From an uncultured Gammaproteobacteria bacterium (lineage in GTDB: Bacteria; Pseudomonadota; Gammaproteobacteria; Enterobacterales; Psychrobiaceae), in the NCBI GenBank assembly GCA_913060565.1, contig CAJXRU010000020.1, positions 1 to 41,664 on the forward strand: DNA of 41,664 nt. Reading direction: 5' to 3'. A model generated the notes under the pieces. The model was not told where the DNA came from. It saw nothing but the letters and a program-made list of their open reading frames with translations, and ran no database searches. The stretch's first letter is position 1. Every line of letters begins with the position of its first letter. A program made the position numbers and the translations under genes. Of the stretch, positions 1 through 41,664 are shown one piece after another.

Positions 1-48
1 CGAGATCATGCCTAGTCTCGTGGGCTCGGAGATGTGTATAAGAGACAG
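1..48 (+). other. Illumina Nextera adapter with i7 index (not genomic)
   Basis: These bases match the Nextera transposase adapter. Positions 1-6 (CGAGAT) are the tail of the P7 sequence and 7-14 (CATGCCTA) are an 8-base i7 index, the reverse complement of Nextera index N706. Positions 15-29 read GTCTCGTGGGCTCGG, and 30-48 read AGATGTGTATAAGAGACAG, the 19-bp Tn5 mosaic end. Genomic sequence begins at 49 and runs in frame into the truncated receptor gene. This is untrimmed adapter at an assembly end, not a mobile element. Confidence 0.98.
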
Positions 49-1041
49 GTAATGTCTTGGTAATGTGTAGTCAGGGGTTCTGTTTTGCTCATCTGCAACA
101 AACAGGCGCGCCAAGTCATCGGTTGCTGTTAGTTCATTACTGATAAATAGTAATTTGAGATTGTTTTTCGCATCTACTTGATGATTGATGTCGCCGCTAA
201 GCTCCCACTTTTTTCTATCATTATCAAAGACTAGCACTGTTGTTTCTTGTGCGTTCGCGCTCCATTTGTCGTGAATTTGTAGGAATTCGGCGTCGATGTA
301 GTTTTTCTCAAGGAGCCCACTAACTTGCAATGCAGTACGAGGCGACAGGTTGTATTCGAGTTTTCCAGTGAACTGATCTTGTTGATACCAATTGCGACGA
401 TTGCCTGTTTTGGTATCGGTGTGTGATTTATCTGGCGCATGATAATAATCGATAATCGACAAGTTGGTCGGGCTAACACTATGGTTAACGCCTAATCGAT
501 ATTTTAGATCGCCTTTTGCGGCGCTATATACGACAGAGAATTCTGGTTTCTCGCCCATTCCCTCTGCTTTGATACTGCCTAACGACCATAGCACCGACGA
601 CTCAATATTTTGCTTTAGAACGACGTTAATAATGAGTCCGTTGCTTTGCACATCAAGATCGGAGCGGGTGCCTCTGATAAGCTCAATGTAGTCTACGTCT
701 TGCGCCTGAATATTGGTGAGTTCTTTTTGAATGCTGTTTTCTTTGCCGGATATTCGTTTGTTGTTAATAAGTATTTGGTCGCCGCTAGAACCAAATCCTC
801 GACTTTGCTCTGCATTATTCATGGCCACAATTATGCTGTTAGCGCCGGGTGTTTTTTCTAGCATGTCATACAACGTTTGCGGGGAGAATGTTGTAAAAAA
901 GTCAGCCTTGTAGGTATCTACAGCTGCGTTGTTTGTCGTTGAACTTTCTGCATTGGCACTCGATATTCCAAGGCTTAGTGTCATGGCAGCAAGAAGCGAC
1001 TGCGCCAGCTTGGAGCTAGGTGACTTTAGTAGATAAGACAT
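49..1041 (-). CDS. TonB-dependent receptor, N-terminal part (3'-truncated by contig end)
   Basis: Reading from ATG 1041 the frame stays open for 331 codons up to the adapter. The product starts with a Sec signal peptide (hydrophobic LAQSLLAAMTLSLG, probable cleavage after SANA near residue 31). A plug domain follows with the typical elements: TLYDMLEKTPGA, a GFGSSGDQILINNKR block, and DVDYIELIRG. Beta-barrel strands begin near residue 150. Receptors of this family import substrates across the outer membrane using TonB/ExbB/ExbD energy. About half or more of the barrel is missing, so the substrate cannot be inferred. AGGAT lies about 8 nt before the ATG. The gene is divergent from a two-component system, which may regulate it. 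No stop codon or frameshift appears in the portion present. Confidence 0.85.
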
Positions 1042-1131
1042 CGTTGAAATCCTGTAATTAAGTTAAATTAATCTTAAGGACTTAACGATTTAGCAAGTAG
1101 GCACACAACGTAAAAATAACAGGTTGAATGT

Positions 1132-1175
1132 TTTACAAAAGTTTACATTGGAGTGGACGATATCTTTGGTATATT
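1132..1175 (+). promoter_or_regulatory. Candidate promoter of the two-component operon with OmpR-type direct repeats
   Basis: Two TTTACA hexamers begin exactly 10 bp apart (1132-1137 and 1142-1147), the helical-phase spacing used by OmpR/PhoB-family regulators. They are followed by TTGGAG (1148-1153), a 16-bp spacer and TATATT (1170-1175), a plausible -35/-10 pair. Autoregulation by the downstream response regulator is inferred. The pattern is short and AT-rich, so chance is possible. Confidence 0.35.
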
Positions 1176-1207
1176 CTCGCAGAGCAATTCACTTCGATTG
1201 GCGAGTT

Positions 1208-1903
1208 ATGACAACAAAACCCACACTTTTAATTGTTGAAGATGAACCGAGTATTTTACGTGGTTTAACTGATCTCTTTGTTTTTCATGGTTTTAATGTA
1301 GAGAGTGAAACCGATGGTCAACAAGGTTTAGATCGCGCGTTAGCTGCGCAATTTTCCTGTGTCATTTTAGATGTGATGTTACCATCTATCGACGGTTTTC
1401 AAATTTGTAATGCCATTAGACAACATTCTCAAACACAACCCATATTGATGCTGACCGCAAAGAACACTGAACAAGATATTATTAACGGTTTAACACTAGG
1501 GGCAGATGATTATTTAGCTAAGCCCTTTTCAACATCTGAATTGGTGTTGAGAGTGTCGGCATTAATTAGGCGCTCAGGACTGGCCCTCACAGAGACAAAG
1601 TTGACTATAAACAGCCATGTAAATGTGTGTACGCAAAAATTAACCGGCATGTCTTATGCGCAAAACGTAAAATATACACGGCGTGAAGTCGCCATTTTGA
1701 GCTACTTGCATCTAAAAACGGCGCCGGTGTCTCGAGAAGAATTGTTGAAAGAAGTGTGGGACTACAAATCGACAGAACATTTGGATACCCGCACGGTAGA
1801 CATTCATATTGCCAAGCTGAGAAAGAAGATTGAAAGCGACCCGAAATCGCCGCAGCATTTGGTGACATTTAGAGGTGAGGGGTATCAGTTATTAACTGGC
1901 TAA
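1208..1903 (+). CDS. OmpR/PhoB-family response regulator
   Basis: This 231-aa DNA-binding response regulator has a receiver domain (residues 5-118) with acidic pair E11/D12, phospho-acceptor D55 (VILDVMLP), a conserved Thr in MLTAK and the switch Lys in AKPFS. A winged-helix effector domain follows (about 135-230), ending in the typical TVDIHIAKLRKKIE and FRGEGYQL motifs. An in-frame ATG at 1124 would add 28 residues and overlap the likely promoter. ATG 1208 starts the receiver domain at its normal position and is preferred. The sensor kinase lies immediately downstream in another frame, giving a standard two-component pair. The target is unknown; the divergent TonB receptor gene is the obvious candidate. 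Confidence 0.93.
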   Translation: MTTKPTLLIVEDEPSILRGLTDLFVFHGFNVESETDGQQGLDRALAAQFSCVILDVMLPSIDGFQICNAIRQHSQTQPILMLTAKNTEQDIINGLTLGADDYLAKPFSTSELVLRVSALIRRSGLALTETKLTINSHVNVCTQKLTGMSYAQNVKYTRREVAILSYLHLKTAPVSREELLKEVWDYKSTEHLDTRTVDIHIAKLRKKIESDPKSPQHLVTFRGEGYQLLTG

Positions 1904-1998
1904 AAAGCAATATTGAGCTGTTTAAAAATAGTAATCAGGTACTTAATTATCCACAACAAATCAATCGATTACGTGTATTCACACTGATCTTTTTTCTG

Positions 1999-3669
1999 TT
2001 GCTATTTTTGCCCATGTGTATTATTTCAGCGGTGACCTATGCGCAGTTTGAGAAAGAACAACGGTCTCAATATCAGCAGCAAAGCGACAAAATGTCAGCA
2101 GCCATTAATAAGCGTTTGTTTAAACGAAGAACGCTGCCAAATGCGATTAAATATAGCGAATTTGGTTACTATCAGCATCTCTATAATCCAATTAGTAAAC
2201 AGCTAACACAGGCGCTATCGCCGTTATCAAACTCAGATTATTACGAACGCACAGACGGATTAATCGGTTATTTTCAGATTGATCAACAAGGTGAATTTAG
2301 CAGCCCAGTTTGGCCTTTTGTGATTGGTAGTTTTGATGACGAACAAGCGATGAAGTCGTCAAGCGATACCGCGTTTATGGCAAGACGGGCACTGGTGATG
2401 AAACTTCAGGAAATTGTCGCGAATTCCAAAGAGATCGCAGCGCTGACAGCAACAACAATGGTAGAGAAAACGCTGTTCAACTTGGTAGCCGACGTACGTG
2501 ATTATTACATCTTTTATCGCGTTGTTAATTTTAACGAGCAGCTCATCATGCAAGGTTACGTGATGAATCAAGCGGAGTTTTTAGCACCGATTATTGACAG
2601 CACCATGAACATTGCACAGTTCAACAAACCGATTAGCATTGTGCTTGAGGATGTGTCGCATGAAGACAATAAATACCTATTTACTCGTCACAATCAGCAA
2701 GACGATGTGAGTGTCACTCCATTAAGCCATTTCTCGGTGTTAGACAATCAATGGATAATTGGCACCAAAACACTTAATTACCCCTTCTCAAATTTTCAGC
2801 TGTCTTATGTCACGCCCGAATTAGCATTGTCGTCAACAGCGGTGTATAGCGTTGGTTTAATGGCTGTTTTACTGGTGACATTAGTTTTAGGCTGCTACGG
2901 TTTTTATCGCATAGGACTGCAACAGCTTACATTAGCCGAGCAACAACTTAACTTTGTATCTTCTGTCAGTCATGAGCTAAAAACACCACTCACTTCAATT
3001 CGTATGTATTCAGAGATGTTAAAGACGGGCATAGTGCTTTCTAAAGAGCATCAGCTTGAATACTATGAATTTATTCACAGTGAAAGCGAGCGCTTGTCAC
3101 GCTTGATAGACAATATTTTGCAATTGGCGACACTTAATCAGCCCGAACAAAATGTGAATCTTGAGTACATCAAACTCAGCATTTTGCAGGATATGATTCG
3201 TTCAAAAGTATCTTCATTGTTTGAGGCAAACGATTTTCAGTTATTTATTTCACAACCCTTTGAACAGCCAGATAAAATTAATGTTCTAGTCGATAGCGAT
3301 GCCTTTTCTCAAGTCATTATTAATATCACAGATAATGCGATTAAGTTCTTTAATCGAGAAGAAATAGCTGACATCACGCGGCAGAAAATTGATTTTACGT
3401 TCAGCAAGAGTCAGCGTCATAAAGATCAACTTCAGTTAGAAATTCGTGACTATGGGCAAGGGATAAGTGTTGAGCAAGAGAACAAAATTTTCGACCTATT
3501 TTACCGTGGTGGCAGTGAGCTAACCCGCACTACACAAGGCACCGGTATCGGTTTAGCACTCGTTCAGGAGTTAATGTCAGCTCAAGATGGAACAATTCAA
3601 GTCAAACGCATGAACCCTGGATTAGCAATGATCATGACGTTTAAGTGTAATACCAATTCCATTAAATAA
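1999..3669 (+). CDS. Sensor histidine kinase (HisKA/HATPase_c)
   Basis: This is a membrane-bound kinase partner of the upstream response regulator. Counting from TTG 1999, a hydrophobic N-terminus is followed by a periplasmic sensor region of about 260 residues with no recognised fold. A second membrane segment spans about 280-305. The HisKA motif SSVSHELKTPLTSIR has the phospho-acceptor at H325. The ATPase domain carries an N box (DNAIKF), a G1 box (DYGQGIS), and a G2 box (GTGIGLALV). TTG 1999 is the first standard start codon, but it cuts the first transmembrane helix in half. The frame is open upstream to 1879 and encodes LRVFTLIFFLLL just before it, so real translation may begin at a non-canonical codon such as ATT 1891, overlapping the regulator gene. 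Confidence 0.9.
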   Translation: MLFLPMCIISAVTYAQFEKEQRSQYQQQSDKMSAAINKRLFKRRTLPNAIKYSEFGYYQHLYNPISKQLTQALSPLSNSDYYERTDGLIGYFQIDQQGEFSSPVWPFVIGSFDDEQAMKSSSDTAFMARRALVMKLQEIVANSKEIAALTATTMVEKTLFNLVADVRDYYIFYRVVNFNEQLIMQGYVMNQAEFLAPIIDSTMNIAQFNKPISIVLEDVSHEDNKYLFTRHNQQDDVSVTPLSHFSVLDNQWIIGTKTLNYPFSNFQLSYVTPELALSSTAVYSVGLMAVLLVTLVLGCYGFYRIGLQQLTLAEQQLNFVSSVSHELKTPLTSIRMYSEMLKTGIVLSKEHQLEYYEFIHSESERLSRLIDNILQLATLNQPEQNVNLEYIKLSILQDMIRSKVSSLFEANDFQLFISQPFEQPDKINVLVDSDAFSQVIINITDNAIKFFNREEIADITRQKIDFTFSKSQRHKDQLQLEIRDYGQGISVEQENKIFDLFYRGGSELTRTTQGTGIGLALVQELMSAQDGTIQVKRMNPGLAMIMTFKCNTNSIK

Positions 3670-3786
3670 TAGTATTGAGCGAATATAGCATAAGAAATTA
3701 GGACTGCCTGTATAAAAATTATCATCATTTGTTATCATAGCGAGATAATGTTTTAATCATAATGTGTAGCCTAGTTATCGTTGTCT

Positions 3787-6408
3787 ATGTTTAAAAATAT
3801 CTCTTTTTTCTTTGTGCTTATTTCTTGCTGTGATGTATTTGCGTCGACAGATACTAGCTTTGAAGAGTTTTTTCGCACACACAAACTTATTTCACTTTTA
3901 ATCAATCCCGATAATGGTGCGATAGTTGACGCCAACAATGCTGCGGTGGATTTTTACGGTTACTCTGCGCGCCATATTCGTCAGATGGCTATTCAAGATA
4001 TTAATATGCTCAGCGCTGAGCAAGTCGCGAACGAGCGACTCGAAGCGAAGTCAGAAAATCGTAACTATTTTATATTCAGACATCGATTAGCCAACGATAC
4101 CATTAAAACTGTTCAAGTCTATTCATCGCCGATTACGGTTAACGGTGAAAAATTATTATTTTCAATTATTCGAGATATCTCTTCTGAGCGCGAGATTCAG
4201 CAGCAGCTATGGCACTATCAGAGCAACCTCGAAACACTCGTCGATAAACAAGTAAACATTTTAAGAACGCAGTCAAAACAACAATCGATTTATCAATTTT
4301 TTGCCATCGTCGCTTTGGCGGCATTTAGTATATTTTTGATTTATTTACTTAAACGTAAAAACATCGTTGAGCGTCAGATAAAAACACTGTCACAAATTGT
4401 TCAGCAAAGCCCAGTGGCCATTGCCACATTAGACACGCACGGTAACATCACTTACAGCAATGCAGAGTTCGACGCAAAACAACGTAGTAAAGACCTATTA
4501 AATACTAATAAAAACAATAGCTTTATCGATTTCTATCAAGATCATCATAAGAATTTGCAAGACCTAAAAGATAAAATGCATCAGGGCCAAGATTGGCAGG
4601 GGGAGCTGTGTAGCGTCAATAAACAGGGTCATGAACATTGGGATATGACCAATGTATTTCCACTTGTCGATGCAGCTGACAATGCAAAACATGTAGTAAT
4701 TAGCCAAGACATTACTCGCTTGAAAGAGCATGAAAAACAATTGCGTTTAGCATCAACTGTTTTTCATACAGCAACTGAAGCAGTGATGGTGTGTGACATT
4801 AACAATAGAATTCTTGCAACCAATAAAGCATTTACCAAGATAACCGGTTACACAGAAGCCGAAGTGCTGGGACGCGATCCATCAATACTTCAATCGGGCC
4901 ATCACGACCGCGCATTCTATCAACATATGTTTGAGCAACTAGAAAGCATTGGTAGTTGGCAAGGCGAAATTTCGAATCGCCGTAAAAGCGGTGAAATTTA
5001 TTATGAATGGCTTTCTATTACGGCGCTAACTAGTCCTACTGGCCAGCTTGAGGCGTATGTATCTTTATTCAACGATATTACCAAGCGTAAGCGCGTTGAG
5101 GATAAAATTTATCATCAAGCGAATTTCGATGGCCTTACTGGGTTGGCCAATAGAAACTTGTTTTCTGATCGCCTAAGACATAGCTTGTCTCAAGCACAGC
5201 GCCAATCGAGCCAATTGGCGTTAATGTTTATTGATCTGGATGGTTTTAAACAAATTAATGATAATTTTGGTCATTCTCAAGGTGATTTATTACTGCAAAG
5301 TGTTAGTCAGAGATTAACAGATTCAATACGTTCATCAGATATGATCGCGCGATTGGGTGGTGACGAGTTCGCCGTTATTATTACTAAGAAAAAAGACATT
5401 GAAGCGGTTGATGTGATCGCAAACAAAATTATTCAAGAGATATCTAAGCCATTCAATTTAAATAATAAAGAAGGTTATGTTACAGCAAGTATTGGCATCG
5501 TTATTTTTCCAGAAGATGGTAATGACGTCGAAGAGCTACTCACCAAAGCCGATAGCGCTATGTACAAAGCAAAAGCCAATGGACGTAACAATTTTCAATT
5601 CTTCACCAAAGAGATGGATGTTGATGCGCAGCAAAAACGTGAGTTAACGACCGAGCTGAGAGCAGCAATGAAACACGACCAATTTGAAGTTTGGTTTCAA
5701 CCAATTCACGATTGCAAAACAAACCATCTAACTTACAGCGAAGCCCTAGTTCGTTGGAATCATCCCCAGCGGGGTATTGTTTCGCCGCAGAGCTTCATTC
5801 CTATCGCTGAAGATATTGGGCTTATCAATAATTTGGGATATTTCGTGCTACGACAAGCTTGTCAGCAAGCTGCACAATGGCAGAACATCACTGAAAACGC
5901 ACCGGGAGTAGCTGTTAATGTTTCTTCCATTCAATTTCAACAGGATGATTTTGCAGCCCAAGTTGCCAAGGTGCTTTTTGACACTCAACTTCCCCCTGAA
6001 AAACTCATCCTTGAGATTACTGAGAGTCTTTTAATCGCCGATGATCAAAAGGTTTACCAACAACTTAACGCATTGAGAGAGTTAGGTATTAGCATTAGCC
6101 TTGATGATTTTGGCACTGGCTATTCGTCGTTAAGTTATTTAAAACGCTTTCCCATTAATAAATTAAAAATTGATCAAAGCTTTGTGCGCGGCATTGGCGA
6201 AGATCACACTGACACTCAGTTAATTAGCGCCATATTATCGATGGCCAAAAGTTTACAAATGGTTGTTGTGGCTGAAGGTGTCGAAACAGAATTTCAACTC
6301 GAACAAATTAAAGCACTAGACTGCGATCTTGTTCAGGGGTATGTCTTTAGTAAACCGCTGCCAGCGGGTAGTTTTGAGGATTATTTGCGACAACACATTC
6401 AACATTAA
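3787..6408 (+). CDS. PAS-GGDEF-EAL cyclic-di-GMP signalling protein
   Basis: An 873-aa protein able in principle to make and degrade c-di-GMP. Order: signal peptide or first membrane segment (residues 1-20), a PAS domain (about 24-140), a transmembrane helix (about 168-190), two more PAS domains (about 205-315 and 320-445), GGDEF (about 450-610) and EAL (about 620-865). The cyclase signature GGDEF (524-528) is intact and is preceded by the inhibitory I-site RSSD at the usual five-residue distance. The phosphodiesterase motifs are also intact: EALVRW from 652 and DDFGTGYSSL. Which activity dominates cannot be read from sequence. TTG 3781 is also in frame; ATG 3787 gives the cleaner signal peptide. 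There is no obvious Shine-Dalgarno sequence. The gene follows the two-component pair by about 115 bp. Confidence 0.92.
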   Translation: MFKNISFFFVLISCCDVFASTDTSFEEFFRTHKLISLLINPDNGAIVDANNAAVDFYGYSARHIRQMAIQDINMLSAEQVANERLEAKSENRNYFIFRHRLANDTIKTVQVYSSPITVNGEKLLFSIIRDISSEREIQQQLWHYQSNLETLVDKQVNILRTQSKQQSIYQFFAIVALAAFSIFLIYLLKRKNIVERQIKTLSQIVQQSPVAIATLDTHGNITYSNAEFDAKQRSKDLLNTNKNNSFIDFYQDHHKNLQDLKDKMHQGQDWQGELCSVNKQGHEHWDMTNVFPLVDAADNAKHVVISQDITRLKEHEKQLRLASTVFHTATEAVMVCDINNRILATNKAFTKITGYTEAEVLGRDPSILQSGHHDRAFYQHMFEQLESIGSWQGEISNRRKSGEIYYEWLSITALTSPTGQLEAYVSLFNDITKRKRVEDKIYHQANFDGLTGLANRNLFSDRLRHSLSQAQRQSSQLALMFIDLDGFKQINDNFGHSQGDLLLQSVSQRLTDSIRSSDMIARLGGDEFAVIITKKKDIEAVDVIANKIIQEISKPFNLNNKEGYVTASIGIVIFPEDGNDVEELLTKADSAMYKAKANGRNNFQFFTKEMDVDAQQKRELTTELRAAMKHDQFEVWFQPIHDCKTNHLTYSEALVRWNHPQRGIVSPQSFIPIAEDIGLINNLGYFVLRQACQQAAQWQNITENAPGVAVNVSSIQFQQDDFAAQVAKVLFDTQLPPEKLILEITESLLIADDQKVYQQLNALRELGISISLDDFGTGYSSLSYLKRFPINKLKIDQSFVRGIGEDHTDTQLISAILSMAKSLQMVVVAEGVETEFQLEQIKALDCDLVQGYVFSKPLPAGSFEDYLRQHIQH

Positions 6409-6481
6409 AGCTCACTTAATGTCTTAATTGATAAGATTTAAGTCATGTAGCCCATCACCCTAACCTGAATGATTGTTTATC

Positions 6482-6516
6482 TAAGACTGCTCTACAAGTC
6501 TTGTAGAGCAGTCTTA
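6482..6516. repeat. 35-bp near-perfect palindrome between convergent genes
   Basis: Two 17-bp arms are exact reverse complements (TAAGACTGCTCTACAAG at 6482-6498, and its complement at 6500-6516) separated by one base. It lies between the stop of the GGDEF-EAL gene (6408) and that of the oppositely oriented oxidoreductase gene (6559). It could act as a bidirectional terminator, but neither side has a T-tract. A protein-binding or cruciform site is the alternative. Confidence 0.7.
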
Positions 6517-6558
6517 AGACCATGCACCGTTCAAAGCATGTTATACCAATTCTATAAA

Positions 6559-7536
6559 TTATACGGTCAGCGTAACTTTTCCTACCGCTTGGCCAGATGA
6601 CAGGTGATCATGTGCTTTGGCTACTTCCCAGATTGAATAATCACTGTCGTCGATAAGCGGTTTTATCTTACCTGCATCAACTAATGCTGCAATTTTTGTC
6701 AATATGCGCCCATGAGATTCATAATTAACGCCATGAAACAATGGAATAAGCATCAAAATACTATGGAACGATAAGCCTTTTAATGCCACTTGTAATGGGT
6801 CTTCAATGGGTAGAATTGTCGACACATGACCATTAAACTTAACCGCTTCGAACGATTTTTGAATGTTGTCTCCAGCCACTGTATCGAACACTTTATCAAA
6901 ACCGACGCCATTAGTGTGTTTAGCCACATAACTCGCGACATCTTCGCTGGTGTAGTCTACTAAGTTGTCAGCACCCATTGATTTGGCTAACGCTTCATTT
7001 GCCGGAGAGTAGGTTGCCGTTACATTGGCACCTAACGTTTTAGCTAACTGAATTGCAATGTGGCCCACGCCGCCTGTAGCACCATGAATTAACACGTTAT
7101 CGCCTGCTTTTACATTCATCTTATCAACTAGAGCTTCATAAGAAGTGATTGAAACCAAAGGCAATGCCGCCGCTTGTTTCATTGTTAGTGTCTTAGGTTT
7201 TTGAGCCATTAAACGCGCATCAACCAACATGTATTCAGCTAACGCGCCATCAACGCCGTTAATGCCTCCTGCCATGCCATAAACTTCGTCACCCACATTA
7301 AAGTCTTCAACATGTTCACCAACTTCGGTGACGATTCCGGCGACATCACCATGAAGAATCTGAGGTAAATTTGCTGACCAAGGCAATTCAACTGATCGCA
7401 ACATGGTATCAATTGGATTAACACTTGTTGCTTTAACTTCCACGACCATGTGTCCTGCTTTTACAATAGGCTTTGCTTTTTCTGCCAATCTAAAAACGTC
7501 AGTGCTGCCTATATTATCAATAACCATTGCTTTCAT
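6559..7536 (-). CDS. MDR-family NAD(P)H-dependent oxidoreductase (quinone oxidoreductase-like)
   Basis: This 325-aa protein belongs to the medium-chain dehydrogenase/reductase superfamily. It has an N-terminal GroES-like domain (HGDVAGIVTEVGEHV) and a Rossmann domain with the nucleotide-binding motif GATGGVGHIAIQLAK near residue 155. It lacks the GHE and four-cysteine zinc-site pattern of alcohol dehydrogenases, which favours the zinc-independent quinone or enone reductase branch. The substrate is unknown. AGGTAAAG sits upstream of the ATG. It is divergent from a LysR-type regulator gene (147 bp between starts), which is the probable controller, a common arrangement for this enzyme class. Confidence 0.88.
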   Translation of the reverse strand: MKAMVIDNIGSTDVFRLAEKAKPIVKAGHMVVEVKATSVNPIDTMLRSVELPWSANLPQILHGDVAGIVTEVGEHVEDFNVGDEVYGMAGGINGVDGALAEYMLVDARLMAQKPKTLTMKQAAALPLVSITSYEALVDKMNVKAGDNVLIHGATGGVGHIAIQLAKTLGANVTATYSPANEALAKSMGADNLVDYTSEDVASYVAKHTNGVGFDKVFDTVAGDNIQKSFEAVKFNGHVSTILPIEDPLQVALKGLSFHSILMLIPLFHGVNYESHGRILTKIAALVDAGKIKPLIDDSDYSIWEVAKAHDHLSSGQAVGKVTLTV

Positions 7537-7613
7537 ATTCTTTACCTGCTTTGTTGTTTCGTTTAGTTGCAGCCATTTTATGCGTTGCTAATAAAACCAA
7601 CAATTACCCAACC

Positions 7614-7630
7614 AGCAAATTACTTTTGCT
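7614..7630. promoter_or_regulatory. Candidate LysR-type operator between divergent genes
   Basis: A perfect inverted repeat, AGCAAA-N5-TTTGCT, lies in the shared promoter region of the oxidoreductase and the LysR gene, 54 bp before the LysR start. LysR-type proteins typically bind dyads of this size and regulate both divergent genes. Assignment to this regulator is inferred from position. Confidence 0.5.
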
Positions 7631-7683
7631 TTTTGAGCAACACACAGTAAAGTGTTAACACCCACTTATTGCTAGGAATAAGC

Positions 7684-8583
7684 ATGAGCTCTTTAAACCG
7701 ATTACTCTATTTTAACTGCGTTGTTGAAAAAGGCAGTATCTCAGAAGCTAGCAGGATATTTGATGTACAGCCGTCTTCAATCTCTAGACAGTTAGCCGCA
7801 CTCGAACAAGATTTAGGTGTTCGCCTGCTAAATAAAACAACCAGAAATACAGGGTTAACTGAAGCTGGGCGAAAATATTATGAATTCTCTCAACGTATTG
7901 TTTCGGAATTTGACGAAGCGAAAAGAGCCGTCAATGATTTACAAGAAAGCCCCATAGGCAAATTGAAAATCAGTATGACTGTAGGCTTTGGCGAAAGTGT
8001 TGTGTTGCCACTAGTTCCTCAATTTATGTTGCAATACCCCAATATCGACATAGATATTGAGTTAACAGAACGAGTTGTCGATCTCGTTGAAGAAAACATC
8101 GATGTAGCTATCCGTAGCGGTCGGTTGTCCGACTCGTCAATGATCGCTAAGCAACTGGCATTCAACAATTTTATGTTATGTGCCACTCCTCGCTATTTAG
8201 CAAATCATGGTGTTCCTGACAATCCAGACGATTTGGCACAACATACCTGTATTCGATACAGTTATGCACGCTGGCAAGATTGGTTTTTGATGGCAAAGAA
8301 AAGAACCAAACTTTTGATTAATAATACGATTTCAGTAAACTCAGTGAATGGCCAAAAACAACTTTTATTGAATGATGCAGGACTGACATTAATGCCGATT
8401 TGGGCGATAAAAGATGAGCTAGCCAACGGTTCTTTAGTACATGTTATGCAAGAGTATACGCTTAGTCCGTATGAAGAATTGAGTGCAACCTACGCGCTTT
8501 ATTTAAAACGGGACATGATGTCACCCAAAGTACGAGTATTTTTAGATTTTCTAATCGAGAATATCGAAGATACTAGCGTATAA
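7684..8583 (+). CDS. LysR-family transcriptional regulator
   Basis: A 299-aa regulator with an N-terminal winged helix-turn-helix (residues 2-60; ASRIFDVQPSSISRQLAALEQDLGVRLL is the canonical recognition block) and a periplasmic-binding-protein-like co-inducer domain. It resembles the aminophenol-type LysR proteins common in proteobacteria. ATG 7684 is preferred over an upstream in-frame TTG (7669) because AGGA lies 6 nt before it. Divergent orientation to the MDR oxidoreductase suggests that it controls that gene. The inducer is unknown. Confidence 0.92.
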   Translation: MSSLNRLLYFNCVVEKGSISEASRIFDVQPSSISRQLAALEQDLGVRLLNKTTRNTGLTEAGRKYYEFSQRIVSEFDEAKRAVNDLQESPIGKLKISMTVGFGESVVLPLVPQFMLQYPNIDIDIELTERVVDLVEENIDVAIRSGRLSDSSMIAKQLAFNNFMLCATPRYLANHGVPDNPDDLAQHTCIRYSYARWQDWFLMAKKRTKLLINNTISVNSVNGQKQLLLNDAGLTLMPIWAIKDELANGSLVHVMQEYTLSPYEELSATYALYLKRDMMSPKVRVFLDFLIENIEDTSV

Positions 8584-8595
8584 ACACTGAAATAG

Positions 8596-8630
8596 GCTCT
8601 TGAGCGAATGCCAAACATTCACTCAAGGGC
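8596..8630. terminator. Stem-loop between convergent genes, probable bidirectional terminator
   Basis: A 15-bp stem (8596-8610 with 8616-8630, one mismatch and one G-U pair) has a 5-nt loop. It sits between the LysR stop (8583) and the TonB-like gene stop (8639). T-tracts are weak on both sides. Confidence 0.5.
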
Positions 8631-8638
8631 AGACGAGT

Positions 8639-9082
8639 TTATTCGCCTCTCACTTGAATTTTCTCAACGTTACTAAAAGATGTTTTCGCAGGTTTGCCAG
8701 TCAGCGTAAATTCAATTGCCACGTAGTTATTACGCGTTTTTCCTGCTGATTTGGTATATACCCATTTTTGAACACCTAATATTGCGCTCGCATCGAATAA
8801 CCCATCGTGATCAGAAGCGACCACCTCAATATCAGAAGCATTGCCATCTTTTTCAATACTGAAATTGACCAAAACAGCCCCTTCAATCTTGTTTTTTATC
8901 GCATATTTAGGATAAATCGGCAGCGCTCTTTTAATAACGGAGACTTCAGTAGCCGCAGCTTCCGCCTGATTGCCAGCATGACTTTGGAAAGCAATTGAGC
9001 TCAGTATGAGTAAAACCCCAGCAGGCATAAAATGCCAAGTGTTAGTGATTCGCTTAAAAAAGTTATTTGCACGTATCTTCAT
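8639..9082 (-). CDS. Small secreted protein with TonB C-terminal domain
   Basis: A 147-aa protein with a hydrophobic N-terminal segment (about residues 17-34, likely a signal peptide ending near SHAG) joined almost directly to a TonB C-terminal-type domain (about 50-128). The domain shows the family pattern IYPKYAIKNKIEGAVLV, a DG turn, and a final strand FDASAILGVQKWVY. True TonB proteins have a membrane anchor and a long Pro-rich spacer that reaches TonB boxes. Both the spacer and ExbBD neighbours are missing, so energy transduction is doubtful. These short forms are common in Alteromonadales and of unknown role. A paired palindrome lies upstream. Confidence 0.75.
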   Translation of the reverse strand: MKIRANNFFKRITNTWHFMPAGVLLILSSIAFQSHAGNQAEAAATEVSVIKRALPIYPKYAIKNKIEGAVLVNFSIEKDGNASDIEVVASDHDGLFDASAILGVQKWVYTKSAGKTRNNYVAIEFTLTGKPAKTSFSNVEKIQVRGE

Positions 9083-9161
9083 GTTTTTCCTTTGTATTCA
9101 TGGGTAGTGAGCGATCTCTGTTAATTTTAATAAGGTGTAATTTGTAAACTTATTAAAACAA

Positions 9162-9204
9162 TGATTACATACGTAATTGATACGTATAATTACAGTTGTA
9201 ATCA
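9162..9204. promoter_or_regulatory. Tandem ATTAC-N4-GTAAT operator pair
   Basis: Two palindromes of the same form, ATTAC-N4-GTAAT, occur at 9164-9177 and 9189-9202, centred 25 bp apart. The outer 8-mers TGATTACA and TGTAATCA are also complementary. They lie about 80-120 bp upstream of the TonB-like gene's start, inside the longest gene-free gap of the window (9083-9370). This looks like a dimeric repressor or activator site. The cognate regulator is not evident nearby. Confidence 0.5.
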
Positions 9205-9370
9205 AAGGTGTCAACGGCTAATTCTCAATGGAAGTAATTTATAGTGAGATTAAAAGGTTGGAAAAATGACTTTGCCGCTAAATAACTGAGTATAGGAATT
9301 AAGCCCTAAACAAACTGTGATGAGTGATTAATAGTTCCATGGCTGCTGAACGCAACCATGGTACTTCAAT

Positions 9371-10588
9371 TTAGTTGTGGTGTTTATTCAAATGTTGTTT
9401 CAACAGATCTTTGCCGTAGTCGTTGCCATTAGGCGTTCTGATCATTGTGTGAATGTGATTACGCGTTGGGCTTCTATCGTTCGATGGGACACCAACGGGT
9501 GCTTGATGATCAAATTCAATTAAAACGACAGGGTTATGAATTCTATAATAAAAAACACCATCATCTGTCGTGTCTCCGGCCCAACCAAACCACGTGTTAT
9601 CGATGTGTTTTTGGACATCAGCCATTTTTACTTTGGCGTGGCCATCACGCATTTTTCCAATGTATTGGTCAGTCAAGGTAAGTAAATCCGCACGCTGTTT
9701 AGGTGTCATATCTTTTGCATTTACGCCTTGATAGTCCAACGTCAAGTTGTCTTGAAAACCAGCCGCTTTTAAATTTTCACGGCGTTTTTCGTCAATACGT
9801 GCTGTTGTTTGTTGATCGGCATTCAGACTTTGCATCAATGCTAAACCAAGGTTTTGTTCGTCTTGAAACAGCAAGTTTCCTTCGTGCTTACCCGACGTAG
9901 CCAGCACTGGCTCTGCCCCCATAAATGCGGGAGAGAACACCACTTGGTCGCCTAAGATAAAGTAGTTAATAGCCAGATGATGGCCATCAATTTGCCAGCC
10001 CCATGGCTGAGTTTCTGACGGTGTCCCCATGATGGTAATAAAATACAATTCTTCATCGAGGTGCGGCGCACCATTGTTGAGTTCACGTAATGTTTGATCG
10101 GTTTTCATAATGTCGCGCGTTTGCTGTAAGCCACGCGCGCTCAAGGAAGTTCGCAACATGTTAAATGCCGCCATTTTTTGATCGGTCGTCATTTCTTTAA
10201 GACTAACGCCTTGGCGGTCGTAAATACCATTATCGACATTTAACCATTTACGCCATTCAATATCGTCAACTGAAAATGATGCCTTTTCTTGTTGTTCTGG
10301 CGATAACTGCGCTAGGAATAACTGCGCTGTGTCGACGATGGGTTTAGTAGAAACACCGGTAGATTTAATTGGAAATAGCCCCGATTGAATACCATCAGAG
10401 GTGCGTACACCGACAAACTTTTGTGACAAGGCGTCTGACTCTCTCTTGGCAAATGCTCTAGTTGCACCTTCCATGCCTTTAGATTTCTGTATTTTATTAG
10501 CCGATGTAACACCTTTGTCTGCAACAAGCTCATTTTGATTGCATCCAGCAAGACTGGCTGCAATGATTACTGCTAATAATGATTTCAT
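9371..10588 (-). CDS. DUF3500-family lipoprotein
   Basis: A 405-aa protein with a lipoprotein signal (lipobox LAGC, lipidated Cys at residue 16). The body matches my recollection of DUF3500. The recognisable blocks are WGWQIDGHHLAINYFILGD, VVFSPAFMGAEP, FEDEQ-like LLFQDEQNLGLAL, and a C-terminal NHIHTMIRTPNGNDYGKDLL. Conserved His residues in GHH and HIH suggest a metal or catalytic site, but no activity is established for the family. The polar C-terminus ends in HLNKHHN. It is divergent from the peroxiredoxin gene with 169 bp of AT-rich promoter between them, and appears monocistronic. Confidence 0.8.
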   Translation of the reverse strand: MKSLLAVIIAASLAGCNQNELVADKGVTSANKIQKSKGMEGATRAFAKRESDALSQKFVGVRTSDGIQSGLFPIKSTGVSTKPIVDTAQLFLAQLSPEQQEKASFSVDDIEWRKWLNVDNGIYDRQGVSLKEMTTDQKMAAFNMLRTSLSARGLQQTRDIMKTDQTLRELNNGAPHLDEELYFITIMGTPSETQPWGWQIDGHHLAINYFILGDQVVFSPAFMGAEPVLATSGKHEGNLLFQDEQNLGLALMQSLNADQQTTARIDEKRRENLKAAGFQDNLTLDYQGVNAKDMTPKQRADLLTLTDQYIGKMRDGHAKVKMADVQKHIDNTWFGWAGDTTDDGVFYYRIHNPVVLIEFDHQAPVGVPSNDRSPTRNHIHTMIRTPNGNDYGKDLLKQHLNKHHN

Positions 10589-10640
10589 AGAGCATTCCTT
10601 AATTAGGCTTCTAGAATAATTAAGTAAAAATAAAGACTTA

Positions 10641-10749
10641 AGTTCTCAATTAATAAAAATTATTCAATTTAATATTAAATATCTATTAGTTCGAAATTAA
10701 AGTCTAAAACATTTACACTAATTTGCATTCAAGAAACCGATTGAGAACT
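10641..10749. repeat. Widely spaced 10-bp inverted repeat in the divergent promoter
   Basis: AGTTCTCAAT (10641-10650) and its exact complement ATTGAGAACT (10740-10749) bracket the AT-rich interval between the DUF3500 and peroxiredoxin genes. The second arm ends 8 nt before the peroxiredoxin ATG and contains its GAGAA ribosome-binding sequence. It could be a looping operator or a long-range leader pairing; coincidence is not excluded. Confidence 0.3.
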
Positions 10750-10757
10750 GTCTAGAA

Positions 10758-11225
10758 ATGAAAATTGAAACAATGCCAAATGGCCAACTAACACAACGCC
10801 TAAATGGTGAAACTGTTACTCACGATGCAATTGAGCTTTTCGCTAACAAAAAAGTCGCTCTGTTTGCCGTTCCCGGTGCTTTCACTCCAACCTGTTCCGC
10901 ATCTCATTTACCAGGTTTTGTCGCACTAGCAGATAAAATCAAAGCCAAAGGTGTCGATGCGATTGTTTGCTTATCTGTTAATGATGCATTTGTCATGGAA
11001 GCTTGGGGGCAAGCTCATAATGCTGAAGAAATCATGATGCTAGGCGACGGTGATGGCAGTTACACCAAGGCATTAGGCCTAGACAAAGAAACTGGCAGCT
11101 TCGGCGGTATTCGCTCACAGCGTTATTCGATGATTGTTGATAATGGCGTGGTGACTAATTTAAACATTGAACAACCAAAAGAATTTAAGATCAGCGATGC
11201 CGAAACACTATTAGGCCAGATTTAA
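10758..11225 (+). CDS. Prx5-type peroxiredoxin (redoxin family)
   Basis: A 155-aa thiol peroxidase that reduces hydrogen or organic peroxides. The peroxidatic cysteine C46 lies in the signature PGAFTPTCSASHLPGF, characteristic of the Prx5/hybrid peroxiredoxin branch. A second cysteine in VCLSVND could serve as resolving residue, and an Arg in the GIRSQRYSMIV strand matches the active-site Arg position. Length is normal for a single-domain member without a fused glutaredoxin. No signal peptide is present, so it is cytoplasmic. The next gene (an unknown Cys-rich membrane-anchored protein) starts 27 bp later with no promoter visible between them, so co-transcription is likely. Confidence 0.92.
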   Translation: MKIETMPNGQLTQRLNGETVTHDAIELFANKKVALFAVPGAFTPTCSASHLPGFVALADKIKAKGVDAIVCLSVNDAFVMEAWGQAHNAEEIMMLGDGDGSYTKALGLDKETGSFGGIRSQRYSMIVDNGVVTNLNIEQPKEFKISDAETLLGQI

Positions 11226-11252
11226 ATATCACTTATGCAAGGACGCTTTTTG

Positions 11253-12374
11253 ATGTTAAACAAACCACTTTCAATCTTACTAATAATATCTTTAATCATA
11301 GCGCTTGTAGTTGCATGGAAATACAAGACAAATGATGACTTGATGAGGAATAATAAATTACCTCTTCTTGTCAAACTTCATCATTCCGTTCAGGCCAATA
11401 GATTCACTACAGAAAAAGCGCCTTACTCTCCTCGGAAAGTAGTCACTAACAAGCCTGATTCAGAGTCAACTGAACTCTTAACATGTGACGATGGACTTCA
11501 TCACGCTCAAGAGTTTATCGACTTATCTGCCAAAAATCAGACACTTCAACAAAGTCTTCTAAACTCCAACGAAATAGAACATCAATTCTTAGCGAATATG
11601 TTAAACAGAGATACTACTCTACAAGCTAAAATCGACTCCCTATCAAATTTACTAAAAGAATCGCCAAATAATGAGATCATTTCATACAATTTATTAGCAT
11701 TATGTGCAGAAGGACAACAACTTTGCGCACAAGAGCTACTAGACAGAATAATGTCAGTTCAAAAAGATAACGGGGCAGCCTGGGCATTAATCTCGAGCAT
11801 TAGTGCTCAAAAAGATCATGGGCAACATGCGATTCAAGCATTGATAAATGCTTCTAAAGCTCCATTTTTCGATAACTATTTAGAGCTAAATACAAAATTT
11901 ATAGATAATGCCTATCGTGATATGGGAGCAGATGACGATTTACTTTTATATGTTGCTCTAATGACCCATGGTATCTCTTCTTCACCGCCAGTGATTCCCA
12001 TAATTAACCTTTGTCAGCCTCCTTTACTGTCAGACTCTAAAGTATTAGATGCCTGTTTTCATGCAGGAAATATATTTAGGCAAGGAACTCCTATGACCAA
12101 AATAGGTGGCGCAGCAATACAGATGTATGTTTATATCGAGCTAGGTGATGATTCTGCATTGCAAGAAGTAAAGAAAGAACTAAAAGAACTCGAAAAGCAC
12201 GCTATACGACACGGTAAAGCAATGGACATATTGGCAAGGCACAAAAATTCAGTAGCTGATTGGTTGGAATTTAGATTAGCTGGAGATGATTCTGGTAGTG
12301 AAATATATGCGATCACTAAGTCGAAGAAAATAGAAAGAGAATTCAATTCAAATGCTTGCAATTTTAATTGGTAA
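11253..12374 (+). CDS. Membrane-anchored Cys6 repeat protein, paralogue 1 of 3
   Basis: I do not recognise this 373-aa protein. It has one N-terminal transmembrane segment (about residues 7-25), a Ser/Thr/Lys-rich linker, and then a helical body that looks TPR-like (LSNLLKESPNNEIISYNLLALC and GAAWALISSISAQ blocks). Six cysteines match its two neighbours: one after the linker (LLTCDD), a C-x6-C pair (LCAEGQQLC), a C-x13-C pair (LCQ...DAC), and one close to the C-terminus (NACNFNW). This suggests disulfide bonds in the periplasm. The start at 11253 is chosen because AAGGACGC precedes it, as in the other two copies; an in-frame ATG at 11235 overlaps that signal. It is the most divergent copy. 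Confidence 0.75.
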   Translation: MLNKPLSILLIISLIIALVVAWKYKTNDDLMRNNKLPLLVKLHHSVQANRFTTEKAPYSPRKVVTNKPDSESTELLTCDDGLHHAQEFIDLSAKNQTLQQSLLNSNEIEHQFLANMLNRDTTLQAKIDSLSNLLKESPNNEIISYNLLALCAEGQQLCAQELLDRIMSVQKDNGAAWALISSISAQKDHGQHAIQALINASKAPFFDNYLELNTKFIDNAYRDMGADDDLLLYVALMTHGISSSPPVIPIINLCQPPLLSDSKVLDACFHAGNIFRQGTPMTKIGGAAIQMYVYIELGDDSALQEVKKELKELEKHAIRHGKAMDILARHKNSVADWLEFRLAGDDSGSEIYAITKSKKIEREFNSNACNFNW

Positions 12375-12406
12375 TTAGACACAAAAATCAATTAGGTACT
12401 CATGCA

Positions 12407-12476
12407 AAGGACGCGTTTTATGTCATTTAAAAAAGTAGCAGTTCCTTTAGTTGTTGGCGCTATTACAGCCATTATT
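12407..12476 (+). repeat. 70-bp 5' segment duplicated almost exactly (copy A)
   Basis: This segment covers the ribosome-binding site, the start codon and the membrane-anchor codons of paralogue 2. It matches 13617-13686 at 69 of 70 positions, differing only at 12441 (G) versus 13651 (A). Outside it the two genes differ at many positions. Confidence 0.95.
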
Positions 12477-13547
12477 TATAGCGAAATAAAAAAAGAATCT
12501 TCCATTGACGCTGCATTAGATTCATTGCCGACATCGGTCACTGAATCAGTGATTCAGACGACTCATGTCGAACACACTGCACCTTCTATTTCGAAAAAAG
12601 AAGTTACGCCCCCCACTAATAAACCAGTCATTACTGTTTGTGAGAATGTTTTTGAAGGGGCCATTTTAAACAACGAACAAATGAGCGAGTTAGACGCTAA
12701 CGATATCAAAATGCGACAAGTCATTGCTGATACATTGACACTAGAGAGTGAGTTTACGGCCTTAATCACTAATCAGAACGACACAGAGACTAAGATAGAA
12801 AGAACGTCACAGCTTAGTGAAAAGTATCCAAATAATCCGTTAATTTCTTATGAATTACTCTCGCTTTGTAGTAACAGTGAATATAACTGCTCACCCGAAC
12901 TCGTTACATCAACAGTGCAACAAGATTCAAACAACGGTGCTGCGTGGTTGTTATCTGCGATTTATCACGCGTCCAATAATGATACGAATTCTGCTGAAGC
13001 AGCTATTATTGAAGCCTCAAGGGCACCGAACTTTAATGATCATTGGAGTGACTATTCTTCAACTTTTTCAACCGCATATAAGCAAGCTGGCGCGATAGAA
13101 GGTGTCGAACTCGACGTTTTAGTAATGGGATATGTTGCCGCCCTGTCGAGCCCCAGCTATGGCGCGCTATTCAAGTTGTGTAAACAGGCACCTGTTGATA
13201 ACACAGCGCTGCTTGAAGCTTGTCTTACTTCGGGACAGTTGTTTGCTGACGAAAGTTCGGCTCAAATCTCACGATTAATCGGCAGTAACATTCAAAAGAA
13301 CGTGCTGACTAAACTTGGTCATACTGATGAATTAGCGCGTATTGTGCAGGCAAGAAAAGAGATGTTCGCTATCAACGAACAACAAAGTAAAGCACTCGAT
13401 TTAATATGGCGTAATCAATCGCTGCGAGCAGAATGGCAAGCTGAACTCATTAGAAATGGCGAAGTAACAGCAGCACAATTTGCCATAAATGAAGCAATAA
13501 GAATATCCAACGATCCCAATATTAATGAATGTTTAGTGGTTAATTAA
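12420..13547 (+). CDS. Membrane-anchored Cys6 repeat protein, paralogue 2 of 3
   Basis: A 375-aa paralogue of the flanking genes, function unknown. The N-terminus MSFKKVAVPLVVGAITAII forms a single membrane anchor, followed by a low-complexity linker (about 25-75). The helical body carries the shared blocks LSEKYPNNPLISYELLSLC, NNGAAWLLSAIYHA and AAIIEASRAPNFNDHW. The six cysteines fall in the same places: VCEN, C-x6-C (LCSNSEYNC), C-x13-C (LCKQ...EAC), and NECLVVN at the end. ATG 12420 is preferred over 12402, which lies upstream of the AAAGGACGC ribosome-binding site. The tandem arrangement with short gaps suggests an operon. TPR or Sel1 relatedness is only an impression from helix pattern. 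Confidence 0.78.
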   Translation: MSFKKVAVPLVVGAITAIIYSEIKKESSIDAALDSLPTSVTESVIQTTHVEHTAPSISKKEVTPPTNKPVITVCENVFEGAILNNEQMSELDANDIKMRQVIADTLTLESEFTALITNQNDTETKIERTSQLSEKYPNNPLISYELLSLCSNSEYNCSPELVTSTVQQDSNNGAAWLLSAIYHASNNDTNSAEAAIIEASRAPNFNDHWSDYSSTFSTAYKQAGAIEGVELDVLVMGYVAALSSPSYGALFKLCKQAPVDNTALLEACLTSGQLFADESSAQISRLIGSNIQKNVLTKLGHTDELARIVQARKEMFAINEQQSKALDLIWRNQSLRAEWQAELIRNGEVTAAQFAINEAIRISNDPNINECLVVN

Positions 13548-13564
13548 CAATTATTTATTAAACA

Positions 13565-13587
13565 TTGATATTATCACCTAATATCAA
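13565..13587. other. Intercistronic stem-loop between paralogues 2 and 3
   Basis: A perfect 9-bp inverted repeat (TTGATATTA, loop TCACC, TAATATCAA) lies in the 82-bp gap. The stem is AT-rich and is not followed by a T-tract, so it is not a standard terminator. It may be an mRNA processing or stability element or a protein site. Confidence 0.45.
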
Positions 13588-13616
13588 GAATAACTCATAC
13601 TAAAATTACGCCAAGC

Positions 13617-13686
13617 AAGGACGCGTTTTATGTCATTTAAAAAAGTAGCAATTCCTTTAGTTGTTGGCGCTATTACAGCCATTATT
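13617..13686 (+). repeat. 70-bp 5' segment duplicated almost exactly (copy B)
   Basis: Counterpart of 12407-12476 at the head of paralogue 3, with 69 of 70 positions identical. It includes AAGGACGC, the ATG and the first 19 codons (through ACAGCCATTATT). Confidence 0.95.
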
Positions 13687-14760
13687 GCTCTTGAATTAAA
13701 ACGTGAAATCTCAGGTTTTGATGAGGTATCGCCACAACAAGAACAAACAACTGAAGTTCAAGCCGTTACAAGCCAACTTAAAACTTCTCCAAATGAAAAG
13801 AAAGTCGTTCAACCTGAATCCTCAAAAGGCACTGTCATTGCCCAAGAAATAACTGAGTGTAAGGTTATAGACAACGAATCAAGTGAAGAATATGAAAATC
13901 GTTTTAATCGCGAGTCAGTTCGGTTAAACACGAACATCGCGCAGCTTGATACTTTAGAAAGTAACTTATACAAATTACTAACAGATAGTAGCGCCCCCCA
14001 CATTGCGTTAGAAAAAGCATTATCACTCAGCGAAAAATACCCTAACAATGATTTGACCAACTATCATGCCTTATCGGTATGTAGTGATGATGCAAATCTT
14101 TGTTCTGAGACACTGGTTTCTGACACGATTGATAAACTGTCAGATAATAGTGCGGCGTGGCTGCTCAAGGCGATTTATCATGCAGGTAAAGATGATACCA
14201 CCGCTGTCGAAACGGCCATTATTGAGGCATCAAAAGCCACCGCTTTCAACGGTCATTGGCATGATTACGTCGGTGTAATATCAAATGTCTACCAACACGC
14301 TGGAGATACAGGAACTCAGCTGCAAGATGAAATCAAAATGGGATATATTTCGGCAGTTGCATTGCCTTCATACGGCTCTTTACACAAAGTGTGTAAGCAA
14401 GCTTCGATGGAAAAACTCACGCTAATTGAAGCTTGTCTAACCGCTGGGCAACTGCTAGAGCGTGACAGCAAAACCTTTATCGCCAAGTTTATTGGCTTTT
14501 CAATGCAAGAAATTGCGTTAGAAAAACTCGATCGCCCCGAAGAGTTATCGCGCCTAGCCACAGTGCGCCAAGCTCATAAAGCGCTCCTAACCCAACAAGC
14601 CAAAGCAACCACTCTACTCTGGCGTAACACACCACTTCGTCATCAAATGCTGCGCCAGATAATGGAACATGGCGAAATAGCCCATGCAGAATTTGCGATT
14701 GAAGAAGCCATTAAACTCTCTAATGCGCCCAACGTTGATGAATGCAAAACGGTTAATTAG
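13630..14760 (+). CDS. Membrane-anchored Cys6 repeat protein, paralogue 3 of 3
   Basis: A 376-aa paralogue, function unknown. The anchor MSFKKVAIPLVVGAITAII differs from copy 2 by one residue over 19. A Gln/Ser/Lys-rich linker and the helical body follow (LSEKYPNNDLTNYHALSVC, SAAWLLKAIYHA, ETAIIEASKATAFNGHW). Cysteines are conserved: ECKV, C-x6-C (VCSDDANLC), C-x13-C (VCKQ...EAC), and DECKTVN. Copies 2 and 3 are clearly closer to each other than to copy 1. The body similarity is far lower than the near-identity of the first 70 bp, which points to recent gene conversion or strong constraint on the leader and anchor. Confidence 0.78.
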   Translation: MSFKKVAIPLVVGAITAIIALELKREISGFDEVSPQQEQTTEVQAVTSQLKTSPNEKKVVQPESSKGTVIAQEITECKVIDNESSEEYENRFNRESVRLNTNIAQLDTLESNLYKLLTDSSAPHIALEKALSLSEKYPNNDLTNYHALSVCSDDANLCSETLVSDTIDKLSDNSAAWLLKAIYHAGKDDTTAVETAIIEASKATAFNGHWHDYVGVISNVYQHAGDTGTQLQDEIKMGYISAVALPSYGSLHKVCKQASMEKLTLIEACLTAGQLLERDSKTFIAKFIGFSMQEIALEKLDRPEELSRLATVRQAHKALLTQQAKATTLLWRNTPLRHQMLRQIMEHGEIAHAEFAIEEAIKLSNAPNVDECKTVN

Positions 14761-14775
14761 CAGGCTCGAAACAAT

Positions 14776-14804
14776 CTGTTAGTGCGATCTGTAATTTGTA
14801 TAAT
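14776..14804 (+). promoter_or_regulatory. Candidate sigma-70 promoter of the SDR gene
   Basis: A perfect -10 box TATAAT (14799-14804) lies 17 bp downstream of a weak -35 (CTGTTA, 14776-14781). Transcription from about 14811 would give a 74-nt leader that contains the hairpin at 14850-14882. Confidence 0.45.
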
Positions 14805-14849
14805 TCTTTCTGGGAAAGGTATAAACCTGACCAATAAATAATCGCTAAC

Positions 14850-14882
14850 ATAGCCTCTATTGAAAACAATACATGAGGCTAT
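14850..14882 (+). promoter_or_regulatory. Leader hairpin covering the SDR ribosome-binding site
   Basis: ATAGCCTC (14850-14857) pairs with GAGGCTAT (14875-14882), and TATTG (14858-14862) pairs with CAATA (14867-14871) around an AAAA loop, leaving a 3-nt bulge. The 3' arm contains the AGG Shine-Dalgarno and ends 2 nt before ATG 14885. Folding would hide the ribosome-binding site. No T-tract follows, so it is not a terminator. Confidence 0.5.
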
Positions 14883-14884
14883 TT

Positions 14885-15814
14885 ATGACTAAGGCAATTT
14901 GGACAACAGATAATATTGGTGATCAGTCAGGTAAAACTGTCATCATCACAGGCAGTAACAGCGGCATTGGTAAAGAAACAGTAAAGCAATTAGCTGCCAA
15001 AGGCGCTAAGGTCATTATGGCGGTGCGTAACCTTGAAAAAGGTCGTCAAGCGATGACTGATATTAAGCAAGAAGTCGTCAATGCAGACATCGAAGTTAGG
15101 CAGCTTGATTTAAGTGACTTAAAGTCAGTTAGAGCATTTTCCGATACTATTCATCGTGATATGACATCTCTTGATATGCTGATTAACAACGCTGGCATCA
15201 TGATGTGTCCTAAAGCCAGTACTGCCGACGGTTTTGATATTCAAGTGGGCACCAATCATTTTGGTCACTTTGCACTCACCGCATTATTGTTTCCTTTATT
15301 ATGCGCCGCTAAGCATTCACGTCTTGTTGTGGTATCGAGTATTGCCCATAAGATGGCAAAAATTAACTTGGACGATGTTAATTGGACGACTCGAAAATAT
15401 GATAAAAACAAAGCGTATTTTGAAAGCAAATTAGCTAATACCTTGTTCGCTTATGAATATGTAAAACGCTTTTCCTCACAGCCCAATGCACCACGATTAA
15501 CCTTGGGACACCCGGGATGGACAAGCACTGGATTGCAGCAGCACGTTAGCTACTTACCCCTGCTCAATAAGTTTTTTGCCCAAGCACCTAAAGACGGCGC
15601 ATTACCAACTTTGCGCGCAGCAACAGATGAAACGGCAGTCAATGGTGATTTCTTTGGCCCAGCAAACTTTTTTGAACTGCGCGGCCATCCGGTACATGTA
15701 TCAGCAAGCAGTGAGTCAAAGAATCAAGCAGACGGAGAGCGCCTCTGGTCAATATCGGAAGATTTAACTGATGTATCTTTTGCTATGCCAACACCGACAC
15801 AAGTCGCGAGTTAA
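14885..15814 (+). CDS. Short-chain dehydrogenase/reductase (SDR), RDH/POR-like
   Basis: A 309-aa classical SDR, cytoplasmic, that would oxidise or reduce a carbonyl/hydroxyl group with NAD(P). The cofactor motif TGSNSGIG lies near residue 24. The NNAGIM structural motif, the catalytic Ser in VVVSSIAH, and the YxxxK pair (YFESK) are all present. The length and the NLEKG and RLTLGHPGWTSTGL segments resemble the retinol dehydrogenase/protochlorophyllide reductase-like group. The substrate is unknown. ATG 14885 is used because AGG lies 6 nt upstream; ATG 14873 lies in the leader hairpin. An AraC-type regulator follows after 55 bp on the same strand and probably controls or shares its pathway. Confidence 0.9.
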   Translation: MTKAIWTTDNIGDQSGKTVIITGSNSGIGKETVKQLAAKGAKVIMAVRNLEKGRQAMTDIKQEVVNADIEVRQLDLSDLKSVRAFSDTIHRDMTSLDMLINNAGIMMCPKASTADGFDIQVGTNHFGHFALTALLFPLLCAAKHSRLVVVSSIAHKMAKINLDDVNWTTRKYDKNKAYFESKLANTLFAYEYVKRFSSQPNAPRLTLGHPGWTSTGLQQHVSYLPLLNKFFAQAPKDGALPTLRAATDETAVNGDFFGPANFFELRGHPVHVSASSESKNQADGERLWSISEDLTDVSFAMPTPTQVAS

Positions 15815-15869
15815 GCTTGCTAGAAAAGGCTGTTACACTAAAGTTGTTAATTAATAAGGTGACGACAAG

Positions 15870-16775
15870 ATGAGCTCGTTATTTCGAATAGAAACTATTG
15901 CACAAGTTCACGAATGGTTGAATCTGGGAGAGCCTGATCACCCATTGATTTCAATTTTTCAGCACACAGAAGAGATGCAAGACGATTTCAAGGACATTAG
16001 TTTCGTGACCGAACTTTATATGATGTCGTATAAGAAAAATATCTGTGGTTCATTTAACTACGGTCGTCAGTCTTATGATTTTCAACAAGGCACCCTAATT
16101 TTTACCGCACCAGAGCAAATTATTAGTGCGGTAGAAACTGAGTTTCAAAGTGATTCAGAAGGCTGGACTATTATGTTTCACCCAGATTTAATTCGCCCGT
16201 TTGAACTCGCCAAGCAAATGGATAGCTACACGTTTTTCTCTTATGAAATCAATGAAGCACTGCATGTTTCTGACAAAGAGCGCACCGCATTGTTTGAATT
16301 GGTGGAGCGTATAAAAAGCGAGATGCAACAAAATATCGACCAGCACAGCCATCGACTGATTGTTTCTACGCTGGGGTTAATTCTCGATTATTGCGCGCGA
16401 TTTTTTGATCGCCAGTTCTTTACGCGCGGTCATGAAAATCAAAACACTGTGGTCAAGTTTGAGGGTTTACTCAATGGATATTATCAACAGCAACATCACC
16501 TAGAAAATGGTATTCCAACCGTTGCATATTGCGGTAAAGAGTTGGGGATTTCACCAAATTATTTAAGTGACTTACTTAAGAAAGAAACAGGAAAAAGTGC
16601 AATAGAACATATACATAGTTATATCTTAGATAAAGCAAAAACCGCTTTAATTCAAGATAGTATCGCCATCGGCCAATTAGCCTATGACTTGGGTTTTGAC
16701 TATCCTTCGCACTTTTCAAAGTTGTTTAAAAACCTCACTGGCGAGAGCCCGAACAGTTATCGAAAATCTCATTAA
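15870..16775 (+). CDS. AraC-family transcriptional regulator
   Basis: A 301-aa regulator with an N-terminal cupin-like sensing region (about residues 20-160) and a C-terminal AraC double helix-turn-helix (about 200-300). The second HTH signature is clear: QLAYDLGFDYPSHFSKLFKNLTGESPNSYR. A good Shine-Dalgarno (AAGGTGA) precedes the ATG. The gene sits directly downstream of the SDR gene and ends 9 bp from the convergent hydrolase gene. AraC regulators next to an SDR are frequent in marine gammaproteobacteria; the ligand is unknown. Confidence 0.93.
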   Translation: MSSLFRIETIAQVHEWLNLGEPDHPLISIFQHTEEMQDDFKDISFVTELYMMSYKKNICGSFNYGRQSYDFQQGTLIFTAPEQIISAVETEFQSDSEGWTIMFHPDLIRPFELAKQMDSYTFFSYEINEALHVSDKERTALFELVERIKSEMQQNIDQHSHRLIVSTLGLILDYCARFFDRQFFTRGHENQNTVVKFEGLLNGYYQQQHHLENGIPTVAYCGKELGISPNYLSDLLKKETGKSAIEHIHSYILDKAKTALIQDSIAIGQLAYDLGFDYPSHFSKLFKNLTGESPNSYRKSH

Positions 16776-16784
16776 ACAACATCA

Positions 16785-17978
16785 TTACAGTGACAAGACT
16801 CGCTTAATTTCTTCAACCATCAAGTTGTAGTAAGGATTAAACGTTAGGCGAGCATGCACTTTATCAGGTTCTTGATAACCCCACGCGCTGTACCATATTT
16901 CACCACCACCCTCACATTGAGCTCTCGCGCCTGCTTGCATTTGACCGTTGTTACAAATTCGCTGGCTACCATTGACGCCGTAATAGCGATTGTGTGGTGA
17001 GAACAAAAGCCCCATGTGGGACATATTACTCACGCGCATTGATGGGTAATGACTATTGATTTGACTGACTTGTTCATTTTCGACGCTCTCAGTCTTGAAC
17101 TTTTTGCCGTTAGAAAAATAGAGAAGTTTGTTACGGGTATTATTAAAACTATTGTTAAACATAGATTTAATGGCCTTAATATCCAGTATGCTGTCGTCTT
17201 CTGAAATGACAATAAATGTTGGTTTTGTATAAACCGTATCCTCTAGCTGATCCATGACAATATCACTCGTGTGATAATACTGTGCTAAACCATTGGTTGG
17301 CGTGGTCATGTATCGAGCTCTGTTATAATATCTTTGAGGTGTTCCTTTATAAAGCCAGTCTTTAAACCATGCGGCAATCGGTGCAAATGGTGCTAGTGCG
17401 GTATCAGATTTAAAGCCAGGAGAGATAAGCACCAGTCCTTGAATGTCTTCATCTTGTAACGCATAAGACGTTACTAAATTTCCACCCGTTGAAAACCCAC
17501 CGAGATAAACATCATCAACCTCACTCTTGAGTAAACGAACGTGGCGTTCAAGTAAAAGTTGCCAATCTTTGTATGACGCATCAATCATATCTCCCGGCCT
17601 TGTACCATGCCCACTTAATAAAATAGTGCGTACAAGAAAGCCTGCATCAGCCAATGAATTTGCTAAATCAATAAATGAGTATGGTGAGTCACCTAAACCA
17701 TGAACCAATATAATACCTTTAGAAACATTGGTTTGCTTGCGAGGTTTTATTTCAAAAGGCATGTTAGCAGCAACTTCATCATCAATTTGAGATGATAAAA
17801 AATAACGATGGCTGATCAAATATTTTTTAGTGAGCTGCTGGTAATGATTAAAAGATTCAAACTCAAGAACTGGGGCCGCATTCGAGGCTGTTAACATGTC
17901 ATGCTCTTTGGTTGTTTGACAAGCGGCGAGCAAGGTAATGCCGACGATGGCAATTAACAACTGGGCTTTTCTTAGCAT
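16785..17978 (-). CDS. Alpha/beta-hydrolase lipoprotein (lysophospholipase/monoacylglycerol lipase-like)
   Basis: A 397-aa lipoprotein with lipobox LAAC (lipidated Cys20). The catalytic domain has an oxyanion-hole HG motif (GIILVHGLGDSPYSF), a nucleophile elbow GFSTGG, an acid in ISEDDSILD, and a C-terminal His in NMSHMGLLF. The HGLGDSPYSF and GHGTRPGDM segments match the Serine-aminopeptidase-S33/lysophospholipase group. It probably acts on lipid esters at the envelope. AGGAAA lies upstream of the ATG. It is transcribed alone and converges on the AraC gene. Confidence 0.85.
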   Translation of the reverse strand: MLRKAQLLIAIVGITLLAACQTTKEHDMLTASNAAPVLEFESFNHYQQLTKKYLISHRYFLSSQIDDEVAANMPFEIKPRKQTNVSKGIILVHGLGDSPYSFIDLANSLADAGFLVRTILLSGHGTRPGDMIDASYKDWQLLLERHVRLLKSEVDDVYLGGFSTGGNLVTSYALQDEDIQGLVLISPGFKSDTALAPFAPIAAWFKDWLYKGTPQRYYNRARYMTTPTNGLAQYYHTSDIVMDQLEDTVYTKPTFIVISEDDSILDIKAIKSMFNNSFNNTRNKLLYFSNGKKFKTESVENEQVSQINSHYPSMRVSNMSHMGLLFSPHNRYYGVNGSQRICNNGQMQAGARAQCEGGGEIWYSAWGYQEPDKVHARLTFNPYYNLMVEEIKRVLSL

Positions 17979-18068
17979 TAACGTTTCCTAATTAGCACTT
18001 TTACAATCGACTTATCATATCGTTTACGGTGTTATATGTGAGTCTCTATCGCGTAAAGATAAGTAAAT

Positions 18069-18671
18069 TTAGATTCTCGTTTTCGCATAGGACAACAACA
18101 TGGCCGTTGCCATTTCAGCGTGTTGTTGAATTTGTTGCGCTGTCGGTTGTTTTTGACAATACAACACTTGCTGACGTAGGGATAACAACATGTTTGTCCA
18201 CATGGTCATCAACATTGGGATTTTTGATTTATCGGTAATAGGAAACTGTTGTTCAAAAAACTCCATCAGTTTGTCTTTGGTATCATTAGCACCAATACCA
18301 TGGAAAATCTCTATCACCTCTGGTGATTTACCGCTTTCGGCGATGAGCAAACGATATACAGCAACATGCTCTTTGCTCGTATGAAATTTTATAAAATCAA
18401 CAGCGAAATCGTTAAGCGCTTTTGATAAATCTTTCTGCTTTAAATGATCAAAAAAATCACCCTCAGGTCTATTTCCCATTTCCCGCAATGTCGCTTCAAA
18501 CAGGACGGCTTTCGATGAGAAATAACGATAAACCGTTTGTTTAGTAACTTGTGCATGAGCGGCAATAACGTCCATATTTGCTTGAGAATATCCTTGAGTT
18601 AAAAAAACTTCTTGCGCTGATTCTAAAATATTTTTTTGTTTTAATAGTTTATTGTTCTTCACCGTAGACAT
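18069..18671 (-). CDS. TetR/AcrR-family repressor
   Basis: A 200-aa regulator with an N-terminal TetR helix-turn-helix (residues 12-58; GYSQANMDVIAAHAQVTKQTVYRYFSSK) and a C-terminal ligand/dimer domain of TetR_C type. AGGAG lies 6-10 nt before the ATG. The divergent gene encodes an EamA exporter. The intergenic region carries two identical-form palindromes, one overlapping this gene's own -10 box, so autorepression and control of the exporter are well supported by layout. Confidence 0.92.
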   Translation of the reverse strand: MSTVKNNKLLKQKNILESAQEVFLTQGYSQANMDVIAAHAQVTKQTVYRYFSSKAVLFEATLREMGNRPEGDFFDHLKQKDLSKALNDFAVDFIKFHTSKEHVAVYRLLIAESGKSPEVIEIFHGIGANDTKDKLMEFFEQQFPITDKSKIPMLMTMWTNMLLSLRQQVLYCQKQPTAQQIQQHAEMATAMLLSYAKTRI

Positions 18672-18695
18672 GAGCGGCTCCTATCTGAATTTAGT

Positions 18696-18711
18696 CATAC
18701 TATACAGTATG
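18696..18711. promoter_or_regulatory. TetR operator 1 (CATACT-N4-AGTATG)
   Basis: Perfect 6-bp arms are separated by 4 bp; the flanking T and A extend the dyad to 18 bp. It overlaps the -10 box of the tetR-type gene. Confidence 0.75.
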
Positions 18712-18727
18712 ATTTTTATTGACTCAA
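18699..18727 (-). promoter_or_regulatory. Promoter of the TetR gene
   Basis: On the minus strand TTGAGT (18727-18722), a 17-bp spacer and TATAGT (18704-18699) form a good sigma-70 promoter. Its -35 box overlaps the divergent TTGACT (18719-18724). That box, with AATCAT (18742-18747) 17 bp on, could serve the EamA gene. Confidence 0.55.
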
Positions 18728-18744
18728 CTCAGAAAGCGATCAAT

Positions 18745-18760
18745 CATACTCATAAGTATG
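18745..18760. promoter_or_regulatory. TetR operator 2 (CATACT-N4-AGTATG)
   Basis: Same arms and spacing as operator 1, centred 49 bp from it, and placed over the presumed -10/start region of the EamA gene. Confidence 0.75.
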
Positions 18761-18785
18761 GTTTTATGTTGGGAATAAATTAGCG

Positions 18786-19667
18786 ATGACTACACTACAA
18801 TTTTCATTAACCAATCCACCATTATCTCAACGTAACAAAGGCGTAATTATTGCCGTGGTTGCAGCGATACTAATGAGCTTTGATCCTATTTTTATTCGAC
18901 TTTCTGGCGTCAGCGGCTTTGACACGGCTTTTTTGTTTGGTTTGTTTAGTGCGTTATCTATTGCGGGAGTCATGCGATTTCAGCAACAGCAAAGCATTGT
19001 TATCAGTGTAAAAAAAGCTGGATGGCCAGCGATGATATCGGGGCTCTTAATGTTAATTAGCGCGAGTGCCATGATCATGAGTATTAAACACACAACGGTC
19101 GCTAATGTTTTTGTCATCCTTAGCGCCACACCACTATTCGCTGCCATCACTAGTTGGCTATTGATGGGAGAAGTGACGCGGCGTAGCACATGGGTCGCTA
19201 TGTCGTCAGTAACGCTTGGCATCAGCATTGTGGTATCTGGCTCTTTTGAAGCGGGATATTGGTTGGGCGATAGTTTAGCCCTGCTTTCAGCGACATTTAT
19301 CGGAATCAACCAAGCTTATTTGCGCAAGCATCAACACGTAAGCCGTTTGATCAGTGTCGGTTTAGGCAGTAGCTTGATGGCGATAGTATTCTTTTTCGTT
19401 GTATCACCATCAGAATATTCACTTCAGACATGGTTAGTGATGGCTACGATGGGTTTATTTACAGCGCCATTTGGTCGTGTGCTGTCTCATGTTGCAACGC
19501 GTTACATTACTGCGCCAGAAGTGGGCATTATTTTACTTATCGAAGCCATTTTAGCACCACTATTTGCGTTAATTGCTTTTGCTGAAATCCCGCCATTCAA
19601 CACCCTTATTGGTGGACTAGTAATATTGTCCACTATCTATATTTACGTAGTAAATTCAAATAAATAA
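18786..19667 (+). CDS. EamA-family DMT-superfamily transporter
   Basis: A 293-aa inner-membrane protein with about ten transmembrane helices arranged as two EamA repeats. The first repeat begins at residue 15 (VIIAVVAAILMSFDPIFIRLSG) and the second at about 150. Members export amino acids, metabolites or drugs, and the substrate cannot be read from sequence. Control by the divergent TetR repressor through the two shared operators suggests inducible export of a toxic or signalling small molecule. A cupin gene follows after 15 bp and is probably co-transcribed. Confidence 0.9.
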   Translation: MTTLQFSLTNPPLSQRNKGVIIAVVAAILMSFDPIFIRLSGVSGFDTAFLFGLFSALSIAGVMRFQQQQSIVISVKKAGWPAMISGLLMLISASAMIMSIKHTTVANVFVILSATPLFAAITSWLLMGEVTRRSTWVAMSSVTLGISIVVSGSFEAGYWLGDSLALLSATFIGINQAYLRKHQHVSRLISVGLGSSLMAIVFFFVVSPSEYSLQTWLVMATMGLFTAPFGRVLSHVATRYITAPEVGIILLIEAILAPLFALIAFAEIPPFNTLIGGLVILSTIYIYVVNSNK

Positions 19668-19682
19668 CTATGGAGACTCATT

Positions 19683-20210
19683 ATGTCTAACTCACTCGAA
19701 ATATTCACTGAACAGCTCAGCCAACATTGGGGAGAACTCAGCTCAGATCTCACTTTAAAAAGTAAGCAGCTTTTGGAACAGTTATGTCACGATTGCGTCA
19801 ATGAAGACTGGATACAGCAGCTATTGATTGATAAACCTGCCGCCAAAACGATTTATACAGATGCCGAACACGGCTTTATGCTCAATGCTCATGTCGAGCA
19901 GACTGGTGAACAAAGTCCACCGCACGATCACGGCGACGGCTGGGTATTATATGCCATGGTAACTGGTGATGTTGCGATGGGTATTTATCATAAGACGTTC
20001 ACTCAAGATGGCGATGTTAGATTAGTACAAAAGGATTTATACCACCTCACTGCTGGTCAATGCAGCGTATACCTACCCGGCGATATTCACGACACAACAA
20101 CAATGGAAAACAACTCTATTATGTTGCGTTTAACCAGCTGTGATTTCCAACAAGAAGTCGCAGAAGGACGACTAACGCGTTATACAGATAACATTACTAA
20201 ATGGAATTAA
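19683..20210 (+). CDS. Cupin protein, cysteine dioxygenase-like
   Basis: A 175-aa single-domain cupin. The metal-binding motif HDHGDGW (PPHDHGDGW, near residue 80) and a later His in LPGDIHDTT match the cysteine-dioxygenase-type cupin layout (His-x-His plus His). The shape of the surrounding strands is also similar. It would bind iron and oxidise a thiol or another small substrate, but activity is inferred only. GGAGA precedes the ATG. It lies 15 bp after the EamA exporter and likely shares its TetR-controlled transcript. The stop is 9 bp from that of the convergent helicase gene. Confidence 0.72.
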   Translation: MSNSLEIFTEQLSQHWGELSSDLTLKSKQLLEQLCHDCVNEDWIQQLLIDKPAAKTIYTDAEHGFMLNAHVEQTGEQSPPHDHGDGWVLYAMVTGDVAMGIYHKTFTQDGDVRLVQKDLYHLTAGQCSVYLPGDIHDTTTMENNSIMLRLTSCDFQQEVAEGRLTRYTDNITKWN

Positions 20211-20219
20211 TAGACAATG

Positions 20220-22907
20220 TTAGCCTTCAATCGCAAGTTTAGTAAGGATATGCTCCAGACAAACTTGCGGTTGAATATGCCAGAGTCCATAACTGATAGG
20301 TAGAATTTTAATGCCTGCACGTTGCAATATTTTGTAGGTATTTAGTTCGAAGAAATCAGCCCAAGGTCCGGGATAACCAATAAGATCAAGCGCGAGATAC
20401 TTACCGTTTAAACGGCACAAAACATCCACCTCGACACCCGCCACGTGATAACCAGACCAGCACTCCACATCACAAGCCTTTAGCGCGCTAATGAGTTGTT
20501 GCTGAAATAGGTCAATGGTTTCATTTTGACCGTGGTTCACCTCAAACTGACCAGCAGACATCAAGTAACGGCGTAATAAGTTGTTAGTATTCAATTTATT
20601 TTCATCAATCGACACGAACAGCATTTGCCGTTGCCTCGCTCGTGTAATACACACATTGAATACATCGGCTTTGTTTAGATACGCAGCGGCACGGGTGGCG
20701 TTGTTATCGACACTAAATGAGATCAACATAATGTCACGCTCTTCCCCTTGAAAACCAAATGGCGTCGCAACGCGAATATTATGCTTTTTCACTTGTTCAT
20801 CATCAAAGTTTGCCTCAATAGCTTTAGCGATATGATCTGTTTGATGTCTGAACGGGGAAATAATGCCAATGCTGTGGCTAATATCTGTTTTCGCATCATG
20901 GCTTATTTGTAATTGAATAGCCTCGATAACAGCATCAGTTTCAGCTTGGTTTATACCTTTACTATCACGCTCTCCATTTACTCTGAACACATCTAAATAG
21001 CCGCTATTTGTACACGGACGATGTTGCATGATCTTTAATTTGTTCTGATAAAATTGCTGATTACTAAAGTCGATTAACTCGGGTTTGCTTCGAAAATGCT
21101 CATCGAGCATGGCGACTTGTTGTTGGCAGTTCAGCGCTTGTAGTGATAAGTCTAAAATGGAATTATCACGATAGCTGACAACACCACTTTGAAAATCAGC
21201 TAATTGATGTTTGGTGAGTAATTGTCGTTCTTTGTTTTTAGCTAAAAATGAATAATGGCGCAGCTGCTTGGTATCCCCCACAACAAGCGCTCGCTTTGCT
21301 CGATATAAAGCTGGTAAACAGCCACTAATATTACATTGCGTTGCTTCATCAATAATCACCACATCGAACATTTCTTTGCGTAGCGGTAAGATGCGATAAA
21401 GAGAGTTTAAACTCATTAACCATACCGGAAATGCTTGGAATAAGGCTTCAAATTCAATACCGTCAAACATTTCTGCTTGGCGTTTCGATGTACGACTACG
21501 AATGGCTTGATTAAACGCTTGCAGTGATTTTCGATTATTCTTTAATAAAGACGATAAATTAGCATGCTTAACGGCGCTGAGATAATCAGCCGATGCTTGC
21601 TCACGCTGCTCGCTTAATCCATTAATTTTTTCAAGTGCTTGCCACTGCTTCGATAGGCTGCCGATTTTTCCTCGCATTATCATTAGGTAAAGCTTATAAA
21701 ACCACTGACTTTGCCGTTCTGTTAGTTGATGTAACCGTTGACCGCGCCCAATGGCTTTTTGACAAAATTTTGTAAAATCACGCTCTAAAACAGCCAGTGT
21801 TTTATTGAGTTGAATGAGTTCTTTTTCACAAGCCTCGGTGCTAGGCTGGTTTTCATTCGTTAGATAGCCCGCTAGCAGATCAGAAATATAGCTTTTTAGT
21901 TGCTTTAAAAATTCCTTCTTGCCCGCTCGAACAGACACATCACCAAGACCAAAACTTTGCTCAAGTTTGTCGCCGATGACATCAAGCGCCGCATCATTAT
22001 TCGCGACAATTAATACCGACTCTCCACGCGCCATATGCTCTGCGGCAACAGCCGCTATCGTATAACTTTTGCCAGTTCCCGGTGGACCTGAAATACAACC
22101 AAGCTGAGCGTTTGCTGCAATTGAAATAACTTTTTGCTGGGGCGTAGATAACAAGCCGGGTAGATAATCAAATTTTAGTTTTTTATTTTCTTTAAGCTGC
22201 TGTTTATTATCAGAAAATAACTCTTTAAGTGGCGCTGATAAATTATCGACCTCTGCCATTGTTTCAAGTTCGTGTAACACGCCCCGGCTACTCGTCGCTC
22301 GTTCTACAAAGGCCAACATCGACATTGGCAATACAGACAATGTTTTACGACGCAGCGCTTTTTTTAAGTCCTCTTGCGATTTAAGCTCGGGAAAGTGTAA
22401 TAACTCAAGTGCATCAAGCGATAGTGGACTTTTCTTTAATAAAGAAGTCCAAAGCGAAGGGGCATAAAGATCAGGTTCATTGGCAAGCATTGAAGAAAAA
22501 TCAACGTCAGGAAGCAACAACTCTAACAACGGCTCATTAACATCAGGCCTTTGATTTTCTGAGAGAAAATAAAAATCATCACCATCGTTTTCAATAACAG
22601 CTTCGGTGAACAACAATGGAGCAGCTATTTGTTTTCGCTCACCTCTTAACTCTACCGTTCCCACCACAAAAAAACTAGCATAGAGCAATGTACGCTCACG
22701 CTGGTACGTCTCAATTCGCGCCTGCATTTTACTAGCAAACTCATTTGGAAGTGGCAGTCGAGGCAAAAAGCCGCTACCAAGTTCATCACGCCCTGACAAA
22801 TACCAAACATCATCAGCTTTTAATTTTTGTAACGTCCACAAATTTAAATCAGCACTGTCTTCTTGATAACAGTCCTTGTAATACGACAACACATTCGAGT
22901 AATTCAC
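20220..22907 (-). CDS. SF1 (DNA2/NAM7-like) helicase with C-terminal nuclease-like domain
   Basis: An 895-aa ATPase. The N-terminal ~260 residues resemble the DUF4011-type region seen before such helicases. Walker A is GPPGTGKS (K280) and Walker B is VIIDEATQC (D520, E521). Later motifs are present: DEHFRSKPELIDFSN, IGIISPFRHQ, GFQGEERDIMLISF, and NVCITRARQR. Residues of about 400-460 form a probable coiled-coil insertion. The C-terminal ~90 residues show a PD-(D/E)xK/VSR-like pattern (GVEVDVLCRLNGKYLALDLIGYPG, then a helix and ILPIS). The acidic positions are kept, but the usual E-x-D is D-x-I, so nuclease activity is uncertain. Relatives act in DNA repair or phage defence; the neighbours here are housekeeping-like. 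It is monocistronic. Confidence 0.82.
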   Translation of the reverse strand: MNYSNVLSYYKDCYQEDSADLNLWTLQKLKADDVWYLSGRDELGSGFLPRLPLPNEFASKMQARIETYQRERTLLYASFFVVGTVELRGERKQIAAPLLFTEAVIENDGDDFYFLSENQRPDVNEPLLELLLPDVDFSSMLANEPDLYAPSLWTSLLKKSPLSLDALELLHFPELKSQEDLKKALRRKTLSVLPMSMLAFVERATSSRGVLHELETMAEVDNLSAPLKELFSDNKQQLKENKKLKFDYLPGLLSTPQQKVISIAANAQLGCISGPPGTGKSYTIAAVAAEHMARGESVLIVANNDAALDVIGDKLEQSFGLGDVSVRAGKKEFLKQLKSYISDLLAGYLTNENQPSTEACEKELIQLNKTLAVLERDFTKFCQKAIGRGQRLHQLTERQSQWFYKLYLMIMRGKIGSLSKQWQALEKINGLSEQREQASADYLSAVKHANLSSLLKNNRKSLQAFNQAIRSRTSKRQAEMFDGIEFEALFQAFPVWLMSLNSLYRILPLRKEMFDVVIIDEATQCNISGCLPALYRAKRALVVGDTKQLRHYSFLAKNKERQLLTKHQLADFQSGVVSYRDNSILDLSLQALNCQQQVAMLDEHFRSKPELIDFSNQQFYQNKLKIMQHRPCTNSGYLDVFRVNGERDSKGINQAETDAVIEAIQLQISHDAKTDISHSIGIISPFRHQTDHIAKAIEANFDDEQVKKHNIRVATPFGFQGEERDIMLISFSVDNNATRAAAYLNKADVFNVCITRARQRQMLFVSIDENKLNTNNLLRRYLMSAGQFEVNHGQNETIDLFQQQLISALKACDVECWSGYHVAGVEVDVLCRLNGKYLALDLIGYPGPWADFFELNTYKILQRAGIKILPISYGLWHIQPQVCLEHILTKLAIEG

Positions 22908-23119
22908 TAAATAGAGCCCATTGTTAACATGCTAATTTATCAGCCGAGAATCATTATAATCTTGATGCACAGGCTTTTTATCGTTGCCGTACTCTAGCAC
23001 AATGCACTTAATTACGACCTCAGATTTTAGCTGTAGTTTTACAACAAAACCCTAATTATGGTTATTAACGACGTGCATGATATAGTGCAATTCAACGTCA
23101 ATTAATAATAATTAAACCA

Positions 23120-24007
23120 ATGAATTTATTTAAGTATTTAGCAATCGCTAGCTGTGTCTTATGCTCTGCGTTTGCTGTTGCAACACCTACTCAAAATTAT
23201 CAAGATTTTCTCACTAAAATAGAAAGCGTTGACCAGTGGGATAAGGCACAGCATGACTTGTTTTCACAAAAGAGTTGGCAGTATTGGATGAGTGTCAAAA
23301 GCGAAGTCAACGATACGCCAAACAAGTTTTCTGCAATGATTAACCGCTATCATCAATTACAAGCCAAGCATCCACGTCCTTTTAATATTGATCTGAATCG
23401 CTTCCAATCGAGCATTGAGCAATTTAAACGTTTTGATGATCGTAATAGCCCAATCAAAGACGCCACATTATTTATTGGTAGTTCGAGCATTGTGTATTGG
23501 AAAACAGCGCAGTTTTTCCCCGACTACGCCGTAATTAATCGTGGATTTGGCGGTGCCAGTATTGGTGAAATAGAGTATTTCTACGATGAAGTTATCAAAC
23601 GTCACAATCCTAAAAATGTGGTGCTATACAGCGATATTGACATTGAAAACGGCGTTGAACCGGCGATTGCTGTGACAAATCATATTCGTTTAATCACGCG
23701 TATTGAGCAGGACTTTCCAAACGCTAACATTCTGATTTTAGATATGAAACCAACCTTAGTCGATTTCATTCTCGGTAAAAATGTTCGCGCTAATAAGATT
23801 CAAGCAAACAAACTGCTGAAAAAATTTGCTAATGCGCGTTCACAACGTCATTACATCGATGTCACAGGGGCAATGGTGACTAAAACAGGTAAATTAAACG
23901 ACACGTTATTTTTAGATGATGGCATGCATTTAAACGACAAAGGTTATCAAGCTTGGCAGCCTTTAATTGACAATATTCTGCAAGAAGTTAGTGCGTCAGT
24001 TCATTAA
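23120..24007 (+). CDS. Secreted SGNH/GDSL-type hydrolase with altered block III
   Basis: A 295-aa protein with a signal peptide (about residues 1-22, cleavage near AVATP). SGNH blocks are recognisable: block I FIGSSSIVYW (nucleophile probably S122), block II NRGFGGASI (Gly), and block V DDGMHLNDKGY (D267, H270). Block III in this family usually reads Y-x-G-x-N-D. Here it is YSDIDIENG, so the oxyanion-hole Asn is apparently Ile173. Either another residue takes over or activity is reduced. It probably acts on an acyl or acetyl ester in the periplasm. A strong terminator follows. It is divergent from the helicase gene, with 212 bp between starts. Confidence 0.85.
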   Translation: MNLFKYLAIASCVLCSAFAVATPTQNYQDFLTKIESVDQWDKAQHDLFSQKSWQYWMSVKSEVNDTPNKFSAMINRYHQLQAKHPRPFNIDLNRFQSSIEQFKRFDDRNSPIKDATLFIGSSSIVYWKTAQFFPDYAVINRGFGGASIGEIEYFYDEVIKRHNPKNVVLYSDIDIENGVEPAIAVTNHIRLITRIEQDFPNANILILDMKPTLVDFILGKNVRANKIQANKLLKKFANARSQRHYIDVTGAMVTKTGKLNDTLFLDDGMHLNDKGYQAWQPLIDNILQEVSASVH

Positions 24008-24015
24008 AATACAGA

Positions 24016-24045
24016 GCCCTTTAACACTCATTAAAGGGCTTTTTC
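24016..24045 (+). terminator. Rho-independent terminator
   Basis: A perfect 10-bp stem AGCCCTTTAA/TTAAAGGGCT (24016-24025, 24032-24041), a 6-nt loop and a TTTT tail directly follow the SGNH hydrolase stop. It is also positioned to end the convergent hydrolase transcript. Confidence 0.93.
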
Positions 24046-24049
24046 GACA

Positions 24050-25063
24050 TTATTGGTTACTGTAAATAAATCGAAATATCTCTGGATAAAGTTTTTCGTG
24101 TACAGATTTTCTGCTAACCCCTTCTCGGTCTTCACATAAAGAAACGCCCATTGCTTTGTGAGTATGCGTGCATGCGTCTAAGTAAACGAAATGTCCTTCA
24201 CCATTGTTTAGTGTAACTAGTGTCGAATGAGATACCAGCGTTGCGTAGCGTTTAGCGTGCTGGTTAAATGGCAAGAAGTCGTTGTTTACAGAGCCAACAA
24301 TGAGTAGCGGACTATCGATGTTTTTTAAACTTTTTGAAGTGAGTAAATGGCCGCCAGCGGGATCTAATGCAATAAGTCGTTTTATTCGCGTATCTTTAAA
24401 TGACTGTTGCTTGATGTGAGTTGGCGCAGCAAGTTTTTTCAACCCTTTGGTGTATAAACAACTACGGTCACCCTTTGACTCTTTCGATTGACAATAATCT
24501 AACGCCAAGCTTTTATCTGCCTGAGCGCCAGCCAGTAACAATGCTGCCATTCCACCTGAAGAGTGACCAATCGCCGTAACATTATTCCAGTTAACCTTAA
24601 TATTTGAAAACACCTTATTGCTGCTTTGCAATTGATTTGCGGATAGTTGATTTAAAGTCGCAGAGACGTCAGCAGGACGTAGACCTAAGCTCATTACAGT
24701 CGATGGATTCATCGTTTCGATACCATAACTCCATGATTCACCGAAGTGATCAATGCCAACAACGACAATCCCCTGAGAAGCCATTGCGTAGCCAAGCCAG
24801 TTGTGCGATTTTACTGATCCCATAGCGCCGTGCATTAATAATATGGTGTGATGCTGTTGTACATTAGGCGCTAAGCAGATTTGAGATTTCTCGCAATCGG
24901 TGTCAAAACCTGCGGGATACCAAATGCGTAGTTTGATGGGACGGTACGTTAAGGGATCTGTTGTTTTAAGTTCTATCACCTTTACGGTCGATTGCGGTTC
25001 TTTACCATAGGCTAGACCGTTAAGTGTTGTGAACAATGCAATTAAGATAACGATGTATTTCAT
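24050..25063 (-). CDS. Secreted alpha/beta hydrolase (chlorophyllase/PAF-acetylhydrolase-like)
   Basis: A 337-aa protein with a Sec signal peptide (MKYIVILIALFTTLNGLAYG). Its features are a HG-type oxyanion segment (TILLMHGAMGSVKSHNW), a nucleophile elbow GHSSGG, a probable acid at the VGSVNDDFL-like loop (VGSVNNDFLPF), and a His in NGEGHFVYLD. The cysteines in the C-terminal part (DACTHTHKAMGVSLCEDR) probably form disulfides, consistent with export. The order resembles dienelactone hydrolase/PAF-acetylhydrolase-type esterases; the substrate is unknown. Its promoter region is shared with the NarL-type two-component operon and contains a long perfect inverted repeat, so it is a good candidate target of that system. 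Confidence 0.82.
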   Translation of the reverse strand: MKYIVILIALFTTLNGLAYGKEPQSTVKVIELKTTDPLTYRPIKLRIWYPAGFDTDCEKSQICLAPNVQQHHTILLMHGAMGSVKSHNWLGYAMASQGIVVVGIDHFGESWSYGIETMNPSTVMSLGLRPADVSATLNQLSANQLQSSNKVFSNIKVNWNNVTAIGHSSGGMAALLLAGAQADKSLALDYCQSKESKGDRSCLYTKGLKKLAAPTHIKQQSFKDTRIKRLIALDPAGGHLLTSKSLKNIDSPLLIVGSVNNDFLPFNQHAKRYATLVSHSTLVTLNNGEGHFVYLDACTHTHKAMGVSLCEDREGVSRKSVHEKLYPEIFRFIYSNQ

Positions 25064-25119
25064 GAATAGTTTCCTGTAGTTGGTGTGTAACCAACTATGA
25101 ACTGTTCACTGCGCAGGCT

Positions 25120-25173
25120 ATAGTGCCAAAAGTCAGCAATTTCATAGCATTAAAAAGTGACTTTTGGCACTAT
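25120..25173. promoter_or_regulatory. 16-bp perfect inverted repeat between hydrolase and two-component operon
   Basis: ATAGTGCCAAAAGTCA (25120-25135) and its exact complement TGACTTTTGGCACTAT (25158-25173) are separated by 22 bp. The left arm lies 57 bp upstream of the hydrolase start and the right arm 33 bp upstream of the kinase start. It is most likely an operator for the adjacent response regulator, or alternatively an RNA leader hairpin. Confidence 0.75.
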
Positions 25174-25205
25174 CAACCGAAGAAGTCTTGCCTTATATTG
25201 GATCG

Positions 25206-26366
25206 ATGAAATCAAATTTTAAATTAATATTAAGTAGTATCATTGCATGGTGCATAGCCATGTATGTTGATGTATTTGAGGTGAATAAAGGGAACTTACT
25301 GCTTTTATTAGGCTATGGAGTCAATCTTGTTATTTGGATGGTTGCTTTAGCCGGCATAACATCAAGTAATCAACAAAAGAGTATTGCGTGCATACTCGGA
25401 ATTGCGACTGCCAGCGCCCTTATCACCGTGCCGACAACCATATTAGCCCCTGTATTATTAATTTTCTGGATGTCGTATTTAGCTGATTCTATGGCAGAAA
25501 AAAAGTTATGGCTGAGTTATATCTTAATTAACTTTTCCGTAATGATGTTAGCCGTATGGTTTGGCGCAAACGCTCAAGCGATAATTACCATGTTTTCTTT
25601 TATCGCCTTTCAGTTATTTGCCATCTCTTCGACCTTACAAGCGAAAGAACTAAGTAAGCAACGTGACACTATAGAAAAAACGAATCTTGAATTAATTACA
25701 ACACAAAGCTTATTACTACAAACCTCTAAACTTGAAGAGCGCCAACGAATTCTACAAAACCTTCATGACGGTATCGGTCATCAACTTACCGCGATGTCGT
25801 TGCAAAACGAGCATACATTGCAACTAATGAAATTAAATAAAACCGTTAATGTTGCTGCCTATCTGGACCAACAAAAGTGTGCAATTAAAGAAACCTTGTT
25901 GGCTCTTCGCCACATTGTTAAGCAATCACGAAATGCAGCCTATATTGATTTAGAAACCGCGATGATAGCAATTGCTGACAAGTTACCAAGTGTAGCACTT
26001 AACTATGCTAGCCAGATTCATTTTGAGCGCCCTGTACTCATTGAAGATCTCATTTACAGTTTTCAAGAAGGTATTAGTAACGCCGTGAGGCATGGCGGTG
26101 CTGATGCAATTGATATCGACATCTTAAAAGACAACGCAAACGTCTCGATTACATTAATTGATAACGGTAACGCAAAGCAATCATCAAATAGCACCGATTC
26201 AGTATTTGGCAGTGGACTAAGTGGTATGCAGGAACGTTTGTCCCTGTATGATGCGCAAGTCGACTTAGTAAAAAACAAAGGGAATGGCTTTACCTTGATG
26301 ATTAACATGCCATTAGCGCAATGTGTCATCAACCAGGCTGAGATACCCACTAAGGAAATTTCATGA
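25206..26366 (+). CDS. NarL-type sensor histidine kinase (HisKA_3)
   Basis: A 386-aa membrane kinase. The N-terminal half has about six transmembrane helices and no extracytoplasmic sensor domain. A short coiled coil follows (about 155-185), then the HisKA_3 dimerisation helix with phospho-acceptor His in RILQNLHDGIGHQL. The ATPase domain has an N box (EGISNAVRHG) and a G box (GSGLSGMQERL). This layout resembles DesK/NarX-type or bacteriocin/envelope-sensing kinases with integral-membrane sensors. ATG 25206 is chosen; a TTG at 25164 would place the right arm of the inverted repeat inside the coding region. The stop overlaps the regulator start by 4 bp (ATGA), giving translational coupling. 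Confidence 0.9.
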   Translation: MKSNFKLILSSIIAWCIAMYVDVFEVNKGNLLLLLGYGVNLVIWMVALAGITSSNQQKSIACILGIATASALITVPTTILAPVLLIFWMSYLADSMAEKKLWLSYILINFSVMMLAVWFGANAQAIITMFSFIAFQLFAISSTLQAKELSKQRDTIEKTNLELITTQSLLLQTSKLEERQRILQNLHDGIGHQLTAMSLQNEHTLQLMKLNKTVNVAAYLDQQKCAIKETLLALRHIVKQSRNAAYIDLETAMIAIADKLPSVALNYASQIHFERPVLIEDLIYSFQEGISNAVRHGGADAIDIDILKDNANVSITLIDNGNAKQSSNSTDSVFGSGLSGMQERLSLYDAQVDLVKNKGNGFTLMINMPLAQCVINQAEIPTKEIS

Positions 26367-26983
26367 TAAAAATAGGCATTGTTGACGACCAAATGATTGT
26401 CCGCTCTGGGCTTGTAAACCTGATTACGATAAATGACAACCATCAAATAATATTTGAAGCGAATAACGGGAAAGAAGCACTTAAATATCTTGAAGATAAA
26501 TCAATTGATTTATTAATCACCGATCTAAAAATGCCAGAAATGAATGGTTTAGAGCTGATCAAAAATGTACGACTGTCACGTCCTTCACTACCTATTTTGG
26601 TATTAACAACGTTCGACGATAATGAGCTATTCGTACAAGCAATCAGAGAAGGTGCCAACGGCTTTTTATTAAAAGATGTTGAATACGATAAACTTGAACA
26701 TGCCATTACTACCATTGCGGCTGGAGAGTACTTGTTTGAACCACAAGTGCTTTCTAATAATCATTCAATCAATGATTTACCATTTTCTATGGAGTCTCTC
26801 ACTGACACAGAAAAGCAGATATTGCGTTATGCCGCAGCGGGTTTTTCTAACAAGGAGATAGCGACGAATATGTATTTAGCCAGTGGCACAGTTAAAAACT
26901 ACATCAGTAAAATTCTAGAGAAAACACAAAGCCGCGATAGAACTCAAGCAGTAGTCAAAGCCATTCAACTAAAAATTATATAG
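26363..26983 (+). CDS. NarL/FixJ-family response regulator
   Basis: A 206-aa regulator with a receiver domain (residues 3-118), acidic pair D8/D9, phospho-acceptor D54 (LLITDLKMPEMNG) and a switch Lys in FLLKD. A LuxR-type helix-turn-helix follows (about 140-204) with the signature LTDTEKQILRYAAAGFSNKEIATNMYL and GTVKNYISKILEK. It is coupled to the upstream kinase by an ATGA overlap. The long inverted repeat upstream of the operon is its most likely binding site, which would make the system autoregulatory and would include the divergent hydrolase. Confidence 0.94.
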   Translation: MIKIGIVDDQMIVRSGLVNLITINDNHQIIFEANNGKEALKYLEDKSIDLLITDLKMPEMNGLELIKNVRLSRPSLPILVLTTFDDNELFVQAIREGANGFLLKDVEYDKLEHAITTIAAGEYLFEPQVLSNNHSINDLPFSMESLTDTEKQILRYAAAGFSNKEIATNMYLASGTVKNYISKILEKTQSRDRTQAVVKAIQLKII

Positions 26984-26990
26984 CGTCATT

Positions 26991-27018
26991 AAAAAAGCCC
27001 TTCCAAAGAAGGGCTTTC
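26991..27018. terminator. Bidirectional rho-independent terminator
   Basis: Stem AAAGCCCTTC/GAAGGGCTTT (26994-27003, 27008-27017) with loop CAAA, preceded by an A-run. It lies between the converging response-regulator and membrane-protein genes and can serve both; the A-run gives a strong T-tail on the minus strand. Confidence 0.9.
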
Positions 27019-27034
27019 AATGCGTGTTTCTTTA

Positions 27035-27823
27035 TTAAGACGTTACTTTGCGCCACCCTTCAACGTGAGACGTTTGCCAAAATAAAATCAACAATCGTGT
27101 CGCCAGTCCGAGTAATAGAGCACCAGCAATGGCGAAACCTAAACCGGTTTCTGACGCGCTATTTGCACTGAAATACGAGAAGTCCATTAGCTTAATAAAG
27201 CCACCAATCGCCACGAAAATAGCGGCTGTTACGGCAAAACGATTAATGTTTTTGCGTAGTACGCCAAAGCCACGGATTAACGCTTTCTTCTCGCGAGCTA
27301 CTGTAAAGTTTAATGCAAAGCTAAACCACGACAAGCTAAATAGCCACGCGATAACGAGCAGAGCAATAAACACTTTTTTCACCGTGCCGTCAGTAAACGA
27401 CATGGCCACAGCAACAAGGCCACATAGTACGATTGGAATAATTAACCAACGTAAGAACAACCCTAGCGCAGGAAACAAATTACGGCCAGCGTTAGATAAC
27501 CATAACGATAGTTTCAATTTTTGTTGTTGTGCACTCGCCATAGTACCCGCCGCCAACGCCATTTTACTTAGAAAGAGTAGTGGCAGTGCCAATACTAAGA
27601 CTAGGATCCCATAGACGAAAGCAGGATTATTAGAAATAGCGTCGATTAACAAGGTAATGTGTTCAGATGAGCCAACTGGCGTCACAGCAAGATTCACCGC
27701 GAGGCTTTTCTCACCAAAGCGGAACAATACAAAATATGCCGGTAGCAATATCAACATTTCAATTAACAATGTTGCGACGGCTACCCATTTCATTTTCCAC
27801 ATCAAAGATAGTGTATTTTTCAT
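27035..27823 (-). CDS. Polytopic membrane protein of unknown function
   Basis: A 262-aa inner-membrane protein with five or six hydrophobic helices (about residues 10-35, 68-92, 118-142, 148-172, 195-213, 225-248). I recognise no family motif. Basic stretches (QQQKLKLSLW, AREKKALIRGFGVLRKNINR) lie in the loops between helices and fix the topology. It starts 9 bp after the M1 peptidase stop, with its AGGAG Shine-Dalgarno in that junction, so it is the second gene of that operon. It may assist secretion or function of the peptidase, but this is only suggested by position. Confidence 0.75.
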   Translation of the reverse strand: MKNTLSLMWKMKWVAVATLLIEMLILLPAYFVLFRFGEKSLAVNLAVTPVGSSEHITLLIDAISNNPAFVYGILVLVLALPLLFLSKMALAAGTMASAQQQKLKLSLWLSNAGRNLFPALGLFLRWLIIPIVLCGLVAVAMSFTDGTVKKVFIALLVIAWLFSLSWFSFALNFTVAREKKALIRGFGVLRKNINRFAVTAAIFVAIGGFIKLMDFSYFSANSASETGLGFAIAGALLLGLATRLLILFWQTSHVEGWRKVTS

Positions 27824-27832
27824 GTCAGGCTC

Positions 27833-29767
27833 CTATAGTGGCAACGCAATGCTAAATGCATGCTGAATGTTTTGTAACAACGATATAGCCCAACGCCAAG
27901 ATTGATTTCCTTGTTTGGCAACACGCTTGGTATTATTTGAAAAGTCTTTATCTAATAAGACCTTAAATTCTGGGTCGATCATAACCTCAACGAGCTTCTT
28001 GTCTGATTCCCAATGCCATTTGGTCCATGGAATGGTGTCATCTGCCTGCCATTGTCGTATTTCTGTCGTGCCGTCTTCAAACGTCAGTAAGACATCAACT
28101 TGTGGCGGGTGAAGTTCACCATTTCGCACGAGTGTTACTTGATGTACAAAACCTTCGCCTTTTTCAGGTTTACTAAAGCTTGGATCGCTTCCGTCACCAT
28201 TAAACGTATAACCACCAGCAATCTGTTTCTTCCCACTGACTGCTGACTTCACTTCAAAATCAATGTTCTTAATCGTAGTAATAGCATCATTTAAATAGCG
28301 ACCCATGCTTGGATCAATTTCATTCGCGATTGCAATAAAGTCTTGAGTAGCAGGATGTTTAAAAGCCCAACGCTTGTAATAAGCTTTTAGTAATTGATCA
28401 ACCTTATCTTTACCCCAAACGCGTTCAACAGTATTTAAAATTGTTGCAGGTTTCGAATAAGAGTTAGTGCTGTAACCAGCGCGGCTAACATACTTCCAGC
28501 CATGAGTTTTTACCGGATCTAGTGTTGGTGTTTGTGCGGTCCTCACGTGATGCACGGTAGGCATATCAACATTAAATTGTGCGAATTGAAGAATGTTTTC
28601 TTGGCCAAGCGTTTCGCTCATAATGCGACCTTCGGTATAGCTGTTAATACCTTCATCCATCCAAGATTCTTCAAACTCGTTTGAAGCAAAAATACCTTGC
28701 CAGTAGTTGTGACCAATTTCATGAATCGTCACCATCGCTGCTGCATGCATATATTCTGAGTAATCTAAATCGGTAATGGTTGTTACTAATGTTGGATACT
28801 CCATGCCGCCAGCGCCGCCAGCATTTTCAGGCGGTTGCACTAAAGTCATGGTTGAGTATGGATAAGCACCTACTTTTTCGTCAAACCATTTGAATGATGC
28901 TTTTGCTGCATCAAACTGATTTTGAATAGATTTCTCAGAAAGTGGCTTTTGGTGTAACAGGCGAATAGTAATGCCATTCCACTCTGCTGTCGCTTCGCCA
29001 AACTTAGAATCGGCAGTCCATACGAAATCATGAACATCTTCCGCTTGGTAATGGTGAGTTGTAAGTGACTCTTGTGATTCTTTCTTCACTAAATAACCCG
29101 TTGCACCAACAAGGTAGTCACTCGGGACCGTAATTTCGACATCGTAGTTACCAAAGTCAGAAAAGAACTCAGTGTTGGCGTGATAATTATGATTTACCCA
29201 TTTTCCTTTGTAGAATACGCCCGGCTTTGGAAACCATTGCGCGACAAAGTTAAAAGTATCGCCATTGTGACCACTACGTGCGAATACCTTAGGCAGCTGA
29301 CTAGTGAAAGCGATATGTAAAGTGACTTCTTCATTAGGCATTAATGGCTGCGCTAGCTTATATGTCGCGACATCGCCGTCAGTTATCCAGCTTTGCGATA
29401 CGTCATCACCACTGGCATTGTTAACGCTAGTCACTTGAACATAGCCAAATTTATCTTGTCCATCACCTTCACGAGAATCACCACGCAAACGACCACCGTT
29501 ACTTTCTTTCATGAAGATAGTATCTGTGCGTGAAAATGCATTGAGATAAAGATGAAATGGGATTTCGTTTAACGTTACGTCAGTGGTATTTCTCCAACGT
29601 AGTGTCATAGTCGCATCAACGCGATGTTTTTCGGCGTCGAGAGTTGCTTTGATGTGTGTATGATGCACTTGATCTGTGTGCGGTCCTGGCATACGCAAGG
29701 CAGACGCCATTGCGGAAGAAGTACAAAGTACTCCAATAAGCAGGACAATTCGTTGCAAGGCTTGCAT
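27833..29767 (-). CDS. Secreted M1-family metallopeptidase (aminopeptidase)
   Basis: A 644-aa zinc peptidase with a signal peptide (about residues 1-22). Its N-terminal beta domain resembles the LTA4-hydrolase-like bowl. The exopeptidase-type motif GGMEYP lies near residue 320 (typically GxMEN, here with Tyr). The zinc site is HEIGH (H349, H353) plus E372 after exactly 18 residues (WMDEG). A catalytic Tyr is plausible in the SRAGYSTNSYSKP segment. The C-terminal ~130 residues are mostly beta. It likely trims peptides in the periplasm or outside the cell. AGGAAAT precedes the ATG. It heads a two-gene operon with the membrane protein downstream. Confidence 0.92.
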   Translation of the reverse strand: MQALQRIVLLIGVLCTSSAMASALRMPGPHTDQVHHTHIKATLDAEKHRVDATMTLRWRNTTDVTLNEIPFHLYLNAFSRTDTIFMKESNGGRLRGDSREGDGQDKFGYVQVTSVNNASGDDVSQSWITDGDVATYKLAQPLMPNEEVTLHIAFTSQLPKVFARSGHNGDTFNFVAQWFPKPGVFYKGKWVNHNYHANTEFFSDFGNYDVEITVPSDYLVGATGYLVKKESQESLTTHHYQAEDVHDFVWTADSKFGEATAEWNGITIRLLHQKPLSEKSIQNQFDAAKASFKWFDEKVGAYPYSTMTLVQPPENAGGAGGMEYPTLVTTITDLDYSEYMHAAAMVTIHEIGHNYWQGIFASNEFEESWMDEGINSYTEGRIMSETLGQENILQFAQFNVDMPTVHHVRTAQTPTLDPVKTHGWKYVSRAGYSTNSYSKPATILNTVERVWGKDKVDQLLKAYYKRWAFKHPATQDFIAIANEIDPSMGRYLNDAITTIKNIDFEVKSAVSGKKQIAGGYTFNGDGSDPSFSKPEKGEGFVHQVTLVRNGELHPPQVDVLLTFEDGTTEIRQWQADDTIPWTKWHWESDKKLVEVMIDPEFKVLLDKDFSNNTKRVAKQGNQSWRWAISLLQNIQHAFSIALPL

Positions 29768-29966
29768 TGGATTTCCTTAAAATTGCGTTTTAATGGCAAA
29801 AATAGCAATGCCACAAAAACAGTTATTGTTATTATTTAAATAAAACGCAATCAGGGTAAACCATGAGGTTTACTTTGTTAAGTATTAATCTGTAACTAAT
29901 TTTAAACAAGTTAAAATATTGAATTTATTATGCTAATTTAATTTTGATTACATTAACGTAACAAGA

Positions 29967-30833
29967 CTATCCAACCAACCCCATGATTAAAATCCACAAA
30001 CCTAAAACTGTTTTCAGTGCTTTGGTATTAATGTAAGTGGCAATCGTGCTGGCGACAATACCGCCAATAATCGCTGCTGGCCCTGCATACATGACAATAT
30101 CCCAAACTGCTGCTCCTTGTTCACCTAAATGTATTGGCGCCGCAGCCCACACAGTTATCGCTGTAACAACAACGGCACTGGCAATCGCCATGGTGACGCA
30201 AAATCCTCTAAAAATTAAATATAAAACCAGTATTTCACCGACACCAACCGATAATAGCGCCGTAATAATGCCACCGAAAAAACCAATGATGGACAGCATG
30301 ACGTAATCTGCGCTTTTTAAGTGGCTGTGATTATCAGCTTTAATCTTAATCCAATAAATTTGAATCAATAACGATAAGCCTAACGCGATAGAAAACCAGC
30401 TAAATTGATGTGCTAGCGATGTGCCGCCTCCAATCGCTAATAAATATTGTGCCCAAATACCCAGCGCTGACGTAGTGCCAACCAATAAGATTATTTGAGC
30501 AAAGGAAATCCATTTAGGATCATGTCGGTGACGACACAGATAATAGAGCGTCCACGTTATCGCGCCCGCGGTCATGCCAAAGCTTTGAATACCAAAACTC
30601 GTCGATACGGCCTGTGCTTCTGACAACCCGAGATGATTAAAAACAGGAATGAAAACAACACCGCCACCAGCACCCGACAAGTTAGCGAAAATAGCACCAA
30701 TCAAGCCAAGTAGCGTATTAAGTAAATTAGTCGCTAATTGTTGGTGTTCAGGAAAAGAAATATTGGCGTAAACAAGCCAACATATTGCAAGCACAATGGG
30801 TATAAATCGAAAATGTAGCAGACGGCTGAACAA
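29967..30833 (-). CDS. TauE/SafE-family permease
   Basis: A membrane protein of 288 aa with about eight helices. The first TauE/SafE repeat carries the family signature NLSGAGGGVVFIPVF and the second ALLSVGVGEILVLYLI. Members export sulfite, sulfoacetate or other organosulfur anions; the substrate here is unknown. No ATG is available at the N-terminus. TTG 30872 opens the frame, but TTG 30833 has AGGA 9 nt upstream and starts just before the first helix, so I prefer it. It is transcribed alone, with a terminator of the upstream mltD gene on the same strand behind it. Confidence 0.85.
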   Translation of the reverse strand: MFSRLLHFRFIPIVLAICWLVYANISFPEHQQLATNLLNTLLGLIGAIFANLSGAGGGVVFIPVFNHLGLSEAQAVSTSFGIQSFGMTAGAITWTLYYLCRHRHDPKWISFAQIILLVGTTSALGIWAQYLLAIGGGTSLAHQFSWFSIALGLSLLIQIYWIKIKADNHSHLKSADYVMLSIIGFFGGIITALLSVGVGEILVLYLIFRGFCVTMAIASAVVVTAITVWAAAPIHLGEQGAAVWDIVMYAGPAAIIGGIVASTIATYINTKALKTVLGLWILIMGLVG

Positions 30834-30906
30834 CGTTGGGGTTCCTAAAGGAGCGCGAATAGCCTTGTACAATACGCAAAGTGGAGTACCCGAGCAATAG
30901 CCTCGA

Positions 30907-30937
30907 TAAAAAATAGGCTGTTTACGATAACAGCCTA
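30907..30937 (-). terminator. Rho-independent terminator of mltD
   Basis: A 9-bp stem TAGGCTGTT/AACAGCCTA (30914-30922, 30929-30937) is followed on the minus strand by a run of six T (30912-30907). It lies 11 bp past the mltD stop. Confidence 0.9.
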
Positions 30938-30948
30938 CTCATTGAGCT

Positions 30949-32271
30949 CTACTGAATGATGGTCAGTTTCTGTTTTAACTTCAAAATACTGCCTGCTGAA
31001 ATACGATTCCAACGTACAATATCTTTAACCGACACCTTATAAGCACGACCGATATCCCATAGGTTATCACCAGATTTTACAGTATGAACTACCTTGCGTC
31101 CTTTTTTGGTAGAACTTAGCCACATCGATTTATCAAAATCTACCAAAGGAATAGTTAGCGTCTGGCCAATATAAATTCGATTTGAATTTAAATCATTAGC
31201 CTGCTTAATTTCATTAATTTTAGTGTCATGTTTAGCAGCAATTCGACTTAAGCTATCACCCGATTTCACTTTGTATTCAAGCCAGCGCATCCAATTTTTA
31301 GGATCAGTTTGCGACAACTTTTTACGCAACACCGGCGCTTTATCAGCTGGCACCACTAACTGATGAGACTGGTTTGGCATAGTCACCAAAAAGTTTAATC
31401 CAGGGTTTAATTGCTGCAGGCGACTAACATCAATACCACTCCACTGTGCCGCAAGCTCTAAATCTAACTGATTTTCAACACTTACAAACTCAACTGCGGC
31501 TGTATTTACTATTGGTGTAAACTCATAATCGAGGCTTTCATGATGCTTAAGAATATCAGCAATGGCTAATAGCTTTGGCACGAAGTCATTGGTTTCAGAC
31601 GGTAATTTCAGTGACCAAAAGTCAGTACCCTTACCTGCTTTGCGATTGCGAGCAATAGCGCGACCAACGCGACCTTCGCCAGAATTGAATGCAGCAACCG
31701 CATTGAGCCAATCTTCATCGAAGGTGTCATGGAAAAACTCAAAATAAGAAAGCGCAGCATTGGTTGATTCGATTACATCGCGACGACCATCGAACCATTT
31801 ATTGATTCGCACATCAAAACGCTTGGCGCTCGCTGGCATAAATTGCCACAATCCAACGGCACTTTTATGGGATACGCCATAGGGTAAATAGGCACTCTCA
31901 ACGATTGGCAGCAACGCCAATTCAAGCGGCATATTGCGCTTTTCTATTTCTTCTACGATGTAATGTAAGTAAGGCTCGGCACGCTTAGAAATCGTTGCCA
32001 TGAACCGTGGATGACTCAGATAATACTTCTTCCATTTCTTTACCGCAGGTTGGTCTGGCACTTCAATCGATAACTGCGAACGAATGCGTTGCCAGACATC
32101 CTCATGTTCATGAGGCGCTAGCACCTTAGGCTCTATGACAACAACTGGTGGTGGCGTTTCAACGACAACAGGCTCTATCACTTCATTGATTTCTGGTGGT
32201 GCTTCTTGTTGCGGCGTTTGCTGACACGCGGCCAAAACAAAGGCCACACATACTAATGTCAGTTTTTTCAT
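30949..32271 (-). CDS. mltD: Membrane-bound lytic murein transglycosylase D
   Basis: A 440-aa lipoprotein (lipobox LAAC, lipidated Cys16) with a Pro/Val/Glu-rich linker. The SLT/lysozyme-like domain spans about 90-240 and contains the catalytic Glu E125 in LPIVESAY, followed by AVGLWQFMPASAKRF and AVAAFNSGEGRV. Two LysM peptidoglycan-binding repeats lie in the C-terminal part (VKSGDSLSRIAAKHD and VKSGDNLWDIGRAYK). It cleaves glycan strands between MurNAc and GlcNAc, forming 1,6-anhydroMurNAc ends. It begins 19 bp after the M56-M23 gene and so is the third cistron of the BlaI operon, an unusual context for MltD, which is more often an independent gene beside gloB. Confidence 0.93.
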   Translation of the reverse strand: MKKLTLVCVAFVLAACQQTPQQEAPPEINEVIEPVVVETPPPVVVIEPKVLAPHEHEDVWQRIRSQLSIEVPDQPAVKKWKKYYLSHPRFMATISKRAEPYLHYIVEEIEKRNMPLELALLPIVESAYLPYGVSHKSAVGLWQFMPASAKRFDVRINKWFDGRRDVIESTNAALSYFEFFHDTFDEDWLNAVAAFNSGEGRVGRAIARNRKAGKGTDFWSLKLPSETNDFVPKLLAIADILKHHESLDYEFTPIVNTAAVEFVSVENQLDLELAAQWSGIDVSRLQQLNPGLNFLVTMPNQSHQLVVPADKAPVLRKKLSQTDPKNWMRWLEYKVKSGDSLSRIAAKHDTKINEIKQANDLNSNRIYIGQTLTIPLVDFDKSMWLSSTKKGRKVVHTVKSGDNLWDIGRAYKVSVKDIVRWNRISAGSILKLKQKLTIIQ

Positions 32272-32290
32272 TATGTTTGTTCCTAACTCT

Positions 32291-33664
32291 TTATAATTTT
32301 AAATAAATTCGAGGATTTATTCGGTGCTCTTGGCTTAGCATTTCAAAATGTAAGTGAGGTCCAGTGACTCGGCCTGTTGCACCAACGGTTCCAATTTTTT
32401 GCCCTGCAGTTACAACATCTCCAGCCTTGACGTTTATGGTATCAAGATGGGCATACAGACTTTGAATGTTTCCCTGATGCTCAATTAATATAACGTTCCC
32501 ATAATTACGATGTAGCGTCGAGCCATCGGCGACTTTGATAACACCTGAAAAACTCGCCACAATATCGGTGCCCGTTGATGCCGCAAAATCGATACCTTTA
32601 TGGGGTTTCTTGCTACGGAAACTATTCACCTCATCGTAATCGGAAGATATTCTCGCATTAGATACCGGAATCATGCCTTGTTGTGGCTTAACATCATCTA
32701 ACTGAACAACCATTGGCTGTGCAGCCAAAATGGAGGTGAACATAATAGACACCAATCCCATTAACGCAAGCTGATAATACTTAATGTTTTTTCTAATGAC
32801 CTCACAAGACATAGCCGCACGAATTCTTTGCTCAAAATCCTGCTTTTGGAATCTAGCCCCTGAAAAGTAAGCATGTAAGCCACTATCTTGCGTGTTATTA
32901 GTTAACTTCAAACAAGCAACCAAAGCTTGTGCATAATCTAACTGCTGTGTTGGATTATGGGCTAGCACCTGTCGGTCACAGTCAAGCTCCATTGCCTGTA
33001 AGAAACGCTGCTCCATATGACGCACAAAGGGATTAAACCAGCTTAAACAAGCAATCAACCGCACTAAAATGACAGCCTGTGGATCGCGGTTTTTTATATG
33101 TGTTAATTCATGTTGAATCAGCAAATTTAATTGTGATGTTGGCATCGATAACACCTGTTTCGAAATAATAATACGTGGCTTAAAAAAACCAAAAACGAAC
33201 GGCGATATATGTTGATCAGTTACTCGAATATCGGTGGTGGTGTTAATCCGATCATCATTAAACCGCGCCGTGTTTTTTACTAATCGATACGATTTTATTA
33301 ATGATATGACAAACTTCACCACACCTAATAGCATGCCAAAAACAAGAATAGAAAGTACCATATCATTGAAATAATTAATAAATACCAGTTCACTAAAATC
33401 ACTGACTGTTTGTTTTTGAGCATGATGGTGTGATGCACCACTATCAATTAGCACTTGCGGGATTAGCCCAGCACCATGCCAAAATGAGATAGGAACAAGC
33501 GGCACGAGAGACAACAAGATCCATGCCTGCCAAAATCGCGCCCATTGCGTTAATTGCGGATAAAAATGATGAAGGATCACGGCCACGCCATAGAGCAACG
33601 CACTCCAACAAACAAAGAGTACAATTTTCGCACCAAAACCATTAAACAGTGATAAAGCGTCCAT
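32291..33664 (-). CDS. M56-M23 fusion metallopeptidase (BlaR1-like sensor with LytM-type domain)
   Basis: A 457-aa membrane protein combining two zinc peptidases. The N-terminal part (about 10-310) is BlaR1/MecR1-like M56, with membrane helices near 12-30, 38-58, 100-122 and 298-317. The cytoplasm-facing zinc motif is HELTH (H185, H189), with the ELDCD segment about 45 residues on. The C-terminal extracytoplasmic part (about 340-457) is M23/LytM, with ligands H355 and D359 (HKGID) and the HLH motif (H437, H439) intact. In classical BlaR1 this end is a penicillin-binding sensor. It lies 4 bp from the BlaI-type gene. Likely role: sense or process peptidoglycan outside and cleave the repressor inside. 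Confidence 0.9.
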   Translation of the reverse strand: MDALSLFNGFGAKIVLFVCWSALLYGVAVILHHFYPQLTQWARFWQAWILLSLVPLVPISFWHGAGLIPQVLIDSGASHHHAQKQTVSDFSELVFINYFNDMVLSILVFGMLLGVVKFVISLIKSYRLVKNTARFNDDRINTTTDIRVTDQHISPFVFGFFKPRIIISKQVLSMPTSQLNLLIQHELTHIKNRDPQAVILVRLIACLSWFNPFVRHMEQRFLQAMELDCDRQVLAHNPTQQLDYAQALVACLKLTNNTQDSGLHAYFSGARFQKQDFEQRIRAAMSCEVIRKNIKYYQLALMGLVSIMFTSILAAQPMVVQLDDVKPQQGMIPVSNARISSDYDEVNSFRSKKPHKGIDFAASTGTDIVASFSGVIKVADGSTLHRNYGNVILIEHQGNIQSLYAHLDTINVKAGDVVTAGQKIGTVGATGRVTGPHLHFEMLSQEHRINPRIYLKL

Positions 33665-33668
33665 TTTG

Positions 33669-34046
33669 TTATGCCTCTTTGTTATCGTTACTTAAGTCTT
33701 TAAGTAACTTTTCTAAATCAGCAATCTCACCATCATCAATAAGTTTACTATCGGTGAACATGGCAACGGGCAATGGACCGTCGAGTTCAAATACACGCTT
33801 TGCAAAGTCTTGAGCGAAGCTCGCCAGTGTTTTCACTTTATCGACTTGCGCGGTATAAATTCGCTTATTGCCTTGGCTAGTAATATTAACTAATTCTTTT
33901 TCACCCATGCGCTCTAACGTTTTGCGGGTCGACGAATAACTCCATTGCAACTGCGCTTCAATCTCATCGTGTAATTCTCGTGCAGTGCACGGCTGACGCT
34001 GCCATAGCACTTTCAATATTTCTAATTCAGGAGCAGTTGGTTGCAT
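33669..34046 (-). CDS. BlaI/MecI-family transcriptional repressor
   Basis: A 125-aa protein of the penicillinase-repressor family. The N-terminal winged helix (about 4-75) has the typical opening PTAPELEILKVLWQRQPCTARELHDEI and a wing segment GNKRIYTAQV. The C-terminal helices provide dimerisation and contain the region that BlaR1-type peptidases cleave in the family. It is the first gene of an operon with the M56-M23 peptidase and MltD. A palindrome between the -35 and -10 boxes of its promoter, plus a second copy 33 bp upstream, are probable self-binding sites. No beta-lactamase gene is in the window, so the regulon seems aimed at the cell wall itself. Confidence 0.92.
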   Translation of the reverse strand: MQPTAPELEILKVLWQRQPCTARELHDEIEAQLQWSYSSTRKTLERMGEKELVNITSQGNKRIYTAQVDKVKTLASFAQDFAKRVFELDGPLPVAMFTDSKLIDDGEIADLEKLLKDLSNDNKEA

Positions 34047-34092
34047 AACTTAATTCTCGTTTTTACCAATGGACGTATAATGAACGAGCAAC

Positions 34093-34122
34093 ATAATGCG
34101 ACAACTGTCGCAACAAAGTCAA
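34093..34122 (-). promoter_or_regulatory. Promoter of the BlaI operon
   Basis: On the minus strand, TTGACT (34122-34117), an 18-bp spacer and CATTAT (34098-34093) form a plausible promoter 47 bp before the start codon. The spacer holds the operator at 34097-34112. Confidence 0.5.
34097..34112. promoter_or_regulatory. BlaI-type operator 1 (TGCGACA-N2-TGTCGCA)
   Basis: A perfect 7-2-7 palindrome. Its core GACA-N2-TGTC follows the TACA-N2-TGTA layout known for BlaI/MecI operators. It is placed where bound repressor would block RNA polymerase. Confidence 0.7.
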
Positions 34123-34129
34123 CAACCAA

Positions 34130-34145
34130 TGTGACATTTGTCGCA
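34130..34145. promoter_or_regulatory. BlaI-type operator 2 (TGTGACA-N2-TGTCGCA)
   Basis: Same core GACA-N2-TGTC as operator 1, with one mismatch in the outer arm. Its centre is 33 bp from operator 1, about three helical turns, allowing cooperative binding on one face. Confidence 0.65.
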
Positions 34146-34151
34146 CATTAT

Positions 34152-34167
34152 ATTTAGATTTCTAAAT
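34152..34167. repeat. AT-rich 7-2-7 palindrome
   Basis: ATTTAGA-TT-TCTAAAT is a perfect inverted repeat 14 bp after the reductase gene stop, adjoining operator 2. It has the same geometry as the BlaI sites but a different core. It could be a weak terminator for the reductase gene or a degenerate third site. Confidence 0.35.
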
Positions 34168-34180
34168 TAGATAATATTTT

Positions 34181-35221
34181 TCAGCGAGTTAGTTTATTAA
34201 TTTCTTTTTCTAGAGCAAGAGAAGATAAGCAAGGTGAACCCGTTTTTCCTGCATTTTCTTTGACTAATTGAGTGATTGCCGCATTAATCGGACTGGTTTG
34301 ATGATGTACTTTTGCCAAATCAACAATAGCGCCATTGAGATAATCAATCTCGGTTTGACGACCTAACATAAAATCTTCATACATCGATGAACGCGCTGTG
34401 GGATCTATTTTTAACATGGAAGAAGCGACTATTTTATAGAGCCACGTTGGTAATGATAAAACGAGTGGAATGATTTTAGGGCGCACTTTACCCGATCTGA
34501 CTGGCTCAATACCCGCTGCTTTAAACACAGTTAAGGCTTCTGAAATAGCCTGCGCTAAAATACGGCGATAGGCGCGATCAGACAATTCTTCTAATAATGG
34601 AATACCCGATAACGCATTGATTGCATTATTTAAATTAAGTAGTAGCTTAGTCCATTGAATATTGCGAAGGTCATTGTAAATATCAACACTCAATCGTGCC
34701 GAATCAAACGCAGCAATCAGTTCGACTGCACTATTATTTGGATCTTCTAGCGCAACATTACCTTCGGTGCCGCAATGCAATTGCCCCTCCCCTTTAGTTA
34801 ATACGTTGAATGGCACCATACCCGATAGCACGGTGAACATGGGAAGGTGCTTGCGCAACACATCACCGTTGGTCACGCCATTTTGTAAACTGACAATCAC
34901 CGCAGAAGATTTGGCATACTTTGCAATATCCAATGCAATAGCTTCGGTGTCACCACTTTTTACAGTAACCAAAATAAAATCGGCATTTGCGAGTGCACTG
35001 ATTTCGAGTGAATAGTTAATATTTTCTGGGGCTACGTATTCTTGTCTGCCGCACCAATCTGTTAACGTTAAGCCGTTACTTTGCAGTTGTTGCTGCATAC
35101 GTTGACGACCAATTAACGTCACATCAACGCCAGCAGATGTTAAACATCCACCTACATAACAGCCAATGCTTCCGGCGCCAACAATGGCAACTTTATATTG
35201 TGTCTCTATGGTTGAATCCAT
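34181..35221 (-). CDS. Ketopantoate reductase family protein (PanE/ApbA-like)
   Basis: A 346-aa NADPH-dependent 2-dehydropantoate 2-reductase-type enzyme. It has the Rossmann motif GAGSIG near residue 14, VKSGDTEAIA with the conserved Lys, the VSLQNGV segment, a second conserved Lys in WTKLLLNLNNAINAL, and a C-terminal SLALEKEINKL tail. Whether it is the true pantothenate enzyme or one of the many paralogues with other 2-keto acid substrates cannot be settled, so no symbol is given. ATG 35221 is used because the longer frame (ATG 35272) would include the terminator hairpin of the upstream gene. Confidence 0.85.
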   Translation of the reverse strand: MDSTIETQYKVAIVGAGSIGCYVGGCLTSAGVDVTLIGRQRMQQQLQSNGLTLTDWCGRQEYVAPENINYSLEISALANADFILVTVKSGDTEAIALDIAKYAKSSAVIVSLQNGVTNGDVLRKHLPMFTVLSGMVPFNVLTKGEGQLHCGTEGNVALEDPNNSAVELIAAFDSARLSVDIYNDLRNIQWTKLLLNLNNAINALSGIPLLEELSDRAYRRILAQAISEALTVFKAAGIEPVRSGKVRPKIIPLVLSLPTWLYKIVASSMLKIDPTARSSMYEDFMLGRQTEIDYLNGAIVDLAKVHHQTSPINAAITQLVKENAGKTGSPCLSSLALEKEINKLTR

Positions 35222-35222
35222 G

Positions 35223-35263
35223 AAAACTCGAGGTATTATCGAAACTAACTCCAATAATACCTC
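35223..35263 (-). terminator. Terminator of the ClpP-like lipoprotein gene
   Basis: A perfect 10-bp stem GAGGTATTAT/ATAATACCTC (35263-35254 with 35239-35230), a 14-nt loop and a downstream GAGTTTT on the minus strand begin 12 bp after the stop codon. It also covers the 5' leader of the reductase gene. Confidence 0.65.
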
Positions 35264-35274
35264 TATTTTCACCG

Positions 35275-36273
35275 TTATTTGGTAATTAAATACTTATCTA
35301 ATTCTGTTTGTGTCATTACGTGAATATCACTCGCCGGCGCTGCGTTTAGTGTGAAGAAATAAAACTCTGGGCCCAATTCGTCACCTAGTAACTCTCTGAA
35401 AAAGGTCAATTGTGCGCCGTGCTCAGCGTCATCTCGACTCAGTAAATGAGCAGATTTACCATTCACACAGCACCAAGAGTGAACACCAACTTTACCCCCT
35501 TTGTTGTATTCACGCTTGAACCCTGCGGCAAAAAGATCAACGCCACCAGAGTTGATGTCACCATTGGCTTTTACCACAGTAGTTAGCTTAGCGTTTCTGA
35601 TCAAACGTCCGGTATGCATGTTAATAGCATCGTTTACTGAGCCATCTATTTCTTGCAGAATTAACGTATCAACATTCGTATTATTCTTAATTAATTCATT
35701 CATTTGAATATATGTTTCAGTGCCTAAGGTGCCATTAAGCGTGGCTGTATTATCTAATACTTCAATGCTGCTATTGCCCGCGCCAAAAAACGATTCGTTA
35801 ATTATCATACGTACATTAAACACATCCTGAGTTAGCACATTTTTCACATTACCGTCGTAGATAAAATTATCACCATCAGGAGTGAGCGTAATATTAGCGC
35901 CTTTTAGAACTGAATCACCCGCTTGATTTTTAATGACAATGGCGAGTGTTTTTTCAGGTTCGTTTTTGTCTGGATTAAATCCAAATGTGACCAGACCTTT
36001 TTCGAATTCTGCAACCACCGACTTTTGACCAGCACCAAAATCATAAAAAGCGAGAGTGTATTGTACACCTTCAAATTGAAGTTCTACCTGGGCATTCTGT
36101 GTTTTAAAGTCAGCAATATAATCATCAATTTTGTCAGGCTGAATAAGATGAAATTCTTTGATCGGTAACTTGGTCGTTTCCACCTTGTTTGTCGTTGACT
36201 TACTGCTACCACCACAAGCTTGCAGTAGCATTCCTATACATACTGCTGTGCATACATTTCTTAATTTATTCAT
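35275..36273 (-). CDS. Lipoprotein with ClpP/crotonase-like domain
   Basis: A 332-aa lipoprotein (lipobox LQAC followed by GGSSKS). The first ~160 residues form a beta-rich region that I do not recognise. The C-terminal ~150 residues match a periplasmic ClpP-like family. That part has a strand-helix start VDTLILQEIDGS, an INMHTGRLIR helix, a nucleophile-type turn NSGGVDLFAAG, a GVHSWCC segment, and FFTLNAAPASDIHVMTQTEL. The Ser in SGGVD and His in GVHSW would be the catalytic residues by analogy; adjacent Cys-Cys is unusual. Function is unknown. ATG 36273 is used (AGGAGAGAG upstream); an ATG at 36294 would include that signal. It follows the alpha-2-macroglobulin gene on the same strand. Confidence 0.7.
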   Translation of the reverse strand: MNKLRNVCTAVCIGMLLQACGGSSKSTTNKVETTKLPIKEFHLIQPDKIDDYIADFKTQNAQVELQFEGVQYTLAFYDFGAGQKSVVAEFEKGLVTFGFNPDKNEPEKTLAIVIKNQAGDSVLKGANITLTPDGDNFIYDGNVKNVLTQDVFNVRMIINESFFGAGNSSIEVLDNTATLNGTLGTETYIQMNELIKNNTNVDTLILQEIDGSVNDAINMHTGRLIRNAKLTTVVKANGDINSGGVDLFAAGFKREYNKGGKVGVHSWCCVNGKSAHLLSRDDAEHGAQLTFFRELLGDELGPEFYFFTLNAAPASDIHVMTQTELDKYLITK

Positions 36274-36366
36274 TATTTTATCTCTCTCCTGCAATTATTT
36301 AGTTAGCATTTTAGAGAGATGTAGCTGATCAAATTAGACAATAAATGTGTAAGATTTGTAAGAAAT

Positions 36367-36406
36367 CGTCTCTTGCCAATTACAATTTTTATGGAAGCAA
36401 GAGACG
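36367..36406 (-). terminator. Stem-loop after the alpha-2-macroglobulin gene
   Basis: A perfect 10-bp stem CGTCTCTTGC/GCAAGAGACG has a 20-nt loop and lies 8 bp past the stop. The minus-strand tail ATTTCTT is only moderately T-rich, so termination is probable but not certain. Confidence 0.55.
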
Positions 36407-36413
36407 TTAGTGT

Positions 36414-39400
36414 TTATTTTATCTCAATACGTGAACTTGCAGTTCGTGCTTTCACATCGGTACGATACATAGCCTCGGCCGTCGCTGGCCCCGTTTGATA
36501 ATTTCCGACATGTCGCACGCGGCTGTAATAAGAATAACTGTCTTTATCCTGCAAATTCATTAAATACCAAGTGACTTTGCCATCTTGAATATCGATATGA
36601 TTGTTATTCTTCCAATCACGATCAGAACTGCCTTTGTAAAACACATTACTGAGCCATGGACTAATGACTTCCAAGCCACCAGCGACATCGTCGGTAATCG
36701 CAATATGGGTACGAGGAATCGCCGAACTTATCGAAAGTGTCGTTTTTAATAAATCGCCAACTCTTAGATTGGTATCGCCTGTGATTACTTGCCATTTTCC
36801 ATCGACTCGCACAAAGCGTTGACGCTTAAGGTTAAGTCCAGCGCTCTGGGCTGTAACCTCAGTCAAAGGCAGCTGGTACTCCATGGTTAACCAATGTGCT
36901 TGTTGCTCTGGTAGCTGATATTGCAACTGATTACCGATTTGCGTGAACGACAGAGATTTCGGTTGTGCGTTTTCATTAATACCTTGATCTTTTAGTAGAT
37001 AACTACAAACACCATTAGCAAAGGTCGATCCGAAATGACCAAGCTGTTGTTGTTTGGCGATCACTCGCGCTGTTAGCTGCTCACGCTCAACGCTGCTCTT
37101 GTCATAAACCAAAGCTGCGAAACACTGCTGTGCGGTGTCGTTGTAGATATTTGTGCTGTCATCGAGGTAGGAATTATCGTTCGCCGCTTTCATATTTCCA
37201 AAATATAACGCTTTATCAGCCCCCAATGATTTTAACGCTAGCGCCTGTAAAACATTGGCGAATCGACTGCTAAAACCAATGTCCTGACGCTGCTTTAGCG
37301 CTTCCGCAAGCGTGATATTACCTCTGACGGCCAAGGCTAGAAGAGCCATGCTGCGTTCTAGTCCTGAGCTTGGTCGAAAAGACTGATTAAGAATACTTTC
37401 TATACCAATAAATGTATCGAGAGGCGGTAATGTTGTAGGCAAACCATCATTTAACCACGCATCAACAAGATAGGTATATCCAGTTAAGAACTTATCAGAT
37501 GCCGTTCCTTCAAAAAATGAAAACCTGCCACCAGATAACTTGCGAGTAGCAATGACGCTATTAAGAGCTTCTTTGCCCTGCGGCCACATTTCACTAGCGA
37601 ATGGGTTATTTTGGTAACTTAGGGCACGAGAAATTGTCTGCTCCCAACATTGATAAGGGTACTCTTGGTTATAATTGGCTAAAGCTCGCCAATCAATAGC
37701 TTGCGAGTTTAACGGCTGATAATTAAGAGAAATACTGCCTTCTATTACCGAGTTCGGTTTAACAATCTGTTGTGTTTTCGATGCGTTAACTAACCATTGT
37801 TGACGCTGCTGGTAAACTGCTGGTGCAACAGAGATTTGATGATAATTAACATAGTCGCTATCCAACTCGCTGGTTACTCTTAAAAAATGCTCACCGATAG
37901 ATAATTGAGGTAATGGAAAGATAACGCGATCTTGCTGATTAGCGGCTAACGTTATCTTTTGTTTATCAACCAACACATCGCCATCCCAAAGCGTTAGTAT
38001 ATCTTCAACAGATTTCTGTTGTTGACTAATGGCGGTTACTGCTAATTCACTCACATCAGATTGATAGGTATCTTTGGGGGCATCCACGAAATATTCCACG
38101 GGACGTTTAGTAGTAATATCAAGCGTTGTTAGCGATGAGGTTAGTTTTGTTGCCGTCAATGCTACCACTTTCCAACGCCCCACAAGCTGTGGCAATTGCA
38201 CGCTAATGGTTTGTGGTTGACCCGCTTTAAGATCAAGCAGCTGAAGCATTTTAGATTGCACAAACTGATCGTTATTTGTTGTGCTCAAATTAGCTAAACT
38301 CAAACCTGATGGAGGTGGGGGTTTAGGCTTAAATCTAGCCCTAGTTGTTGTTTCTCCATCAGATAACATCCCCGACATTCCAGCTGTCACTGGGCGCTCA
38401 GCGTTGGCAGCTCTTGCACCAGCGATCAATGACGTAATGGTTAATTCGTTGCTCAAGTCACTCTGTGACATTGGATATTCATGTTGCAACGACTTATGCA
38501 CTGTGGACTCAAAGTCGTAATCATTCATGGTGTAAGGGAAATAACTGATCAACGCATCGTTAAGCAGCCATAATTGACTTTGTGATGCTTGGTTAGCGTC
38601 TACTGTGATATTAATGCTCTCACCTGCTGCCACTGAATGATTATCAACGGTTAGATGAACCTCAGGTTTTGCAGTCGCTGATTTAACTATCATAGTTACG
38701 TCTGCAGTCAATAAACGTTGTGCACCCAATTGACTAAGATGATACTTCTCAAGTTTATCTGATTTAGCTAATTGTGCTAACTGGTCAACAATAACCTGGC
38801 TCGCTGTTTTCCGAGGCACAGCTATAGATGCATAAAGTTTAGCCGAGGGAATCCAGGTGTCATCAGCTACCAACTCAATCGTGTTAATTCCTTTATCCAC
38901 AGATTGTTGCCAGACTTTTTTAACATTTCCTGCATGTAAAATTAGGTTTACCATACCGCTGTGAGGCGAATCTAAAATAACATCGATAGATTGACCACTG
39001 ACAATAGATTTCGCTTTTTCGACTGTTAACTTGATACCCGATTTCAATTTATATGCACTCGGTTTTCGAGGTTTATTTGAATAAACATGCCGTTTCCAGT
39101 GATATTTCTCATTACCACTTTCAATAATGATATCTAATGTTTCGTGCTCTTGCTCAATAGCACAGCTTGCGGGTAGACGTTGCAAGTGGCAGGTTTTAAC
39201 TAATATAGGCGGTTGACCGCGTTTGACGGGATCGCGGTAAGCTCTGATCAACGTTGGGGTGTCATCGATTTTATTACCTTGATAATCAATGGCAATCACC
39301 TCTAGTTCTTGCCGCGCATCATTGTAGCGAGTACCAATGTAGTGACTTTGAGAAAAGTAAGATATTCGCTGTCTATTTTTCAAAGAGCTCCCGTCTTGTG

Positions 39401-41664
39401 CAATAACTTCAGTGTCAATTCGCATCTCAGCATAGGGCACCGTTGATTTAAATTGTTTAAGTTTAATCAAAGTTTCACCATCGTCATCCAGTATGACGTT
39501 GTATTGGCCTCCCTTTTCTTTGCCATTTTCATTATTTTCAAAGGCATCATAATCAAAGTAATCATACCCATCAGGCCAACTACTTGGCGTTTTCCATGTT
39601 TCAGATAACTTAAAATGTACACTTGCTCTAGCTTGTTTTAACGCGGTGCCGTTCATACGGCGATGAATCACATCAACGGATAGTGATTGACCTTTTAAAG
39701 CGGTGATTGGTGCATTAACTTTTAAGTCAAATTCGGGAGGTGTAAACTCTGTGACAATAAAAGAACCTATTACCTGCTGCAAACCAGAGGTAGAATCTTC
39801 AATCACAATATCATAGTAACCCTGCCCATGATTGTCGCCAAGTCGCATACTTGCCGTCGCAAATCCCATCCTGCTTAAATCATCAAAAGATAAAGGAAAT
39901 TGCTCGCCATTAGGTTGGGAGAGAAACAATTGATAGCCATCTAATGACGTTAACGGCACTAATCCTTTTTCACTTCTATATCGCGCAATAAAACCGACAT
40001 CAACCTTATCGCCAAGCTGATATAGAGGTTGAGTTGTCCACGCCTGTGCCTTTAGTGAATAGTTCAAACGTAAACTAGGTGGCTCTAATTTAATGGCAGC
40101 CGTTAACCCATTGTTTTCACTCCATAACCAACACTCACTATTACGAGTTAATGCTTGTTGGTAGTAATTTTTCCACTGTGTTTTATTGAGAGATAACATC
40201 CCATTTTTGTCAGTATTTCCGATAATTGATGGGGGCTGTTTCCCTTCACAAACCAAACTCATTACTGCATTTTTTATGGGCTTTGCGTCCCAATCAACAG
40301 CTTGAATAACGAGATCTAAACCGTTCCAAACGGCTAAATTATAACCAGAAGAATTAAACACGTTTGATTCTTTTTTATCGGCAACATCATACCTTTGATA
40401 ATGAGCCAGTGACTTGCCAGAAAATTCAATGTGAACTAACCCAGAACTTGCAACTAGGTGTTTCCTAAAATCGATGGGCTGTGGCGCACTAATTTGTATA
40501 GTGCTTTCTCTTGGTGACAGAGCTTTCGTAGTTAGCGGTGCAAGTTCACCATTTAAGAATTGTTGCAGCTCATCTTTGGTGTTTATCGCAGTTATGCGCT
40601 GTACCAATGGGCGAACGTTGCGACGAACCAATACAGGCAATGCAATAACATCTGCCTCAACAACAGAGTTTTGCTGCTTTGCCAAGTCCCAAAATGGCGA
40701 TGAAGAGCGAGTCTTAAATTTAATGACTGGTAAGTGCGGTAACGAATTCCCTTCAAAAGTTAGCTTAGATAAATCCATTTCGTAGCTTGAGTTGCCAGAA
40801 AAATGAAAGTTATAAATATGCTCTCCAAATCTAAACCTACGTTGGCCAGCCTCGAATTTGGGTCCCTTCATCCAACTTAGATCATAATTGTTGTTGTAGC
40901 TAAGTAACTGGTCAAAAACAAACGAAGAAAAAACTAGCGCAATACGTTCTGGCGCACACGGAATAACACCGTTTTCATCAACTTTAAGTATGCTATAAGT
41001 AAAGGGATGGCGTGTTTCAATACAAGAGAAACCATAAAATTCATGTTTACTACTATGCCGGAATGATTTTATGATCTCATTTTCTGACAATGCATATTGC
41101 TGCTCAGATACTTGAAAGCCATTTTGTAGAATAATTTTATATTGACCACTTTCTGCTAATTCAGGAAATTGTTGTACCGATGCAATCCATTCATGATCAT
41201 TAGAACTTTTATTATGCTCAATCCTAATAGAATAGCTCTTATTCGATGGAGAAATCACTTTCATGGCGCCTTCTAATTGCGCAAGAGGTATCTCCAAAGC
41301 TTGATGGTTTTCAATCTCAAACTCAACTGGAAAACCGTTAATACGAGATTCAACTCGCAGCCTTATCTCAGGAATAGGCGTCGACAGCATCAAACTTGCT
41401 TTTTCTGTCAGTGACGAACCTAGTGCACTAAAAGATTCATCAATCGACACCTGATAATGCGTCATGTACTTAAGGCTAGTTTGCAGGTCACACGACAGTG
41501 TATCGAGTTGAATAAAACGCCATTGGCATTGCTCGTTGAGATTATGAGAAAAGTTTACAGCTTGAATTTGTTGCGCAGTGGGAACTGCGCCTAAAATGGC
41601 GATATCTTGATTGAATCGAATGTTGATTTGCTTGATGTTTTTGTTGTCATAGGTATCGGTAGTG
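36414..41664 (-). CDS. Bacterial alpha-2-macroglobulin, thioester type (5'-truncated by window edge)
   Basis: At least 1749 codons; the frame is open to the right edge, so the apparent ATG at 41465 is not the start. Residues encoded beyond it (QINIRFNQDIAILG, CQWRFIQLDTLSCDL) match the N-terminal MG domain of bacterial alpha-2-macroglobulins. MG/BRD domains follow. A linker with GMSGMLSD and a run of prolines lies in the bait/A2M region, then RWKVVALTAT. The thioester motif CWEQ is intact in YPYQCWEQTISR, with the Cys codon at 37647-37649, before an alpha/alpha toroid and receptor-binding-like C-terminus. The family traps proteases in the periplasm. Its usual partner pbpC is not downstream. 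Confidence 0.93.
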   Translation of the reverse strand, partial: TTDTYDNKNIKQINIRFNQDIAILGAVPTAQQIQAVNFSHNLNEQCQWRFIQLDTLSCDLQTSLKYMTHYQVSIDESFSALGSSLTEKASLMLSTPIPEIRLRVESRINGFPVEFEIENHQALEIPLAQLEGAMKVISPSNKSYSIRIEHNKSSNDHEWIASVQQFPELAESGQYKIILQNGFQVSEQQYALSENEIIKSFRHSSKHEFYGFSCIETRHPFTYSILKVDENGVIPCAPERIALVFSSFVFDQLLSYNNNYDLSWMKGPKFEAGQRRFRFGEHIYNFHFSGNSSYEMDLSKLTFEGNSLPHLPVIKFKTRSSSPFWDLAKQQNSVVEADVIALPVLVRRNVRPLVQRITAINTKDELQQFLNGELAPLTTKALSPRESTIQISAPQPIDFRKHLVASSGLVHIEFSGKSLAHYQRYDVADKKESNVFNSSGYNLAVWNGLDLVIQAVDWDAKPIKNAVMSLVCEGKQPPSIIGNTDKNGMLSLNKTQWKNYYQQALTRNSECWLWSENNGLTAAIKLEPPSLRLNYSLKAQAWTTQPLYQLGDKVDVGFIARYRSEKGLVPLTSLDGYQLFLSQPNGEQFPLSFDDLSRMGFATASMRLGDNHGQGYYDIVIEDSTSGLQQVIGSFIVTEFTPPEFDLKVNAPITALKGQSLSVDVIHRRMNGTALKQARASVHFKLSETWKTPSSWPDGYDYFDYDAFENNENGKEKGGQYNVILDDDGETLIKLKQFKSTVPYAEMRIDTEVIAQDGSSLKNRQRISYFSQSHYIGTRYNDARQELEVIAIDYQGNKIDDTPTLIRAYRDPVKRGQPPILVKTCHLQRLPASCAIEQEHETLDIIIESGNEKYHWKRHVYSNKPRKPSAYKLKSGIKLTVEKAKSIVSGQSIDVILDSPHSGMVNLILHAGNVKKVWQQSVDKGINTIELVADDTWIPSAKLYASIAVPRKTASQVIVDQLAQLAKSDKLEKYHLSQLGAQRLLTADVTMIVKSATAKPEVHLTVDNHSVAAGESINITVDANQASQSQLWLLNDALISYFPYTMNDYDFESTVHKSLQHEYPMSQSDLSNELTITSLIAGARAANAERPVTAGMSGMLSDGETTTRARFKPKPPPPSGLSLANLSTTNNDQFVQSKMLQLLDLKAGQPQTISVQLPQLVGRWKVVALTATKLTSSLTTLDITTKRPVEYFVDAPKDTYQSDVSELAVTAISQQQKSVEDILTLWDGDVLVDKQKITLAANQQDRVIFPLPQLSIGEHFLRVTSELDSDYVNYHQISVAPAVYQQRQQWLVNASKTQQIVKPNSVIEGSISLNYQPLNSQAIDWRALANYNQEYPYQCWEQTISRALSYQNNPFASEMWPQGKEALNSVIATRKLSGGRFSFFEGTASDKFLTGYTYLVDAWLNDGLPTTLPPLDTFIGIESILNQSFRPSSGLERSMALLALAVRGNITLAEALKQRQDIGFSSRFANVLQALALKSLGADKALYFGNMKAANDNSYLDDSTNIYNDTAQQCFAALVYDKSSVEREQLTARVIAKQQQLGHFGSTFANGVCSYLLKDQGINENAQPKSLSFTQIGNQLQYQLPEQQAHWLTMEYQLPLTEVTAQSAGLNLKRQRFVRVDGKWQVITGDTNLRVGDLLKTTLSISSAIPRTHIAITDDVAGGLEVISPWLSNVFYKGSSDRDWKNNNHIDIQDGKVTWYLMNLQDKDSYSYYSRVRHVGNYQTGPATAEAMYRTDVKARTASSRIEIK

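Follow-up and report, generated by a model that had tools for sequence, protein, structure and literature searches.

Three tandem genes behind a peroxiredoxin gene belong to an unnamed six-cysteine protein family with a predicted TPR-like body

Among described proteins, the closest counterparts are those with TPR domains, including the periplasmic ones of YfgM and BepA. The likeness lies in predicted helical hairpin repeats; the present proteins differ in that no scanned member exceeds a Pfam or NCBIfam cut-off, in their six near-invariant cysteines, and in having no fixed gene neighbor. YfgM consists of an N-terminal transmembrane segment and a periplasmic TPR domain; here such a segment is predicted in 85 of 87 full-length open reading frames (ORFs) and the body appears TPR-like, the side of the membrane being deduced from charge and from the export signals of distant relatives. 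The YfgM family model was not matched by any of 33 members in Pfam/NCBIfam scans at E values up to 0.01. The NCBIfam model of BepA was matched by the first protein of the locus with 21.6 bits (8e-5) at model positions 333 to 440 of 483, against a cut-off of 570 bits; this C-terminal part of the model is presumably the TPR portion, and the M48 metallopeptidase domain of BepA is absent from the window proteins according to Pfam. The Helicobacter cysteine-rich proteins (Hcp), which are Sel1-like, comprise paralogues under positive selection, according to PMC3608669. In HcpC the signal peptide is cleaved and disulfides connect the repeats along the chain; in the present proteins the anchor is apparently not cleaved, a linker follows it, and the six cysteines keep fixed positions. 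Whereas the Hcp cysteine pairs tie successive repeats, two close-spaced pairs (C2-C3 and C4-C5) and one distant pair are predicted here. Sel1 models matched 0 of 33 members at E values up to 0.01, and the 25 PDB chains matched by the family profile include no Hcp chain. Peroxiredoxin (Prx) operons are a further point of comparison: the locus resembles them in that a Prx5 gene precedes the first family gene in the same orientation, at a distance of 27 bp, but a Prx gene lies within three ORFs of the family in only 5 of 52 contexts.

The window, i.e., the whole stretch of 41,664 nucleotides that was analyzed, carries on its + strand a Prx5-type peroxiredoxin (Redoxin) gene at 10758..11225 (PF08534, 1.5e-33), whose C46 and C71 are invariant across five aligned proteins and whose PGAFTPTC sequence we take to be a peroxidatic-type cysteine motif. 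On the same strand follow ORF1 (11253..12374, 373 amino acids, cysteines at 78/151/158/254/268/369), ORF2 (12420..13547, 375 amino acids, cysteines at 74/150/157/254/268/371), and ORF3 (13630..14760, 376 amino acids, cysteines at 77/151/158/255/269/372). The first-pass annotation had described three tandem proteins encoded behind the Prx5 gene, the first starting 27 bp after it, each with six matching cysteines including C-x6-C and C-x13-C, a single N-terminal membrane anchor, and a polar linker. All of this was recovered; the three ORFs are intact, and each has exactly six cysteines and one N-terminal hydrophobic segment. The best 17-residue Kyte-Doolittle stretch, the predicted membrane anchor, comprises residues 6 to 22 of ORF1 (11268..11318, mean 3.0), 3 to 19 of ORF2 (12426..12476, mean 1.87), and 6 to 22 of ORF3 (13645..13695, mean 2.31), all +. 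In-frame ATGs occur further upstream at 11235 for ORF1 and 12402 for ORF2; the later starts were chosen because a common leader, AAGGACGC(G/T)TTTT, ends at 11251, 12419, and 13629. In front of ORF1 this ribosome-binding-site-like leader, common to the three genes, reads AAGGACGCTTTTT (11239..11251, +); the pattern AAGGACGCNTTTT has three matches in the window compared with 0.3 expected, and the first letters of the leader were found at the start of 0 of the 84 other full-length members. In blastn, 70 bp that take in the leader and start codon of ORF2 as well as its anchor (12407..12476, +) are 98.6% identical to a copy at ORF3 (13617..13686, +), and a 33-base exact core of this repeat occurs twice in the window, with a mean of 0 in shuffled sequences. 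Pairwise identity is low (27% for ORF2 and ORF1, 42% for ORF2 and ORF3); ORF2 and ORF3 form a sister pair (node value 100) and ORF1 is the most divergent of the three, with a branch of 1.91, in the quick tree. The intergenic gaps, all on one strand, measure 27 bp (Prx5 to ORF1), 45 bp (ORF1 to ORF2), and 82 bp (ORF2 to ORF3), and no terminator-like site was found on the + strand between the four genes; these two features would allow co-transcription of Prx5 and ORF1 to ORF3. A promoter-like + site is located at 13544-13572, ahead of ORF3.

In related genomes, 95 family ORFs were read in 89 of 92 loci. The other three loci yielded one more full-length six-cysteine ORF (L189), an N-truncated ORF (L172), and none (L028); the L172 and L189 ORFs are outside the 95, ORFs shorter than 345 amino acids are outside the 87 full-length ones, and fragments in genomes G977 and G1013 were not counted. 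The match at L028, in G063, was rejected as a member because it has no cysteines and disappeared with a better profile; presumably, it is BepA-like. The family is present in five families of one order, where 26 of 394 genomes give a strong match; at an E value of 0.001 or better the number is 35, including nine with weak, partial matches. Members share about 20% identity, and the 89 loci fall into 52 different contexts; copies stand in tandem in the window and at L078 and L026. The median end branch is 0.72 changes per column, and the members in one genus (G002, G004, and the window) are scattered over different parts of the tree, which is a quick version with many weak forks that leaves out L230 as too short. 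Broken copies occur in G077, G952, and G1024. Among the 33 scanned members, matches to Pfam/NCBIfam families are isolated and vary from one protein to the next; the three window proteins lie below every cut-off, PADLOC and PHROGs gave no good match to them, and ORF2 had no match among 50,697 phage and 72,556 plasmid records. A full-text literature search over mainly non-subscription papers did not turn up the family. Thus, the three window genes are members of a real family without a name in Pfam, NCBIfam, PHROGs, or PADLOC, in line with the initial failure to recognize it.

Confinement to one order was rejected, since genomes G405 and G666, both outside it, carry the cysteine core. G405 encodes a 418-residue ORF with C-x6-C and C-x13-C only, a signal-peptide-like start, and no C1 or C6, and G666 a C-x5-C plus C-x13-C core with a lipoprotein-like start, likewise lacking C1 and C6; the export signals of these two proteins support a periplasmic location of the body, and their recurrence here, along with that of the joint lack of C1 and C6, slightly strengthens the main reading given below. 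Among the eight matched genomes outside the order that were read, these two have the core, G757 has three of the four core cysteines, and five (L085, L086, L087, L089, and L090) lack it and were set aside as TPR look-alikes. A named Aquificaceae relative, which lacks the cysteines, was likewise attributed to TPR resemblance.

The six-cysteine pattern is found in 86 of the 87 full-length ORFs, a frequency far above chance, the sole miss being a masked sequence, and 84 of the 87 have exactly six cysteines beyond residue 30; L190 and L191 have extra cysteines. In a column check of 91 ORFs, C2, C3, and C4 are present in all 91, C5 in 90 (one X), C6 in 88, and C1 in 87. C2 and C3 are spaced by 4 to 9 residues and C4 and C5 by 8 to 13, while C1 and C6 form the distant pair. 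An N-terminal hydrophobic segment with a mean of at least 1.8 accounts for the 85 putative anchors mentioned above, and 5 of the 87 ORFs have a second stretch with a mean hydropathy of at least 1.6. Net positive charge is greater before than after the segment in 74 of the 87, with 13 breaking this rule, and a linker of 44 to 84 residues is present in 84. C1 and C6 are jointly absent in the sister pair L029/L066 (node value 99), in which the anchor is replaced; since anchor-less relatives, including the distant ones outside the order, lack C1 and C6 together, all six cysteines are read as forming structural disulfides. As called, L194 and L209 have no anchor but retain six cysteines, and loss of the anchor and loss of C1/C6 are therefore not strictly tied, unless the starts are miscalled. 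The anchor-less ORFs of L029, L066, and L234 match no named family above cut-off.

AlphaFold2 was used to model ORF2, and both models are nearly all helix, in agreement with the helical body proposed at the outset. The model of the body, made from three sequences, is of moderate confidence (pLDDT 69.1, pTM 0.62). The best VIA-align match of this model is a designed TPR protein with Z 10.3 and an rmsd of 2.1 over 97 residues (body residues 38 to 135), although Z values below approximately 13 may mean merely a common helical-repeat arrangement. The corresponding TPR-like stretch of ORF2, assigned from VIA-align and the profile, spans residues 106 to 203 (12735..13028, +) and includes C2 and C3. 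Profile A3 likewise matched designed TPR chains in the PDB (best 1.4e-5, profile positions 166 to 206), and the Foldseek and VIA lists consist mostly of TPR chains, with a best Foldseek E value of 4.2e-3 and nothing at 0.001 or better. A TPR_19 match was obtained for 1 of 33 members (5.7e-5), sequence-level TPR support concerns one stretch only, and ORF2 residues from about 320 to 375 were barely covered by the fold search. Overall, searches with the bodies brought out a resemblance to TPR proteins and no characterized family above cut-off; the family body is thus best described as probably TPR-like. In the body model, C82 ends helix 72-82 and C89 lies just ahead of helix 91-100, while C186 falls close to where helix 179-187 ends and helix 194-210 contains C200, so that the pairs C2-C3 and C4-C5 are predicted to bracket helix turns.

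The data establish the ORFs, the existence of the family, the conservation of its cysteines, its patchy distribution, and the lack of a constant neighbor. We infer the membrane topology, the cysteine pairing, and the client binding of the family, and give a probability of roughly 0.57 to the following reading: the proteins are anchored in the membrane, act in the periplasm as TPR-like adaptors or as binders of a chaperone-like kind, and contain three structural disulfides, and the Prx5 gene is incidental. A single uncleaved N-terminal anchor would sit in the inner membrane, followed by a polar linker of approximately 55 residues and a periplasmic TPR-like helical-repeat body fixed by three structural disulfides, with C2-C3 and C4-C5 stapling neighboring helices and C1-C6 joining the ends. 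In the manner of YfgM, the tethered proteins would bind clients in the periplasm or envelope, either as adaptors or in a chaperone-like way, a role assigned by analogy because no functional partner is conserved. Their surfaces and copy number would change fast, the disulfides would provide stability rather than redox catalysis, and the upstream Prx5 would be cytosolic, with a transcript or a mere address in common with ORF1 to ORF3. If true, this would amount to a new disulfide-dependent envelope module whose cysteines are nearly invariant although the rest of the sequence varies freely. A wider proposal, which we put forward only tentatively, combines an old four-cysteine exported core with a six-cysteine tethered form gained and duplicated behind many housekeeping genes in one order, the products acting as exchangeable adaptors or shields, some of them peroxide-controlled.

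The first-pass annotation had suggested a Prx-linked envelope redox or stress system, in which the six-cysteine proteins, responding to the same peroxide signal, would be thiol clients, sensors, or protectors. Its view of the proteins as probably exported and disulfide-bonded still stands, but the link to peroxiredoxin now seems unlikely. A conserved order of Prx gene and paralogues was not borne out: the five contexts comprise two with an adjacent Prx5 gene, namely the window, where it lies directly upstream, and L069 in G348, where it comes directly downstream on the same strand, together with L029 in G015 (a Bcp-like gene immediately upstream, at 9 bp), L176/L181/L182/L185 (Tpx-like, third ORF), and L230 (AhpC-like, second ORF), with mixed types and orders. 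These subfamily names are our presumed assignments, Pfam itself giving Redoxin and AhpC-TSA. With the queries used (Prx5, longer Prx5-like, TlpA-like, one AhpC, and two Bcp), which could miss more thioredoxin-like neighbors, no Prx was found in 47 of 52 contexts or at any of three further distant loci. Leaving out the window, four contexts were observed compared with 0.71 expected (P 0.006, rising to 0.055 at doubled Prx density), and for adjacent Prx genes only, two compared with 0.24 (P 0.024; 0.08 at the doubled rate), where the null of 9 Prx per 3900 genes was derived from a single genome with an assumed gene number and the tally rule (all Prx types, up to three ORFs) was partly set post hoc. 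As the recurrence exceeds this rough chance level, the idea is weakened and not refuted. Against it, the two intervening genes at L176 and L181 lie on the opposite strand, and in the genus of the window no other genome was found with both partners: the family was not found in G007 (80% complete, the contig ending inside Prx5), G005, or G008, all of which carry a close Prx5 orthologue, and G002 and G004 have the family but not this Prx5. Moreover, the window Prx5 has no N-terminal hydrophobic segment or export signal and is therefore expected across the membrane from the six-cysteine bodies; the Bcp-like protein beside L029 has a signal-peptide-like start, and the enzyme there could thus meet a family body. 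The cysteines also hardly vary, as is the case for structural cysteines. Another reading is a reversible thiol switch, with one cysteine pair acting as a periplasmic redox sensor. Near-invariance and the spacings of the two close pairs would fit such a sensor, but the even number of cysteines with none further after residue 30 in 84 of 87 ORFs, their staple-like placement around helix turns, and the absence of C1 and C6 as a pair render it very improbable. The window Prx5 is probably mostly a bystander. As most relatives do not have this neighbor, the case would caution against deducing function from a single adjacent gene.

Two further readings start from the spread of the family. Conflict proteins, such as anchored periplasmic binders for immunity or receptor shielding that neutralize incoming toxins or block receptors, would explain why the family changes fast and is spread patchily, why copies occur in tandem, and why gene conversion is partial, as seen in the long end branches, the 26 of 394 genomes with strong matches, the tandem loci, and the dispersal of same-genus members over the tree. 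Yet no toxin, effector, or defense gene was recognized in neighbor clusters common to at least three loci, the PADLOC, PHROGs, phage, and plasmid comparisons were negative as stated above, and many members occur as single genes after a housekeeping gene, for example zapA, so that we consider this role, too, rather unlikely. Less probable still are degenerate or selfish hitch-hikers that have no set role and were copied to positions downstream of expressed genes. They would account for 52 contexts among 89 loci and for the finding that 71 of the 87 full-length genes trail an upstream ORF on the same strand, with a gap below 100 bp in 45 of these, as well as for the broken copies and the recombinase- and integrase-like ORFs near L072. 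However, mobile-element genes were not recognized in the clusters common to at least three loci either, and a G-E motif and the cysteines are kept across very distant members, which requires selection.

For the neighborhood survey, the ORFs flanking the family genes (at most three per side, 514 in all) were clustered, and clusters common to at least three loci were inspected. An assignment of function from neighbors was discarded, the 52 contexts having no fixed partner. By eye, the ORFs at L072 resembling a recombinase and an integrase lie just upstream of the family gene. Genes for an rlmI-like methyltransferase, EF-P, a uup-like ABC protein, TraB/GumN, and Ap4A phosphorylase are restricted to particular groups of loci. 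The most widespread neighbor is zapA, named by Pfam in L067 and located directly upstream in 16 loci, all of one synteny group; 6S RNA lies just downstream in both zapA-linked loci scanned.

The window is the entire contig C20 of a 4.35-Mb genome, and on its plus strand a gene for a Prx5-type peroxiredoxin (10758-11225; PF08534, 1.5e-33) is followed by three intact open reading frames, called ORF1 (11253-12374), ORF2 (12420-13547), and ORF3 (13630-14760), with gaps of 27, 45, and 82 bp. Each encodes exactly six cysteines (C1 to C6 in order along the protein) at matching places, including C-x6-C and C-x13-C. The first-pass annotation had described three tandem six-cysteine genes behind Prx5, and ORFs, gaps, and cysteine places all agree with this description. 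A scan of the plus strand between the four genes revealed no terminator-like site and a single promoter-like one (13544-13572, upstream of ORF3), promoter-like sites in the region being rarer than in shuffled sequences; judged from the sequence, the four genes possibly share a single transcript. On the minus strand lie the genes of a short TonB_C-domain protein of 147 residues without a long linker (8639-9082; PF03544, 9.8e-15) and, divergent from the Prx5 gene, of a DUF3500 protein with a lipoprotein-like start (9371-10588; PF12006, 7.7e-103). An ORF similar to the latter is found in the same arrangement at locus L106 of the near relative G007.

None of the Pfam, NCBIfam, PHROGs, and PADLOC models fitted ORF1 to ORF3 convincingly, which supports the earlier proposal that they belong to an undescribed family. 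A profile built on the three ORFs detected no fourth copy in the same genome. Relatives were present in 9 of 98 genomes of a first survey (own genome counted, two of the nine being weak), in 3/9 genomes of the genus, and in 10/40, 53/395, and 17/152 genomes of the taxonomic families f8, f7, and f6, respectively; across the order, 26 of 394 genomes gave a strong match and 35 reached an E value of ≤0.001, nine of them with weak partial matches. ORF2 had no match among 50,697 phage and 72,556 plasmid records. From the 92 loci read, the ORF picker retrieved 95 family ORFs at 89 loci, and the other three contained one full-length six-cysteine ORF, one N-truncated ORF, and no family ORF. In a 33-row alignment, identity to ORF2 was 15 to 24%, with ORF3 excepted.

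The cysteines are nearly invariant despite this divergence. The six-cysteine pattern fits 86 of the 87 full-length ORFs, the sole miss (L024) having a masked stretch over C5, and 84 carry exactly six cysteines beyond residue 30 (L190 and L191 have more). Spacings, counted as intervening residues, are 4 to 9 for C2-C3, 92 to 99 for C3-C4, 8 to 13 for C4-C5, and 95 to 110 for C5-C6. Across 91 aligned ORFs, C2, C3, and C4 are never missing, C5 is found in 90 (with one X), C1 in 87, and C6 in 88. C1 is missing from two N-truncated ORFs; L029 and L066 lack both C1 and C6; and in L074, where Cys is residue 386 of 387, C6 was misplaced by the alignment. Further well-conserved columns are G288, G347, and E348 (ORF2 numbering). 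A strongly hydrophobic N-terminal stretch is present in 85/87 full-length ORFs and missing from L194 and L209 as called; net positive charge is greater before than after it in 74/87, a lipobox occurs in none of the 87, and A-x-A lies near it in five. Between this stretch and C1 lies a linker of 44 to 84 residues in 84/87. We infer that the stretch is probably an uncleaved anchor that places the body in the periplasm.

AlphaFold2 models of ORF2 were built from the three window sequences. The full-length model was helical and weak (pLDDT 56.6), and the body-only model was better (pLDDT 69.1, pTM 0.62). Foldseek searches with the ORF2 models gave nothing at an E value of 0.001 or better; TPR chains predominate in the Foldseek and VIA lists, the best with a Z score of 10.3 and an rmsd of 2.1 over 97 residues, although by the tool's own note a Z of this size can be common among helical repeats, so that a TPR-like body is a reading of the model. 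It is backed by an independent match of the 33-member profile to designed TPR proteins (best 1.4e-5, profile positions 166 to 206). In the body model, C2 closes one helix and C3 immediately precedes the next, while C4 is close to a helix end and C5 lies inside the following helix; as modeled, this placement is a staple layout between neighboring helices. It resembles that of Hcp proteins, in which, according to PMC3851747, disulfides link each repeat at its end to the beginning of the following one.

A class-wide draw of 369 genomes, nearly all from other orders, yielded nine matches at E ≤0.001, own genome counted. Of the eight others, two possess four inner cysteines with family spacing (G405, C-x6-C and C-x13-C; G666, C-x5-C and C-x13-C), G757 has three of the four, and in five the cysteine pattern is wholly missing. 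With a larger profile and a cutoff of E ≤1e-5, matches were left in G405 and the own genome alone. The distant ORFs of G405, G666, and G757 (L237 5355-6611, minus; L238 5327-6352, minus; L239 5164-6390, plus, with three cysteines) have neither C1 nor C6, and by eye their starts are signal-peptide-like in G405 and G757 and lipoprotein-signal-like in G666. The absence of both cysteines from these ORFs and from L029 and L066, a sister pair in a quick tree (99), points to C1 and C6 forming a pair that accompanies the anchored form. The anchored six-cysteine form was observed in a single order only, in five of its families; an exported four-cysteine core seems to be older than this form or more widespread.

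The peroxide-redox system suggested by the first-pass annotation is unsupported as a general property of the family. Neighbor clustering reduced 89 loci to 52 independent contexts, and only five of them include a peroxiredoxin gene at a distance of up to three ORFs, with differing types and order: Prx5 upstream in the window; in L069 of G348 (1011-2820), a Prx5 54% identical to that of the window, downstream on the same strand after a 151-bp gap, in reversed order; in L029, a Bcp-like protein with a signal-peptide-like start, 9 bp upstream of the anchor-less member; a Tpx-like third ORF in a four-genome group; and in L230, an AhpC-like second ORF near a short member. With the window excluded, four contexts compare with 0.71 expected (P = 0.006; 0.055 at a doubled rate) and two direct neighbors with 0.24 (P = 0.024; 0.08), the expected counts using a rough rate from one genome. 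The four contexts present in the quick tree are scattered without a common group, L230 being too short for it, and the same queries found no peroxiredoxin at the three distant loci. Within the genus, G007, G005, and G008 have Prx5 orthologues (93, 69, and 62%) and no detected family member; a non-family gene follows Prx5 in G005 and G008, and G007 is uninformative because its contig ends within Prx5 and the genome is 80% complete. G002 and G004 possess the family and a Prx5 relative of only 47 to 48% and of a longer type. The window Prx5 lacks an export signal; its expected site of action is the cytoplasm. The link is thus not a defining feature, and a loose association is possible.

We think that the family comprises periplasmic TPR-like binders tethered to the inner membrane, whose bodies would be kept rigid by three disulfides; client binding is the step that we infer. 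The nearest working analogy is YfgM, which, according to PMC9643414, has a transmembrane segment and binds PpiD and the translocon through its periplasmic TPR domain. A fast-changing surface upon a fixed frame suggests changing partners.

In the quick tree, end branches are long (median, 0.72), members from one genus spread over different parts, and ORF2 and ORF3 are sisters (100), the sisterhood of ORF1 to them not being firm. ORF2 and ORF3 share 70-bp near-copies of leader, start codon, and anchor (12407-12476 and 13617-13686; 98.6% identity) and are otherwise diverged: 18 of the first 20 residues are identical, all 18 with the same third base, and past the tract segments of 20 codons have nucleotide identities of only 0.37 to 0.69, so that recent partial gene conversion is likely. 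The leader AAGGACGC(G/T)TTTT precedes all three starts, whereas the starts of the remaining 84 full-length ORFs did not show it. L078 and L026 have tandem copies as well, and three genomes carry broken copies, interrupted by a stop or a change of frame (L026 8368-9578, L178 4056-5270, L193 3736-4759). A same-strand ORF precedes 71/87 full-length genes, 45 of these with a gap below 100 bp. In 16 loci of one synteny group, the family gene lies directly behind zapA; in both of those scanned for it (L067 6062-7240, L206 4028-5224) 6S RNA follows, and the gene thus sits inside the zapA-ssrS gap. In several contexts (L075, L078, L081, L070, L073, L176, and kin), the family gene adjoins, possibly by chance, genes for ribosome-stall handling; these encode EF-P, assigned by Pfam, and ABC proteins judged by eye to be uup-like or EttA-like. 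In L072 (3252-5446), recombinase-like and integrase-like ORFs, assigned by eye, lie immediately upstream of the family gene.
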